A DNA stretch of 64,000 nucleotides from Calliopum simillimum (Eukaryota > Arthropoda > Insecta > Diptera > Lauxaniidae), in assembly GCA_951812925.1 (NCBI GenBank), contig OX638371.1, positions 33,392,101-33,456,100 of the forward strand. Direction: 5' to 3'. This document shows positions 1 to 64,000 of this stretch, one piece after another (the first letter of the stretch is position 1; every line of letters starts with the position of its first letter). The position numbers were made by a program, and so were the translations under genes. The notes beneath the pieces are model-generated. The model ran no database searches. It was not told the origin of the DNA and saw only the letters and a program-made list of their open reading frames with translations.

Positions 1-2544
1 GGATCTCACGATCTTACAACAGCAAAAAACTGTCGTGATCAGCTCAATAATATCTTGCTGTCAGCAGGTTTTGAGTTGAGAAAATGGACGGCAAACTCAA
101 AAGAATTGCTTTCTGATCTTCCACACGATCATTTATTAAATGCTGAGTTTCTTTCATTAGAAGATAAAAGTTTAGCAAAAACTCTGGGAATTCGATGGAA
201 TGCGAAGTCTGATTATTTTTATTTCAATGTTCAGCCACTAATCCATAAACCAAATTATACCAAACGCGAAGTTTTGTCCACAATTGCAAAATTGTTTGAC
301 CCGGTTGGTTGGCTTGCCCCAATCATTATCACAGCAAAAATTATTATGCAGCAACTTTGGCTCGAAAAAACTGATTGGGACGATAACATCAAAGTCCAGT
401 CACTTCAAAAATGGCATTCTTTTGTTGAAAGTTATGAGAAAATTAATGATATTTCCTTACCTCGGTGGGTACACTTTTCACCCACAAATAAAGTTGAATT
501 TCATGCGTTTTCAGATGCTTCTGAAAAAGCTTACGCTTGTGCAGTATATATTCGTGTTGAAACACAAAACTGCATTTTTACCCACTTATTAACTTCCAAA
601 TCTAAAGTTTCACCAGTTAAAACCATATCGTTGCCTAGACTTGAACTTTGTGGCGCAGTTTTGCTAGCAAAACTTGTGAACTCTGTCATTCCGCAATTAA
701 AAATTGATAATTTTTCAATATTCAAGTGGACGGATTCCACAATTGTTCTTTCATGGTTGCAAAAACCTCCATGCACATGGAAAACATTCGTTGCAAACAG
801 AGTCACCACTATAATTGACAAACTAGGCATTGAAAATTGGGCTCATGTCGATACCAGGGATAACCCTGCCGACCTAGCAACCCGGGGGCTACATCCTGCG
901 GATCTTAAAAATAGTAAGCTCTGGTGGAATGGTCCTTCTTGGCTTAAGCTTCCAAAATCTGAATGGCCAAAAAGTTCATGTTTACTACAACCAGATACTA
1001 CACTGGAGAGCAAGCCTGTGAAATCTTTCATTACTAGCTCGACAGTGAGGGAAGATATCTTGGAGCGTTTTTCCTCTTTAGACAAAGCGTTGCGAGTGAT
1101 TGCCCATATTTTTCGATTTTTTAATCGAGCTCGTCGACTTGTCGACTCAACACCACCTTACACGTCCGGTAAGATTTCAAGTGAAGAACTGAAATTTGTG
1201 AAAAGGAGACTAATTCGACTATCTCAGCAAATTTACTTCCATAATGACTACTTTCATTTACTAGATAGTAAACCAATTGATTCCAAAAGTTCTTTGTTAA
1301 CTTTGACTCCGTTTATGGATCGAGAAAACATAATAAGAGCAAATGGTCGCCTAGCATCTTCTCCAGCTTTGGATTACAATGAAAGGCACCCTATAATACT
1401 CGCGTATGAAAGTCGTTTTTCCAGATTACTCGTGAAATCTATGCATCATATATCTCTTCATGGTGAAAACCAGTTAGTTCTTCGTCTAATACGTCGTGAG
1501 TTTTGGATACTCAAAGTGAAAAATTTAATAAAAACTTGTATCCACAACTGCAAAATTTGTGTCATTAATAAAAAGCACTACCATGGTCAAATTATGGCTG
1601 CCTTGCCTCCTGAGCGTGCAACCATATCACGTCCTTTTACCAACACAGGCGTTGATTTTGCTGGACCCTTTGAGATAAAAAGTTTTACTGGTAGATACTG
1701 TAAAATTACCAAAGGATATGCTTGCCTCTTTGTCTGTTTTTCTACAAAGGCTATCCATCTTGAACCCGTGAGTGATCTGACGTCCCAGGCTTTCTTAGCA
1801 GCTCTATCAAGATTTGTTTCCCGAAGAGGTTGTCCTGATAACATATATTCAGACAATGGGACCAACTTCGTGGGTGCCGCTGGAATGCTTCAAAAGGATT
1901 TTAAACGCTTTATACAAGTTGTTAAGGACGATACGGTTGCAAAATATGGCTATCAGCAACTTTCATGGCACTTTATACCGGCCTCAGCACCCCACATGGG
2001 TGGCCTATGGGAAGCCGGCGTAAAATCCTTCAAAAAACACTTTAGAAAGATCACCGGACACTTAAAGTATACTTTTGAAGAGTTTGCCACGATACTCGCG
2101 AGAATAGAGGCTTGTCTCAATTCAAGACCACTCAACGCTGCGTCTGAGAACGTAACTGACTTGGCTGTGCTGACTCCAGGGCACTTCTTAATTGGAGCCC
2201 CATTGTTGTCTCCAGCAGAACCAGAAGACACCAACTCAACCATTAGCATCTTCAACCGCTGGCAGCGAGTTAAAGCCACAGCTCAAGAGTTTTGTCGTCG
2301 ATGGAAGGATGAATACCTAAAAGAGCTACTTAAGCGCACCAAATGGAAGACACCAACAGCTAACCTAAAAATAGGAGATCTTGTCGTCATACGCCATGAA
2401 TCACTCTGCCCTACAGAGTGGAGACTCGGCCGTATCATCAAAATCTTTCACGGTTCTGACGGAAAGGTTCGTGTGGCAACTTTAAACACTAACTCCGGTG
2501 AGATCACACGACCAATCCAGAAACTCGTTGTGATTCCCCAATGA
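1..2544 (+). CDS. BEL/Pao retrotransposon pol, C-terminal part (element A)
   Basis: The frame is open from the window edge to TGA at 2544, so the gene starts outside the window. The first codons correspond to the end of the reverse transcriptase palm, just after where the YVDD motif lies in element B. Next come the A17/RNase H-like region, an integrase zinc domain (HHCC, about 1441-1563), and the integrase core with Asp at 1654 (VDFAGP) and 1852 (SDNGTNF) and Glu at 2011 (GGLWEAG). The C-terminal DUF5641-type tail (WRLGRI, VRVA) ends at the stop. No frameshift or stop interrupts it, so the enzyme part may be functional. It copies and integrates element A. It resembles element B (24521-29737) throughout but is clearly a different family. 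No alternative identity is plausible. Confidence 0.93.
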   Translation, partial: GSHDLTTAKNCRDQLNNILLSAGFELRKWTANSKELLSDLPHDHLLNAEFLSLEDKSLAKTLGIRWNAKSDYFYFNVQPLIHKPNYTKREVLSTIAKLFDPVGWLAPIIITAKIIMQQLWLEKTDWDDNIKVQSLQKWHSFVESYEKINDISLPRWVHFSPTNKVEFHAFSDASEKAYACAVYIRVETQNCIFTHLLTSKSKVSPVKTISLPRLELCGAVLLAKLVNSVIPQLKIDNFSIFKWTDSTIVLSWLQKPPCTWKTFVANRVTTIIDKLGIENWAHVDTRDNPADLATRGLHPADLKNSKLWWNGPSWLKLPKSEWPKSSCLLQPDTTLESKPVKSFITSSTVREDILERFSSLDKALRVIAHIFRFFNRARRLVDSTPPYTSGKISSEELKFVKRRLIRLSQQIYFHNDYFHLLDSKPIDSKSSLLTLTPFMDRENIIRANGRLASSPALDYNERHPIILAYESRFSRLLVKSMHHISLHGENQLVLRLIRREFWILKVKNLIKTCIHNCKICVINKKHYHGQIMAALPPERATISRPFTNTGVDFAGPFEIKSFTGRYCKITKGYACLFVCFSTKAIHLEPVSDLTSQAFLAALSRFVSRRGCPDNIYSDNGTNFVGAAGMLQKDFKRFIQVVKDDTVAKYGYQQLSWHFIPASAPHMGGLWEAGVKSFKKHFRKITGHLKYTFEEFATILARIEACLNSRPLNAASENVTDLAVLTPGHFLIGAPLLSPAEPEDTNSTISIFNRWQRVKATAQEFCRRWKDEYLKELLKRTKWKTPTANLKIGDLVVIRHESLCPTEWRLGRIIKIFHGSDGKVRVATLNTNSGEITRPIQKLVVIPQ

Positions 2545-2797
2545 TTTAATATGTTTTATATTTTGTTCCATATGACTGTTTGTATCTGTTGAAATAAATA
2601 CCTTTTCTAACCTATAACCACTCTATTGAATTATACAAAATGCTTTATTTGTGAAATTACCCAAAAACACACTCTACAGATTAAAATATATAACAGGTGA
2701 ACGCGAGAATCAACACCGTTGGACGTTTCATCGGACTATAGCAGTCAAATTTACCATCTTTCAACCAGCTTTAGCACACAGTCAACTCACCATCGTC
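2545..2797 (+). other. Spacer between pol and first accessory ORF
   Basis: AT-rich 253-bp stretch inside element A. It holds an AATAAA near 2594, a branch-point-like CTAAC near 2607 and two pyrimidine-AG acceptor-like sites (CTACAG near 2680, CTTTAG near 2775) upstream of the ATG at 2798. The reading frame of the next ORF is open back to 2651, but only from a GTG codon, so I place the start at 2798. Confidence 0.5.
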
Positions 2798-3670
2798 ATG
2801 GCTCCAGTCATCAAAAAATGTTCTTCAGCCTCTTGTCATTGCTGTCGCAAACAAGATACAAGCGACCACAGGACCCGTGTCTCACATCTGGAGCATAAAA
2901 CCAGCAACCACGCCGTTCGCCATGTTGCATGTGGCGTATGCAAAAAGGACCACCGTCTCTCAACATGTTATAAATACCGTGAGATGAATTTGACCAAGAA
3001 GTACGATACGGTCATTAGCATGCATTATTGCATCAACTGCTTGGCTCGGTCTCACAACATCAAAAACTGTACTAGTCACGATAAGTGTGCGATTTGTCAT
3101 GCGAAGCATCATACTAGCTTGCATGGTCATCCTCGCGTGATTGCAGCTGCGCATCAAGATTTAAGGGATACTCGGTCTACCAACGAAATCAGAATTTTGT
3201 GCTCTAAGCAGACTCTGTTACCTACAGCAACAATAAAATTGCATTTTGATGGTGAATACCAGACTCTCAGAGGGCTAATCAACCCAGCAGTAGCGGTAAC
3301 GACAATTGCCTCCGAAACTGTGAAAAAGCTAAAGATAAAGTTGATCTACCTTGAGTCAAAGAAGTTTTGCAATATTGTCGTTGGTTCAAAAATAAATCCA
3401 AAGTTCAAATTGGAGATAAGTGCTCTCATCAGTGACGAGCTTCCAAAAAGGATCTACCGACAAGATCTACCGGAGAGTGCCAAAAGAGCGTATAACAACA
3501 TCATGTTGGCGGACCAAAATTATACATCGTCTTCCAAGATTGAAGTGATCCTTGGAGCCGATATTTACCCGCAGATAATGAAATCTGGAAGTATGCCCTC
3601 CGAAAATGGAAGAATGTTGGCGCAAAATACAGTGTTTGGCTGGATTGTGTCTGGTCCATGTGGACTATGA
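2798..3670 (+). CDS. Accessory zinc-knuckle/protease-like ORF 1 of BEL element A
   Basis: About 290 aa from ATG 2798. It contains three Cys/His knuckles in the order seen in BEL Gag: CGVCKKDHRLSTC, CINCLARSHNIKNC and CAICHAKHHTSLH. A BEL-type aspartic protease-like (DUF1758-like) domain follows and ends in GADIYPQIM ... LAQNTVFGWIVSGPC, four residues before the stop. The catalytic position reads LINPAV instead of the LIDSGS seen in element B Pol, so Asp is replaced by Asn and proteolysis is unlikely. It lies directly downstream of pol, in the place of env, but has no signal peptide or membrane segment. Likely role (inference): RNA-binding accessory protein derived from a duplicated Gag-protease segment. 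It could also be a decaying by-product, but the frame is fully open. Confidence 0.8.
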   Translation: MAPVIKKCSSASCHCCRKQDTSDHRTRVSHLEHKTSNHAVRHVACGVCKKDHRLSTCYKYREMNLTKKYDTVISMHYCINCLARSHNIKNCTSHDKCAICHAKHHTSLHGHPRVIAAAHQDLRDTRSTNEIRILCSKQTLLPTATIKLHFDGEYQTLRGLINPAVAVTTIASETVKKLKIKLIYLESKKFCNIVVGSKINPKFKLEISALISDELPKRIYRQDLPESAKRAYNNIMLADQNYTSSSKIEVILGADIYPQIMKSGSMPSENGRMLAQNTVFGWIVSGPCGL

Positions 3671-3915
3671 AATGTCTTATACATGAATTTAAATGTATGA
3701 CCCAAAATCGAATTTTAACCCTTATCAAACTACGTTATATATATATCTATATATGTAAATAAGTAAAATGAATTAACATATTGAATATAATGAATTAATT
3801 GACCCAATATGAATGTTTGTTTAACCCTTTAAGTTTCATTTAAAACCAAACCAAAACAGGATATAACTCTTTGCCAAAATTTACTCTAAACCATCTATTG
3901 TTCTTCGTTTTTAGG
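3671..3915 (+). promoter_or_regulatory. Spacer with candidate 3' splice site before accessory ORF 2
   Basis: AT-rich spacer. Its last 30 bases contain a branch-point-like TCTAAAC (about 3883-3889), a pyrimidine-rich stretch, and TTTTTAG ending at 3914. One base later comes the ATG at 3916. This matches a fly 3' splice site and would let a spliced RNA start translation at ORF 2. The use of the site is inferred. Confidence 0.5.
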
Positions 3916-4680
3916 ATGTTGTCTCAAAAGAAGAGATATGTGAGTACTGCGTGCTCGATGTGCAAACAGCATCATGGTCTGCGCTCTTGCCCCGATTTTT
4001 TGGTCCTTGCGCCAGCGGATCGGTCAAGAGTGGTACACATCAACCAAATGTGCGAAAACTGCCTTGCGCGCTCGCACCGAATCGCCGCATGTACCAGCAG
4101 CAACGTGTGTTACCACTGCGGGAGACGACACCACAGCCTTTTACACGACGAAACTACCGTGGTCATCGCTCACCTGGCAGACAAAATTCCAAACTCAGCC
4201 ACCATCATGCTGAAAATGACTGCCAACGTGATCGTAGAGGTCAACGGGAAGGATTTTATGGCGAGAGCACTCATCGATCCTAGACAAGACAGATCAGTGA
4301 TCACCATGAAGAAAGCAAGGAAAATGAAGGCTGCGCTTATCTACACCGCAACGAACACCAAAACACCAACATGCCATCTGGCAATAAAGTCGTTCATCAA
4401 CCCCTCCGTCGGGTTTACAACTTGTCTTACCGTTTTCCAGGGCTTGCTGGGAAAGTCACCCCCTTGCCATGTAGCTAGGTCGCCAGTCACTGTCTTCCAC
4501 TCAGGGCTACCCCGAGCCGATCGATTGTTCTATGCGCCGCTCGAGGTCGATATTATTTTTGGAGCAAACGTGTACTCCCGAATAATGAAGAACGAAACCA
4601 AGTCGGTACCAGGGGTCCCATTAGCCCAAAATACGATCTTTGGGTGGACATTTGTCGGTGCCTGCGAGCGAGTCAAATGA
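3916..4680 (+). CDS. Accessory zinc-knuckle/protease-like ORF 2 of BEL element A
   Basis: About 254 aa from ATG 3916; the frame is open further back only to a TTG at 3871. It has the same architecture as the ORF at 2798. Knuckles are CSMCKQHHGLRSC, CENCLARSHRIAAC and CYHCGRRHHSLLH. The protease-like part ends in GANVYSRIM ... LAQNTIFGWTFVGAC, six residues before the stop. The active-site region reads ALIDPRQD: the Asp is kept but the following S/T-G is lost. The two ORFs differ along their length, so this is an old tandem duplication with both copies kept open. Likely a Gag/protease-derived RNA-binding protein; function inferred. Confidence 0.8.
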   Translation: MLSQKKRYVSTACSMCKQHHGLRSCPDFLVLAPADRSRVVHINQMCENCLARSHRIAACTSSNVCYHCGRRHHSLLHDETTVVIAHLADKIPNSATIMLKMTANVIVEVNGKDFMARALIDPRQDRSVITMKKARKMKAALIYTATNTKTPTCHLAIKSFINPSVGFTTCLTVFQGLLGKSPPCHVARSPVTVFHSGLPRADRLFYAPLEVDIIFGANVYSRIMKNETKSVPGVPLAQNTIFGWTFVGACERVK

Positions 4681-4699
4681 ATTACATATATTTCACATA

Positions 4700-5235
4700 T
4701 TTTTCTAAAAAGTCCCAAGTGGCAATTTTGTGTATATATATATTTCATATATTTTTCTAAAAAGTCCCAAGTGGCAATTTTGTAATATATACCTATATCA
4801 TATATTCTTTCTAAAAAGTCCCAAGTGGCAATTTTGTAACATATATATATTTCATATATTTTTCAAAAGGTCCCAAGTGGCAATTTTGTAATATATACCT
4901 ATATCATATATTTTTTCTAAAAAGTCCCAAGTGGCAATTTTGTATCATATATATATATTTCATATATTTTTCAAAAAAAGTCCCAAGTGGCAATTTGGCA
5001 ATCTATATCTATATCATATACTCAAAAAAAAAAAGTCCCAAGTGGCACTCTTGTAACCATTTTTGAACTCCTTATCTTTATCTTTATGAAAAAGCCCGAA
5101 GAGGCAGTTTTTTGTAAGTTTTTTCTCCATGTATTCACTTTATGTATCTGAGAAGGTCCTACGTGACCTCTTATGCCTATTACCATACACTTTTATATAT
5201 TTTTGAATAAGCCCCAAGGGGCACCTTTGTATATT
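4700..5235 (+). repeat. 3' hairpin-core tandem repeats of BEL element A
   Basis: About ten repeats, 50-60 bp apart, each with a core like AAGTCCCAAGTGGCAATTTTG (21-mer given in part: GTCCCAAGTGGCA) separated by AT-rich TATATATCATATATTTTT spacers. Core positions are about 4711, 4762, 4817, 4869, 4923, 4979, 5033, 5093, 5152 and 5210. The last three differ but keep a self-complementary core: GCCCGAAGAGGC, AGGTCCTACGTGACCT and GCCCCAAGGGGC. They lie between the last ORF and the 3' LTR, so they are in the 3' untranslated RNA. Confidence 0.85.
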
Positions 5236-5413
5236 CTTTTCATATAAAAAAAAAAAAAAAAAAAAAAACTTGTACGTATCCATAAGTATTATGAAAAACT
5301 AAACTATCTAAGTTTGTAAAATACACTTGAATTTGAAAATTAAAAAACAAAAAAGAAAATTAAAAATCAACCTAAATCTTAACTTTGCTGCAGATGCTGC
5401 AAGGCGGGCAGTA
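5236..5413 (+). other. Poly(A) run and candidate polypurine tract of element A
   Basis: Contains an uninterrupted A run near 5247-5268 and then AT-rich sequence. It ends in CTGCAAGGCGGGCAGTA directly before TGTTTACG. Element B has the closely similar CTGCAAGGCGGGCGGCA directly before its LTR start TGTTTG. The shared motif fixes the LTR boundary and is probably the plus-strand primer, although it is not purely purine. Confidence 0.6.
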
Positions 5414-5891
5414 TGTTTACGTGGAAACGTAAACTATGAAATAGGCCCCAACTACCTTTCTAAAGTTTTTAAAATTTTACCCAAGTTGATTTTTTATACG
5501 ACGGCAACCCTACCCACTCGCACGGCGAATTCATATTTATAGTCTAAAATATGTATTGACTTTTATATGTGCGGTGTTGCCGTCTCACTCACTCTGCTGT
5601 GGGCTGGCTGAAAATGTCATTCTTACATGACATGAAATTTTTCTTCTATCACTTGGATTTTAACTTTGGCAGCAGCAGTGTGCTTTTTTTTTGGAAACTT
5701 AAATTATTATAAAATAAAGTAAAATTAATACAACCTAAACTATTTTGCCTATTAAATAACTAAAAACTAACATAAAATAAAAACCTAAATACCTAATAAG
5801 AAGAAGTGTGTGTATACTTTGTGAGTACCAGCGCTGCATCTCCTTGTATACGAGACAGAAGCCGTATTGTGTGGAGCACCCCAGTGTTACA
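5414..5891 (+). repeat. Probable 3' LTR of BEL element A
   Basis: Starts with TGTTTACG right after the motif shared with element B. It contains AATAAA-like signals near 5710 and could end at ...GTGTTACA (5891), giving TG...CA ends and 478 bp. The 5' LTR is outside the window, so the right end is only a proposal and no target duplication can be checked. The start is better supported than the end. Confidence 0.5.
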
Positions 5892-6015
5892 GGTAACCTG
5901 TGTGTTTTTTAATTATTATATTTAAATATATAAATTTGGTCCCCGACCAAACACTATTTGATGGATCCCTAACGTCATATTTACAAATAAAATGTAGTTA
6001 AATAATAAAGGAATA

Positions 6016-7310
6016 CGTAGGCTGCTAGATATATTTCTGGCCTAGGCAACACTAAGTGTTGCTAGGTGCAATCTGACATTGCCATTGGAAAGTTTGACAT
6101 TTTTTAGCACAAACGTACTCAGAACGTTTTAACGTACGACCATCATTTGTGTTGTTTACAGTGACTTGAAAAAAATCAATTTGGCAAAAAAATGGAAATA
6201 ACTCGTAAACATTTTCGTGCGATAATTTTTCACAACTTTCGACGTGGATTATCACGACAAGAGTGCATCAATGAACTTAAATCTTTGTATGATGATGAAG
6301 CACTATCCTATAGCACTGTGAAAAACTGGTTTAATGAATTCAATCGTGACCGATGCTCGCTCAAAGACGAATTCCGTGAAGGTCGTCCAAAAACGGCCGT
6401 TGTGCCTGAGAACATTGATGCCGTGCGTGAACTGATAATGCAAGATCATCATGTGACACACCGTGAGATAGAAGCATCTTTGGGCATTAGTTCCACTCCA
6501 ATACATTCGATATTGCATGAACACCTGGCCGTAAAAATGGTTTTTTCTCGTTGGATCCCGCACAATTTGACAATCGCTCAAAAAAAGGCTCGTGTCGATT
6601 GGTGCAAAGAAATGTTGAAAAAATACGATCGCGGTGCTTCAAAAGACGTTTATAAGATTGTCACAGGTGACGACTCATGGATCTATGCGTATGAGCCCGA
6701 AACAAAACAGCAATCGACCGTGTGGGTCTTCAAAGACGAGCCAAATCCAACGAAAGTTGTTCGTGGAAGAAGCACTTCGAAGCAAATGGTCGCCTGTTTC
6801 TTCGGCAAAACTGGTCATGTGGCAACTGTTCCGCTTGAACAACGTAGGACGGTCAATTCTGAGTGGTACACCACAATTTGTTTGCCTGAAATCTTCGGAA
6901 AAATTCGAAAAACGAACAAGAGAAGACGAATCATTGTTCACCATGACAATGCGAGCTCTCACACATCGGCTCAAACCAGCGCCTTTTTGACCGGTCAAAA
7001 CGTCGAATTGATGGGTCATCCGCCGTACAGCCCTGATTTGGCACCCAATGACTTCTTTTTATTCCCGCACATAAAGAAAAAAATGCGTGGTCAACGATTT
7101 TCGTCGCCAGAAGATGCTGCGGAAGCGTTCAAAAACCATGTTTTGGAGGTGTCTCAATCGGAGTGGGAAAAGTGCTTCGACAATTGGTTTGAGCGCATGC
7201 AAAAGTGTATAAATCATGCTGGAGAATACTTTGAAACACAATAAAACCATTTTTGATGATAAATATTCGCATTTTCATTATTAGGCCAGAGATATATCTA
7301 GCAGCCCTCG
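6016..7310 (+). mobile_element. Complete mariner transposon
   Basis: 1295-bp element flanked by TA on both sides (6014-6015 and 7311-7312). Terminal inverted repeats of about 28 bp match closely: left CGTAGGCTGCTAGATATATT, right (reverse complement) CGAGGGCTGCTAGATATATC, both continuing into CTGGCCTA. It encloses one intact transposase gene. It inserted about 120 bp beyond the end of BEL element A. Confidence 0.93.
6192..7244 (+). CDS. Mariner transposase, full length
   Basis: 350 aa from an ATG preceded by AAAAAA, a good fly start context. Residues 1-110 hold two helix-turn-helix segments that bind the inverted repeats. The linker motif WIPHNL is at 121-126. The catalytic triad is Asp160 (VTGDDSW), Asp252 (HHDNASSH) and Asp287 (YSPDLAPNDFF) with 34 residues between the last two, the DD34D of mariner. 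No stop or frameshift interrupts it and the length matches active mariners (345-350 aa). It cuts and pastes DNA at TA sites. Activity cannot be judged from sequence alone, but all key residues are present. Confidence 0.95.
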   Translation: MEITRKHFRAIIFHNFRRGLSRQECINELKSLYDDEALSYSTVKNWFNEFNRDRCSLKDEFREGRPKTAVVPENIDAVRELIMQDHHVTHREIEASLGISSTPIHSILHEHLAVKMVFSRWIPHNLTIAQKKARVDWCKEMLKKYDRGASKDVYKIVTGDDSWIYAYEPETKQQSTVWVFKDEPNPTKVVRGRSTSKQMVACFFGKTGHVATVPLEQRRTVNSEWYTTICLPEIFGKIRKTNKRRRIIVHHDNASSHTSAQTSAFLTGQNVELMGHPPYSPDLAPNDFFLFPHIKKKMRGQRFSSPEDAAEAFKNHVLEVSQSEWEKCFDNWFERMQKCINHAGEYFETQ

Positions 7311-7717
7311 TATTTACTACAAATTCCCTACATTTGACTTTTATAAAGTAATTTATACTTTTAGAAAAAAAATGTATGACCATTTTGAATTTATAATTCT
7401 AATCAAAATAACTTTATTTTTTTCACGCAAAAAATTAGTGTCATAATTGTCACCTTACTCGAGTAAAGTAAATATCATAAGAATATAGAATCATTTTGAC
7501 TTTTATACAATAATTGTAGTTACAATTTCTATTTTTGGACAGACATTTTCTTTATATACAAATTTTTTGCTTCTACATCACATGCGTAAGCAGCGTAGAG
7601 GATATGTGTCTGACTATGATACGGAAGGGCCAGGGTTCGTACCCCGGCGCCGGCCAGCTAATTATTTTATTTTATTTTATTTTTGTTTTCTTTTTTTTTT
7701 TTGTTGTTTGAACTATA
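7311..7717. other. AT-rich interval with one tRNA-like module
   Basis: AT-rich DNA between the mariner and the next foldback. The only structure is the tRNA-like sequence at 7584-7655, followed by an ATTTT-rich tail. Confidence 0.5.
7584..7655 (+). ncRNA. tRNA-like SINE head
   Basis: A pol III B-box, GGTTCGTACCC, lies at 7634-7644. Upstream, GTGTC/GATAC (7606-7622) forms a 5-bp stem around a 7-base loop, as in an anticodon arm. The loop lacks the invariant U33 and the acceptor stem is not convincing, so this is not a functional tRNA. A tail of repeated ATTTT follows, as in tRNA-derived SINEs. Confidence 0.45.
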
Positions 7718-7726
7718 CAGTAGGTA

Positions 7727-8307
7727 GGCTCCCGGAAATAACGCCATAGGAAATAACGCCAGAAAATTTTTTTGGAAATAACGCCAGAAATTTTCTGCCA
7801 TTAATTTATGGAAATAAAGCCAAAAACTGATTAGGAAACAACGCCAGAATTTTTGGAAATAATGCCAAAGGAAATAACGCCATAGGAAATAACACCAGAA
7901 AATTTTTTGGAAAGAACGCCAGAAAAATCTGCATACAAAATTCTGCCGTTATTTCCATTTTGTTTTGGAAATAAAACCAAAAATTAACTAGGAAATAACG
8001 CCAGAAAAGTTTCTGGCTTTATTTCCAATACAAAATGGAAATAACGCCAAAATTTTGTATGCCGATTTTGCTGGCGTTATTTCCAAACAATTTTCTGGCA
8101 TTATTACCTATAGCGTTATTTCCTTTTTCTAAACTACATTATTTTTGGAAATAACGCCATAATTTTTGGAAATAACGCCAGAAAAGTTTTTGGCTTTATT
8201 TCCAAAACAAAATAGAAATAACGCCAGAGTTTTGTATGAAGATTTTTCTGGCGTTATTTCCAAAAAATTTTCTGGCGTTATTTCCTATGGCGTTATTTCA
8301 GGGAGCC
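7727..8307. mobile_element. Foldback element built of GGAAATAACGCCA repeats
   Basis: 581-bp inverted-repeat element. Ends are GGCTCCCGGAAATAACGCC and its near complement GGCGTTATTTCAGGGAGCC, flanked by a 9-bp target duplication CAGTAGGTA (7718-7726, 8308-8316). The arms are made of many copies of GGAAATAACGCCA, some degenerate (AAAGCCA, AATGCCA). No coding capacity. The 9-bp duplication fits Mutator-like or Merlin-type transposases; the family is not proven. Confidence 0.85.
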
Positions 8308-8316
8308 CAGTAGGTA

Positions 8317-8660
8317 AGGTAAATATCACGTAAATTTTTTCAAAAAAATTACTAGCAAGCATTCATTACGAATTGACTAAAACATTAAGGTGAAATTTAT
8401 TTCGGTGTGGAGTTGTCACTATTCAGATTTGTAATTCTGGTAAAATTTATAAGAAATAAAGTACCAAGTATTATTTTTTTTCTTCGTGTGGTGAAAAAAC
8501 TCAATTGGAGTTATTTTACAAGAGGTTATCCTATCCATTCTTACTAATTATTATTAAAATACGTATGTTTATAGTAGACTGATGCAAAAAAATTTTTTTT
8601 TAGTTTCTACGACTACGCACAAAAATCTGAAAGATGGTGTCAAAAAAATGAGGTCCATAA
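8317..8660. other. Unremarkable AT-rich interval
   Basis: No ORF, repeat or RNA gene recognised between the two foldback elements. Confidence 0.4.
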
Positions 8661-9482
8661 AGTGAGCCATACAGGTGTGACGAATTTCGATGATTTTTGG
8701 TTTTTTTATTTGGGAACAACAGTAATTTCGAGCTGTCTGGGAAATTTTCCATTTTTCGGAAAAGCGGAAAAATTGTTCTGCACAGCTTAGTGTATTTTTT
8801 TAGACAGACGAATCTGCGGGAATCTTTTAACGCAGGAATTTCGAGCTACTTTCGAGCTAATTTTGAGCTATAAGCATTTTCCGGAAAAATCCCAATGTTC
8901 CCGGAAAATCCCAAAAAAAAAAAATTTTATGGCTAACTAATTTTTTTTTTTTCAGCCAGACGAATCCGCGGGAAGAGTAAGCGATGAAATCTTTTGACGC
9001 AGGAGTTTCAAGCTGACCTTGAATGAAGTGTTTTCCGGGAAACCTTAAATTTCCCCGGAAAATCACAAAAAATTTTTTTGGGATTTTCCGGGGAAATTTA
9101 AGGTCAGCTCGAAACTATCTCGAAATTCATTTGTTAAGAGATTTCATCGCTTACTCTTCCCGCGGATTCGTCTGGCTGAAAAAAATAAAGTTAGCCATAA
9201 AAAAAGATTTCTGAGATTTTCTGGGAAAATTGGGAGTTTTCTGGAAAATGCTTTTAGTTCAAAATTAGCTCGAAATTCCTGCGTTAAAAGATTTCATCGC
9301 TAACTCTTCCCGCGTATTCGACTGGCTGAAAAAATAAACTAAGCTATGCAGAACAATTTTTCCGTTTTTCTGGAAAATGGAAAATTTCCCATACAGATCG
9401 AAATTACTGTTGAAAAGTTCGAAAATAGCTCGAAATTCATAACCAAAAAACATCGAAATTCGTCACACCTGTATGGCTCACT
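8661..9482. mobile_element. Foldback element with AGTGAGCCATACAG ends
   Basis: 822-bp imperfect palindrome. The left end AGTGAGCCATACAGGTGTGA is matched by the right end TCACACCTGTATGGCTCACT. The arms share blocks such as CGCGGATTCGTCTGGCTGAA and TTTTCCGGGAAA repeats and meet near 9070. No clear target duplication and no coding sequence. Confidence 0.75.
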
Positions 9483-9499
9483 CTATGCAGCTAAAAAAT

Positions 9500-10090
9500 G
9501 AGCTGAAATTTTTTACAAACTTTGGCTTATATGGGAGGTGCCACGGCCTCTTGTCCGAGTTTGCCTGGTTCTTTCTCCGAGCTTCCATTTACTGTCCTTA
9601 GCGTCTGAGTGAAATTTAGTTGGATTGTCTCGAAAAACACTTTCAGTATAGCATTTTGAAACTTTTGCTTATATGGGATGTGCCACACCCTCCTGTTCGA
9701 GTTCGCCTAGTTTTTGCTCAGGGATTGCATTTATGGTTTCTAATGTCAGAGTGAAATTTAGTTGAATTATCTCAAAAAAACGTTTTCAGCATAGCATTTT
9801 AAAACTTTTGCTTATATGAGAGGTGCCACGCCCTCTTGTTCATATTCGCCTAGTTTTTGCTCAATCGCAAAATACTCCTAAGGTTTTATTTTGTATATAT
9901 TTTTTGTATGGGTGGTAGGCGTGTCCGTTGACCGATTTCGCTTATTTTCAATACGACAAGTTAACTATGATGATGGAGGCAGTATACCAATGTTTATCGA
10001 ATTATCTTGCTCCCAAAAAATATTAAAATGACAGATGAACATGGCTATATCGACTCAGGAGGTGACGCTGTTCAAGAAAATATATAATTA
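9500..10090 (-). repeat. Fragment of the TATACCCTACACCC dispersed repeat (reverse)
   Basis: Reverse-complement match to the repeats at 13345-14136 and 59598-60430: GGGAGGTGCCACGGCCTCTT blocks repeated about every 135 bp, then GGTAGGCGTGTCCGTTGACC and GGCTATATCGACTCAGGAGG. The outer end with the CCCTACACCC motif is missing, so the copy is truncated. Confidence 0.75.
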
Positions 10091-11548
10091 AAAATTTGTG
10101 CTCGTTAATTTTTAACAGAGTGTTATTAAAATCTATAAAATTATAGTCTATTTATCAAAGGTACATAAATCTGACGAAAAATTCACATGTTAAGCTTGCG
10201 AAAAAGTAGTAAATTTCATGTAGTATTCCAATGTTCTTCATTTTAACTTAATTATTAAAAAATTATGTAATGTCATTCATTGTCCTTAACATTAGTCGTA
10301 AATCACTATAGCGCAGCGCTAGATTCAAAAGTCATTTGCGCTAGGAATCCACCAAAAAGCGCCAACTCACACGATGTGAGTAGGTCAAATCACAAAACAT
10401 ACATACATTGGTATGGTTGGCTTCTATTTACATATTGAATTGACTTTTCTCAACCCATATATCATCGAGATAATCAAATTGACTTATTCAGCCATTCTAC
10501 CTGTCTAATAGACAGTGTCTTTGCAGCACGTTCGCCCGGTTCTTCCGCGAGCGCGCTTATTTTGGTCGCATTTCTCCAAGACGGCAACCGCTCATTTGCA
10601 TTTTATTTTTTTCGAAATTCATAATACTGCGAAAGCACGTTGCTTTATTTTGCTGATGATTGATCGCCGTGATGTTGTTTTATCAAGATTTTGTGTATTT
10701 TTATTCAGAGTTTATCTGCATTAATTAAATAATTAATTCATAAATATTTGGAAAACAAAGTAAATTTTATGTTTGTTTAATTTCATAGCGAAAGTTTTAG
10801 CTGACCTCCCCCTCCCTTACCATTTCCTTGTCGATTTTCCCACTCGTGTCATTTCGCTGTATTTGTTTCTCATACACATTTTTGCTCTCAATGTTTTGAC
10901 ATTTGAAATCTGGCGCATTTCGTTATGCGTTGTCGACACTGACATGTCATACGTCATTTTTGACAGCGGATTCTACTGCATTATTTATGTGCGCCAGTAG
11001 ATTTCTATGAATAGTAAATTGCTCATGTCATGGCATTTTATTTAAATTTTTGGGGTCGTGTCGGAATTAATTTAATATTTGCATTTTTTTTTTTTTAATA
11101 TATAAATTCATTTCTTTGTATATAAATTCGAAATAAAAGTTAATGTTGTAACATTTAAACGTTTTAAGCCACGAAAGCAAACAAAAAACTTTCCATTTCT
11201 GTTGGCAGTTAACAACCAGGAACCAGGGCACTGGTACAAGCACCGTAAACAACAACGAGAAAACTAAGTGATTTATTGATTTCATTGAACAGTCGAAATC
11301 CGCATTAACTTCGTTCTTTTGAGAAGCTTTAAAACCATCACTATACAAAAAGCATCGGGGCAGGCTTCTATTCAACCGCATTATGTGAAAACTTAAAATA
11401 AATCAAAGTAAATTCAAATAACAGAAGGTTGATGTAAAAATAGAGCCCTCTGGAGATCGCATACAAATGAATTTTAGCGCAATGTAGCAGCCCAATAGAA
11501 ATACAGATGTTGAGTGACCAATTCAGATTTTTTGTTCTTCAGTTTTGA
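10091..11548. other. Apparently single-copy interval
   Basis: Mixed-composition sequence with no repeat copy seen elsewhere in the window. 10500-11000 is less AT-rich, with pieces such as GCACGTTCGCCCGGTTCTTC and TGACATGTCATACGTCA. It might be host regulatory or 5' untranslated DNA. I find no supported exon. Confidence 0.35.
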
Positions 11549-11774
11549 ATTGGAGTGGGCCTGCCAGTGGTTCTCCAGAAAAACAATAAAATGTGGCTTT
11601 TACCGCAATTTTTCAATACAATTTTTTTGAATTTGAAATTTTTAACTAAACGATAATTTGAATTCGAAAATTTTATTTAATAAGATTTTTCAATTGATAA
11701 AATGTACTGAAAAATTGCGGAAGATACTACATTTTATTGTTTTTCTGGAGAACCACTAGCAGGCCCACTCCAAT
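11549..11774. mobile_element. 226-bp foldback MITE
   Basis: Near-perfect palindrome. The left end ATTGGAGTGGGCCTGCCAGT continues into GGTTCTCCAGAAAAACAATA, and both are mirrored at the right end (ACTAGCAGGCCCACTCCAAT). The centre is AT-rich. No coding capacity and no certain target duplication. Confidence 0.75.
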
Positions 11775-12269
11775 TTTTGGAGGACTGGTAAGTTACACCT
11801 GTAGCTTTTTTTACAAGAAAAATAAAAATATCATAAATGACATATTTTGGGAAACTCAATTTAAAATATTTTTTTCAGTGTGAGCTATATAAAAAAAATT
11901 ATTTTTGCTAATTTTTATTTTAAAGCCTGTTTCAAGACAAATCATTTGACACCATAAAATGGAGAATTGGGTACATGCAACTTAAGTTATAGCTGCTCAA
12001 AAAAAAACTAACCTAAAAATTTCAAAGTGCCATATCTCCGCCATTTTTTTAAATTTTGAAAAAATATTTCGTGGTAATTTTTTCCACTATGCTTCTCTTG
12101 CTTATTCCAATTTATAGTCAAATCAGATTATATGGACAAATTTCTTGATCGTTTTGACATGGTTTGCACCAGGTGTCATGTTATAAATTTTTAGTAAATC
12201 AAAAAAAATTGCGTACTATTTGTTATAGTCTTACAATATATCATTTTAATTTTCAGAAAGATTGGTCAA
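11775..12269. other. AT-rich interval
   Basis: No recognised feature. It may include the eroded 5' end of the dead mariner that follows. Confidence 0.35.
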
Positions 12270-13170
12270 AATGGAGCGAAGAAAACGTAAAGTTCGTGAA
12301 ACAATGTCTGCTGATATTCCAGTGCCAACGACATATGCTCAAGCCTGTGGAAATATTTAGTGAATGCTAAATAGCATTTGAAGTTAAGGCGCCATCTCTC
12401 GTGACTATTTCAAAGTGGTTCCGAAGATTCCAGACAGATCATTTTTCTGTGGAGGACGAACCTTGAGAAGGCAGCCCAAATTCTTCGACTGATTATGCAA
12501 GTGTAGCGCTGGTGAAGTCTAAAATTCACGAAGATCCAAGATTGACCCAGGAAATCATTACTGAAGAACTGGGCTATGGCTGTATCGCGACTATTAAAAA
12601 ATGATCTTGGATATACTAAGAAATCTGCACGATGGGTTCCAAGAATGTTAAGTGGTGCTCAAAAAGTTACACTTTCAAGAAAATTGTAACAGGTAATGAA
12701 GCATGGTTTTATAAGTAAGACCCTGCAAAGACCAAACAACAATCCATGGTATGGAGCCCAGAAGGTGCAAATCCACCTGTTAAAGCAAAGCAACAAAAGT
12801 AATGATATCAATTTACTTCACCTGAGAGAAAGTTGTAGCTGCTATTCCTTTGGAAAAAGTTCGGACGGTTACTGCTAAGTGATATAGTGAAACCTGCTTA
12901 CCAAAAGTTTACCAAAACTTTCTACATTACGATAATGCGCCAGCGCACATTGCTGAAGAAATGGCATCGAAGAAATTGGTCCAGCACCTTATTCCTCAGA
13001 TCTAGCGCCTTGTGACTTCTGGTTGTTTCCAAAAATAAAAAAAATTTGGGAGTTAAAGTCTTCAACAGCAATGAGGAGGTAATAAATGCGGTTAATGATG
13101 AATTTGTGAAACTGCAAACAGCCGATTTTGAAAGTTATAAATTTAAAAAATTTTTATCCTGTTTTTTCAA
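12270..13170 (+). pseudogene. Degraded mariner-like transposase
   Basis: Translating in shifting frames gives an ordered series of mariner motifs: SLVTISKWFRRFQTDHFSVE near 12400, KSARWVPRML near 12630, KIVTGNEAWF near 12690, YDNAPAHIAEE near 12935 and SSDLAPCDFWLFPKIK near 12995. Stop codons and frameshifts separate them, and the first catalytic Asp is now Asn (TGNE). The motifs differ from the intact mariner at 6192, so this is another, older subfamily. Inverted repeats are not recognisable. Confidence 0.85.
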
Positions 13171-13344
13171 TTCTACCAAGCGAACTTCTGTTAGATGGTT
13201 TTCTGAGTTTCGATATATTTTTTGATGACATATTGTATATTTTTCCGATGCTATTCCCATATTTGAAAATTTTAAGACGAAAAGATATAAATTGCATCAC
13301 TTAAGCAGGTGTAAGTAAAAAGCACCGTTCTCCAGCTGATTGTT

Positions 13345-14136
13345 TTTATACCCTACACCCAGGGTATATTCACTTTGTCCTTCCATTTGTAACGCAGAGA
13401 AGGAGGCGTGGCAGATATAGAAAAGTATATATATTCTTGATCAGCGTCACCTCTTGAGTCGATATAGCCATGTCCGTCTGTCTGGCTGGGTGGCTGGCTG
13501 TGTGTGGAAATACATTTTTTAGGAAAACTAAGCATGATAATTCAATGAGATTTGGTGCACAGCCTCCGTCGTCAAAGTTAACTCGGGAGATTGAAAATGA
13601 GCGAAATCGGTCAACGGACACGCCTACCGCCCATACAAAATATATATTCGAAATGCAACTTTTGGAGTATTTTTCACGATAACACAACCAAAATACACAT
13701 AAATACTACAAATTGTAAGTGCAAACTATGAGCTAAAACCGGGCGAATTTGGACAAGAGGGTGTGGCACCTCTCATATAACCAAAAGCTTCAAAACGCTA
13801 TGCTGAATGCGTTTTTGAGACAATCGAACTAAATTTTACTCAGACACTAAGAATTATAAATGGAAGGTTTAAGAAAAAACTGGATAAAATCACACAAGAG
13901 GGCGTGGCACCTCCCATATAAGCAAAAGGTTAAAACGCTATACTGAAAACATTTTTTGAGATAATCCAACTAAATTTCAGTCAAATACTAAGAACTATTA
14001 ATTCAAACTCTGAGAAAAAACTGGGTTAGTACGGACAAGAGGGCGCAGCACCTCCCATATTAGCAAAATTTTTAAAATACTGCTGTGTAGGGTATTTAAT
14101 GTTTGGCCAGGCCAAAGGTAACACCCTTACTAGTTT
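13345..14136 (+). repeat. TATACCCTACACCC dispersed repeat, copy 1
   Basis: Starts TATACCCTACACCCAGGGTA and ends near TGTAGGGTATTTAATGTTTG GCCAGGCC, so short inverted ends are present. Within it are GTCGATATAGCCATGTCCGT and about three degenerate tandem units of about 135 bp containing GGACAAGAGGGCGTGGCACC. Copies lie at 59598-60430 and, reversed, at 9500-10090. It has no ORF. Similar sequences are common in fly genomes (from memory); the class is uncertain. Confidence 0.8.
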
Positions 14137-14204
14137 TAAAATGAGGTCGAAAAACAATACTTTGGAAAAAAGCATAACAAACCAAAATGTGTGCATACAT
14201 TTAA

Positions 14205-14357
14205 GGGGCTGTCCATAAGCTCCGTGACGCTCCTAGGGGGGGGGGGGGTTCGAGCGTCGCGCTTGGTGTATTTTATGTATATTTTATATGAAGCTACCGT
14301 CACATAGGGGGGTTTAATATAGCGAATTTTAGCGTCACGGAGTTTATGGACAGCCCC
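14205..14357. mobile_element. 153-bp PIF/Harbinger-like MITE
   Basis: Inverted ends GGGGCTGTCCATAAGCTCCG and (reverse complement of the right end) GGGGCTGTCCATAAACTCCG flanked by the 3-bp duplication TAA (14202-14204, 14358-14360). Three-base TWA duplications and GGG-starting ends fit PIF/Harbinger. An interior G run of 13 follows the left end. No coding capacity. Confidence 0.8.
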
Positions 14358-14360
14358 TAA

Positions 14361-15732
14361 GCATAACTTCAACTACGTTTTCAAATTATACTAAAATACA
14401 TAAATACAATAAAATTTTCCTAGTGGGACAGCAAGTCTTAGTATTACAATATATAAATACATACCAGCAAAACTTTGCATTTTGACACAAAATATTTAAC
14501 AAAAATGATAAATTTTATTTGCATTTAAACTCAATAAATAAACTGCTCAATAAAATGTCACATAAAAATGATAAACTGGTACGCTTTGCTTGGCATGTGA
14601 ATTTGGCCTATAAGTTTCACGAATTTTTCACTTGTGGCTTAAACACACACACACCATCATCCCACCCACTTACTGCCACTGTAGCTTCTAGGCATAAACT
14701 AAAGCTTTGTACCATGACAGTATCATTTTCAATGTAAAAGTCATCATGTACATACATACAAACGTTTTTATTATTGAATTATGTAGGATATTGAAAAGGA
14801 TATGTATGTGTGTATGCACATATTCGTTAGCAAATCTCTTTATAATTGTCTGTCATAATACAAATTGATCTTTTAAAGGGAAACAATTTTATTTAAATTA
14901 TTATGCCATACGATATGCAAGTTATTTAGCACTCATTACTTTAGGTAAAAATACCTTATGTAGGGTATAAGAATGCATATTATTTTACTTTCATGACTTT
15001 AAACTTCATTAGTTTTTCTTCCTTACATTAGTTCTATCGCGACAAATAGGCAATCAATTCACCCTTTAAAATATTTCCCAAAATCTTCTTTTGGAGCATA
15101 TCCATTTCAACATTCACAATATTAATTATCGCCGCTTTTCCAACTTTTCTCTGGTTTGTACCACCTTAAATGCCATTTTTTTCTTTATAAAGTTAAAGTC
15201 TTAAAAAAGATATTTAAAATTTACCCAAAAAGTACTTGGCTGTTTTTAGAGTGGTTCCAAAAAATGTGTTTTTTTTTTTTTTTGTTTCCCAGACACACTC
15301 AAAGTATACTTTCAAATTAGGAGCGGTTTTTTCAATTATTTTTTCATTGACCCGGCCGTATGTTCAACTATCCAAGCAGTTACCGTTTAACAAGTTTCCA
15401 GAAAAACCGCTTCTACTTTCATCATGCTGAAGTAAATGGCCTGCGATACCCCTATCTGTAACCTGTGTCGTATCAATCAACTGTCTGAAAAATTCGCCAG
15501 AATATTCCAAGCCGAAATCTTGGACGTCTACAATTGAGGAGTGGCCGTACTAAAGGGCAGTACCATTACGAGGCAAAAGTAATGTCATACATATTATGTG
15601 GCATAATAATCGGATATTTGACCGGTATCAGTTTTTCAACATAATGCCATCCATTTTACACCATCAAGTAAATTTTTCATGAAAACAGACAACAATTTTA
15701 ATCATTTCTAACAAAATATTTTTCTAAGGACA
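14361..15732. other. Apparently single-copy AT-rich interval
   Basis: No repeat partner or convincing gene. A 33-codon ORF at 15436-15537 has somewhat coding-like composition but no splice context or recognised domain, so it is not called. Confidence 0.35.
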
Positions 15733-16985
15733 AGTACAGTCATTTGGTAGTTTTAGCTGGAAAGTTTTGCGGGATTTTTGCAACTGAGTTATTTTATAGA
15801 TTTCGATGTGCACTTTCAGAATTTCAACTTTGCTACCTCGAGTCGTGTTCGCTCGCGCCGCCATATTGGAAAAATGGCGTCCAAAATCAGTTTTTTACAA
15901 ATATCTCTTTAACGGTTACATCCAGAAAAAAATTTCTTGGAGCAATATTTTAGCTTATAAAATTTTCTATGACTCCTTAATTGTTTCCGTACGACTTATA
16001 ACTCAGGAGATATCCTAATTCAAAATTTGAAAAAAATTAGTAAATTGTGCATGCCACTTATGAGTAGGCACAGTAATGTGTTGAGCTTAAAATTACAATA
16101 ACTCATGAACGGGCAGTCACACGTTCAAAGTAAAAACACCTATTTATAGGGAATTACTTCCAATATATAAGCTACATTTCATTTTTTTTTCACATGACCT
16201 ATAGTTTACGAGATATTTTATCGACAAACCTAAAATTTAGAAAAAACCATTTTTTCAAAATAGCTCCAAAACATGCATTTTGTAGAACGTTCAATTCCTT
16301 ATAAGGGTCTTTCCAAACTATTTTTTCGTCAGACTTACTCTTCATGAGATATCGCGTCTTGAAAATCATGCAAAATTGAACATTGTACTATGCGCAGTAC
16401 TATGTTCGGTTTTGAATGATTTTCAAGTCGCGATATCTCATGAAGGGTAAGTCTGACAAAAAAATAGTTCGGAGAAACTGTTATAGGGAATTGAACATTC
16501 TACAAAATGCATGATTAATTTTTTTACTAGGACGAACCGTTTTGGAGCTTTTTTGAAACAACAGTTTTTTTCTAAATTTTAGGTTTGTTGAAAAAATATC
16601 TCGTAAACTATAGGTTATGTGAAAAAAAAAATAATATGATGCTTATAGTGGAAGCAATTCTCTATGAACAGGTGTTTTGGTTTTGAACGTGTGACTCACC
16701 TTTCATGAGTTATTGTAATTTTAAGCTCAACACATCACTGTGCCTACTTATAAGCCACAACATTGCGCACCAATATTTTTCTCTAAATGTAACCGTTAAA
16801 GAGCTATTAGTAAAAAACTGATTTTGGACGCCATTTTTCCAATATGGCGGCGCGAGCGAACACGACTCGAGGTAGCAAAGTTGAAATTCTTAAAGAGCAC
16901 ATCGAAATCTATAAAATAACTCAGTTGCAAAAATCCCACAAAACATTCCAGGTAACATCATTTTATTCTCCCAAATGATTGTACT
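15733..16985. mobile_element. 1.25-kb foldback element
   Basis: Long inverted repeat. AGTACAGTCATTTGG at the left pairs with CCAAATGATTGTACT at the right, and CGCTCGCGCCGCCATATTGG (15852-15871) pairs with its complement near 16840. The arms meet near 16390. The arms are several percent diverged, so it is old. No gene and no clear target duplication. Confidence 0.8.
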
Positions 16986-17190
16986 AGACGTGATTTTTGG
17001 CTTTTCTATTATAAAAAAGTGCCTGGGTTGTGAAGCATCTGGCAAATCCCAATAAAAGTCGAAAAACACGAAGTAAAACACCCATAATTTCATAATTATT
17101 TGAAATTTTATTCATTCAGAAGGTCACAGAAGGACAAACAAGTTGTAATGACGCTACTTAGGCCAAAAAAATCGTAATGAATGAAAGTGC

Positions 17191-17320
17191 TCAATCATAA
17201 TTTTCTTCATCTTCATCCAGATCGGTGTCGCAATGTTTTTAAGTGAAATACGAACGCGTTCCCATATTGGCGCACTTCAAGTGAACATGCCGGCCACATG
17301 TGTTGCATTCGATGGAGTTG
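17191..17320 (-). pseudogene. Possible Cys-rich (PHD-like) protein tail fragment
   Basis: On the minus strand ECNTCGRHVHLKCANMGTRS is followed by YFT, a stop codon, then KHCDTDLDEDEENYD and another stop. The Cys/His spacing is PHD/RING-like and the stop sits exactly where a CxxC partner Cys would be. Such acidic Cys-rich tails end some transposases. No upstream domain is recognisable, so this is only a possible fragment. Confidence 0.25.
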
Positions 17321-17494
17321 TTGAGGGTCAGTTCTTTAAGCAAAAATCTCAAACAAATGATGCAAAAATTAATGTTCAAAAATGGGGGATGGGGAAAACA
17401 GCAAGAATAGAGCCAAAAACCAGTAAAAAGTCGAGGAAAGTTGTTTTCCCTAAAAAACAACATTAAAAACGCGCTGGAACAACATTTTTTGTGA

Positions 17495-17700
17495 GCCACC
17501 CTAAGTTTTCAGGTGTCATATTGAGGGGACTAAAGAGATAAGACTGGCGGTGGGAAAATGATTGGTGAAAGTATTTATATTTTCTCAGAAAACCGAACTG
17601 ATATTGGCTATTTGTGGACCACCACCATAAGTTTTCGGGTGTCCTATTAAGAGGCCTTAAAACATAAGATTGGCGGTGAAAAAATGGTTAGTAGATCTTT
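17495..17700. repeat. Short degenerate tandem duplication
   Basis: Two related units about 115 bp apart: CACCCTAAGTTTTCAGGTGT ... GACTGGCGGTGGGAAAATG and CACCATAAGTTTTCGGGTGT ... GATTGGCGGTGAAAAAATG. No coding content. Confidence 0.5.
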
Positions 17701-17810
17701 TTGTAAAAAAGTTTTCATGGGCTACTGACATAAAAAATTAAAAAAAAAAAAAATGAAACACATACCGAGTAAAATGACATAAAAACATCTTATTGTAACA
17801 AGTATCGCCC

Positions 17811-18085
17811 AATGGTCAAAATTTGACCACAAATGTATTAAATAATTTTGGTACATTTTGGGCTGTTTTAGTACTTTTTTTGCTATTTGGTACAAAATAG
17901 AAATGTTCATTTATTATCCCTGGTACAATGGAAAACGAAAAGAAAACAAAAAATATGAAGTCAGTCAGCTTTTTGTTTTTTTCTTTGTGCTGTATCCTCT
18001 TTTCAGCTCTGTGTGACCGCGTATTTTGTCGTTGTTAATATTGAAAAAACTGCATTTAATTTTACCTGGCTTGATGGCAATGTCC
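17811..18085 (+). repeat. GGTCAAAATTTGACCAC dispersed repeat, copy 1
   Basis: About 275 bp shared with 62458-62735 in the same orientation, including TGGTCAAAATTTGACCACAA, TTTGGTACAAAATAGAAA, CATTTATTATCCCTGGTACA and TTTTCAGCTCTGTGTGACCG. The copies are visibly diverged. Family unknown. Confidence 0.65.
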
Positions 18086-19868
18086 TTGAAAAAAATCAAA
18101 AAAAAGTTTTTGCAATATGAAACATGAATCATGTTTCATGATGTCTGTAGCTGCCACAAGCAATATGTCTGAACACTTCGGTGTAACCACAAAAACTAAG
18201 TCATGTCAAAAGATGATCTTGACTGTTGAAAAATTGGCGATATGTTAATTAGGGAAAGAAAAATAAGTAATGGTTCACTATCGAGCCCGGTTCACAACCA
18301 GTGACACTCCCCTACTAGTCCAAGCTACTTGTGGCAGAGTGCGAATAATTTTTGCATTAGATTTTTTGAAAAATTGAGATATTTGAGGTTTAATATACGA
18401 AAAATGTGCATTTTTGTTATTTTTGTGGTAAGTTTCAGACTGCACAATTTTTTTGTTATTTTTTTACATAATTCATTATTTAGTACCTCTCTTTCTATTG
18501 AAAATGAGCTCTTAAAAGGTACCATATGATACCTCTTTCAAAAACTATAGCCGATTTAAAATGACATCATAAAATCCAAAGCCTGTGACGTTTTACCCGT
18601 TATATGCGATTCATGAGGTCGTCTTAAATCGGCCATAAAATTTTGATGAATCTATCGCATATTTAAAGAGCTAATTTTAAAGGAACAGTACAAAACAGGA
18701 GTAGTAGGTACTAAGTAATAAATTAAGTAAAAAATATTTCAAAAATTCTGTGCAGTCTGCATCAAACCTCAAATAGAGTCAAAAAAGTAATTTTTCGTGA
18801 ATAAAGCGTCAAATATCTCAAAATCCTAAGGTGTTGGGCCAATTGTGAGTTTAAGTTGAGGTTACTTCGAAAATGCCTGAAAACATAACCTTGCAGGTAT
18901 GTGTTTTTAATTTAAGAAATGTAGAACGTACCTTTTTTGACCCGGTAGATTTTCGCCAGAATTGTTCTTTTGGTCTAGAGTCAACATAAAAACTACATTT
19001 CCAGTTGATCACAATGATAATATAGCCGTAAAAGGTTTTGGCCAGAAAAGTGTGCTGTTTGACCTATAGTGCAGCATCAATAAAAGTACCACGCCCACTA
19101 TCCAATAATTGAAAATTTTAACAGGTTATATCTAGCAAGCTGTAAAAGGTATTTTGATAAAATTATATAGATAAGGGTCGAGCATGAGTACCATGCCATG
19201 AACAATTGAGTGTAAACGTATAAGGTTACGCCCACTTTGATGTGACATTATGTTATAAAAGCTATTCTGTTCAAATTTGGCAGGTAGGTGGAAGTTTAAA
19301 TTTTAAGGCTTAATAACTGAAAAACTAAATCAAATGTAATGGGTGCTATGTGCTATTATACTCGTATTTCCGTACTTAATTAGTCCTTAATTCTTGCATG
19401 TTTTTCACAATTTAAACATAAGGAAAGATATTCTTTATGGATCATTTAACTATATAAAGTTAATTGCCGTGAAATAGGCATATTAAAATTAGTTAAACAT
19501 TCGAAATTCCCATACAATATAGTACTCATTGTCAATAGCACATCTCATTAAAAACACCATTCAACATGCATGGAACTTGTACGAGTATGTTACTATTGCT
19601 CAGAAGCTATCGACTGTCCCTATACTTGCTGACCCAGCACTTCCATTAGTTAGAAATGCATGAGATAAATTACTAACTGACTGCCGCTTGTGTGTGATCC
19701 ATCCATCAATGCCACCTTTCAGCCAACATAAGTTGACATGGTAGTAGATAGAGTAGATTGATCAGAGCCAAGCAACGATCGCCATAAACTCATACTGACG
19801 TATGTACGAAAAGACCTCACAATGTGATGCATCCAGAACACTGAATTTTTTTTTTCTGTTTCCTACAG
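18086..19868. other. Interval without recognised genes
   Basis: AT-rich sequence with no repeat partner, inverted repeat or coding signal that I can support, up to the acceptor-like site at 19852-19868. Confidence 0.35.
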
Positions 19869-19969
19869 AAGAAACTGTTCGCATAAGAGAACTCCTAAAA
19901 AGTGTTTTGTCTGCTGATGATGACTCTTCGTCCACTGTCTCTGAGTTGTGTCATCGCTTGTGTGGTTGA
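19869..19969 (+). CDS. Candidate terminal exon, unknown protein
   Basis: A strong 3' splice-like sequence (TTTTTTTTCTGTTTCCTACAG) ends at 19868. After two bases completing a codon, 32 codons run to TGA at 19967-19969, encoding ETVRIRELLKSVLSADDDSS and STVSELCHRLCG. Codon choice looks coding, with a run of Asp/Ser. No family recognised and no partner exon found. It could be a relic or chance. Confidence 0.3.
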
Positions 19970-20208
19970 AAATATCAATTGTGCACTTTGCCGACAGACC
20001 ATTTTTTTTGATCAGATATAATCAACAGTTCAGATATTGAGCAAAAATCATTGTAGCGGAGCAGAAATTCCAGATAATCATATTATGAAAAGATGCCTGT
20101 ATCTATTGATCAGTTATGTTGTTGGGCTTATGTCTTGCGAGAACCTCGTTGATTAGAGGTGATTTTTGATTAATGTCATCCTTTATGTAGCTACATATGT
20201 ATGTATAC

Positions 20209-21780
20209 TAGACCGGTGCGTTTTGGACGAAAGTTTAAAATTTGTCGCGCAACCGGCAGAATTGTAAAGTTTAACTATCGACATGAAGATTGCCGCCACC
20301 CTAGCTCTGAGAGATGACGGGAAGGGGTGTCGATATATTTTTGAAGGTTGAAAAACGTGGTTTAAAAATGCATGCTCATAGGTCCGAAGTGAATCGATTC
20401 TCAGCTTCGTAGTAGATCGAAAACTGAAATCCAAGACATGGATTCTTATGTATTTTTTTCCGTAGAATCGAATGGCATCATTAGTTTTCTGATTAGACGT
20501 CCATTTTTGGCGTTAAGTGAACTTTTCAGCTCAAAAAAGTCGAAATTTTTCCAAATCCCCTGTTTGAGCACTCCACAATTGAACAGAAAAAATCTTAGAA
20601 AAATTTTAAATATACATTTTGTTAGGATTTTTTCTGACAAATCTAGTGGTACCATTTTTTTTTGCGCTACGACATTGTTTTATTCATGAAAAACGAATTT
20701 TTGATTTTTATTATGAAAAAATATCACGAAATCGGGCGTAAATATTTAGTCAACGACGGTTCCCAACGTCCGGACGGTTTTTTTTTTTTTCGATGCCCCC
20801 TAGTAAAATTTTTTTAGAATATTTTGGAAATTTTTTTAACCCATTATAAACAAGTTTTTGAAAAAGGGGTCAAAAAGACCCTTAAAAACGGTATGTAATG
20901 GGTTAAGATGTTCAAATAACTTAATGTAGAATCAAGCATGGAACAATATTTTAGATTATCTTAACCCATTATAAACAAGTTTTTGGAAAAAGGAGTCGAA
21001 GAAACCCTTAAGACGCGATAAATTGGTTAAGATGTTCACATAACTTTATGTAGAATCAAGCATGGAACAATATTTCATAACATCTTAACCCATTATATCC
21101 CGTTTTTAAGGGTCTTTTTGACCCCTTTTTCAAAAACTTGTTTATAATGGGTTAAAAAAATTTCCAAAATATTCTAAAAAAATTTTACTAGGGGGCGTCG
21201 AAAAAAAAAACCGTCCGGACGTTGGGGACCGCCGTTGCCTAAATATTTACGCCCGATTTCGTGATATTTTTTCATAATAAAAATCAATAATTCGATTTTC
21301 ATGAATAAAAACAATGTCGTAGCGCAAAAAAAAATGGTACCACTGGATTTATCAGAAAAAATCCTAACAAAATGTATATTTAAAATTTTTCTAAGATTTT
21401 TTCTGTTCAATTGTGGAGTGCTCAAACAGGGGATTTGGAAAAATTTCGACTTTTTTGAGCTGAAAAGTTCACTTAACGCCAAAAATGGACGTCTAATCAG
21501 AAAACTAATGATGCCATTCGATTCTACGGAAAAAAATACATAAGAATCCATGTCTTGGATTTCAGTTTTCGATCTACTACGAAGCTGAGAATCGATTCAC
21601 TTCGGACCTATGAGCATGCATTTTTAAACCACGTTTTTCAACCTTCAAAAATATATCGACACCCCTTCCCGTCATCTCTCAGAGCTAGGGTGGCGGCAAT
21701 CTTCATGTCGATAGTTAAACTTTACAATTCTGCCGGTTGCGCGACAAATTTTAAACTTTCGTCCAAAACGCACCGGTCTA
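20209..21780. mobile_element. 1.57-kb foldback element with hAT-type ends
   Basis: Near-perfect inverted repeat: TAGACCGGTGCGTTTTGGAC at the left and its exact complement at the right. It is flanked by the 8-bp duplication ATGTATAC (20201-20208 and 21781-21788), typical of hAT insertions. The arms are about 620 bp each and the middle (20836-21155) holds three TTAA hairpin units. ORFs in the two arms are copies of one another and encode nothing recognised. The high arm identity suggests a recent origin or gene conversion. Confidence 0.9.
20836..21155. repeat. Three TTAACCCATTA hairpin units in the foldback centre
   Basis: Three units of about 70 bp, each bounded by TTAA: 20836-20906, 20961-21030 and 21085-21155 (the third reversed). 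The first runs TTAACCCATTATAAACAAG ... TAATGGGTTAA. They are separated by a repeated spacer with AGAATCAAGCATGGAACAAT. TTAA boundaries with CCC ends fit piggyBac-type MITEs. Confidence 0.65.
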
Positions 21781-21788
21781 ATGTATAC

Positions 21789-22341
21789 ATATATTTATAA
21801 AAAGTTTTTAAGTGCTATGCTGTGGACTTTATTACTTATGTGCGAGCTCATACCATATCATTAGTGGAATTTCATTTCCCTCTTTTTGCCCGGATAAAAC
21901 ATTCGCCTTTTTTCATCATTTTGGCGCTTGTTTCTATTTGATTACCAGTTAAAATCCAATTTGCTGCCTTTTCATGTTCACTCGCATCAGCTTTTAAAAG
22001 TCAATATAAATTCTTAGAAATTGTTTTTATTGATAAGATTCTTTTTGAAATAACTCAATATTTGTAGGAAGTTGTCACAGCAGAAGGACCATGTTTGGAA
22101 TTTTAATTAAGCTTTTTGGCACTTTGTGCTCATATATAATGAGAATTCGGTAACATTATTTGAAGTTCAAAAACTCTGACCGTCGCTTATGTTTTATTAA
22201 TTAATGACACGTAATAAAAACGCTTGTATTCAACGTCATTACTTGGCATTTACAACTGAATGTAAAATTTTTAAAAGCATTATGGAAGTAATTTTTTGAA
22301 TTGTTGATTTGATTGAAAATCATTTGAAGTACGCAACTTGC
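21789..22341. other. AT-rich interval between foldback elements
   Basis: No gene, repeat partner or inverted repeat recognised. Confidence 0.35.
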
Positions 22342-22746
22342 TGCTCACGGTGCTTGTGGGAGAATTTAAATCAAATTTTGATGTACCTCGGATTTTTTTG
22401 TAAATTCTTATTTTAGATGTCAATAGAAGTTATTCTATGCAAAAAATAAAATTATAGAGGTGGCGCTTTTTTAAAGATAATCCCTTTTCCAATTGGGGCA
22501 TTTTCCCATACAAAAAAATAAATTTTTTTTTTTTAACTACATTAAACAAAAATCAAAATAATCACATTCGATGTGTTTTGCGATGCTTCACGGGAATCCG
22601 ATCTCAGAATCCCTCTATCGTGTATAGTTTTTGAGATATTCTAATCTAAAAGCCGAAAAAAGTCGTTTTTTGCCATGTTTTGAAGCTATATAACTATGTA
22701 ACATATCATTTATTCGTTAAATGTGGTTAAAATACTTGAAAGTCAT

Positions 22747-23035
22747 TGTTTGTTTGGGGGAATGGAAAGTAAGGGGGGAATTAGAAAGGTTTTAAACTGG
22801 GAGACTAGGGAAAAAGAAAACTGGGAACCAACTAAAATTGCGCGGGAAAGTGCGGTTGAAAATAAAAACACGGCGGTGTCGGTTTAAGCAAACTTTATTC
22901 GTTCAGATCACTTCACGAACTGAACTTAAAACTTAACATATATGTATAATACATAAAAAGAGCAGGAGCGGACAGTGCTGTCCATCGTTCCGAAACTTGA
23001 CGAACACCACAGGGTGTTCAATCTTGGCGCAAACA
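22747..23035 (-). repeat. 3' LTR of BEL element B
   Basis: 289 bp, same sequence as 31214-31502. In sense direction it starts TGTTTGCGCCAAGATTGAAC. The sequence directly before it, CTGCAAGGCGGGCGGCA, is shared with element A and marks the plus-strand priming region. Confidence 0.95.
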
Positions 23036-23425
23036 TGCCGCCCGCCTTGCAGTAAGGCAACGTAAAATGAAAAGAAGCTACACTACGGATTTGCGCCAGT
23101 GGCTCTGGGGAAGATGCCTACCAGCTGCAGTGGTAGCTGTGGAATCCTTAGAAGGAGTGCGCTAGTGGCTAATCAAGAAGATGCCTACCTGCAGCACGAA
23201 AAAGATAGGAAGGAAAATGCGCCAGCGGCAAGCAGAGATGTGCCTACCGGCAGCATATATCAAAAACAAAAAAATGCGCCAGCAGAAAGATGCCTACCAG
23301 CCGCATTCATATAAAAAAAAGAAATGTTAACTAGTCGTTACCTGATAGTGGGAGCCCCACAAGATTGGTGCGCCAGCGGCTGTTATTAGAGATGCCCGCC
23401 GGCTGCATCTGTATGTGATCCACGA
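23036..23425 (-). repeat. 3' tandem repeats of BEL element B
   Basis: About five degenerate units of 40-90 bp. On the plus strand each starts near GCGCCAGCGGC and includes AGATGCCTACCGGCTGCAT (starts near 23092, 23158, 23218, 23275 and 23370). Cores such as GATGCAGCCGGCGGGCATC are self-complementary on the sense strand. Position and hairpin design match the 3' repeats of element A, although the sequence does not. Confidence 0.75.
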
Positions 23426-24472
23426 TCACCAAGAACATGCTCCGAAGAGAACGTACCCGAAGATACTGTTTTGCGCCAGAGGGTTCCCGACCGTAGATGG
23501 GAGAATTCCCTCCAGCATGATTCGAGGGTACACATCCAACCCAAGCCGCAAATAAACAGGCGATGACTTGTAGAAGTCCGGATCAGCCAACTTTATGTTA
23601 GTGTAGGGCCCTCGGACTCTCTCGTCGATGTCTCGAAGCGGTGTTACGATGCGCAATTTTTTGCTCACCTGGGCCATGACCTCAATAGTCATACTCGTGT
23701 CATTTGTGGCCCGTAGTGCAAGGGCACAAACTTCCGTGCCATCAACCTTGATTGTTTTTAGGCGCCACCGCCTAACCAATTCACTGCTGATCACCGTATT
23801 TGGGGAACATCCATCGATAATGGCACGCACCGAACTAAGACGCCCGTCTGCCACAATACGTACAACTGCTGTGGGCACTAAGGAGACCACGCGCTTGAGA
23901 GTTGCAGCTGAAGGTGGTTCGGGAGCAGAACGCAATGACCGGGTTGCTGTTCGGGCTGCTGCAATGGATTCACGAGATGTCGACGGCCCCTCACTCTGTT
24001 GAGCGCCCCGTTGACCGTTACTGGGGTGGTTTTTCCATGTCTCTCGCCTATTGCTGTTACCAGCACGCTTGCCGCGGCGCCTCTTGGAACGTCGCTTGGT
24101 TGGGCGATTCCTTCTATGCAAATGTAGCAAGCTGTGGTGATCCTCACCGCAGTGGCTACACCTCCGGTTGTCCCGGCAGTCCTGGCGAGAGTGATCCGGA
24201 GAGAGACAGACGGAACAGTACCTCCAAAGGAGCACGGCTCGCAATCTCTTCTCCAAATTACTCTCTAAGAACTGCCGACACGATGGAAGTCCGTGATCCA
24301 ATGAGCACAGACGGCACCTTCTAGGAGTTTCGCCACCCGGTGCCACCAAGGCTACCACACTCGGCAACCCACTCTGTGGGATACGTTCTACCACCGTCTC
24401 TGGCTCACTCAGCTCGGATGCGCTGAGGAGCATCTCCTCAACGAGGTCGCCGGCAAGACTTGACGAAGACAT
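23426..24472 (-). CDS. Accessory zinc-knuckle/protease-like ORF of BEL element B
   Basis: 348 aa from ATG 24472, downstream of gag-pol. Residues about 56-125 carry three knuckles: CRLCSLDHGLPSC, CSVCLSPDHSRQDC and CSHCGEDHHSLLH. A strongly basic linker (RRNRPTKRRSKRRRGKR) follows, then a Ser/Arg-rich stretch. The C-terminal third is a BEL protease-like domain ending GLDVYPRIM ... LAQNSIFGYVLFGAC, two residues before the stop. The active-site region reads IIDGCS, not D-S/T-G. A textbook 3' splice site ends one base before the ATG. The Lys/Arg block suggests RNA binding or nuclear import. Function inferred; no signal peptide or membrane segment, so it is not an envelope. Confidence 0.85.
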   Translation of the reverse strand: MSSSSLAGDLVEEMLLSASELSEPETVVERIPQSGLPSVVALVAPGGETPRRCRLCSLDHGLPSCRQFLESNLEKRLRAVLLWRYCSVCLSPDHSRQDCRDNRRCSHCGEDHHSLLHLHRRNRPTKRRSKRRRGKRAGNSNRRETWKNHPSNGQRGAQQSEGPSTSRESIAAARTATRSLRSAPEPPSAATLKRVVSLVPTAVVRIVADGRLSSVRAIIDGCSPNTVISSELVRRWRLKTIKVDGTEVCALALRATNDTSMTIEVMAQVSKKLRIVTPLRDIDERVRGPYTNIKLADPDFYKSSPVYLRLGLDVYPRIMLEGILPSTVGNPLAQNSIFGYVLFGACSW

Positions 24473-24505
24473 GCTGAAACGAGTTGGAATTAGAAAAGAA
24501 AAAGT
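24473..24505 (-). promoter_or_regulatory. Candidate 3' splice site of the accessory ORF
   Basis: On the minus strand TTTTTCTTTTCTAATTCCAA CTCGTTTCAG ends at 24474, one base before the ATG. It combines a CTAAT branch point, a pyrimidine tract and CAG within 30 bases of the start codon. It lies in the 48-bp gap between the pol stop and the accessory ATG, as in retroviral env acceptors. Confidence 0.6.
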
Positions 24506-24520
24506 GAAATTAAGTTAAAA

Positions 24521-27500
24521 CTAAGCCGACGGAAGAACGACCAGCTTGACTACCGGCCGCGTAATGCAACCGCGCTCGGTTCGAATATCCGCAACGCGAA
24601 CTCGGTTATCGTCACCGGAATACGTTTTTAATATTCTACCTAATCGCCATTCATTCACGGGCATATTGTCATCTCTAACAATGACCAAATCATTTAAAGC
24701 AATGTCTTGCTGAGGTGTTTTCCATTTTACCCGCCGATGCATCTCCTTTAAATATTCATTTTTCCATCGATGGCAAAAATGTTGTTGCATAGCCTTGACC
24801 TTTTGCCAGCGATTGACAATAGTCATAGGCTGATCAGAGATCTCTGGCTCCGTTTGTGAGAGAAGCGGACCGCCGACCAAGAAATGGCCTGGCGTGAGAG
24901 GCTGAAAATCGTTAGGATTATCAGACATGGCGCTTAGCGGTCGTGAATTCAGACAAGATTCGATTCGACTTAGTACTGTTAAAAATTCTTCGAAAGTATA
25001 TCTCATACTTCCAGCCATTTTCCTAAAGTGAGTTTTGAAACTTTTTACTCCTGCTTCCCACAATCCTCCCATATGAGGAGCACCAGCTGGAATAAAATGC
25101 CACGACAACTCTTGGTGGGCATAGTGAGACAGCAGAGCGTCATGCGACTGGCTTAGAAACAACTTAAATTCTTTTTTAAGCACCTTTGACGCTCCAACAA
25201 AATTAGTTCCATTATCAGAGTATACCTTAGCTGGACAGCCGCGGCGCGCAACAAATCTAGAAAACGCTGCCAAAAACGTAGCGGTTGAGAGATCGCTAGT
25301 GGCTTCTAAATGTACTGCTTTCGTCGAAAAGCAAATGAAAAGGCAAACGTACCCTTTACTGATCCGACAAGACCTACCAATGTAGCTCTTTATGTCGAAG
25401 GGCCCCGCGAAATCAATACCAGTAGATGAAAATGGTCGAGAAATAACCGTTCGCTCAGCAGGAAGAGCAGCCATAATTTGAGTCTGCTGCTGTTTCTTGT
25501 GAATAACACAAGTTTTGCAATGGTGTAACGTTGTTTTTATTAGGTTTTTAGCCCGCGGGATCCAATATTCCATTCGAATAAGTCGGAGCATCAATTGGTT
25601 TCCCCCGTGAAGTGACATTTCATGGATATAGCGCACTAAGAGGCGAGTGAAGTGGCAATTATATGGCAATATAATCGGAAATCGTTCATCGTAAGTGAGC
25701 GTGGGTGACGAGGCCAGTCGTCCACCAACACGTAGCAATGCATCTGTATGCAGAAATGGGTTAAGAGACAAAATTGTGCTCTTAGAACCAATTATTTGTG
25801 CCGTTTCCAAATTGAAATATTCATCTGGAAAAGCAACTTTCTGGCATAACAGAATCAAACGATTTTTAACCCTCTTGATTTCAGCTTGTTCGAGCCGTTC
25901 AGATGCGTATGCAAAGGATGCACGCGTGTGTGGCTTGGTACGATCTATAAATCGGAAAACGTACGCCAGAACTCGCAAAGCACGTGGGAGCGATGAAAAA
26001 CGTTCCACAACATCTTCATAATTCGAAAAGTATGAAAAGTGAACCTGAATAGATTTTTGTTCGACGGAAGTCTCAAAAACTGAAGGCTGAGATTTATGTT
26101 GCCCAAAACCCTCACGAGAAAGCCACGAAGGCCCATGCCACCAGAGAGAATTAGCCACTATTTCTTGAGGAGTTACACCACGAGTAGCCAAGTCAGCAGG
26201 GTTTTCATCAGTGTCCACATGGAACCAATTGCGGGTGCCAACCTTTTCTGCTACTCGAGATACTCTATTGGCTACAAATGTTGTCCAGGTGCAAGGGGGC
26301 TTGCAGAGCCAGGCGAGAACGATTGTGGAGTCTGTCCAACAATATAATCGATGCCTATCAATATCTATGTGTGGTATCAAAGAGTCGACCATATCAGCAA
26401 GTAGAGTTGCACCACATAATTCAAGACGCGGTAGTGAAATTGTCTTGACAGGGGCAACTTTGCTTTTTGCGTAGAGCAAGTGACTAACAAACCAGTCACC
26501 TTGCTTGATGCGGATATAAATAGAAGCAGCATACGCCTTTTCGGAGGCATCACAAAAAGCGTGAAATTCGACTTCTGAAGTCGGCGAGTAACTCACGTAA
26601 CGTGGGATACGAATTTTTTCAATATCTTCGTATTCATGCAAGAATGATTGCCAAGTAAGGAGACTGTGCGGTGGGACATTTTCATCCCAATCAATTTCAT
26701 CCAACCAGATTCGTTGCATCAGAATTTTTGCTGCCACCACTACTGGCGCCAGCCAACCTGCAGGATCAAATAGTTGGGCGATAATTGATAAGACTTCCCG
26801 TTTTGTGTACGACGACTTGACTTCGAGACGTTTTACTGTAAAATAGAAGGAATCAGATGTGGCATTCCAACGAACCCCCAAGGTTTTCGCGCAACTTTCA
26901 TCTTCTAACTTTAAAAAGTTCTCGCGCAGAAGATGTTCTACAGGTAGACCCGCTAAAATGCATGCTGCATTGGCTGTCCACTTTCGCATAGCGAACCCTG
27001 CAGAGTCAAGAGCAGATATCAGCTCATTTCTAGCTTTTAAGGCAGTGTCCACATCGTGAGCGCCCGCTAAAGCGTCGTCAACATATGTGAAGTGCCGAAG
27101 TATTTGAGCAGCAAGAGGAAATTGCTGCTGAACATCATCAGCCAATTGCAGCATGGTTCTTATAGCTAGATATGGTGCACAATTGACACCGAAAGTTACC
27201 GTTTTTAATTCGAAGTCTTGAACATCATCATCAGGTGAACTTCTAAAAAGAATTCGTTGGTAAACGGAGTGCCTTGGATCCACAAGAATCTGGCGATACA
27301 TTTGTTGGATATCACCATTGAAAACGTATTTAAAAAAACGCCATTTCAAAACCAGAAGCGTCAAGTCAGCCTGGAGAGTCGGACCCACGTATAAAATATC
27401 ATTTAAGCTCACTCCATTGGAGGTTGGACTTGACGCGTTGAAAACTACTCGAACTTTAGTGGTTGTCCTTTCTGGTTTTATGACCGCGTGATGCGGCAAG

Positions 27501-29737
27501 TAGTAATGGGATGGCGAGATCTCGAATTTCGGCGGAGTAATATTCTTCATGTGGTCAAGCTTAAGATACTCCCTAACCACTTCGTCATATTGCACTTTGA
27601 GTTCTGGCTTTTTACTCAATCGAGCTTCACCGTTAAGAAATTGCTTAAAGGCAATGCCTCGGGAAAATCCTAATTTAATTTCGTCGGGGTAGCCAATTTT
27701 AAACGGCAAAGTGACTATATAGCGACCTTTTTCGTCTCGTTTAGTCGTTTTCGTATAATTTTCCTCACAAAACCTATCAGCTTGAGTTAAAAATTGCTTT
27801 TTAGGAAGCTCCTCCAACTCCCAAAAGCGTGCGATCTGCTTGTCGACCGCAACCTCACTAAAATGAGTGAGGCAAGTGGTGAAACTGGAGATCTCTTTAC
27901 GAGGCATAGGGCCCGTAAATATCCAGCCGAAAACAGTCTCTTGGGCAAGAAGCGACCCAAGGATATTTCTTTGAAGGCCATCGAGAATTATGGCGGGGTA
28001 CAGATCGCCACCGATCAGTACATCTTTTTGACCACTGTGGAAAAAGTGTGGATCTGCCAATTGAAAATCAGGCAGAGTACTAAACAACGCAGGGTCCATC
28101 GAAACAGAGGGCAAATTACCAGTCAACCGTGAAAGGACAAAAGCCGTGGCTTCAATCTGGAACTGCCTATTTCTGGGGGAGCTGAGGATCAGATCACAAG
28201 CTTGCGAAACCTGTGCAGACACTGCGTTATTTAAACCTGAAACTTGAGCATTGACTGCTCGAGTAGGGAGCTTCAAAAGCTTCTGCAAACGCTCTGAGAC
28301 AAACGTGCCTTCAGAGCCAGAGTCGATAAGCGCTCTGGTTGTGTACGCTGCTCCTAAGTGACATACGGTCACCATTGCTGTACCAAGCAACACGTGCTTG
28401 GTACTAGAAGCAAAGCAGTTTTGGATGTCGTTATTAGTGGACTGTAATTGCGTTGAATGAGATTGAGTGTTAGACCCCGGGGGATTGGGTCGCGAATTCG
28501 ACTTGCTTGAGTCCACACTCAAAGCAGGGGCAGAGGCTGGTGTCGAATTGCGATGCAAAAGCGAATTGTGACGTTGTTTGCACGTTGCACAAGTGTATAC
28601 ACTCCTGCACTCTTTCACCTCATGTGAGTTCGCTAAGCAGTTGATGCAAAAGTGATGCTTGCGAACAACTGCTAAACGCTGTTTAGCATCCATCTTTAGA
28701 AATTGAGGGCAATAACGCAAGGCATGTTGCTCCGACGAACAAATTTTGCACTTGGTCGAAGTTATCTTAACCTGATAATTATTAAGCCGCTTACTAGTAT
28801 TAGCGCTTTGACCTGAAGAGGATGGCATAGCAACTTGTTTGGGAACCGTACCACTTGAGCTGCGAATGTCAGAAACAGTTTCGAGAGTCTGAAACCGGCT
28901 TGTCAAAAAAGTATCGAGATCTGTCCATTTCGGGATATCATTTTTGCTTTTGATGGACTGCTCCCACAACGAGAGCGTGACCACAGGCAATCGTGTGGAA
29001 CATAGGTACACCAGGATTGCATCCCAATTCGAGATATCAACCTTGTGTGTTTGAAGCGCAAAAATGCAACTGTTGATATCACGTTGGAGGTTTTTGAGCT
29101 CAGTGCCAGACTCCTTTAGAACTTGAGGCAGATTAAAAAGGACTTTCAGCTGGCTGTTTACTAAGATACGTTTATTTTCGTATCTATCAGACAAGTTTTG
29201 CCATGCTTGAACGAAACCCTCATTTGTCAAAGGAGACTTCCGCACAATCTCCTTTGCTTCACCACGTGTTTTTAAATTTAAGTGATAAAGTTTTTCTACT
29301 GAAGATAGCCGCAAGTTATTTATATAAATGGCCGTGAACATGTCCCTAAAGGACGGCCATGAGAGGTAATCTCCATTGAAAACCTCAGTATCGCACGGAG
29401 GTACAGGCATATTGTGACCCGATATAGGCATATGCTCTGTATCCACTGATCGCTTAGGGGGCTTTTCTTGTGAAAGCTCCGAAATTGTACCTGCTACCCT
29501 AATATAAGATTGGTAGCAAGTGCGATACCTATTCTTCAGAACTTCAAGGTTACTTTTATCCTCAGCAAATTTTTCCAGACTTGCTTCATATGCAGACTTT
29601 ACTTTTCTCCACAGGCATTTAAGCTCTTCAAGTTGAGCAGCCAAGGAGAAAACGGGATGGGATTCAACCTCATTGAAATCTGTCTCAAATTCAATAAGTG
29701 AATCTGAGAAGCGAATAAATGTCTTCAAGTCTGACAT
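24521..29737 (-). CDS. BEL/Pao gag-pol polyprotein (element B)
   Basis: About 1738 aa from ATG 29737; the frame is open slightly further back but only to a TTG. Order: coiled-coil and DUF1759-type Gag (1-290), three Cys/His knuckles (330-395; CKICSSEQHALRYC, CINCLANSHEVKEC, CATCKQRH), aspartic protease with active-site LIDSGS (Asp about 472), reverse transcriptase with YVDD (about 885-888), A17/RNase H-like region, integrase HHCC domain, integrase core (IDFAGP, SDNGTNF, GGLWEAG) and DUF5641 tail. It forms particles, copies the RNA and integrates the DNA. It is uninterrupted and all signature residues are present, so it may be active. Confidence 0.97.
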   Translation of the reverse strand: MSDLKTFIRFSDSLIEFETDFNEVESHPVFSLAAQLEELKCLWRKVKSAYEASLEKFAEDKSNLEVLKNRYRTCYQSYIRVAGTISELSQEKPPKRSVDTEHMPISGHNMPVPPCDTEVFNGDYLSWPSFRDMFTAIYINNLRLSSVEKLYHLNLKTRGEAKEIVRKSPLTNEGFVQAWQNLSDRYENKRILVNSQLKVLFNLPQVLKESGTELKNLQRDINSCIFALQTHKVDISNWDAILVYLCSTRLPVVTLSLWEQSIKSKNDIPKWTDLDTFLTSRFQTLETVSDIRSSSGTVPKQVAMPSSSGQSANTSKRLNNYQVKITSTKCKICSSEQHALRYCPQFLKMDAKQRLAVVRKHHFCINCLANSHEVKECRSVYTCATCKQRHNSLLHRNSTPASAPALSVDSSKSNSRPNPPGSNTQSHSTQLQSTNNDIQNCFASSTKHVLLGTAMVTVCHLGAAYTTRALIDSGSEGTFVSERLQKLLKLPTRAVNAQVSGLNNAVSAQVSQACDLILSSPRNRQFQIEATAFVLSRLTGNLPSVSMDPALFSTLPDFQLADPHFFHSGQKDVLIGGDLYPAIILDGLQRNILGSLLAQETVFGWIFTGPMPRKEISSFTTCLTHFSEVAVDKQIARFWELEELPKKQFLTQADRFCEENYTKTTKRDEKGRYIVTLPFKIGYPDEIKLGFSRGIAFKQFLNGEARLSKKPELKVQYDEVVREYLKLDHMKNITPPKFEISPSHYYLPHHAVIKPERTTTKVRVVFNASSPTSNGVSLNDILYVGPTLQADLTLLVLKWRFFKYVFNGDIQQMYRQILVDPRHSVYQRILFRSSPDDDVQDFELKTVTFGVNCAPYLAIRTMLQLADDVQQQFPLAAQILRHFTYVDDALAGAHDVDTALKARNELISALDSAGFAMRKWTANAACILAGLPVEHLLRENFLKLEDESCAKTLGVRWNATSDSFYFTVKRLEVKSSYTKREVLSIIAQLFDPAGWLAPVVVAAKILMQRIWLDEIDWDENVPPHSLLTWQSFLHEYEDIEKIRIPRYVSYSPTSEVEFHAFCDASEKAYAASIYIRIKQGDWFVSHLLYAKSKVAPVKTISLPRLELCGATLLADMVDSLIPHIDIDRHRLYCWTDSTIVLAWLCKPPCTWTTFVANRVSRVAEKVGTRNWFHVDTDENPADLATRGVTPQEIVANSLWWHGPSWLSREGFGQHKSQPSVFETSVEQKSIQVHFSYFSNYEDVVERFSSLPRALRVLAYVFRFIDRTKPHTRASFAYASERLEQAEIKRVKNRLILLCQKVAFPDEYFNLETAQIIGSKSTILSLNPFLHTDALLRVGGRLASSPTLTYDERFPIILPYNCHFTRLLVRYIHEMSLHGGNQLMLRLIRMEYWIPRAKNLIKTTLHHCKTCVIHKKQQQTQIMAALPAERTVISRPFSSTGIDFAGPFDIKSYIGRSCRISKGYVCLFICFSTKAVHLEATSDLSTATFLAAFSRFVARRGCPAKVYSDNGTNFVGASKVLKKEFKLFLSQSHDALLSHYAHQELSWHFIPAGAPHMGGLWEAGVKSFKTHFRKMAGSMRYTFEEFLTVLSRIESCLNSRPLSAMSDNPNDFQPLTPGHFLVGGPLLSQTEPEISDQPMTIVNRWQKVKAMQQHFCHRWKNEYLKEMHRRVKWKTPQQDIALNDLVIVRDDNMPVNEWRLGRILKTYSGDDNRVRVADIRTERGCITRPVVKLVVLPSA

Positions 29738-31213
29738 GTTAAATTTGCTATTGGTTTCAAAAATCAAAAATTATTTCAAAACTTTATCACCAACAACAAA
29801 AAAAAAAAAAAAAAAAATGCTTAAAAGTTGTCCTTTTATCTAGAAATCCACAAAAACCTATTTAAAATAATTCTGTATACAAAACAAAATATTTTGTATA
29901 CCAGTGTTAATGTATATATATACAAGAAAACACGGTCAAGAACCAAATAAAATTATTTTAAGTAAATGTGGGCACAAAAACAAGTATTCTGTAAGAAAAA
30001 ATATTTTGTACACAAAAATATCTTGTATACAAGTGTAAATGTATTTGTGTAATATTAAAATCCAAAGAACAACAACCAAATATGATTTTTTTCCCTTAAA
30101 TTTGCATACACAAAAACTCTATTTTGTACACAAGTGTAATTTTTATTTAAAAATTTGTGTTTCGTCCCACTGTGCAGGTTTCTGTACTTTCTCACTTCTG
30201 AAAAGTACAAAAACCACAACAAGAGAATTCACAAATTTTCAAATATGTATTGTATGTATGTATGTAAAAAAAAATGCTGATAGAAACTCTGCATAAGCAA
30301 ACTAAAAAATTTCACATATGTACGTATGTATTTACATACCTATGCGAGAGAACAATTTTCATGCAAAAGGTAGCGTTTTACTTTTGTAAAAGCCTAATCG
30401 TTACAACAACAAAGGGAATGCAAAAATATGTTTTTTTTTTTTTTTTAGGAGTGCAGTTAGACTGCCTGTATGCCAACACTTGTAACCTGCTGTGTTGTTG
30501 TAACTGCACACAGGTTATTACCCTCCACTTTTATCAAAAAAAAAAAGAACCGATTGCCAAAAATATGAAAAAAAAAAAAAAAATAACGCGATCTATGTAA
30601 AGTCTTTCTAACGTTAAAAAAAATAAAAAATCTTCCGCTTTACATATATTCAAAAAAAGTATGGCAAAGTACAATCATATATTCATATAGCAGTATATAT
30701 AAACGCACAAACTTCGTTTTTATGAATTTTAAATTCACTTTGAAAAACCAAGAAATTTAGTCGAAAAGAACCAAACCAAAATTCCTGCGGAATCCGAACC
30801 GAGACACATCAAAAATTTCACTCTTTCAGTTTCTAAACGTGATTTAATTCAAATCACCTACCTGGATTTTGTTTGTAAGAAAACAAAATATACCTCCAGA
30901 AGACCAAAAACTCGAAATTTCAGATGGTGGGAAATGCTGCTTCTGACGTTGTAGCGCAACAAAGTACCTCTTTTTGTTTTTTATATAAATGTTAATTTCT
31001 TCTTAAGTAAAAAGAACACTTTACCACCTTGTTTTTTATCTTTTTGAGTTTTTTTTTTTTAAGCTTTTAGTATTTTGTGACAAACAAAATTTCACAAAAT
31101 GTTTTTTTTTTTTTCCGAAGACACTCGCGGCGTTTATTCTTTTAAAGAAAAAATTAAAAATTAAAGTTTTAATTAATAGCACGGCACTTAAAAACCGGTA
31201 CGAGAAGGACCAA
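29738..31213 (-). promoter_or_regulatory. Leader of BEL element B with splice donor and primer site
   Basis: 1.48-kb AT-rich leader without an ORF. Two bases inside the 5' LTR the sense strand reads TGGTCCTTCTCGTACCGG (31195-31212), positioned as a primer binding site; I cannot assign the tRNA. At 30855-30864 the sense strand reads CAGGTAGGTG, a strong splice donor (cut between 30862 and 30861). Joined to the acceptor at 24474 it would remove about 6.4 kb and all of gag-pol. Splicing is inferred. Confidence 0.5.
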
Positions 31214-31502
31214 TGTTTGTTTGGGGGAATGGAAAGTAAGGGGGGAATTAGAAAGGTTTTAAACTGGGAGACTAGGGAAAAAGAAAACTGGGAACCAACT
31301 AAAATTGCGCGGGAAAGTGCGGTTGAAAATAAAAACACGGCGGTGTCGGTTTAAGCAAACTTTATTCGTTCAGATCACTTCACGAACTGAACTTAAAACT
31401 TAACATATATGTATAATACATAAAAAGAGCAGGAGCGGACAGTGCTGTCCATCGTTCCGAAACTTGACGAACACCACAGGGTGTTCAATCTTGGCGCAAA
31501 CA
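31214..31502 (-). repeat. 5' LTR of BEL element B
   Basis: 289 bp, same as 22747-23035. It carries the promoter and polyadenylation functions of the element. TG...CA ends and the adjacent GTCAT duplication define its edges. Confidence 0.95.
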
Positions 31503-32538
31503 GTCATGATCTTTTCCTTTAAAATCTAATTTAAACTATGTTTATATCTTCATGCTTCTAAGAGATATCGTAGACCGAAACATTGGCTAAACGGGTTTTT
31601 TGCACTTTTGTGTCTTTTTAGGTTAGGATATCTTTGACGAAAAAAAGATATCAACATAATTTAAATTAGGTTTTAAAGGTAAAGATTAGGACTTTAAAGT
31701 TGTTTACCAGATTTGACGAAACTAAAATTTCTTTCACATTTTAAGCATGTTTAACGAACCGACCATTTTAAAATTAAGCCGTATGGCATACACGTAACAA
31801 CACTCGGGGTGTCAAACGGCTGAATTTACAAGTAGTCGGTTCGTTGAACATGTTTAAAATGTGAAAGAAATTTTAATTTCGTTAAATCTGATAAACAACT
31901 TTAAAGTCCTAATCTTTGCCTTTAAAACCTAATTTAAATTATGTTGATATCTGTTTTTTCGTCAAAGATATCCTAACCTAAAAAGACACAAAGGTGCAAA
32001 AAACCCGTTTAGCCAATATTTCGGTCTACGATATCTCTTAGAAGCATGAAGATATAAACATATTTTAAATAAGATTTTAAAGGAAAAGATCATGACTTTC
32101 AAGAATTTTAACCACATTTAACGAATAAATGATATGTTACATAGTTATATAGCTTCAAAACATGGCAAAAAACGACTTTTTTCGGCTTTTAGATTAGAAT
32201 ATCTCAAAAACTATACACGATAGAGCGATTTTAGATTAGAATATCTCAAAAACTATACACGATAGAGCGATTCTAAGGTCGGATTCGCGTGAAGCATCGC
32301 AAAACACATCGAATGTGATTATTTTGATTCTTGTTTAATGTAATTAAAAAAAAAAAATTTATTTTTTTGTATGGGAAAATGCCCCAATTGGAAAAGGGAT
32401 TATCTTTAAAAAAGCGCCACCTCTATAATTTTATTTTTTGCATAGAATAACTTCTATTGACATCTATAATAAGAATTTACAAAAAAATCCGAGGTACATC
32501 AAAATTTGATTTAAATTCTCCCACAAGCACCGTGTGCT

Positions 32539-33273
32539 TAAAACAAAAAAGTTGGTAAGAAAGTTTTAAGTAGAAAACTTACGCCACGGAATTGACGTCT
32601 TGAGGAAGGAAAACGTGCGGAATAGAGTTACCAGATACAAATTGGGTTTCTTTAGGACTTTTGCAAAAAACTCTGGATTTTTCTGAATAAAGAAATTTAA
32701 GTTTAACATATGCACCTATACAATTGAACTTTTAAATTGAATTTCTTAACTATTTACAATTGCAGAAATATTTAACGCTTGAGTCAAATATTTTTATTTG
32801 GGTTTTAAAATGCATTTTCTTTTCCAAAAAAAATTATAAAAGGGTATGTTAACAAGACCTTTTTCATACTAAAATGGCCGCCAAAATCAAAAAATAGGAA
32901 ACAAATTTTAAAATATCAACTTTAAAGGTCCAGAACTTTGCAAAATCTCTTTAAACCCTATAAGCCACATGAATTATTAGAAAGCTCATACAGCTGGCTA
33001 AAAGTTTCCCATAGCAGAGTATTCTCTAAAACGTTAGGGTGACCCAAGAAATTCGCAGTGCGCAATTTTTTCTAGGTCTTCATACATTTTTCCACAACTT
33101 TACTGTACTACAGACAAAAAAAATATTTTTTGAAGATGCATGCCTTCAAATATAAAATTTTGTTTCGAGAAACATTTCTGTTTGAGAATTTTCTTAATAT
33201 GAAGCACTCCATGCCAATTGTACCAGCTCAAAATTTTTTTTGTTAAAACACAGGGTTTTTGGTCATTTTCATG
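32539..33273. other. AT-rich interval
   Basis: No gene recognised. The last part (33197-33260, GAAGCACTCCATGCCAATTG) resembles a stretch inside the following foldback arm (33405 onwards), so a small repeat overlaps the boundary. Confidence 0.35.
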
Positions 33274-33285
33274 AACGATCCGCAG

Positions 33286-33396
33286 GAGGATACGAACCTA
33301 CGACCGTCCGCATGTTAGATAGAAACATGTTATTTTTACTTACAAGCGTGTTAGACCTCTACACCATTCACAAATGTGATGAAGAGGTATAACTTT
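33286..33396 (-). ncRNA. tRNA-like module, left foldback arm
   Basis: On the minus strand GGTGTAGAGGTCTAACACGC (A-box-like) is followed about 70 bases later by the B-box GGTTCGTATCC (33288-33298). Between lies an AT-rich insert resembling a tRNA intron. It is the terminal segment of the foldback arm. Probably a pol III promoter relic of tRNA origin, not a tRNA gene. Confidence 0.4.
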
Positions 33397-33634
33397 ATTT
33401 GTATATGAAGCACTCCATGTCAAGTGTACCAGCTCAACATTTTTTTTTCTCCGATTTCGCTCAAATTTGGCAATATGCTAGATCCGGTGTGCAAGAACAA
33501 TAATCCGAGAGGATTTGGTCCTAGTACCATTTGTTGTTAAAATACAGGGTGCTGAAGTTTGCGTTTTTAGTCATTTTCATGAAAAGAGTGTTTTTTCAAA
33601 AATTTATACAATAGCTTACACTAAAGTTTGTTAA

Positions 33635-33704
33635 CCCTTTCGACCCGGCTGGGACAATATATCCCAATTTACATATATATATTGTCCCAGCCGGGTCGTA
33701 AGGG
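33635..33704. mobile_element. 70-bp piggyBac-like hairpin MITE, left arm
   Basis: CCCTTTCGACCCGGCTGGGA ... TCCCAGCCGGGTCG and AAGGG between TTAA sites (33631-33634, 33705-33708). Almost the whole unit is a hairpin with a short TATATCCCAATTTACATATA loop. CCC ends and TTAA duplications fit piggyBac-type transposition. Confidence 0.75.
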
Positions 33705-34524
33705 TTAAATGATAAATCTAAGTTACTGGTCCCATTCATTTTGAAGTTTTCTTTTATAAAAAAATATTTCTCAGTGAAAAAAAATTTTTTTTACCAAAAT
33801 TTTTTACACTTAAAAATACTTTTGAATTTTTTTTAAAAAAAACACCCTTCAATTTTTTTTAAAAGTACTTTAAATTAAAGCCTAATTTATAAGCTTTAAA
33901 ATGATGTATGAATGGGAGTTTTTGGCTTTTGAACGCCTTCTGCGGGGCAAAAATCTTTTTTTTTAGTCTTACGAAAAAAGTGTATTAGGCAAAAAATTTT
34001 TAACATCGTCCAAGCAATACTTGAGATTTTTTTGGATTTTTTTTGGAAACTTTTTTTTAATAATTTTTGAATATTTTTTTTTAATTTTTTTCAAAAATTA
34101 CTCAAAAAAAAAAAAATTTTTCTTAACTTTCCAAAAACTCCCAAAAAATTTCCCACTTATTTCTTTTATGATTCTAAGCATTTTATGCCTAGTACACTTT
34201 TTTCGTAAGATGCTTTCCTCTTGAGTAAAAAAAGATTTTTGCCTTCCGCGGGCGTTCAAAAGCCAAAAACTCCCATTTAGCGTCCGAATTCCATCTTGAG
34301 TCATACATAATTTTAAAGCTTATAAATTATGCTTTAATTTAAAGTACTTTTAAAAAAAATCTAAGGGGACCTTTTTTAAAAAAATTCAAAAGTATTATTA
34401 AGTGTAAAAAATGTTGGTGAAAAAAAATTTTTTTCAGCAAGAAATATTTTTTTTTGTAAAAAGGAAACTTCAAAATGAATGGGACCAGTAACTTAGATTT
34501 ATCAATTTACAAACTTTAGTTTAA

Positions 34525-34594
34525 CCCTTTCGACCCGGCTGGGACAATATATCCCAATTTACATATATATATTGTCCCAGCCGGGTCGAAAGGG
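34525..34594. mobile_element. 70-bp piggyBac-like hairpin MITE, right arm
   Basis: Nearly identical to 33635-33704 (one visible stem difference) and flanked by TTAA (34521-34524, 34595-34598). It lies at a different TTAA site of the arm than its partner, so the two were not created by arm duplication. Confidence 0.75.
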
Positions 34595-34829
34595 TTAAGC
34601 TATAAATTTTTGAACAAACACCCTTTTCATGAAAATGACTAAAAACGCCAACTTCAGCACCCTGTATTTTAACAACAAATGGTACTAGGACCAAATCCTC
34701 CCGGATTGTTGTTTTTGCACACTATATTGCCAAATTTGAGAGAAATCGGAGAAAAAAAAATGTTGAGCTGGTATACTTGCCATGGAGTGCTTCATATACA
34801 AATAAAGTTATACCTCTTCATCACATTGG

Positions 34830-34920
34830 TCAATGGTGTAGAGGTCTAACAAGTTTGTAAGTAAAAATAACATGTTTCTATCATGCGGACGGTCGTAGGT
34901 TCGTATCCTCCTGCGGATCG
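34830..34920 (+). ncRNA. tRNA-like module, right foldback arm
   Basis: Mirror copy of 33286-33396: GGTGTAGAGGTCTAACAAG, then B-box GGTTCGTATCC at 34898-34908, ending with the foldback. Same interpretation. Confidence 0.4.
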
Positions 34921-34922
34921 TT

Positions 34923-36690
34923 AATTTTTTTTTTTAATTGAAATTTAAATTCGTGTATCTTCAATAAAAATATTTTCACCTTTGACCTGAGTTTAAGTTT
35001 GCCCAACTTCATTTTGAATAAACTCGTTAAGGTATCTGTTTTATATATGAAAATAATAAAATTGAAGATGTTTTTCTTCATTTTTATTATTTTTTCTGCT
35101 CAATGTAGGTTTTTGAAATATTATGGAGTTATTTTTAAGTTTACGCATTTTGTGCGGAAACAGTCTATGTGTATTCTTCAAATGCATGTAAAGTCGCTAG
35201 AAAAATTGCATAAATACTATAAGTTCGAAATAAAATTCACTAAAGAGATTAAAAACTTACTAGTTTTATCGACGATGTCCCTAAATATGCATAATTGACA
35301 GTGGGGTATTTAAAATTATTATTATCACTTATATTTATATAGGATATAACCTCTTTAAGAGTTTAGTTTTGAAAAAATAGTATAGTATGCACCAGATTAG
35401 CTCAGAAAAAAAAAAAAATTTCATTACGTCACTATTCTCAGATATTCTTGAAACGAAGGGCTTAATGCGATGTCTTCAGCCACTCAGTGAAATAAAAAAA
35501 AATAAAATCAATCGCTGCGGTATGATACGCTATCAAATATTTAATCCGCTGTTTTCAAGTTGTTCAGTTACAACAAAAAAAAAAAAAAGGAAAAACATAA
35601 GTTCGGAACAATGAGTAGAGTCAATTAATTCATTGGCACGTAACACCAATTAAACTTGGTTAAAACAAAAACAACAACAACACAAACATCACATAAAAGC
35701 TGCATCGAATGCTACAACAATGTTCGATCGGTTCATTATTTGCACGCGTGTTGCATGTCAATCAAATTGGCGATGCCTGCGATAGACGGAAAGACTCCAC
35801 ACACCACACACATGAAAGTTGGCTGGCTGACTGCACTTGCCATCGTGGTGGCACACGTCGTCCATGTGAATTAACCAACTGCATCTACTTCCATGAGCAC
35901 AGCGTACGAGTGGTGCAACATAAAACAATAAATAAAGCAAACAGATTAAATCCAATGAACACAAAACAAATACTGAGCCGGCTTAGTGACCCATATCGAA
36001 AACCCTACGCCTACGCGTCTAGCACGGCTAAAATAAGACCAAAAACAACAACAACAACAAGAAAAAAAAGAGTTTTGCTTTAACGTACAAATGAACACGA
36101 GCGCAAGTGAGGATTTTGTGCGTTAGGTCTGTAGGTGCCCTTATGCTTTCGTTGTTCCCACAACGTCCGTAACGAGTTGAACGAGTTTTCGTTGAATTGT
36201 TTGGGTTGGTATCTTTACTACTTAAATGCACTTTTTTTTTAATTTTTATGTAAATCAAATTGGCCAGCTAATAAAAGTAGTGATACACTCAAAGCGAAGG
36301 GCTACTAAATTCAAATGAACAACGATATAGAAATGGGAAAATCCTCCAAAAACATTTCTTTAAAAATAGATGACGGAAAAAACGACCGCAGAAGTCTATG
36401 AAAATGTGCAGAAAGCAATTGATCCAGAGTAAGCAGTGTCTTTTCGAGGGCCTTTGTTATATTTAGCGACAGTAAGCGTCTGTATTTGGACGCCAGGTTA
36501 GCGGTAGACCGCATAAAACTGCTCAAACTGGTCTGGTCATTAATGGTTGAGCCAGCCACCATATTCAACAGACGTGTTACGACTTACTCCGTTCAAACGA
36601 GCTGGTGCTGACAGTCATGCTCCAATAATATCGTCCGACATAGCTTTGCACACATGAGAAATTCTAACATCCCAATGGGGAATGGAGCGC
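34923..36690. other. Apparently single-copy interval
   Basis: AT-rich at first. 35640-36260 has more even composition and CAACAACAACA runs, typical of fly intronic or intergenic DNA. No ORF has a recognised domain or splice context. Confidence 0.35.
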
Positions 36691-36785
36691 ATCAATAGTG
36701 CTTCTAAAGCGCTCTAAAGCAGCAGTGAAGCGCATCTCTCTCGTTGCCAAAAGCGCTGAAATTAACATTGACAGGTCATTGGAAC

Positions 36786-36940
36786 GAAGCGCTTCGCTCT
36801 CGCTACCAGAAATGCTCTTTGGATGCGCATCGCTCTCGCATCCAGAAATGCTGTTTGGATGCGCATCGCTCTTGCTACCAGAAATGCTCTTTGGAAGCGC
36901 ATCGCTCTCGCATTCAGAAATGCTCTTTGGATGCTTTTTG
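36786..36940. repeat. 36-bp minisatellite, left block
   Basis: About four units of 36 bp with a core AAATGCTCTTTGGATGCGCA followed by TCGCTCTCGCATCCAG. Because 36 is a multiple of three, frames stay open on both strands; this is not evidence of coding. Confidence 0.85.
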
Positions 36941-36959
36941 GATGACAATAAAAATATTT

Positions 36960-37245
36960 AAAAAATTAATTTTTAATTGAAATTTTACGTCTTTCGTCAA
37001 GACACATCAGACTATTATTTTTTTTTGATGTTATTATAATTATTTTCATTTTACTGCTCGTATATTAATTCTAATTGAAAAATTGCAAGTTGAAAACTTT
37101 TGTGTTAGGTCTGAGCCGGAGTTGAACCGAGGACCTCTTGGTTGCTACAACTCTCAATCGCTGTGCCAGTCGCTAGACCACTGCTCTACCATCGCGCTCT
37201 TACGAAGACGACTTATTGATTTATTTTGTTTTGTACGTTAATACG
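36960..37245 (-). ncRNA. Decayed tRNA-like/hammerhead element
   Basis: Minus-strand relative of the 52209-53390 unit. A tRNA-like head has B-box GGTTCAACTCC (37118-37128) and upstream GGTAGAGCAGTGGTCTAGCG. Then come the shared AAAAGTTTTCAACTTGCA and TTTTTCAATTA blocks. At 36987-37015 is ATAGTCTGATG with TGTCTTGACGAAAGAC and GTAAAA. Stem II survives, but the last core A is U and GAAA is broken, so the ribozyme should be dead. Minisatellite blocks flank it on both sides. Confidence 0.65.
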
Positions 37246-37256
37246 AGACCGAAAGC

Positions 37257-37420
37257 GCTTCGTTCTCGCTACCAGAAATGCTCTTTGGATGCGCATCGCT
37301 CTCGCTTCCAGAAATGCTCTTTGGATGCGCATCGCTCTCGCTACCAGAAATGCTCTTTGGATGCGCATCGCTCTCACATTCAGAAATGCTCTTTGGATGC
37401 GCTTCGCTCTCGCTACCTAT
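37257..37420. repeat. 36-bp minisatellite, right block
   Basis: About four to five units of the same 36-bp repeat and in the same orientation as the left block, with degenerate pieces to about 37510. The decayed tRNA-like/hammerhead element lies between the blocks. Confidence 0.85.
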
Positions 37421-37510
37421 AGCGCAGAAATTATGCGCATACAAATCAGCTCTTTAGATGCGAGAAGGACGCGCATCGCTATTGCATCTTGGGGATGCGC
37501 ATCGAAATTT

Positions 37511-38194
37511 TCTGTTGGGATATTCTTAAAATACACGTTAAAAAAATATCGATATAATCGATTTTTTAAGTTTTCGTCACACTTGTGTTAAATTGACATA
37601 TTAAATAACACGATCCTTACAACTGAGGTGTATTATGTATTATGCAGAATATTGTGACGAATATTTTCGTCGAAAAATTTAACCCTCATAAACTACACAT
37701 TTATACCCTTTGCTTAAATAAGTGCAAAAATGACACCTAAAACGAAGGATATATGTACTGAGTCAATGTGTATTATAGAATTATTTGCTATAAAATTTCA
37801 CCGCTGGGCGTTAATGAGTTAAAGTACTCCATAAAAATATTCTGCGGAAAATTTCACTAGGGGTCACCAAAGCCGAGAAAAGGCTTTAACTTAAGAAAAA
37901 TTCGTCAAGAATGTAATAAATGTGCAATGTGATAAGTCTTCATTGATTTTGACGATTTTTTGGCTTTCGCGATGAAATTTCGAATTTTTAGTGTTGGGCA
38001 GCTATTAGTGAAATTTTGCAGGAAATATTTCTGTAGTACATACTGAGTTAATATTCCCCTGTTTTAGGTGTAATTTTTGTACCTCACTACTAAAAAGCTT
38101 TGGAGAAAAAACCGACGTTCTCAATCAAGTTGAGAATGGTTTCAAGAAGTATAAGGGACATTATCATTTAAAAATCAAGTACCTGGAGACCGAT
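37511..38194. other. Interval with a short shared segment
   Basis: No gene. A short piece near 38045-38090 (TATTCCCCTGTTTTAGGTGT) recurs near 49870, and lies outside the main repeat copies. Confidence 0.35.
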
Positions 38195-39178
38195 CCATGC
38201 TCGGTCAACAATCTAATCTAATTATTTTAGTCGATGTTTTTTTCCATAGCTATTTTTTGTTATGAAACTTGTATTTTTTCACTTCTAACGGTCATGCTTT
38301 CAAAATGATAAATAAACCGATGAGAATAATAATAAGAAAAAACTCGGAAAGCATCGAATGGTATAGAAAAATATCAAAAACTCAAATTTTTTTTTTTGGT
38401 GAAATAGAATGCCCTAACATAAATAAATGAGATATGCCACGCACCCAAAATAATTTGTCTTTTGTATGGCTGCTGAAATATCTCGGAAAATAAGAATCCT
38501 ATTGGAAAAATCCGAAAGGATATTTGGACAAGGAAGAGTGTAACTATTCGATGCTATTAATAAAAAAGAATTGCGCCTTTTCTTGTAGCTACGCTGTAAG
38601 ACTGAACATAGCGTTTTCTTCAACTTCAAGCAAGGATATTTCAAAATCCTGCAGGTATAATGACAGTTCTGCTGATGAAGATGGATTCAGCGTCAAAAAG
38701 TAAATAAGACTGCATATAAGAATTAAACAGTTCATTCCATTTTTTTTGTTGTGCCTGAGTTATTAACTAAAATTTTTATTTTGATAAAAAAATGGGCGTG
38801 GCAATTATTAAACAAAGCCTTATTTTGTTATGCTTTAGATACTCCTGATCCAGATCCGCACACAAAATTTCATCAAAATATCTTGTATCATTTGCGAGAA
38901 ATAGCATTTAATGTGTTTTACTTGTATGGGAGGTTCCACGCGCACTTTCGATATTTTGCCTACTTTCAGGTTGTAGGTGTCTAATAGCAAGTAGACTCCC
39001 TATAAATAAATTCAGAAAGATTGCTTTAGTAGTTTTCTTTTTAAAGCGTATTATATTTCTGTGGGCGGTGCCACGCCCTTCATCGAGTTTTTCCAATATT
39101 ACAGCATATCACATATTAACACTTGTTTTCAAGGGTACAATCTCTTAAATTTTCATTAAAATTGTTGTAAGTAAATTG
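38195..39178 (+). repeat. CTCGGTCAACAATCTAATC dispersed repeat, copy 1
   Basis: Shares long diverged segments with 47695-48600, including GCTCGGTCAACAATCTAATC, AAACTCGGAAAGCATCGAAT and GTTCCACGCGCACTTTCGAT. The right end is cut by the Gypsy insertion at 39179. No ORF of note. The class is unknown. Confidence 0.7.
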
Positions 39179-40106
39179 TGTAACGAACCTTTTTGTCAAT
39201 ATCCGGGGTATAGCCGTCGGTGCCCAGGGTTCGAATACAAATATTTATTCCCCACCGCCGAGCAAAACACTTTTCACACTTTGCACTGGTTTATTTTATT
39301 CTCTTTAATTCACTTTAGCCTGGAAACACTGTTAAAATACCTAGGATAAACACACTTAGGACTACGGGTGATGGATGGATGGTAAATGGATGAGATGAAT
39401 ATAGTGGGAGAATAGATCAACCAATCCAGGAGTCGTGCCACCACTGCCTCCCTGTGGACTTGTCGAGTCGCGACACCGCTGCCTCTGATTATCCCTTGGT
39501 AAACCGTACCTGTCCGTCTGATGGTCTCGCGAGAACCCGTGACACCACTATTTTCTCGCGTCCGGTCTGGAAATTATTTCCGAAAGGTACAAGCTTACAG
39601 TCTCAGTCCAAGTCCACTGATACGTCTGTATCAGATTTTACTTGAAAATTGTCGTTTAGTCAACGGATGGTTGAAATATTCCCGGAACAGGTCTTACCTC
39701 GATGCCGGCTAAGTAACAAGAGAGCGATACCATCACCGGAACTTACATTCCACCATTCCATTTACATCCACGATCAGCTGTTTCCTTTTCATCGACATCA
39801 TTTGACAGTTGGCACTCACTGTTTTGGGACCAGGGTTGCTGCTGCACGCGATAATTCTACAATTCTCGCACAACTGTTTACCAAACAGTTGCATGATTGT
39901 TTGGTGATCCCGTTTGATGCGATTGTCTTAAAACTATCTACTTACTAAAAAATCCTTAGGTTTTTAAGTTAATTCTAGACTTATTTAACTAGAAATTCAT
40001 TACTTATTTTAGCATTGATTAGTTCTTAAAATTATTAATACTTTAAATAAAAGTAATTATTGAAAAGATGTGGATACAAATGAGGCTTCCGATTTGTGTC
40101 CTCACA
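39179..40106 (-). repeat. 3' LTR of the Gypsy element
   Basis: 928 bp with TG...CA ends, matching 45428-46355. The sense strand has the purine tract AGGAGGGAAA directly before it (40107-40116). Short ORFs inside are duplicated in the other LTR and are not genes. Confidence 0.95.
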
Positions 40107-40116
40107 TTTCCCTCCT

Positions 40117-40365
40117 ATTTCGGGGTGGCCGGAATGTGGTCATTCTAATAGCAATTTATAGCAATTGAGCCATCAGCCCATCCCGGAGTTGCAGTCGCTT
40201 TTCGTCCAAAGTTTTCACGACCCGGAACCATTTCTTTTGGATCTCCTCCGCTTTTGGATGGTTACTTCCGATCTGAATCGAGTTTCTTCAGTGGTTCTGT
40301 TCGGAGAAAAGAGAAGAACATCGTTAAAATAGGGCGTTTATTGGTGGGTATGAGGGGTTTTGGTT
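40117..40365 (-). other. Gypsy 3' untranslated region
   Basis: Between the pol stop and the purine tract. No additional ORF, so the element has no env. Confidence 0.6.
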
Positions 40366-43300
40366 TTAGATTTGGACCCCGCCATGGTAGGTTTTCAGCT
40401 CGCTGAGATGTGCCCTTCTCATCCTCCTGTCCCCATCGCGCTTGAGCTGCACGATCACAGGAGACACGAATCCCACGACTTGGTATGGGCCGTCGTATTT
40501 CGGCGCGATTTTCGCCGCAAAACTGTCGATGGCCTTGGACAACGGGTGCTGTCTCACCAGAACTAATTCCCCCACTTTTGGTTTCCACGGTCGCCTCCTC
40601 AAGTTGTAGTGCCGGGCTTGGTCTGTGGCGGCTTGAGAGAGACGATGCTTCACCAGCTTGAACACTTCCTTCAACCTCACCGCTCGGTCCGTCGGATCTT
40701 GGCTTGTTGTACCGGTCCCTGTGGTGACTTCGTCGTACAGCGTCTTGGGCAAACGAGGTTCACGGCCTTGCGTGAGGAATGCGGGGCTGTACCCCGTAGA
40801 CTCGGACTTGCTAGTGTTGATGGCTAACGAGATTTCGGGAAGGTTCTCATCCCAATTGCGCTGTTGATTGTCGGCTAGCTGCGCTATCATTGTTTTGACG
40901 GTTCGGTTAGCCCGTTCGGTGGGGTTTTCCTGAGGCGTATATGGTGCTGTTAACTGATGACGAACCCCGATTTCCTCCAGGAACCGTTTCACAATGCGGC
41001 TAGTAAACTGAGCTCCATTGTCGGTGATGAGCACTTTAGGAACCCCATACCTCGCAACCACTCGTTCCCTGAGTGCCTTTACTACGCCCACCGCAGTAGC
41101 TCTGCGCATCGGGACCAGCTCGGTCCACTTCGAAAACCGATCGAAAAGTACTAGCAGAGTCGTGTTTCCATGCTTGGACCTAGGTAGTGGCCCGACAAAA
41201 TCGGCGGACACTGTCGCCCATGGTTCCTCGGGGATCGTGGTGAGCATTTCCCCAGCCGGTGCCTGCTGACTAGTCTTGTAGCGTTGGCATGAGTCACAGC
41301 CGCGTACGTAGCGACTAATGTCGCGGAACATTCCTGGCCAATAGTACCGATCGGTTATTCTTCCGATGGTTTTCCGGATGCCGAGGTGGCCAGCGCTAGG
41401 ACTGTCGTGATTTTCCTGCATTACCCGCGTGCGAAGTGGAGTTGGTACACAGAGCTTCCATGTTGCACAGTCCTCGTCGCCTGTGTGCTGTGGAAGGTGT
41501 CGATATAGCTGCCCGTCGACGGTGACGTAATCTGGGAACTTGTCGGGATGCCTCGCCATTTCCATCAATCTCTTCTGGAGCCATGAGCAGCTCGGTCCAT
41601 CGGCGCTTGTTGTTGTTAGCTGCAGTACCTCGCATGGCTGTCGAGACAGGGCATCTGCAACCACGTTGTTTTTGCCTTTCCGGTATTGCACTTCAAAGTT
41701 ATGCTGCTGCAACTCGAGGGCCCATCTGGCGATCCTGCCCGTCGGATTTTCGATGGCATTCAGCCACTTAAGGGACAAGTGGTCCGTGATAACTATGAAC
41801 CGGTAGCCTTCTAAGTAGGGACGCATCTTCCGGATACCCCACACTATGGCCAGGCACTCTTTCTCGGTGGGTGAGTAATTTTTCTCGGCGGCGTTCAGAT
41901 GACGACTAGCGTATGAAATTACCCGCTCTCCACCGTCGATTTCCTGTGTGAGCACCGCCCCTAGTCCAAAGTCACTAGCATCAGTTTGTAGGGTGAACGT
42001 TTTCGTGAAGTCCGGACAAGCCAACACCGGGGCCTCAGTCAGTTTTCGCTTCATCGTCTCGAAGGCCTGCTGCTGCTCAGTGGTCCATTTGAAGTGTTTG
42101 CCCTTCTTTAGTAGGCACGTCAGTGGTTGCACAATTCCCGCGAAATCAGGTACAAACCGGCGGTACCACGAGGCGATTCCCAGGAAACGTCGTACTTCGC
42201 GCACGTTGGATGGTGGCTTCAAGTCCCGTACAGCGGCCACCTTGTCCGGGTCGGTCTTTATACCCTCGCCACTGACGACATGCCCCAAATACTTGGTCTC
42301 CGACTTGAAAAACTCGCACTTATCTGGATTGATCCTCAGGTTCGCCGCACGGAGTCTTCGGAAGACCTCGCGAAGATTCCTCAGGTGCTCGTCGAGGGTG
42401 GACCCAATGACCACAATGTCGTCGAGATAGGCGAACGCGTGCGGCTCCAGTTCAGGTCCTATTACCTGGTCGAGTGCCCGCTGGAAGGTCGCCGGAGCCG
42501 AGTGAAGTCCAAACGGCATGACACGCCACTGGTACAGTCCACGGCCGGGTACCGTGAAGGCCGTATATTTTTTGCTCGTCTCGGCCATCGGTATCTGCCA
42601 ATAACCGTCTTTCAGATCCAGGCTGCTCACATACTTGGCATTTCGTAGCCGATCAAGGATATGGTTGATCCTTGGTAACGGGTAAGCGTCGGGTATAGAC
42701 TTACTGTTGAGTTGACGATAGTCTATACATAGACGCCATTTTCCCGTTTTCTTCCTTACCAGCACAATTGGAGCGCTAAATGGGCTGTTTGATGGTTCAA
42801 TACAACCTTTTGCTAGCAAGTTATTTATTTCCTCGTCTATGATGGCCTGCATGGCTGGGTTTCGTGGAAAGTACCGTTGCTTTAGCGGCCGCTCGTCCGC
42901 CATCACGATGGTATGCTCTGCGATGGGGGTTACCCCGTGCAAGCCCTCGAACTGTGGTAGCTCCTCCGCCAGAAATTCGTAAATTTTCTGTTGGGTCCTC
43001 GTTCTTGGCACACCATCCAACTGGTCGCACTCCTGTATAATTGCAGCATCCGTGGTGGCCGCGGCCACAGGGCCTCCGGTGCGTTCCTCCATGCATTCCC
43101 TTGGAAACTGGATGGTCGACTTACCACACGTGATTGTCGCCCCGATGAGGCACAGGTAATCGATGCCGAGTACAATTGTGTCGGTGGCCTGTGGCAACAA
43201 AATAAACGTAACCTGGTCACATCGGTCATCCATGCGTGTTTCGGCCACCACGGCCTCATGAAGTTGTACCATCGAACCGTCTGCCATTGTCACATACCCT

Positions 43301-43520
43301 TGATGTGCTATTCGTCTATAGTTGCCTCCCAGACTCTCCGTAAAATCCTGCCGCATGAAACTCCGGGTGGCACCGGTGTCTATTGTTGCGGCCACGGGTA
43401 CCCCACCAATGGTTACATTCGCGAAGACCCGCTGCTGGTTGAATGCTAGTGAACTTAATGTTGGGGAGGGTTGGTCCCGTAGGAGCCCGCCACCCCCCTG
43501 TCCTGGCGTGCTCCGTTGCT
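40366..43520 (-). CDS. Gypsy pol (protease, RT, RNase H, integrase)
   Basis: There is no ATG start. The frame is -1 to gag, is open from the slippery site near 43521 and ends at 40366; from a GTG at 43395 it is 1009 aa. Residues counted from there: protease TIDTGAT (Asp6), RT with LDLKDG (Asp260) and YLDD (323-326), RNase H Asp residues near 472, 538 and 581, integrase HHCC (about 663-703), core Asp732, Asp792 and Glu near 827 (D,D-35-E type), then a GPY/F-like module (DGPYQVVGF). No chromodomain. All catalytic residues are present and no stop interrupts the frame. Confidence 0.96.
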
Positions 43521-44669
43521 GTTTCCCGATGACCCGCAGCAGTTAATTGTTCTTGTCCCCAACCGCCCACATTCCCAGCAAAACAGTCGCTGTGGGTTGC
43601 GGCACTCGCGGCTCCAGTGGCCTTCTTCCCCGCATCGCCGACAGGCCGAATGCGGGTTTATTGGTGCTGATTGTGATGGCGGGGAGGGTTGCAGGCGGGC
43701 GTGATGGTCGTTTTGGGCCGCTGGTGGGCCTCGTGGTCCTGGGCTTCGCGACTGGTTCGACGGGAGTGAAAAACTTACTCGTGGCTGTGACCGGGCTTGA
43801 GGTCGCGGAGTTGAAGCTCTCTCGGGTTCCAGTCGTGGCAAGCTCTCAAGATCGTCGGCCAGTTCCATGAGGTCGCGTAGATCAGTAAAGTCGCGCCGAC
43901 GAATATACCACTGGTATTCAGGTAAAGAGTTACGGAATATGCGCTCGACTTTCTGTTCCTCCGTTAGGTTGGTGTGTCGCATTAAATTTTGTAGAGCCAG
44001 AACGAAATCCTTGAAACTTTCCCTGGGCTTCTGCATCCGACCACGCACCTCGTCATCCAATCGTTCGAAGAAGCGAGCCGGAAGGAAGAAAGTCAGGAAA
44101 TCGTGCCTGAACGCGTTCCACGAAGTCCAGTGCTTGTTGTTGTTCCTGTACCAGATCAGCGCCCTATCCCGTAGCACCTCGGGCATCGCTCGTGGCATGA
44201 ACTTCACGTCGATCGCATAGGCCTCGCACAGCTCTTCGACCCTTTCCATAAACTCTAACGGATCCTTGCTGCCATCAAACTTCAGACCCCACTTCCGCAC
44301 GTGCTCCATGGCGGCGGCGTAGTTAATTGTGGGTCCCTCTGGCTCGTGTGTGACTTGAAGCGTCGGCGGTACGTTGAGTCGCAGACCCGGTGGTGTCGCC
44401 GTTGGGAGTATATCGACCTGTCCCTTTTGTGCCTGTTCACTGCAGCTTGCCTCGTCTTTCTTTGCCGGGGTCGATGGTTTCTTGTGTTTCGCCTGTAGCT
44501 CCAGGAAGCGTTGTGAAAATTCCGCCTTCGCCTCGGATAAGGCTGCGGCAAACCGTCTCCTTAGGTCCTCCACCGAACCTGTCGCGTCAAACCCGAACTC
44601 GTTCGCGTATGCGATCAGATCCTCTTTCCGAAGAGAGTAGGCCCATCCAACGCTTAATGCGCCTTCCAT
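43455..44669 (-). CDS. Gypsy gag
   Basis: 404 aa from ATG 44669. The N-terminus (about 10-45) looks like a SAP-type helix pair. Residues about 135-270 match the retrotransposon Gag capsid fold (ALIWYRNN, FRHDFLTFFLP, FKDFVLALQNLM). A Pro/Ser/Arg linker follows. The first zinc knuckle CRRCGEEGHWSREC is normal. The second, CWECGRLGTRTINC, has Thr where His is expected. It forms the particle and packages RNA. Near the 3' end the sequence holds a frameshift signal into pol. Confidence 0.95.
   Translation of the reverse strand: MEGALSVGWAYSLRKEDLIAYANEFGFDATGSVEDLRRRFAAALSEAKAEFSQRFLELQAKHKKPSTPAKKDEASCSEQAQKGQVDILPTATPPGLRLNVPPTLQVTHEPEGPTINYAAAMEHVRKWGLKFDGSKDPLEFMERVEELCEAYAIDVKFMPRAMPEVLRDRALIWYRNNNKHWTSWNAFRHDFLTFFLPARFFERLDDEVRGRMQKPRESFKDFVLALQNLMRHTNLTEEQKVERIFRNSLPEYQWYIRRRDFTDLRDLMELADDLESLPRLEPERASTPRPQARSQPRVSFSLPSNQSRSPGPRGPPAAQNDHHARLQPSPPSQSAPINPHSACRRCGEEGHWSRECRNPQRLFCWECGRLGTRTINCCGSSGNSNGARQDRGVAGSYGTNPPQH
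43482..43527 (-). promoter_or_regulatory. -1 ribosomal frameshift signal, gag to pol
   Basis: The slippery heptamer G GGA AAC (43527-43521) is in phase with gag, and slipping back one base enters the pol frame exactly. After a 6-base spacer (AGCAAC) comes a two-part stem: GGAGC/GCTCC around CGCCA/TGGCG with a G-rich loop (43514-43482). Both parts of a classical -1 signal are present. Use of the signal is inferred. Confidence 0.8.
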
Positions 44670-44744
44670 TGTGGCCGATCAGAGACTCGCCCGCCTTTAC
44701 CGTGGTTGTAAATAGAAGCAGGTAACCCGTACGCACAAAACACC

Positions 44745-45060
44745 CGTTACTCGCTTAACTTAGCGAGTAAGTTGCGAACAAAACACGATGCAACTCGCTT
44801 AACTTAGCGAGAAAGTTTTACGGAAAGAAACTCGCCGCAACTTGCTTACCTCGGCGAGTAAATGGCAAAAATACACCTAAACTCGCTTAACTTAGCGACT
44901 ATGCGAATAAAACACGCCACAAGACTCTTGAATTAGCGGGTTAGTTGTGCGGGAACAAGACACTCTGAAACCCGTTTAACCCGGTGATTAGGCTGCACAA
45001 ATGAACCGAAACTCGCTTAACTTGGCGAGTATGCGAATAAAACACGCCGTAGCACTTCTC
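44745..45060 (-). repeat. Tandem repeats in the Gypsy leader
   Basis: About seven degenerate units of 40-48 bp centred on ACTCGCTTAACTTAGCGAGT, itself near-palindromic, followed by spacers such as ATGCGAATAAAACACGCC. They lie between the primer site and the gag ATG, so they are in the 5' untranslated RNA and proviral leader. Confidence 0.85.
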
Positions 45061-45408
45061 AACTTTCAACGTGGTTTTTTCCCTAGCCGGGTTTCGGATC
45101 ACGCACTGTATTTTTTTGTTATTATTTTTGCCTTATATCGTCTTGAAATTTTACCCTTGTCCTGACCCGCACTGTTTCATATATTTGGGTTTTTTTTTTT
45201 TACCCTTATTCCGGCCTTGCACTGTTTTCTTATTTGCTTTTACGACTTTGGTTCTTTTTTTTTTAGCACACGCACTTTTCCCGGTTTCCACACAATGTCC
45301 AGAATTTCCCCTCGTAATTTAATTTTTCCACGCACTGACTGTATATTTTTTTTTTTTAACAAGCACTTTTCACAGGTTTAGGCGAATGTCCAGCATTTGT
45401 ATTTTAAA

Positions 45409-45426
45409 GTCCCTTCTCGGGCGCCA
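45409..45426 (-). promoter_or_regulatory. Gypsy primer binding site, tRNA-Lys type
   Basis: Sense strand TGGCGCCCGAGAAGGGAC, one base inside the 5' LTR. It closely resembles the known tRNA-Lys primer site of lentiviruses (TGGCGCCCGAACAGGGAC). Confidence 0.75.
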
Positions 45427-45427
45427 T

Positions 45428-46355
45428 TGTAACGAACCTTTTTGTCAATATCCGGGGTATAGCCGTCGGTGCCCAGGGTTCGAATACAAATATTTATTCC
45501 CCACCGCCGAGCAAAACACTTTTCACACTTTGCACTGGTTTATTTTATTCTCTTTAATTCACTTTAGCCTGGAAACACTGTTAAAATACCTAGGATAAAC
45601 ACACTTAGGACTACGGGTGATGGATGGATGGTAAATGGATGAGATGAATATAGTGGGAGAATAGATCAACCAATCCAGGAGTCGTGCCACCACTGCCTCC
45701 CTGTGGACTTGTCGAGTCGCGACACCGCTGCCTCTGATTATCCCTTGGTAAACCGTACCTGTCCGTCTGATGGTCTCGCGAGAACCCGTGACACCACTAT
45801 TTTCTCGCGTCCGGTCTGGAAATTATTTCCGAAAGGTACAAGCTTACAGTCTCAGTCCAAGTCCACTGATACGTCTGTATCAGATTTTACTTGAAAATTG
45901 TCGTTTAGTCAACGGATGGTTGAAATATTCCCGGAACAGGTCTTACCTCGATGCCGGCTAAGTAACAAGAGAGCGATACCATCACCGGAACTTACATTCC
46001 ACCATTCCATTTACATCCACGATCAGCTGTTTCCTTTTCATCGACATCATTTGACAGTTGGCACTCACTGTTTTGGGACCAGGGTTGCTGCTGCACGCGA
46101 TAATTCTACAATTCTCGCACAACTGTTTACCAAACAGTTGCATGATTGTTTGGTGATCCCGTTTGATGCGATTGTCTTAAAACTATCTACTTACTAAAAA
46201 ATCCTTAGGTTTTTAAGTTAATTCTAGACTTATTTAACTAGAAATTCATTACTTATTTTAGCATTGATTAGTTCTTAAAATTATTAATACTTTAAATAAA
46301 AGTAATTATTGAAAAGATGTGGATACAAATGAGGCTTCCGATTTGTGTCCTCACA
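45428..46355 (-). repeat. 5' LTR of the Gypsy element
   Basis: 928 bp, matching 39179-40106. It holds the promoter. The edge is set by TG...CA and the ATTG duplication at 46356-46359. Confidence 0.95.
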
Positions 46356-46359
46356 ATTG

Positions 46360-46717
46360 TTTCTCCTTTTCTCTTATCTTCGACCTCGATGCGCCAACCT
46401 TTACCCTCACCCCACCCCCAAAATTTTTTTTCCAAACTCATTTTTTTTTCCAACCTCACAAAATTGTGGGGTGTTAACTATCAAAATCCAAAATTCGTGC
46501 ACTAAAACACCCCTATTCAGCATACGATTATATAGTAGAAGAAGAGATCTTCTTATGCTATTTTCCAATTTTCCTATTTATAGTATAACACTTACTTAAA
46601 GTCTAAAAAGTATGCAAATAACGTACATAATTGTAGTTGTTATCAAACCAGCACGCAATTCGCTGGATTTTTCTTTATAGAAACGATTTTGTATTTTAAA
46701 GTATATTAAACGTAAAC
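46360..46717. other. Interval between Gypsy and the DUF1091 gene
   Basis: Includes a pyrimidine-rich strand (CTCACCCCACCCCCAAAAT) near 46410. No gene recognised. It is the 3' flank of the DUF1091 gene. I see no AATAAA close to its stop. Confidence 0.35.
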
Positions 46718-47389
46718 TTACTCTATTCTTGAAAAATAAACATTAACTTCACCCTTAAAATCATAATTTATAGCAGCTTTTATTTTGATCAAATAATCAC
46801 CAGTTGGCAGTGGAATGATATTAAAAAATTCTGTACGTAGAATCATATCATTTATGATAATGTTTTTCTATAAAAGATGAAAAATTAATTTTAACAGTTA
46901 CACATATAAATGATTAATGACCAAAATTTTACATACAGTTATAGGACAGCTCTTATCCATATTCGAATATTTTTCGATTTCATTAAGAAAATGTTCAACC
47001 AGTGGATTGCTTTTGCGTTTTCTCAAAAAAACACAATAATCTAAGGTATAATTGTATAAAAATGGTCGATATCCATTAGCCTTTTTCAATATCGAAAAAT
47101 TTACCTAGATAATAAATGGAAAAAAAAAAATATCTATTCTTTATATTATGCAAACAAAAATGGTTCAACTTACGGTAATATTTGACATAGGTAGTTGGAA
47201 AAATTCAAGATGAACACTCATGGAGATTACATTACGACGTAGTACTTTAAGATGACATTTTGTCCAAGTGGCCACAGTGTTATTATACGTACCGTACATT
47301 TCACATTTTACATTTGTAAATCGGACAATACTAGCTTTTTCTAAGTGGCTGAGATAAAATAAAAGCCATAAAGCAATTTTAACGTGCAT
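46718..47389 (-). CDS. DUF1091 family secreted protein, three exons
   Basis: Exon 1 47389-47174 (72 codons), exon 2 47104-46937 (56), exon 3 46867-46718 (49 plus TAA), joined in phase 0. Introns run GTAAGT...CTAG (69 bp) and GTATGT...ATAG (69 bp). The 177-aa product has a signal peptide-like start (MHVKIALWLLFYLSHLEKAS), then VRFTNVKCE, LKVLRRN, NGYRPFLYNYTLDYC, SNPLVEHF and PLPTGDYLI. This is the pattern of the DUF1091 family, a large fly group of about 180-aa proteins with pairs of conserved Cys. Some relatives are linked to chemosensation, but the role here is unknown. It is the only host gene I can support and is sandwiched between transposons. Confidence 0.88.
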
Positions 47390-47694
47390 TCTTTACAACT
47401 GCTAATGAACGTTTTAATAAACAGACACGATTTTTTATTCGGTAAACTAAATGTAAAATTTGTACATAATTTGGCTATTATTTTCGAGCCGTAATTAAAA
47501 TTTCATTAAAACATTGATTTAATTTTAATTGGAATGTAACTCTATGTAGATCATTGCTGTGCTAGCTATGATATTCCTAGATATGCGAAGGGGTTAAACG
47601 ACATTTGTTTACTAAACGAGAGAATGGGCTAAGTTCAGTTTAGCGACAATCAATTTTATTATTTTTAGTTTATTTTTCTCAGTGTCTCAGTTTC
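47390..47694. promoter_or_regulatory. Upstream region of the DUF1091 gene
   Basis: Just before the ATG the minus strand has TTTATTAAA and, about 20 bases on, GCAGTTG, loosely like a TATA box and fly initiator. The sequence is otherwise AT-rich. Promoter assignment is weak. Confidence 0.3.
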
Positions 47695-49400
47695 CCTGCT
47701 CGGTCAACAATCTAATCGTATTATTTTAGTCGATGTTTTTATTCATAGCTGTTTTTTGTGATGAAATTCATATATTTTCACCTCCAATGTTCATGCTATC
47801 AAAATGATAAATAAACCGATGAGAATAATAAAAAGAAAAAACTCGGAAAGCATCGAATGGTATAGAAAGATATCAAAAACTCAAATTTTTTTTTTGGTGA
47901 AATAGAATGCCCTAAAATAAATAGATGGGATATACCACGCACCCAAAATATTTCGTCTTTTGTATGGCGGCTGAAATATCTTATCTTCAAAGGATCATAA
48001 CTTGGAAAATAAGAATCCTATTTGAAAATCTGAAAAGATATTTGGATAAGGAAGAGTTTTACTATTCGATGCTATTAATAAAAAAAAATTTTACCTTTTC
48101 TTGTAGCTACGCTGTATGATTGAACACAGCGTTTTCTTCAACTTCAAGCAAGGATATTTCAAAATCCTGCAGGTATAATGACAGTTCTACTGATGAAGAC
48201 GGATTCAGCGTCAAAAAGTACATAAGACTGCATATAAGAATTCCATTTTTTTTTGTGCCAAAATTTTTATTTTGATAAAAAAATGGGCGGGGCATAGCCT
48301 TCTTTTTGTAATGCTTTCGATACTCCTGATCCAGATCCGCATACCAAATTTCATCAAAATATGTTGTATCATTTGCGAGCAATAGCATTTAATGCGTTTT
48401 ACTTGTATGGGAGGTTCCACGCGCACTTTCGATATTTTGCCTACTTTCAGATCTTAGGTGCCTAATAGCAAGTAGACTCCCTACAGTTAAATTCAGAAAG
48501 ATTGCTTTAGTAGTTTTCTTTTTATAGCGCATTATATATTTGTGGGCGGTGCCACGCACTTCAACGAGTTTTTCCATTATAACGGTATATAACATATTAA
48601 TACTTGTTTGTAGACGTAACAGCTCCTAAATTTTCATCAAAATTGTTGGAGTCGTTTTCGAGTAATATTGAATCAAAATTTTCAAGGGCTAAAAAGTGGG
48701 CATGGCACTTATTCGATCCTACCCATTTTTCGTTTGTTACAAGGTACTATTGAGCAGTACCCACGTACCAAATTTCATTAAAATACCTTGTAAAATTTGC
48801 GAGAAATATCAATTAACGTATTTTGCTTGTATAGGAGGTTCCACGCGCAACGGCAATATTTTGCCCACTTTCAGATCAGAGATGCTTTATAGCAAGTAGG
48901 CTCCCCACAGTAAATTTTAGAATGATTACTTCACCAGTTTTCTTTTCATACCGTATTATATTTTTGTGGGCGGTGCCACTTCCTTCACAGAGTTTTCCCA
49001 TTATAACGGTATATAACATATTAATACTTGTTTGTGGACGTAACAGCTCCTAAATTTTCATCAAAATTGTTGGAGTCGTTTTGGAGTAATATTGAATCAA
49101 AATTTTCAAGGGCTAAAAAGTGGGCATGGCACTTCTTCGATTCCGCCCACTTTTTGTCTGTTACAAGGTATTACTAAGCCGTACCCGCTCACCAAATTTC
49201 ATTCAAATACCTTGTATGGCTTGCGAGTTATGACTATATCAAATTTAAAATTTAATGCGATGCCACGCCTTCTGGTGAGCATTTATAAAGTTTAAACCTA
49301 GCTCATTTTTCATTGTATGCTAAAATCTAACTTTCTCCGAAGTTTCATTAAAATCGCTGCAGCCGTTTTCGAGAAAAAGTTTTGCTCGTTCCAAACATAC
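47695..49400 (+). repeat. CTCGGTCAACAATCTAATC dispersed repeat, copy 2, with internal 420-bp units
   Basis: The first 900 bp match 38195-39178. From about 48270 a unit of about 420 bp recurs: GCTAAAAAGTGGGCATGGCA at 48690 and 49110, GTGGGCGGTGCCAC at 48542 and 48966. It ends near 49390 at CATACATAAGTACATAGGTA. No coding content. A related piece is near 58330-58600. Confidence 0.75.
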
Positions 49401-51562
49401 TTACATACATAAGTACATAGGTACATAAGTACATTAGTCCATACAATTTTATCTCGTATAAGAAGAGAAGATATAAGATGAGAAGATATTTTGATTTTTT
49501 TGCATTTTCTTAAATTTTCATATCATATTGAATAGAATGCCTTCACGATCATTGGAAAAGTCCAAAACTTTTTGAAATTGTAAGATTAAAATCCAGTAAG
49601 TAGACTTTGCACAACCCGAATAATTCAATATATTCTAGAAATATGGCTAAAAATAAGTTATACAAGTCTTCCCGATTTTCTGGATCTGGTCGAATTTTAT
49701 TCTATTCGATTTTTGAATTTTTCTATGACTCTGTAAAAAAATTAAAATATTGTTGTGAAGAAGAGGTGCATATATCACAAGTAAGGACATTTTTCTGGGT
49801 TAATTTGTTCTAAGAAAATATTCCTGGTGTGATTTTGCAATGATTTGGAATAACAAGTTTTTTACAGACTCAATATTCCCCTGTTTTAGGGGTAATTTTT
49901 GTACCTTTTTTAAAAGAAAAAGTTCAAAATTACCCATTTGTGGGAGATGTAGAGAGTTAAAGTTTTATACAAACATATTTTTCGTTATATCGTGCATAAG
50001 TCTTCAAAACTCGTGACATACTTCTTCAACAAAAGAATATTTTTATTTTTTGTACAGTGTACAACTTAAAAAATCAATTAAAAAAAATTCGACCTGATCG
50101 AGAAAATCGGGAAGTCACGTTAAAATTTGTTTCAGCCATATTTTCAGAGTATATATTGGATTTTTTCAGTTGTGCAACCAAAAGATGAATTTTGTCGGAC
50201 GGTGCACATAATACGTGGAAGTTTTAGAGATAATTGTACAGGCTCAAACCCAAGTACGACATAAAAGCAATAAATACAACGAGAAGCCAAAGAAAAATGT
50301 TGCCAACTTAGGGAAAATCAAATGTATTTGGATGTGGGGGCCGAAACTAGTAAAAGAGTATGTTTTCACATAATTTGTGCATGTAAATTCTAAGACATTA
50401 TCATGAATTCTGGCGAACGTTTCACTTTTTTTGCAATTAATATTTAAACTGAAATGGCAGCGATGAGAAAGTCACTACCCCGTGAATAAGCTCGTAAGCA
50501 TGTAAATTGTGGAAATAATTTTTTAATTTAATTTTTAATTTAATTTTCACTTTAACGAGCCATAATGATATACTTGGTTATGTGTCGTTAGATATTTGTA
50601 CCTATGCGAAAAAGTTATTACATTTTATGAGCACAGAAAATATTAATATAACTACCAAGGTTCGTATAAAGGGACTCTTACAAAATTTTCGTTATCCCAA
50701 TGAGGGTTGATGCTTGTTAATAACAAAATTTTAATACGTTTTTACTTTCGTGTGGTAAATTTTTAAATGCTTTTTAATTTTTACAACGCTGAAAACATTT
50801 AGTTGTTTGTTGGTGTTGTTGCAGCTACTTTGCATGCATTCCTGCGCATTTAGTTGCTGGTTACTCGATTGCCACGCATGCGCAGCTGCATTTTGGCGGA
50901 ACTAATTTTTTGTTTTTTTTTTTTTGTAGCAGCAGCAAATCCGCATTAACTTGTAAGTTGTGTGGACAATAACAACAATAATCTTTTGTTGTTGTTCAGT
51001 TGTTATTGTTAGCGTAACTATCCAATCTGTTTTGAATTCTTGCAACATGACTGCTGCAACGGCCACGATGAAAACTTGACACTTCAATGTTCATGCGGTG
51101 TTAAGTCATGCCGTCGCTGACATTTAGCGGCATTGTTGCACCTGCGGTTTGTTTTTGACTTCATGCTTTGATTCTCATTTTGAAAATGGGCTTAAAATTT
51201 TAGTTTTTCAGTATTTTCTCGCCGCATCACCATTGTTCGGCTCGAATATGTGCACATATTATCGAGGTGTGGAATTGCTTTAATGATTTCACTTTAATGA
51301 TTGTGAAGTTTAGTCTCAAGTTTGTTCTGTACTCAAAAGAATTGTTAGCCTAAGCCATATATTTAAGCCTTACCATACTTCTTGCTAAGCACTACATGAA
51401 CCCTCACAACAGTACGGCATGCTGTAAGAGTTACCAGGTGGCTTCAAATAAGACAAAACGGTTAACTTCTGTTAAACTGTAAGTGATATTATGATATTAA
51501 TATCCTGGAATTTAATAAGGAAAAAATTTTAAATTAAATGTTTTTCACTTTCCTATTTAAGT
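49401..51562. other. Mostly single-copy interval
   Basis: No gene supported. 50800-51130 is less AT-rich with TTGTTGTTG and CACGCATGCGCAGCTGCA, like fly intergenic or intronic DNA. A short segment at 49870-49910 is shared with 38045-38090. Confidence 0.35.
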
Positions 51563-52208
51563 ATTACCTATTGCCTATTACTTATTGCTTATTACTAATT
51601 ACTTATTACCTATTACTTGTTACAAATTGCTTATTACTAATTACTCTTTACTAAATACTCATTACTGATTGCTAATTACTTATTAGTTATAACTTATTGC
51701 TTATTTCTTATTACTACTTACTTGTTACTTATTGCTTATTCCTCATTACTTATTGCTTATAACTTATTGCTTATTACTACTTACTTATTACTTGTTGCTT
51801 ATTGCTTATTCCTCGTTACAAATTACTTTTTACTTATTACTTATTGCTTATTGCTTATTACTTATTACTTATTACTTATTACTTATTACTTATTACTTAT
51901 TACTTATTACTTATTACTTATTACTTATTACTTATTACTTATTACTTATTACTTATTACTTATTACTTATTACTTATTACTTATTACTTATTACTTATTA
52001 CTTATTACTTATTACTTATTACTTATTACTTATTAGTTATTACTTATTGCTTACTACTTATTACTTTTTGCTTATTGCTTATTACTTATAACTTATTGCT
52101 TATTACTTATTACTTATTACTTATTACTTATTACTTATTACTTATTACTTATTACTTATTACTTATTACTTATTACTTATTACTTATTACTTATTACTTA
52201 TTACTTAT
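51563..52208. repeat. (ATTACTT)n microsatellite, left block
   Basis: Seven-base repeat, degenerate from 51563 to about 51840 and nearly pure to 52208. Long Leu/Ile/Thr/Tyr-rich frames here are products of the repeat, not genes. The hammerhead array follows directly. Confidence 0.95.
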
Positions 52209-52326
52209 TTTATTTAATTGAACTTTTAGTCATATATTTGCAAAGATCGATTTACATATAAATCTATCAATGCATTTTTCTAACACATAATTATGACAAA
52301 TCAAGGAACGGATTAAAAACACGGCT

Positions 52327-52373
52327 ATAGTGACATATGTTTCGTCTTTCGCCACAAAGACTCATCAGACTAT
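52327..52373 (-). ncRNA. Type I hammerhead ribozyme, copy 1
   Basis: Minus strand. Stem I ATAGT/ACTAT (5 bp), core CTGATGA, stem II GTCTTT/AAAGAC (6 bp, loop GTGGCG), core GAA, then stem III ACATATGT (A-U and C-G with an ATAT loop) and C as the cleavage base. All invariant positions (CUGAUGA, GAA, A15.1-U16.1, H17) are met. Predicted cut between 52332 and 52331. The tiny stem III is like that of hammerheads in animal repeats, which often act as dimers. Confidence 0.9.
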
Positions 52374-52460
52374 TTTTGTTGTAATTATAATTATATTTAT
52401 TTTACTAAATTAATTATAATTGAAAAATTGCAAGTTTGAAAACTTTTTGTGTTTTTGGTC

Positions 52461-52529
52461 TGGGCGGGAGACGAACCAAGGATCTCCAGGTTGGTAGCAG
52501 AAGTCGTTACCACTGCACCAGCCTTGCCC
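52461..52529 (-). ncRNA. tRNA-like head, copy 1
   Basis: 69 bases on the minus strand, tRNA length. The ends GGGC/GCCC pair like an acceptor stem. A-box TGGTGCAGTGGTAACG and B-box GGTTCGTCTCC (52467-52477) have normal spacing. It could act as an internal pol III promoter. It lies about 90 bases upstream of the hammerhead. Confidence 0.65.
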
Positions 52530-52740
52530 GGCTGCGAAGCCGTCTTTTTGCCAGTTTTATTTGTGTGTTAATACGTATTGATATATCATAATTGTTGTTT
52601 TTTGTGTTATTTATTGATATTTGGTATAGTTGTTCCTTTGGAACAAATTCAATACCGATTGCAGGTGTTTCCACCTTATCAGGGCGTGTTCTCCCAAATA
52701 ACTTTAAGAATTTTTTTTTAAGTGTGTTACTTAATGACAT
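52507..52740 (-). CDS. 77-codon ORF of the hammerhead unit
   Basis: Starts at ATG 52740 and ends in the tRNA-like head. It begins MSLSNTLKKKFLKLFGRTRP, has a middle part with KVETPAIGIEFVPKEQLYQI, and a basic C-terminus (KRRLRSRAR). The inverted copy keeps the start (MSLSNTLKKFLKL at 53352) before running into the microsatellite. No family recognised. It might be a real small basic protein or a chance frame. Confidence 0.35.
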   Translation of the reverse strand: MSLSNTLKKKFLKLFGRTRPDKVETPAIGIEFVPKEQLYQISINNTKNNNYDISIRINTQIKLAKRRLRSRARLVQW

Positions 52741-52876
52741 TTTATGTTGAAAAATGATTTTATTTAATTGAACTTTTAGTCATATATTTGCAAAGATCGA
52801 TTTACATATAAATCTATCAATGCATTTTTCTAACACATAATTATGACAAATCAAGGAACGGATTAAAAACACGGCT

Positions 52877-52923
52877 ATAGTGACATATGTTTCGTCTTTC
52901 GCCACAAAGACTCATCAGACTAT
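52877..52923 (-). ncRNA. Type I hammerhead ribozyme, copy 2
   Basis: Sequence identical by eye to copy 1. Predicted cut between 52882 and 52881. With copy 1 it would release a 550-nt monomer from a minus-strand transcript. Confidence 0.9.
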
Positions 52924-53010
52924 TTTTGTTGTAATTATAATTATATTTATTTTACTAAATTAATTATAATTGAAAAATTGCAAGTTTGAAAACTTTTTGT
53001 GTTTTTGGTC

Positions 53011-53079
53011 TGGGCGGGAGACGAACCAAGGATCTCCAGGTTGGTAGCAGAAGTCGTTACCACTGCACCAGCCTTGCCC
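53011..53079 (-). ncRNA. tRNA-like head, copy 2
   Basis: Same as 52461-52529, with B-box at 53017-53027. Directly beyond it (about 53091) the array flips into the inverted copy. Confidence 0.65.
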
Positions 53080-53165
53080 GGCTGCGAAGCAAAAAGTTTT
53101 CAAACTTGCAATTTTTCAATTATAATTAATTTAGTAAAATAAATATAATTATAATTACAACAAAA

Positions 53166-53212
53166 ATAGTCTGATGAGTCTTTGTGGCGAAAGACGAAAC
53201 TTATGTCACTAT
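53166..53212 (+). ncRNA. Type I hammerhead ribozyme, inverted copy 3
   Basis: Plus strand, same design. Stem III reads ACTTATGT, one base different from the other copies, keeping the A-U and C-G pairs. All core bases are intact. The cleavage base is C at 53207. This copy has no tRNA-like head because the inversion starts downstream of it. Confidence 0.88.
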
Positions 53213-53390
53213 AGCCGTGTTTTTAATCCGTTCCTTGATTTGTCATAATTATGTGTTAGAAAAAATGCATTGATAGATTTATATGTAAATCGATCTTTGC
53301 AAAAATATATGACTAAAAGTTCAATTAAATAAAATCATTTTTCAACATAAAATGTCATTAAGTAACACACTTAAAAAATTCTTAAAGTTA

Positions 53391-53660
53391 TTACTTATTA
53401 CTTATTGCTTACTGCTTATTGCTTACTGCTTATTGCTTATTACTTATTGCTTATTACTTTTTTCTTATTACTTATTAGTTTTTGCTTATTGCTTATTACT
53501 TATACTCATTACTTATTGCTTATTGCTTATTACTTATTTCTTATTGCTTATTACTTATTACTTATATCCTATTACTTATTACTTAATACTTATTACTAAT
53601 CACTTATTACTCATTACTGATTACTTATTGCTTATTACTTTTTACTTATTACTATTTATT
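53391..53660. repeat. (ATTACTT)n microsatellite, right block
   Basis: Degenerate ATTACTT/ATTGCTT repeats continuing in the same orientation as the left block, then fading into T-rich sequence with CACTTTTAACTTTT motifs to about 53870. Confidence 0.9.
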
Positions 53661-55017
53661 TCCATTTTTTTCACTTTTAACTATGTATTCACTTTTCATT
53701 TACTTAACTTTTCACTTTTAAGTTTTTTCCATTTTTTTTTTTATTTTTATTTCTCACTTTAAACATTAATTTTAAGATTTTAGCTTTTAACTTTTCACTT
53801 TTATTTTTAAATTTTAACTATAACTTTTAACTCCGAACTTGTAACCTTTAATTTTTAATTATTTAACTTTTCAATTTTCACGTTACTTCAATCCCTTACA
53901 CCTGGCAATCCTAATTAGACCATTCCAACCCTATCGAGCGTTACTCATCTCTATTGTGGTTACATTGAATTTAGCTGGCGGCCCGCACTCATCATCGCAT
54001 GTTGCAGCTTGTTTGTTTATTGTCCGTTGCATTGGTTCTTGTGCACGCAATCCGCCAGCTTAGCTCCTTTGGTAGCGAGGTGTCTCATCTTCTGAAGTGT
54101 CCTCAACAATTGTTGTTGTTTATTTGCTTTCATATGTGCAATTATATGTCGCATTTCGTCCTCAATGCAAGGATCCTTCTTCTTTTGTGTCTTTTGTGCA
54201 CAAAGCTCTGTTGCAATATTTCAAAGTTGGATTTCATTGCAATTTTTCAACGCTTTTGTTGCCAAAGGTCGTCGTCATTATCATCATCGCTGTCTTATGT
54301 AGTCGCTGCAGGTGCACTTCTCACGCTTTGTCAATTAGGCTGCATGAAACCCCAACTTTTTGTTTTGTTTTATGGTGTAAAGTTTTGTAAAACTGCATTG
54401 CAATTATTATTTTATGTTGAATTAAGTCTCTTGCCTCAGCTCATTTATAATTATGCAATTATCTTTTCAGTTTTTCTAAATCATCTTGTTAACACTTCAG
54501 CTTACATGGTATTTAGTAAGAGCGCTCGATTAAAAGACAATTCGACTTTAAAGAAAGAAAAACAGAATCTGGGTAACTATTTTCTAATTGTATGATGTTC
54601 CTTAGGCCGGGTCGATGAAAAAATACTTAATTGGAAAAACCGACGCCCATTTGAAAGCTTACTTTGAAAGTGACTAGTAAACAAAAATTTTTTTTTTTGT
54701 GGATCATCGTTGTAGAGGACTTAAGGTAGCACTTTTTGTATAAAATGAAGAAAATATATTTTTAAAAACTTTTATAAAGAAAAAATGGCATTAAGGATAG
54801 AGGGGCCCCGCTTTTATTTTTTGTTCGATATAATAATAAAGTAATGACTATTGGGATTTATTTTAAAATTTAATATTTCATTGCAGTGTTACATAAAATT
54901 GAAAGAAAAATAAAAGACTATATTATATCTGATATTAAGAAAAAGAACAGTAAGTAGTTAAATTTAACTTTCATGACCCAAGTCATCTGAGTTATAATAT
55001 AACTACTTATGTAAAAA
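53661..55017. other. T-rich and single-copy interval
   Basis: 53661-53880 is T-rich low-complexity. 53900-54600 is more even, with a 198-codon frame (53999-54595) rich in Leu, Cys and Phe that shows no domain and is not called. 54600-55017 is AT-rich. It may be host intergenic or intronic DNA. Confidence 0.35.
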
Positions 55018-57120
55018 TTAAATGTTTGCTTTCCTAGCTTTGGTTGTAGAAAAATCCTCGATGATCACCTTGAAATCCAACGTCCTTGCCAATTCGAATT
55101 CTAAAAGAGTTGCTAATCCTGAAACTCTTGTTTTTATTTCACATGATTGATGATAATTTTTTATTCGGGATAAAACGCTGAATGAACCCTCGCCACTGGA
55201 AACAGAAACGGGCATAGTCCAAAATATGCGCAAAGCAGTGCTGGTGGTGAGAAAGACTTTCCAACTTTTTTTAACTAATTTTATTTAATAATTCAGCTGG
55301 CAATAGACCTTCTACAAAAATTGCTTTATACACGTTTTTCAAGTGTATCATCTTCGTTGATAAATCCTCCAAAACATCATCGGTGTAGTTTTCTGTAAAA
55401 CTTTTTTCAGCAATTTGCACATCTTCTTGTTTCATCTCCGGAAATTTCATCACAGAAATGAAAAAATTCTATTTATGTTTTTGATTACAGTAAATCTGTC
55501 ATTTATTTCTGCCATGATTGAGTCTGTTATCACGACTTGCATATCTTGAAATCTAGCTCATCCTCACTACAATCTTCATCCACATTTTCATAAAACACTC
55601 TCTCACGTTTTGATTTTCGAGTGGCAGGAAAATTGCGATGAAGTATCGCTCAATCCATTTGCAACCAGCTTGCATTCACTCAACACTGCAGACACACTAT
55701 TGTAACCAACCTTTCTTTCGTTAGCCGGGGTGTAGCCCTTGGCGTCCAGGGTTCACTACAAAATTTATATTTCCCAAGAAAACACAGCTTTTCCAAACGT
55801 TATAATTCATTTTATTCACTAAAACCTATGCGGCGATCACCAAGAGAAAGAAGCATTAAATTAAATGTAAACCTAGTTAATAATATAAAATAAATATAAT
55901 CTTAATTAACAACGTAAAAAGGTATCGCATTACTTAAATTCTAATCTTCCTACCCGCGAGCAGCGTTGCAGCATTTCTCTGTCCATCCGTCGTGGGGTGC
56001 ATCACTGACCATGCCTCTCTGGTCCTGGGTCCCGTTTGTCCTTCGTGGAGTGCATCACAGACCATGCCTCTCCGTCAGTTGTCCACAAAATGAATCCATT
56101 GGTTGTTAATTGTAAGTCCCAGTCATAGCTCAAAGTGTCCTCGTTGTTAAAAAAGCCTTAAGTTGCGGGTTAGTTGGAAATAAACGCAGATCACGTCCAA
56201 CCTATGCGGCGACCACCAAGAGAAAGAAAGTATCTCTGATATGAGATAGGTTGTAAGCTTGATTGGCCGATAGTTTGATTATCAGTGTTTTATTTGCATC
56301 CTCGCTTAGCTACAAGAACTTTTGTTGATGTCTTCAGATTTAGCTGGCCCAGGGTGAAATACTTATGCCTAATCATAATCAACGAGTTTTCCATGTGTTT
56401 GTCCTATGTCAATTGTAGGTTGGACGTAAGTTGCACGTTTTTGTTTGACTGTTGCACAACCGTTGCATGTTTACTTGGTTGGTTGGTTGGCTGTTGGATT
56501 AAAATTTCATGCTTAAGTCGCGATGTGTGGGCAAATAAGCGTATGTGATTTGCATCATCACACTATATCGCAGGAATTGCACATGGGTGAGTAAGCTCTC
56601 AAGATTCTTCACTTCAACGTGGATTGTGGCGTTTCTCCTTTGAAGAAAAATGTTTATATCGTTAATTGTCTGGAGAATTTTGAAGCATACGCTTGCCATC
56701 ACAACACGGATCCTTGCGGTCTATTTGTGGCAATATTGCCGCCACCCTAACCTAACCTTGCAATCACAACGCATTCAAATTTGCCTATATAAGTTAAGAT
56801 GCCGTCGATGTCTCTACGAGTTTCTGAGGTTAATTTGAGTTTTTTGATTTGCTCTAACGCATTTTTTAGTCGGGCGAAGTTACTACTTAATGGCTTCACA
56901 GCATCTATTTTGCGGACCATCTTTTATCGAACAAACTTTGGAGTGAGTTCGGTATATTCGTTTTAAAAATATCCCAACGTTGTGTACTGCTGCTGAAGAT
57001 GTTGTAGCATTTTTGAACAACGCCAAAAAATCTGATGACTTGTGGACAACATTCGACTGAATCAACTACAACTAAATTTAAAGTGTGGAGTCCACGTGAC
57101 GAGCACAAATTTCTATAAAC
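55018..57120 (-). pseudogene. Decayed hAT-like transposase (ZMYM1-type), split by a solo LTR
   Basis: Ordered minus-strand fragments: LHTLNLVVVD, CCPQVIRFFG and SSSTQRWDIF near 57100-56950; ETRRDIDGIL and ILQTINDINIFL near 56800-56650; KRERVFYENVDEDCSEDELD near 55600; and the C-terminal dimerisation region MPVSVSSGEGSFSVLSRIKN ... GLATLLEFELAR at 55218-55060. These follow the hAT/ZMYM1-type transposase layout. Frameshifts, a GGTTAGGTTAGGGTGGCGGC insertion near 56740 and the LTR at 55701-56562 break the frame. The catalytic Asp region upstream is not recognisable, so the copy is dead. Confidence 0.75.
55701..56562 (-). repeat. Solo Gypsy LTR, related family
   Basis: 862 bp with TG...CA ends and the duplication CTAT (55697-55700, 56563-56566). 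The start TGTAACCAACCTTTC and the GGGGTGTAGCCCTTGG, CCAGGGTTC and TTTATTC blocks match the LTR at 39179 in order, and the end resembles it too, but divergence is clear. No internal part remains, so it arose by LTR recombination. It sits inside the dead hAT gene. Strand assumed from the full-length element. Confidence 0.8.
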
Positions 57121-57598
57121 TCATTTTGAATGTCTTGTGATTCACTGCCATTTGCTAATTTTGCTACAGTTTTTATGGATGTTGTAATTCCGAGAAATTT
57201 TGAAAATTATTAGCCGTGTTCACGATCCGGTGCATTTAGACTTGCCATGTAGCAAAATAGGAATAATTTCCACTTGATTGTGAGCATTATTAAAAGTATA
57301 AACATTGCAAGCTACGAAAAAATTTATTTCTCTGAGAAAATCGTATGAGCAAAGAGAACGAGAGCATAAAGAAAACATTTTTATTTGAAAAATGACATGA
57401 TATTTTTATGCTATAGGTTTTTAGTATAGAAAATGTAAATGCAAATGTAAATTCAATCCTATATATTTTGTTGTTGCATAACAAAATTTTTCAACACCTA
57501 TTTACAAATACTATGATGCAAGACCTTTTGCACCGGATTGTGAACATGGCTATTGATATATTCTGTTTGTTGTAGGCGAGCCAAAAAACAACGAAAAC
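57121..57598. other. AT-rich interval upstream of the dead hAT
   Basis: May contain the eroded 5' part of the hAT gene, but no motif is clear. Confidence 0.3.
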
Positions 57599-57602
57599 AA
57601 TT

Positions 57603-59048
57603 GAGGCGTTGCGTGCATTAACGCCCTAAGTCGACTTAGGGCGTTTTTGCGCCCATCGCTTTTTTGAAAAGCTTGGGTCCTCAAATATATGTGTACTTAA
57701 TTTCAACTTCCAATTACGATCACAGAATGTGGTAGAGCAATATATATATACTGTTTAAAGAGTTGCGTGCAAGAAGGGCGTAGTGCGACTTGGGGCGTTT
57801 TTGCATAAATCAGTTCGCGGTAGGAAAAAAGGTTTTTACTCAAAACCAAGGTGCCGAGCGAAAAAATTATATACGGCAAAAAATGCTTAGAATTGTCCAA
57901 AGAGTACGTGTGATTTTATTTAGATTTTTTTTTTTTTTTTTTTAAAAAATTATATTATATTTTTTTTTGAAAAATTATAAAATGTTCGAAAAAATTCTGA
58001 AAAAATTCACACATATTTTTTGGACGATTCCAACCATTTTCCGCGTAATATACTTTTTTGTCGTAAGGTACCTTGCTTTTGAATTAAATCCATTTTTCCG
58101 GCTGGGTAAAAAAATTGCTATGTTTGAGTGACCATATTTCGATAAATTTGTAGCCTAAGAAATTTTTAAAGGAAACTTTATCTCCTTATTTTTTATTAAA
58201 TTTTGTCTTTTCCTATCTTTGATCTAAAATAAGTTATAGTCAAAAGAGTAAAAAAATACAAGAATTCGAAAATTTTTTTTGATTTCAATATTCTATAAAT
58301 TCATTAAAATCCATAGCGCCGCTTTTGTGTAATATTGAATCAAAATATTCAAGCCTTTAAAAGTGGGTGTGACACTCTTGCCATCCCATCCACATTTCGC
58401 TATTTATAATCAGCATTTGTTTACCAAACTGAGCCACCATTTGCGAAATATTGCCCAATAAATTCTAATTTTAAAGAATTTGCTACGCCTTTCTATGAGT
58501 ATCTACAGGGTTAGAATTTATCCCAGTCTTAATATTATACTAATATAAAACATTGTAACAAATTTCGTTAAAACCTCTATAACCGATTACAAAAAAAATA
58601 TTTACCAGGTGCAAAACTTAGATGCAATGTATGCATGCATTTTATAAAATTAAAATTTTAAAGAAATAAACAAAAACGCACATTTAAAAATAATTGGGGG
58701 TGAAAGTATATTTCATTCCCCTCATTAAAAAAAAAAAAAATCATTAAAATCGGTACAGTTTTGCCGGTTTCCCAAGCAAAATGCTAACGTTACTCTAGTG
58801 ATAGTCAAATGGATTTATGCAAAAACGCCCTATAATTTAAGTTTTTCCTTCTTCAATAATTCTGTCAATATGCGTTAGTATTATGTGTTAGCGGTAATTA
58901 TTTACTCATTTTATTAGGTTTAATTGAATAAATTTGTTTTTCAAGGTTTAAATTATGGTTTGTTCTTTTATCAGCATTTAAAAACTTTAAATTGAATTAT
59001 CTCGAAATGCCATTTTTCGACTTGGGGCGTTATTGCACGCAACGCCTC
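57603..59048. mobile_element. 1.45-kb inverted-repeat element with GAGGCGTTGCGTGCA ends
   Basis: Terminal inverted repeats of about 30 bp: GAGGCGTTGCGTGCATTAAC at the left and the complement of GTTATTGCACGCAACGCCTC at the right. Flanks are AATT on both sides. Sub-terminal CCTAAGTCGACTTAGGGCGT is palindromic and a second copy of GTTGCGTGCA ... GACTTGGGGCGTTTTTGCAT lies at 57761-57807. No transposase is encoded; non-autonomous DNA transposon. Confidence 0.8.
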
Positions 59049-59052
59049 AATT

Positions 59053-59597
59053 TTACATAGGTGTTGTAGTCCTTAGAAATTTGAAAAATATTGTATGAAT
59101 TTTGAATATGGACCAATTTTATATTGTAAAATATTGTTTGTAGACTTTTTGAATAAAATTTGTTTTACTTTATTGCTCTGAAAATAATCGACCAAAAAGT
59201 CTAGAAACAATACTTTTGTGAGCCTCTGTATAAAAATATTGTGTTTGTTTTAGGCGAGTCAATATTGGCTCACATTTGTTCTACGCTGGCACCTTTGCTT
59301 AAAACTGTAGAAATTGTAGTTTTTGAAGATGAAGTATAATTCCTTATTGAGATACATTTACTTCAGTGGATGATAAAGTAGAGAACAAATTAGAAAAGCA
59401 AAGAGGTAAATTTGTTTCAGAAATATTATGGCTATTCGAAGTCGTTGCATTGAGTCTGAAAATAGGGTTTTCTGCACTTGAAAGCAAAGATAACTGGGAT
59501 TCCAGGCCTGATAGCGAAAAGGTATTGCCAGATTCGGAATAAGCGGCCACAAATTATCAAAAAATTATCGAGATCTCAATCAAAATTGTGTCCTTTT
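59053..59597. other. AT-rich interval
   Basis: TAGGCGAGTCAATATTGGCT near 59252 resembles TAGGCGAGCCAAAAAACAAC near 57573, so the flanking host copy may be a repeat too. No gene recognised. Confidence 0.3.
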
Positions 59598-60430
59598 TAT
59601 ACCCTACACCCAGGGTATATTCACTTTGTCCTTCCGTTTGTAACGCAGAGAAGGAGGCGTGGCAGGTATAGAAAAGTATATATATTCTTGATCAGCATCA
59701 CCTCCTGAGTCGATATAGCCATGTCCGTCTGTCTGGCTGGCTGGCTGGCTGGGTGGCTGGCTGGCTGGCTGGCTGGGTGGCTGGCTGGCTGTGTGTTGAA
59801 ATACACTTTTTGGGAAAACTGAGCAAGATAATTCAATGAAATTTGGTACACTGCCTCCGTCATCAAAGTTAGCTCGGGGGATTGAAAATGAGCAAAATCG
59901 GTCAACGGACACGCCTACCGCCCATACAAAAATTATATTCAAAATGCAATTTTAGGAGTATTTTTCACGACAATGCAACCACAATACATATAAGTACTAC
60001 GAATTGTAAGCGCAAGCTTTGATAAAAATTTGAGCGAATTCGGACAAGAGGGCGTGGTACCTCCCATATAAGAAGAAGCTTCAAAACGCTATACTGAAAG
60101 CGTTTTTTGAGATATTCGAACCAAATTTGACTCAGACACTAAGAATTATAAATGAAAGCTCTCAGCAAAAACTGGGTGAAATCAGACAAAGGGGCGTGGC
60201 ACCTCTCATATAAGCAAAAGATTCAAAATGCTATACTGAAAGAGTTTTTTTGAGATAATCCAATTAAATTTCACTCTGACACTAAAAACTATAAATGCAA
60301 GCTCTGAACAAAAACTGGGTGTACTCGGACAAGAGGGCGTGGCACCTCCCATATAAGCAAACTTTTCAAAATACTGCAGTGTAGGGTATTTATTTTTTGG
60401 CCAGGCCAAAATTTACACCCTTACTAGTTA
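59598..60430 (+). repeat. TATACCCTACACCC dispersed repeat, copy 2
   Basis: Very like 13345-14136 along its length, with the same start, the GTCGATATAGCCATGTCCGT segment, about three 135-bp internal units and the same TTTTTGGCCAGGCC end. It differs by an expanded CTGG run (about 59735-59790). Confidence 0.85.
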
Positions 60431-62457
60431 AATATTTGGCTTACATTTCCCATAGTTAGTGGTTATTAATGTTCACAAAAATATGATGGTGTGCTGTGGG
60501 TTAAATATTTCGCCATGCGATAAAAGGATCAATGTCAGAAATGCAAAACAATATATGTATTAAGTTCTTTTCAGCATTTGTAATATTTACTTTTGTTTAA
60601 GTTAGTAAACTTAAATGATGAAAAAACATGACTGTAGCATTCTTGGTTTTGGTCTTATTTTCATTATCAATCCATGAGAAGAAAATGTTTCTGTCTTTAA
60701 TCTACACTTTTTTTTATTGTATACCTGCTATATAACATCAAATATTTAAAATTCTTAATTTATTTAAATCTCACTCGTGTCAAAGTCACTTGATGAAATG
60801 GTAACCTAAAACTTTAATTCAAATTACGAGTATATCCGTTTGTAGCATGGCAGACGACTCATGATTGCTTTACATATAACCGGTACCACATGAATATTTA
60901 TGCCACTTTTATTGTCTGGCTCCAGTTGCTTCGCCCTCATCAGTCAAACAAGTCGCATTACAATTGGATTTCAATATCAACATCAACATTCGATGACCTG
61001 TAAGCCAGGAGATTTTGGTTGAAAAGCTGTCATTACCATTTAAGTGCAACAAAATCCGGTTAAAGATTCTTTGCCTGTGTATCGGGTTACACCTGCCAGA
61101 CCAATCGGCACAGTCATACAGAGCATTGTTTTGTTGGATTGTCTCGTATTCTGTTCGATGAGGAATGGCAGACAAAAAAGTTTTTTTTATTTTTTTTTTT
61201 TCATTATAAATATTTTGAAGCATCCCTGCGGTTAACTCTGTTGATGCAAATGCATCTGAGCACGATTATTTGAGCACATTTTTATGTACATATATGACAT
61301 GGTCGTATACAAACGACTGCAACTGATGGGTGAGGCACAAACATATTTAAATATGCTAGTATGTACAACAAAATTAAATGTATTGAATTTTTGCAAAATT
61401 AAAGGAATTTCATTTCGGGAATTGTGAGAAAAATAAAAATTAATCTTCTTTGCCGGCTGTGACAAACCATCTGCACCAACGAATTCAAATATTGCAATAT
61501 AAAATACTAAGGAGAACTGTAACAGTAAAAACTACCACAACCATTTGGCGGTGTATATCAGAAAATACATTCTACGTAGTGTTTTGCATAAATTTTGTTA
61601 GATCGTAGAATTTTCACGAAGGTTCCAAACATTGCTAACAGATAAAGTAAATATAAGCTCGTTTGCTCATTTAGTTATAGCTTGTATAAATACCGGCCGA
61701 TTTTGATGACAGCATAGTGATGTTATCGCTTTGGGAGGACCCTCCAAAATATGGCATTGAGTTTCATGATTTTTAGCAAGGTGCGATTTTGTACATCATC
61801 TTGAATAATTAGAAAAAATTTGAGAAATATCAATTAAACCTTACCAGTGCCTGCAATACGATTTTGGCAAATTGAATTTCAAAAAATGTTAAAGTTAGCC
61901 GAGATACGGTATTCTGGGTAGTACGAAATTTTCAGGCAAATATTCACGGTGAGCTTGAAAAGAAGGTATGTCGAGCTATAAAACTGTTAAAATTAAAATC
62001 CTAGCTGATCGTCTTCGGAAGTTATGCACATTTTTGTGTTCATGGTATGCACTTGCATGAAAACCATATAAAATTAAAAAAAATTAAGAAATGCATTTTG
62101 CAATGCTGAATCCGAATCCAGCCTTAAAATTGCTGTATCTCATACGGTTTTTGAGATATCTTAGCTATATAGCTTGAACACGGAACATTTATACGTAGAA
62201 TCCGATACAATTATTTTATTTATTTTTTAATGAACTAATTTCAAATGACACTCTTTTTAAAGAAGATGGAGTCCATCGAACGACGACTCCTGTGGATTCC
62301 ATCAAGACAACTCGGAAGTTTAGGTCTTAGAATCTAGATCCTAATGATTTAGGTAAAATTAATCTCACGACAGTGACGAGATCTATAAATAGTCTAGAAA
62401 TGCTCATTCTGGGAAAAAGGATGTACAAAAGATCTTTTAAATGCTAAAAAATACATT
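60431..62457. other. Apparently single-copy interval
   Basis: AT-rich with a more even stretch at 60840-61250. No exon with recognised domain, no inverted repeat and no repeat partner found. Confidence 0.35.
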
Positions 62458-62735
62458 TGCTCAGTGGTCAAAATTCGACCACAAATGATATTGGTTCTTT
62501 TTGGACACTTTTAGTACTTTTTTGTTGCTATTTGGTACGAAATAGAAAAGCTCATTTATCATCCCTGGTACAATTGAAGCGAAATAAAAAGAAAACAAAA
62601 ACCATGAAATTAGTGCTACGATTTTTTGTATTTCTCTTTGTGCTTTATCCTTTTTTCAGCTCTGTGTGACCGTGTATTTTGTTGTGGTTAGTATTGAAAA
62701 ACTTGTTTATAATTTTTCCTGGCTTAGAGACAAAA
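62458..62735 (+). repeat. GGTCAAAATTTGACCAC dispersed repeat, copy 2
   Basis: Diverged copy of 17811-18085 in the same orientation, with TGGTCAAAATTCGACCACAA, TCATTTATCATCCCTGGTAC and TTTTTTCAGCTCTGTGTGAC. A MITE lies directly after it. Confidence 0.65.
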
Positions 62736-62738
62736 TAT

Positions 62739-62979
62739 TCAGGCATGTTCTGAAATCCGATTCACTTCGGAAACGGAATGAAAGCAATCTTCAAGAGCTC
62801 CGCATTTCGATTATTAAAACCAAATCGGATTTATGTTTCGGTAAATCGAAAATGAACCATTATCATATTTTATTTGTTGAAATACAAATCCGATTCCATC
62901 TTATTTGTAGCAATGCAGAGCTCTTGAGGATTGCTTTCATTCCGTTTCCGAAGAGAATCGGATTTCAGAACATGCCTGA
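62739..62979. mobile_element. 241-bp foldback MITE
   Basis: Palindromic. TCAGGCATGTTCTGAAATCC at the left is mirrored by GGATTTCAGAACATGCCTGA (with one mismatch) at the right. The arms share CTTCGGAAACGGAATGAAAG, are about 90 bp, and the centre is AT-rich. No clear target duplication. Confidence 0.75.
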
Positions 62980-64000
62980 TTAACATAATTTTAAATATGT
63001 GCACATCTACAAAATACCTTTCTAATGGTGCAAAATTTAAAGTCGTAATCCATTTCTAACATAATAAAAAAAGATGGACCAGTTCTTGTTTTGCGTATTA
63101 ATATATAGATAAAGATAGCCTTTCATTTTATGTGCTATTTGTGGTATTATTTATATCGTTGTATTCATGGTTGCAGGTACTGTGTCGGTTTTACTTTTGC
63201 ATGGACGTGAGTTGCTACTGAAGTTTCCGGGAAAAGTTTTCATCGCTTAAGTTTTGGTTCAAGATTCTTTATCGTACACAGCATGTAGTGTAGTAGTAGA
63301 TTTAAATTATCGCTTTGTGGAGTTGTTGCGCATGATATTAATCATGCATCTTTCGACTTTTAGATCAACTTAATTATGAAGTTTGCTCGTAAGGATGATG
63401 ATAAGTATTCACTATGCAGGACACTTTCGTGCTTATTCATTTAAACATCAAATTTTTCACAATACACAGTTTATTTCGATTATCGATCTAATGTTCGGGT
63501 AGTAAAAACTCTCATATGCAAGTGCTATTCCCAATATTCGTGTATTAAATAGCACACTAATTTTTGTAACATCTGCTATGATCTGTTATCTTGAAAGCAA
63601 TAGATTATGTAATCCTAAACGTTTGTCAAAATGTCTAAATTACGCTGGGTGTGTGCGTTTTGCAGTATTGAAAGTCGCATTTTTTTTAAAGAACCGATAA
63701 ATGCATTTCAATAAATGCGTTATCGTCATCAATGCCAATCCTGATAATTATTGCACTCTGCAGGGATGCAGCTCTGATATTTGGAAAACATTGTAAACAA
63801 CCCCACCCAGCAATTTCCAATATGTCCTTTTATTACAAAGAACCCGCATAACGCACTCGAACGTAAGTTTGCAGCGATTGTGTTTGTGTAATTGCGGTAG
63901 GGTGCGGTGCGTTGAGTTGAGTTGCGTTGCTCCTTTTGACGGATATTTTGTTTGACTCCGGCTTTCGCTTCTTCCTTTCAATTGAGATGTAAACTTTGGT
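62980..64000. other. Apparently single-copy interval
   Basis: AT-rich to about 63700, then more even with GGGTGCGGTGCGTTGAGTTG near 63900. It could be host regulatory DNA of a gene beyond the window. No exon supported. Confidence 0.35.

Follow-up and report, generated by a model that had tools for sequence, protein, structure and literature searches.

The genome of the fly Calliopum simillimum contains many copies of a short tandem unit with a type I hammerhead motif, and the insertions of this unit have the anatomy of Penelope-like elements (PLEs), with outer ends at two fixed sites of the unit, A and B, that are paired with each other in all 23 insertions with an inverted arm and both ends scored as A or B. 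This PLE anatomy of retrozyme insertions is what is new here; it comes from a study of 40 loci, the best of 1,428 candidates. We favour, with a probability of about two in three, the interpretation that the unit is a non-autonomous non-LTR retrozyme moved by PLE enzymes, since insertion scars of the Penelope-like type give a hint at the moving enzyme.

Layout of the insertion in the window

The window is the whole 64,000-nt stretch of DNA that was analysed. A head-to-head insertion occupies positions 52207 to 53392 within a (TATTACT)n microsatellite, which is why a target duplication cannot be told in this case. With the unit numbered u1 to u550 along the minus strand starting at 52756, the insertion consists of a full 550 bp unit (52207–52756, minus strand, u550 to u1), a 5′-truncated tandem unit (52757–53090, minus strand, u217–550) and an inverted arm on the plus strand (53090–53392), in which u308–550 is followed by a tail composed of u1–60. 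Its borders are end A at 52207 and an inverted end B at 53392, and the copy is thus of the type inv-B/A. A preliminary description of this DNA had proposed two units in tandem that define a 550-nt monomer from cut to cut. The monomer stands, and the tandem turns out to be a full unit plus a partial one, but the third piece, an inverted partial unit, had not been recognised as part of the element. The unit had no match in a phage collection or in viral contigs.

Copy number and array structure

A 42-nt hammerhead query allowing up to three mismatches retrieved 2,185 copies (1,110 + 1,075) from the 690-Mb genome, while the same query read backwards retrieved none in the same search. A lack of further genomic copies with a conserved core had been named beforehand as half of what would speak against the proposal; such copies are abundant. 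The complete unit gave at least 184 matches in the best 40 of 1,428 first-look candidate places. The 40 loci studied, 39 fetched with flanks of ~1 kb plus the window copy, are the best matches to the query unit and were not drawn at random. In total they contain 86 full units, as many as 7 per locus, arranged in tandem, with a main length of about 545–550 bp and a GC content of 32%.

Units of different loci differ by a mean of only 4.5 substitutions, which indicates that the copies are young, and those of the same locus by 2.5. Within-locus differences amounted to 3.05 columns compared to 7.44 when locus labels were permuted, with none of 1000 permutations giving a value as low (the composite loci L049 and L056 were left out of this test). 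Copying of an array from a single template would lead to such low divergence within a locus, and so would later homogenisation. In the two composite loci, arrays of a ~96% identical subfamily lie beside units that are 98–99% identical to the window unit. An assembly gap of 200 N is present in L049, L062 and L066.

Outer ends at two fixed sites

The outer ends of the insertions are of the RNA 3′ type and lie at A (u~550) or B (u~54–60), two sites ~55 nt apart. An inverted left arm together with two ends scored as A or B is found in 23 of the 40 loci, and A is paired with B in every one of them (15 inv-B/A and 8 inv-A/B, no A/A or B/B; Fisher p = 2e-6 on 15 and 8), the ~55-nt tail being present on exactly one end. 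Twenty-one of the 23 are free of gaps, and without the gap-bearing L062 and L066 the counts become 13 and 8 with p about 5e-6, calculated by hand. Flanking words of 12–19 nt, a few of them perhaps including letters of the element, are shared in these 23 loci, and the 14 flank words of at least 10 nt have an AT content of 91% (19 of the 23 loci parsed). Two loci, L047 and L069, have flanks in common and may represent one event. A stem-loop with an A/C loop, TTAAGT-AACAC-ACTTAA, sits between sites A and B of the unit (52718–52734 on the minus strand of the window; obtained by folding, its position by eye).

These ends bear directly on two other explanations. A tRNA-derived SINE of the ordinary kind, mobilised by a LINE, or a satellite generated by unequal crossing-over, in either case with an inert hammerhead, would account for the tandem units seen in many loci and for tRNA-like boxes that are better than chance (see below). 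Neither would lead one to expect insertions scattered over the chromosomes that are built head to head and have two fixed 3′ ends, nor short direct repeats flanking insertions whose inspected ends carry no terminal A tail, and this end structure already makes the idea very improbable. For rotifer PLEs, self-priming or template switching on the antisense template has been proposed as the origin of head-to-head arms and is favoured by palindromes at the inverted junctions (PMC3846280). The same process appears unlikely for the fly insertions, where the outer borders lie at distinct sites, A and B, beside duplicated target in 23 of 23 cases, as fits two separate initiations.

Other loci count against a retrozyme moved by PLE enzymes. 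Twelve of the 40 have no inverted arm; their shared flanks measure 5–12 nt, with right end A in 4 and B in 8. Five more have other scored left ends (L034, L043, L057, L045 and L049): inspection of the ends gives inv-A/B for L045, and L049, with site A at both outer ends, is a composite of two subfamilies with a 200-N gap. L070, a PLE copy of the same genome, also speaks against this reading: on the left, its inverted arm stops within the coding frame, at neither A nor B.

Proposed mechanism and comparison with PLEs

According to the mechanism that we propose, a transcript spanning one or more units would be cut by the type I hammerhead at GUC^ACUAU, and the resulting monomer of ~545–550 nt would probably close into a circle. 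Next, AT-rich DNA would be cut by a Penelope-like reverse transcriptase/GIY-YIG protein, with the strands nicked a dozen or more bp apart. Priming would use RNA site A on one target strand and RNA site B on the other. Copying would run toward the 5′ end of the RNA, at times for several rounds, and the two antisense cDNAs would end up joined head to head.

PLEs are described with two direct pseudo-LTRs (pLTRs), a further pLTR that is inverted head to head, partial tandems and an optional tail of 31 bp on one inverted pLTR (PMC3846280). A PLE protein was shown to cut AT-rich target DNA on both strands and to extend them, with reverse transcription starting at two internal sites, mainly at an AC-rich stem-loop 3′ of the hammerhead, the tail being the stretch between the two start sites (PMC11167929). 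The fly insertions share with PLEs the head-to-head inverted terminal repeats, the optional one-sided tail, the partial tandems and the target site duplication (TSD; PMC3846280), as well as the AT-rich target and, as proposed here, internal starts of reverse transcription close to a stem-loop 3′ of the hammerhead (PMC11167929). In most points, anatomy and proposed mechanism match published PLEs. In contrast to PLEs the fly unit is without an RT/GIY-YIG frame, its tail is longer (~55 nt versus 30–40) and so are its shared flanks (12–19 nt versus PLE TSDs of 8–10 bp). With purified PLE protein, top and bottom strands were alike in their start site (PMC11167929), which does not favour a coupled use of A and B.

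A more far-reaching interpretation would regard such animal retrozymes as PLE satellites, with one circle copied simultaneously from both cut strands, an obligate use of A with B, and a pol III head that feeds the circle in the second family described below. We offer this tentatively and at somewhat less than even odds. If true, it would explain why only one PLE end carries the tail, and also the head-to-head arrays.

Penelope-like elements of the same genome

A GIY-YIG profile matched the genome at 51 places, which may take in bacterial and host genes. Two GIY-YIG frames of 612 and 622 aa (C183 and C104 of G000) are located on other, apparently small contigs and possibly encode bacterial UvrC of a symbiont or contaminant. 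Three frames were confirmed to have both RT and GIY-YIG domains. One of these, of 841 aa, has 49% identity to a Drosophila virilis protein, and its other named relatives, among the matches listed, come from flies or mosquitoes, in support of a fly host. In the PLE family of this frame, represented by L070 and L071, a hammerhead-like motif lies 105 nt upstream of end A, and in L070 end B follows another 29 nt past end A (ends placed by eye). The order hammerhead, A, B is thus common to this family and to the retrozyme unit. The L071 copy is inv-B/A with a shared flank of ~13 nt (ends by eye), and the right end of the L070 copy is B. A comparison with PLEs and retrozymes had been made in the preliminary description and proved apt; the Penelope-type ends themselves, the feature that says most about the mechanism, had not been seen. 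Downstream of two other PLE frames (L083 and L084) there is a hammerhead-like motif, CTGATGAGGTCAACGATTTGTTGACGAAACGTC, practically without a stem III.

The shared succession of hammerhead, A, tail and B, and the occurrence of PLE pLTRs as both direct and inverted repeats (PMC3846280), could also mean that the unit is no separate element but the pseudo-LTR of an autonomous PLE whose coding copies escaped detection. We consider this improbable. Consecutive full units on the same strand are separated by 0–16 bp in 42 of 43 pairs from the 40 loci, such that no coding interior is seen between them, and the one exception, 553 bp apart in L049, extends across the assembly gap. Furthermore, none of 16 sequences 3′ of PLE frames revealed a helper PLE with sequence in common with the unit, the strong matches to the unit sitting in a nested unrelated repeat, and a second family with a different sequence repeats the layout of the first.

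The hammerhead motif

The three type I hammerheads of the window (52327–52373 and 52877–52923 on the minus strand, and 53166–53212 on the plus strand in the inverted arm) each have a 5-bp stem I, CTGATGA, GAAAC and GTC ahead of the cut, and all have the same 6-bp stem II, GTCTTT/AAAGAC, closed by the loop GTGGCG. In the unit the motif corresponds to u384–430 with a predicted cut after u425, which places the cuts between 52332 and 52331, between 52882 and 52881 and, in the inverted arm, between 53207 and 53208. The three complete cores reported earlier were recovered by a motif scan (stem II ≥4, stem I ≥5, stem III ≥2) that gave no match in 100 Markov-1 sequences modelled on the window, and the first of the cuts agrees with the one proposed before. 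The downstream cleavage product is predicted to begin with ACUAUAGCC. Stem III reads ACUUAUGU in the plus copy. In the minus copies it is ACAUAUGU, which can pair over 2 bp around a 4-nt loop or, when two molecules dimerise, over 4 bp as a self-complementary stem; because stem III is so short, the ribozyme may need dimerisation or a protein partner.

The hammerhead models of Rfam, a check suggested in the preliminary description, do match the three window copies, but all scores are below the gathering thresholds (21.5 bits with Hammerhead_1 for both minus copies, gathering 34, and 23.7 with Hammerhead_3 for the plus copy, gathering 48.5). Folded as a circle, the unit reaches −120.1 kcal/mol versus −87.0 (sd 6.6) in 60 shuffles. 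The hammerhead fold is not the minimum-energy structure, and forcing it costs 1.8 kcal/mol for the motif alone and 6.7 in the circle. This cost would fit a ribozyme that is blocked or assisted by a dimer or a protein, and would equally fit a poor ribozyme.

One pattern describes the hammerhead as complete in 83 of the 86 full units (81 identical and 2 that differ by a single change, located in a loop or in stem III), with 3 left unmatched. When each of the 40 loci is represented by one unit, the hammerhead shows 0.043 variants per site compared to 0.271 for the whole unit; the tRNA-like part has 0.053 and the AT-rich spacer 0.084. The spacer being also quiet, the low variation of the hammerhead alone is no proof of selection.

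One might argue that the PLE machinery copies linear multimers, the hammerhead being a passenger and a circle not being involved. The PLE hammerhead is indeed dispensable for insertion in vitro, where PAc hammerhead mutants insert and no read starts or ends at the cut site (PMC11167929), and the fold is energetically weak here. We nevertheless regard this as rather unlikely, because the hammerhead is complete in nearly all units and re-paired in other families, and because arrays of 7 near-identical units would be easier to obtain from a circle. Copying of a circular monomer by PLE enzymes is the interpretation that we retain.

The tRNA-like head and the small ORF

A tRNA-like segment, u225–300, with box A at u237–248 and box B at u280–290, is located at 52457–52532 and in a second copy at 53007–53082, both on the minus strand. 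The tRNA-like head of the preliminary description is real inasmuch as boxes A and B have 2 mismatches in total in the main family, a quality equalled in 1 of 2000 shuffles, but it is weak: default ARAGORN and Rfam called no tRNA in the segment, and ARAGORN with relaxed thresholds gave low scores of 30 for the main family and 33, as tRNA-Ser, for the second family, and none for the nested repeat, which are not taken as evidence here. A run of four T residues (u315–318) and one of five (u330–334) lie downstream of box B and upstream of the hammerhead, so that a normal pol III transcript should end short of the ribozyme. The earlier idea of pol III transcription is therefore weakened for the whole main unit, where the head may act as a promoter if transcripts read through the T runs, or may be a relic, but the second family has no such runs at this place. 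SMalpha of Schistosoma has a pol III promoter.

The small ORF noted before exists as a 77-aa frame (52507–52740, minus strand). It is intact in just 2 of the 86 full units and found no match in a Pfam search, which rules it out as a conserved gene.

A second family with the same layout

A search pattern that barred the start of the main stem II gave 46 matches versus 1 in the control, many of them variants of the main family. In two other families stem II is changed yet still paired, to GGTTAC/GTAACC with one bulged G in L075, where the loop is that of the main family, and to GGCTAT/ATAGCC in L076 and L077, the latter with one mismatch; in stem I, AGU/ACU is replaced by GGU/ACC. All of these pairings were judged by eye since the alignment misplaces stem II.

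The family of L076 gave at least 100 matches in the best 40 of 1,014 first-look candidate places, with a tandem spacing of about 595–612 bp in the pairs worked out and with inverted pieces present. In L076 box A (no mismatch) lies 95 nt and box B (1 mismatch) 41 nt upstream of the hammerhead, with no run of four T residues between the boxes and the hammerhead. End A is located 78 nt past the cut and end B 65 nt beyond, as judged by eye from three copies, of which L076 holds two and L077 one. The L077 copy is more truncated and retains box B, box A being gone. The order of tRNA-like head, hammerhead, A and B is thus found again in a second family, whose sequence is different.

Relation to known elements

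Retrozyme-like repeats with type I hammerheads also occur in insects (PMC7229834). Type III hammerheads are reported from dipterans (PMC7936874); the motifs of the fly units are of type I. The non-LTR retrozymes of animals, as described in PMC7229834, resemble the fly unit in having a hammerhead of type I, short units in tandem, a low GC content, many copies and shared flanks of more than 4 bp, and in lacking a conserved ORF. Their circles of ~170–400 nt and tandem repeats of 150–450 bp are set against about 545–550 bp in the fly, which differs further by the tRNA-like segment and by the PLE-type A/B ends and the inverted arm, features that animal retrozymes are not known to have. PLEs have been proposed as helpers of such retrozymes on the grounds that both have type I hammerheads and tandem copies and that they occur together (PMC7229834).

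SMalpha, compared by description alone, is likewise a small SINE-like repeat with a hammerhead of type I; its length is about 335 bp, less than that of the fly unit (PMC8490949). Helenus TRIMs are also non-autonomous, and their repeated terminal unit contains a tRNA-like segment that may be of the pol III type, but they are LTR elements with PBS and PPT, and the parts of that report considered here mention no hammerhead (PMC10886601). The LTR retrozymes of plants are small and non-autonomous as well and give rise to hammerhead circles, but differ from the fly unit by their LTR type, type III hammerheads, PBS and PPT (PMC4918200, PMC7761336). Among the open-access papers listed in literature searches, titles and the first lines of abstracts contained neither a fly retrozyme with a tRNA-like head nor retrozyme ends of the PLE type.

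Retrozymes seem to be promoterless, and those of animals are described as being without a motif that would reveal the helper retrotransposon (PMC7761336). The fly elements supply candidates for both, an internal promoter and a helper motif. What is added here, an insertion footprint, two fixed start sites with one per side and a candidate internal promoter, makes the question of the helper testable, and a young element with a high copy number in a fly makes tests in vivo practical.

A nested repeat and other elements of the window

Two PLE copies, L086 and L079, seemed to have a pLTR containing a tRNA-like and hammerhead module. This was rejected, as the module belongs to a nested, dispersed repeat of ~850 bp whose insertion places differ between the two PLEs (judged by eye). 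Its window copy lies at 36671–37519 on the minus strand (CCCAACAG..CCATTGGG). The repeat has internal minisatellites of about 36 bp and possibly a 2-bp target duplication. Near 37015–36981 it carries a module of tRNA-like segment, spacer and hammerhead with a broken core (CTGATGTG, GTAAAA). The L086 and L079 copies of the repeat have 81% and 79% identity to u261–420 of the main unit. A query taken from it gave 1,524 first-look candidates, and these may include copies of the main family. Elsewhere in the window there are open frames of a Pao-type element (24521–29770, minus strand), of a second LTR-type retrotransposon (40366–43542, minus strand) and of a mariner-like transposase (6165–7244, plus strand).
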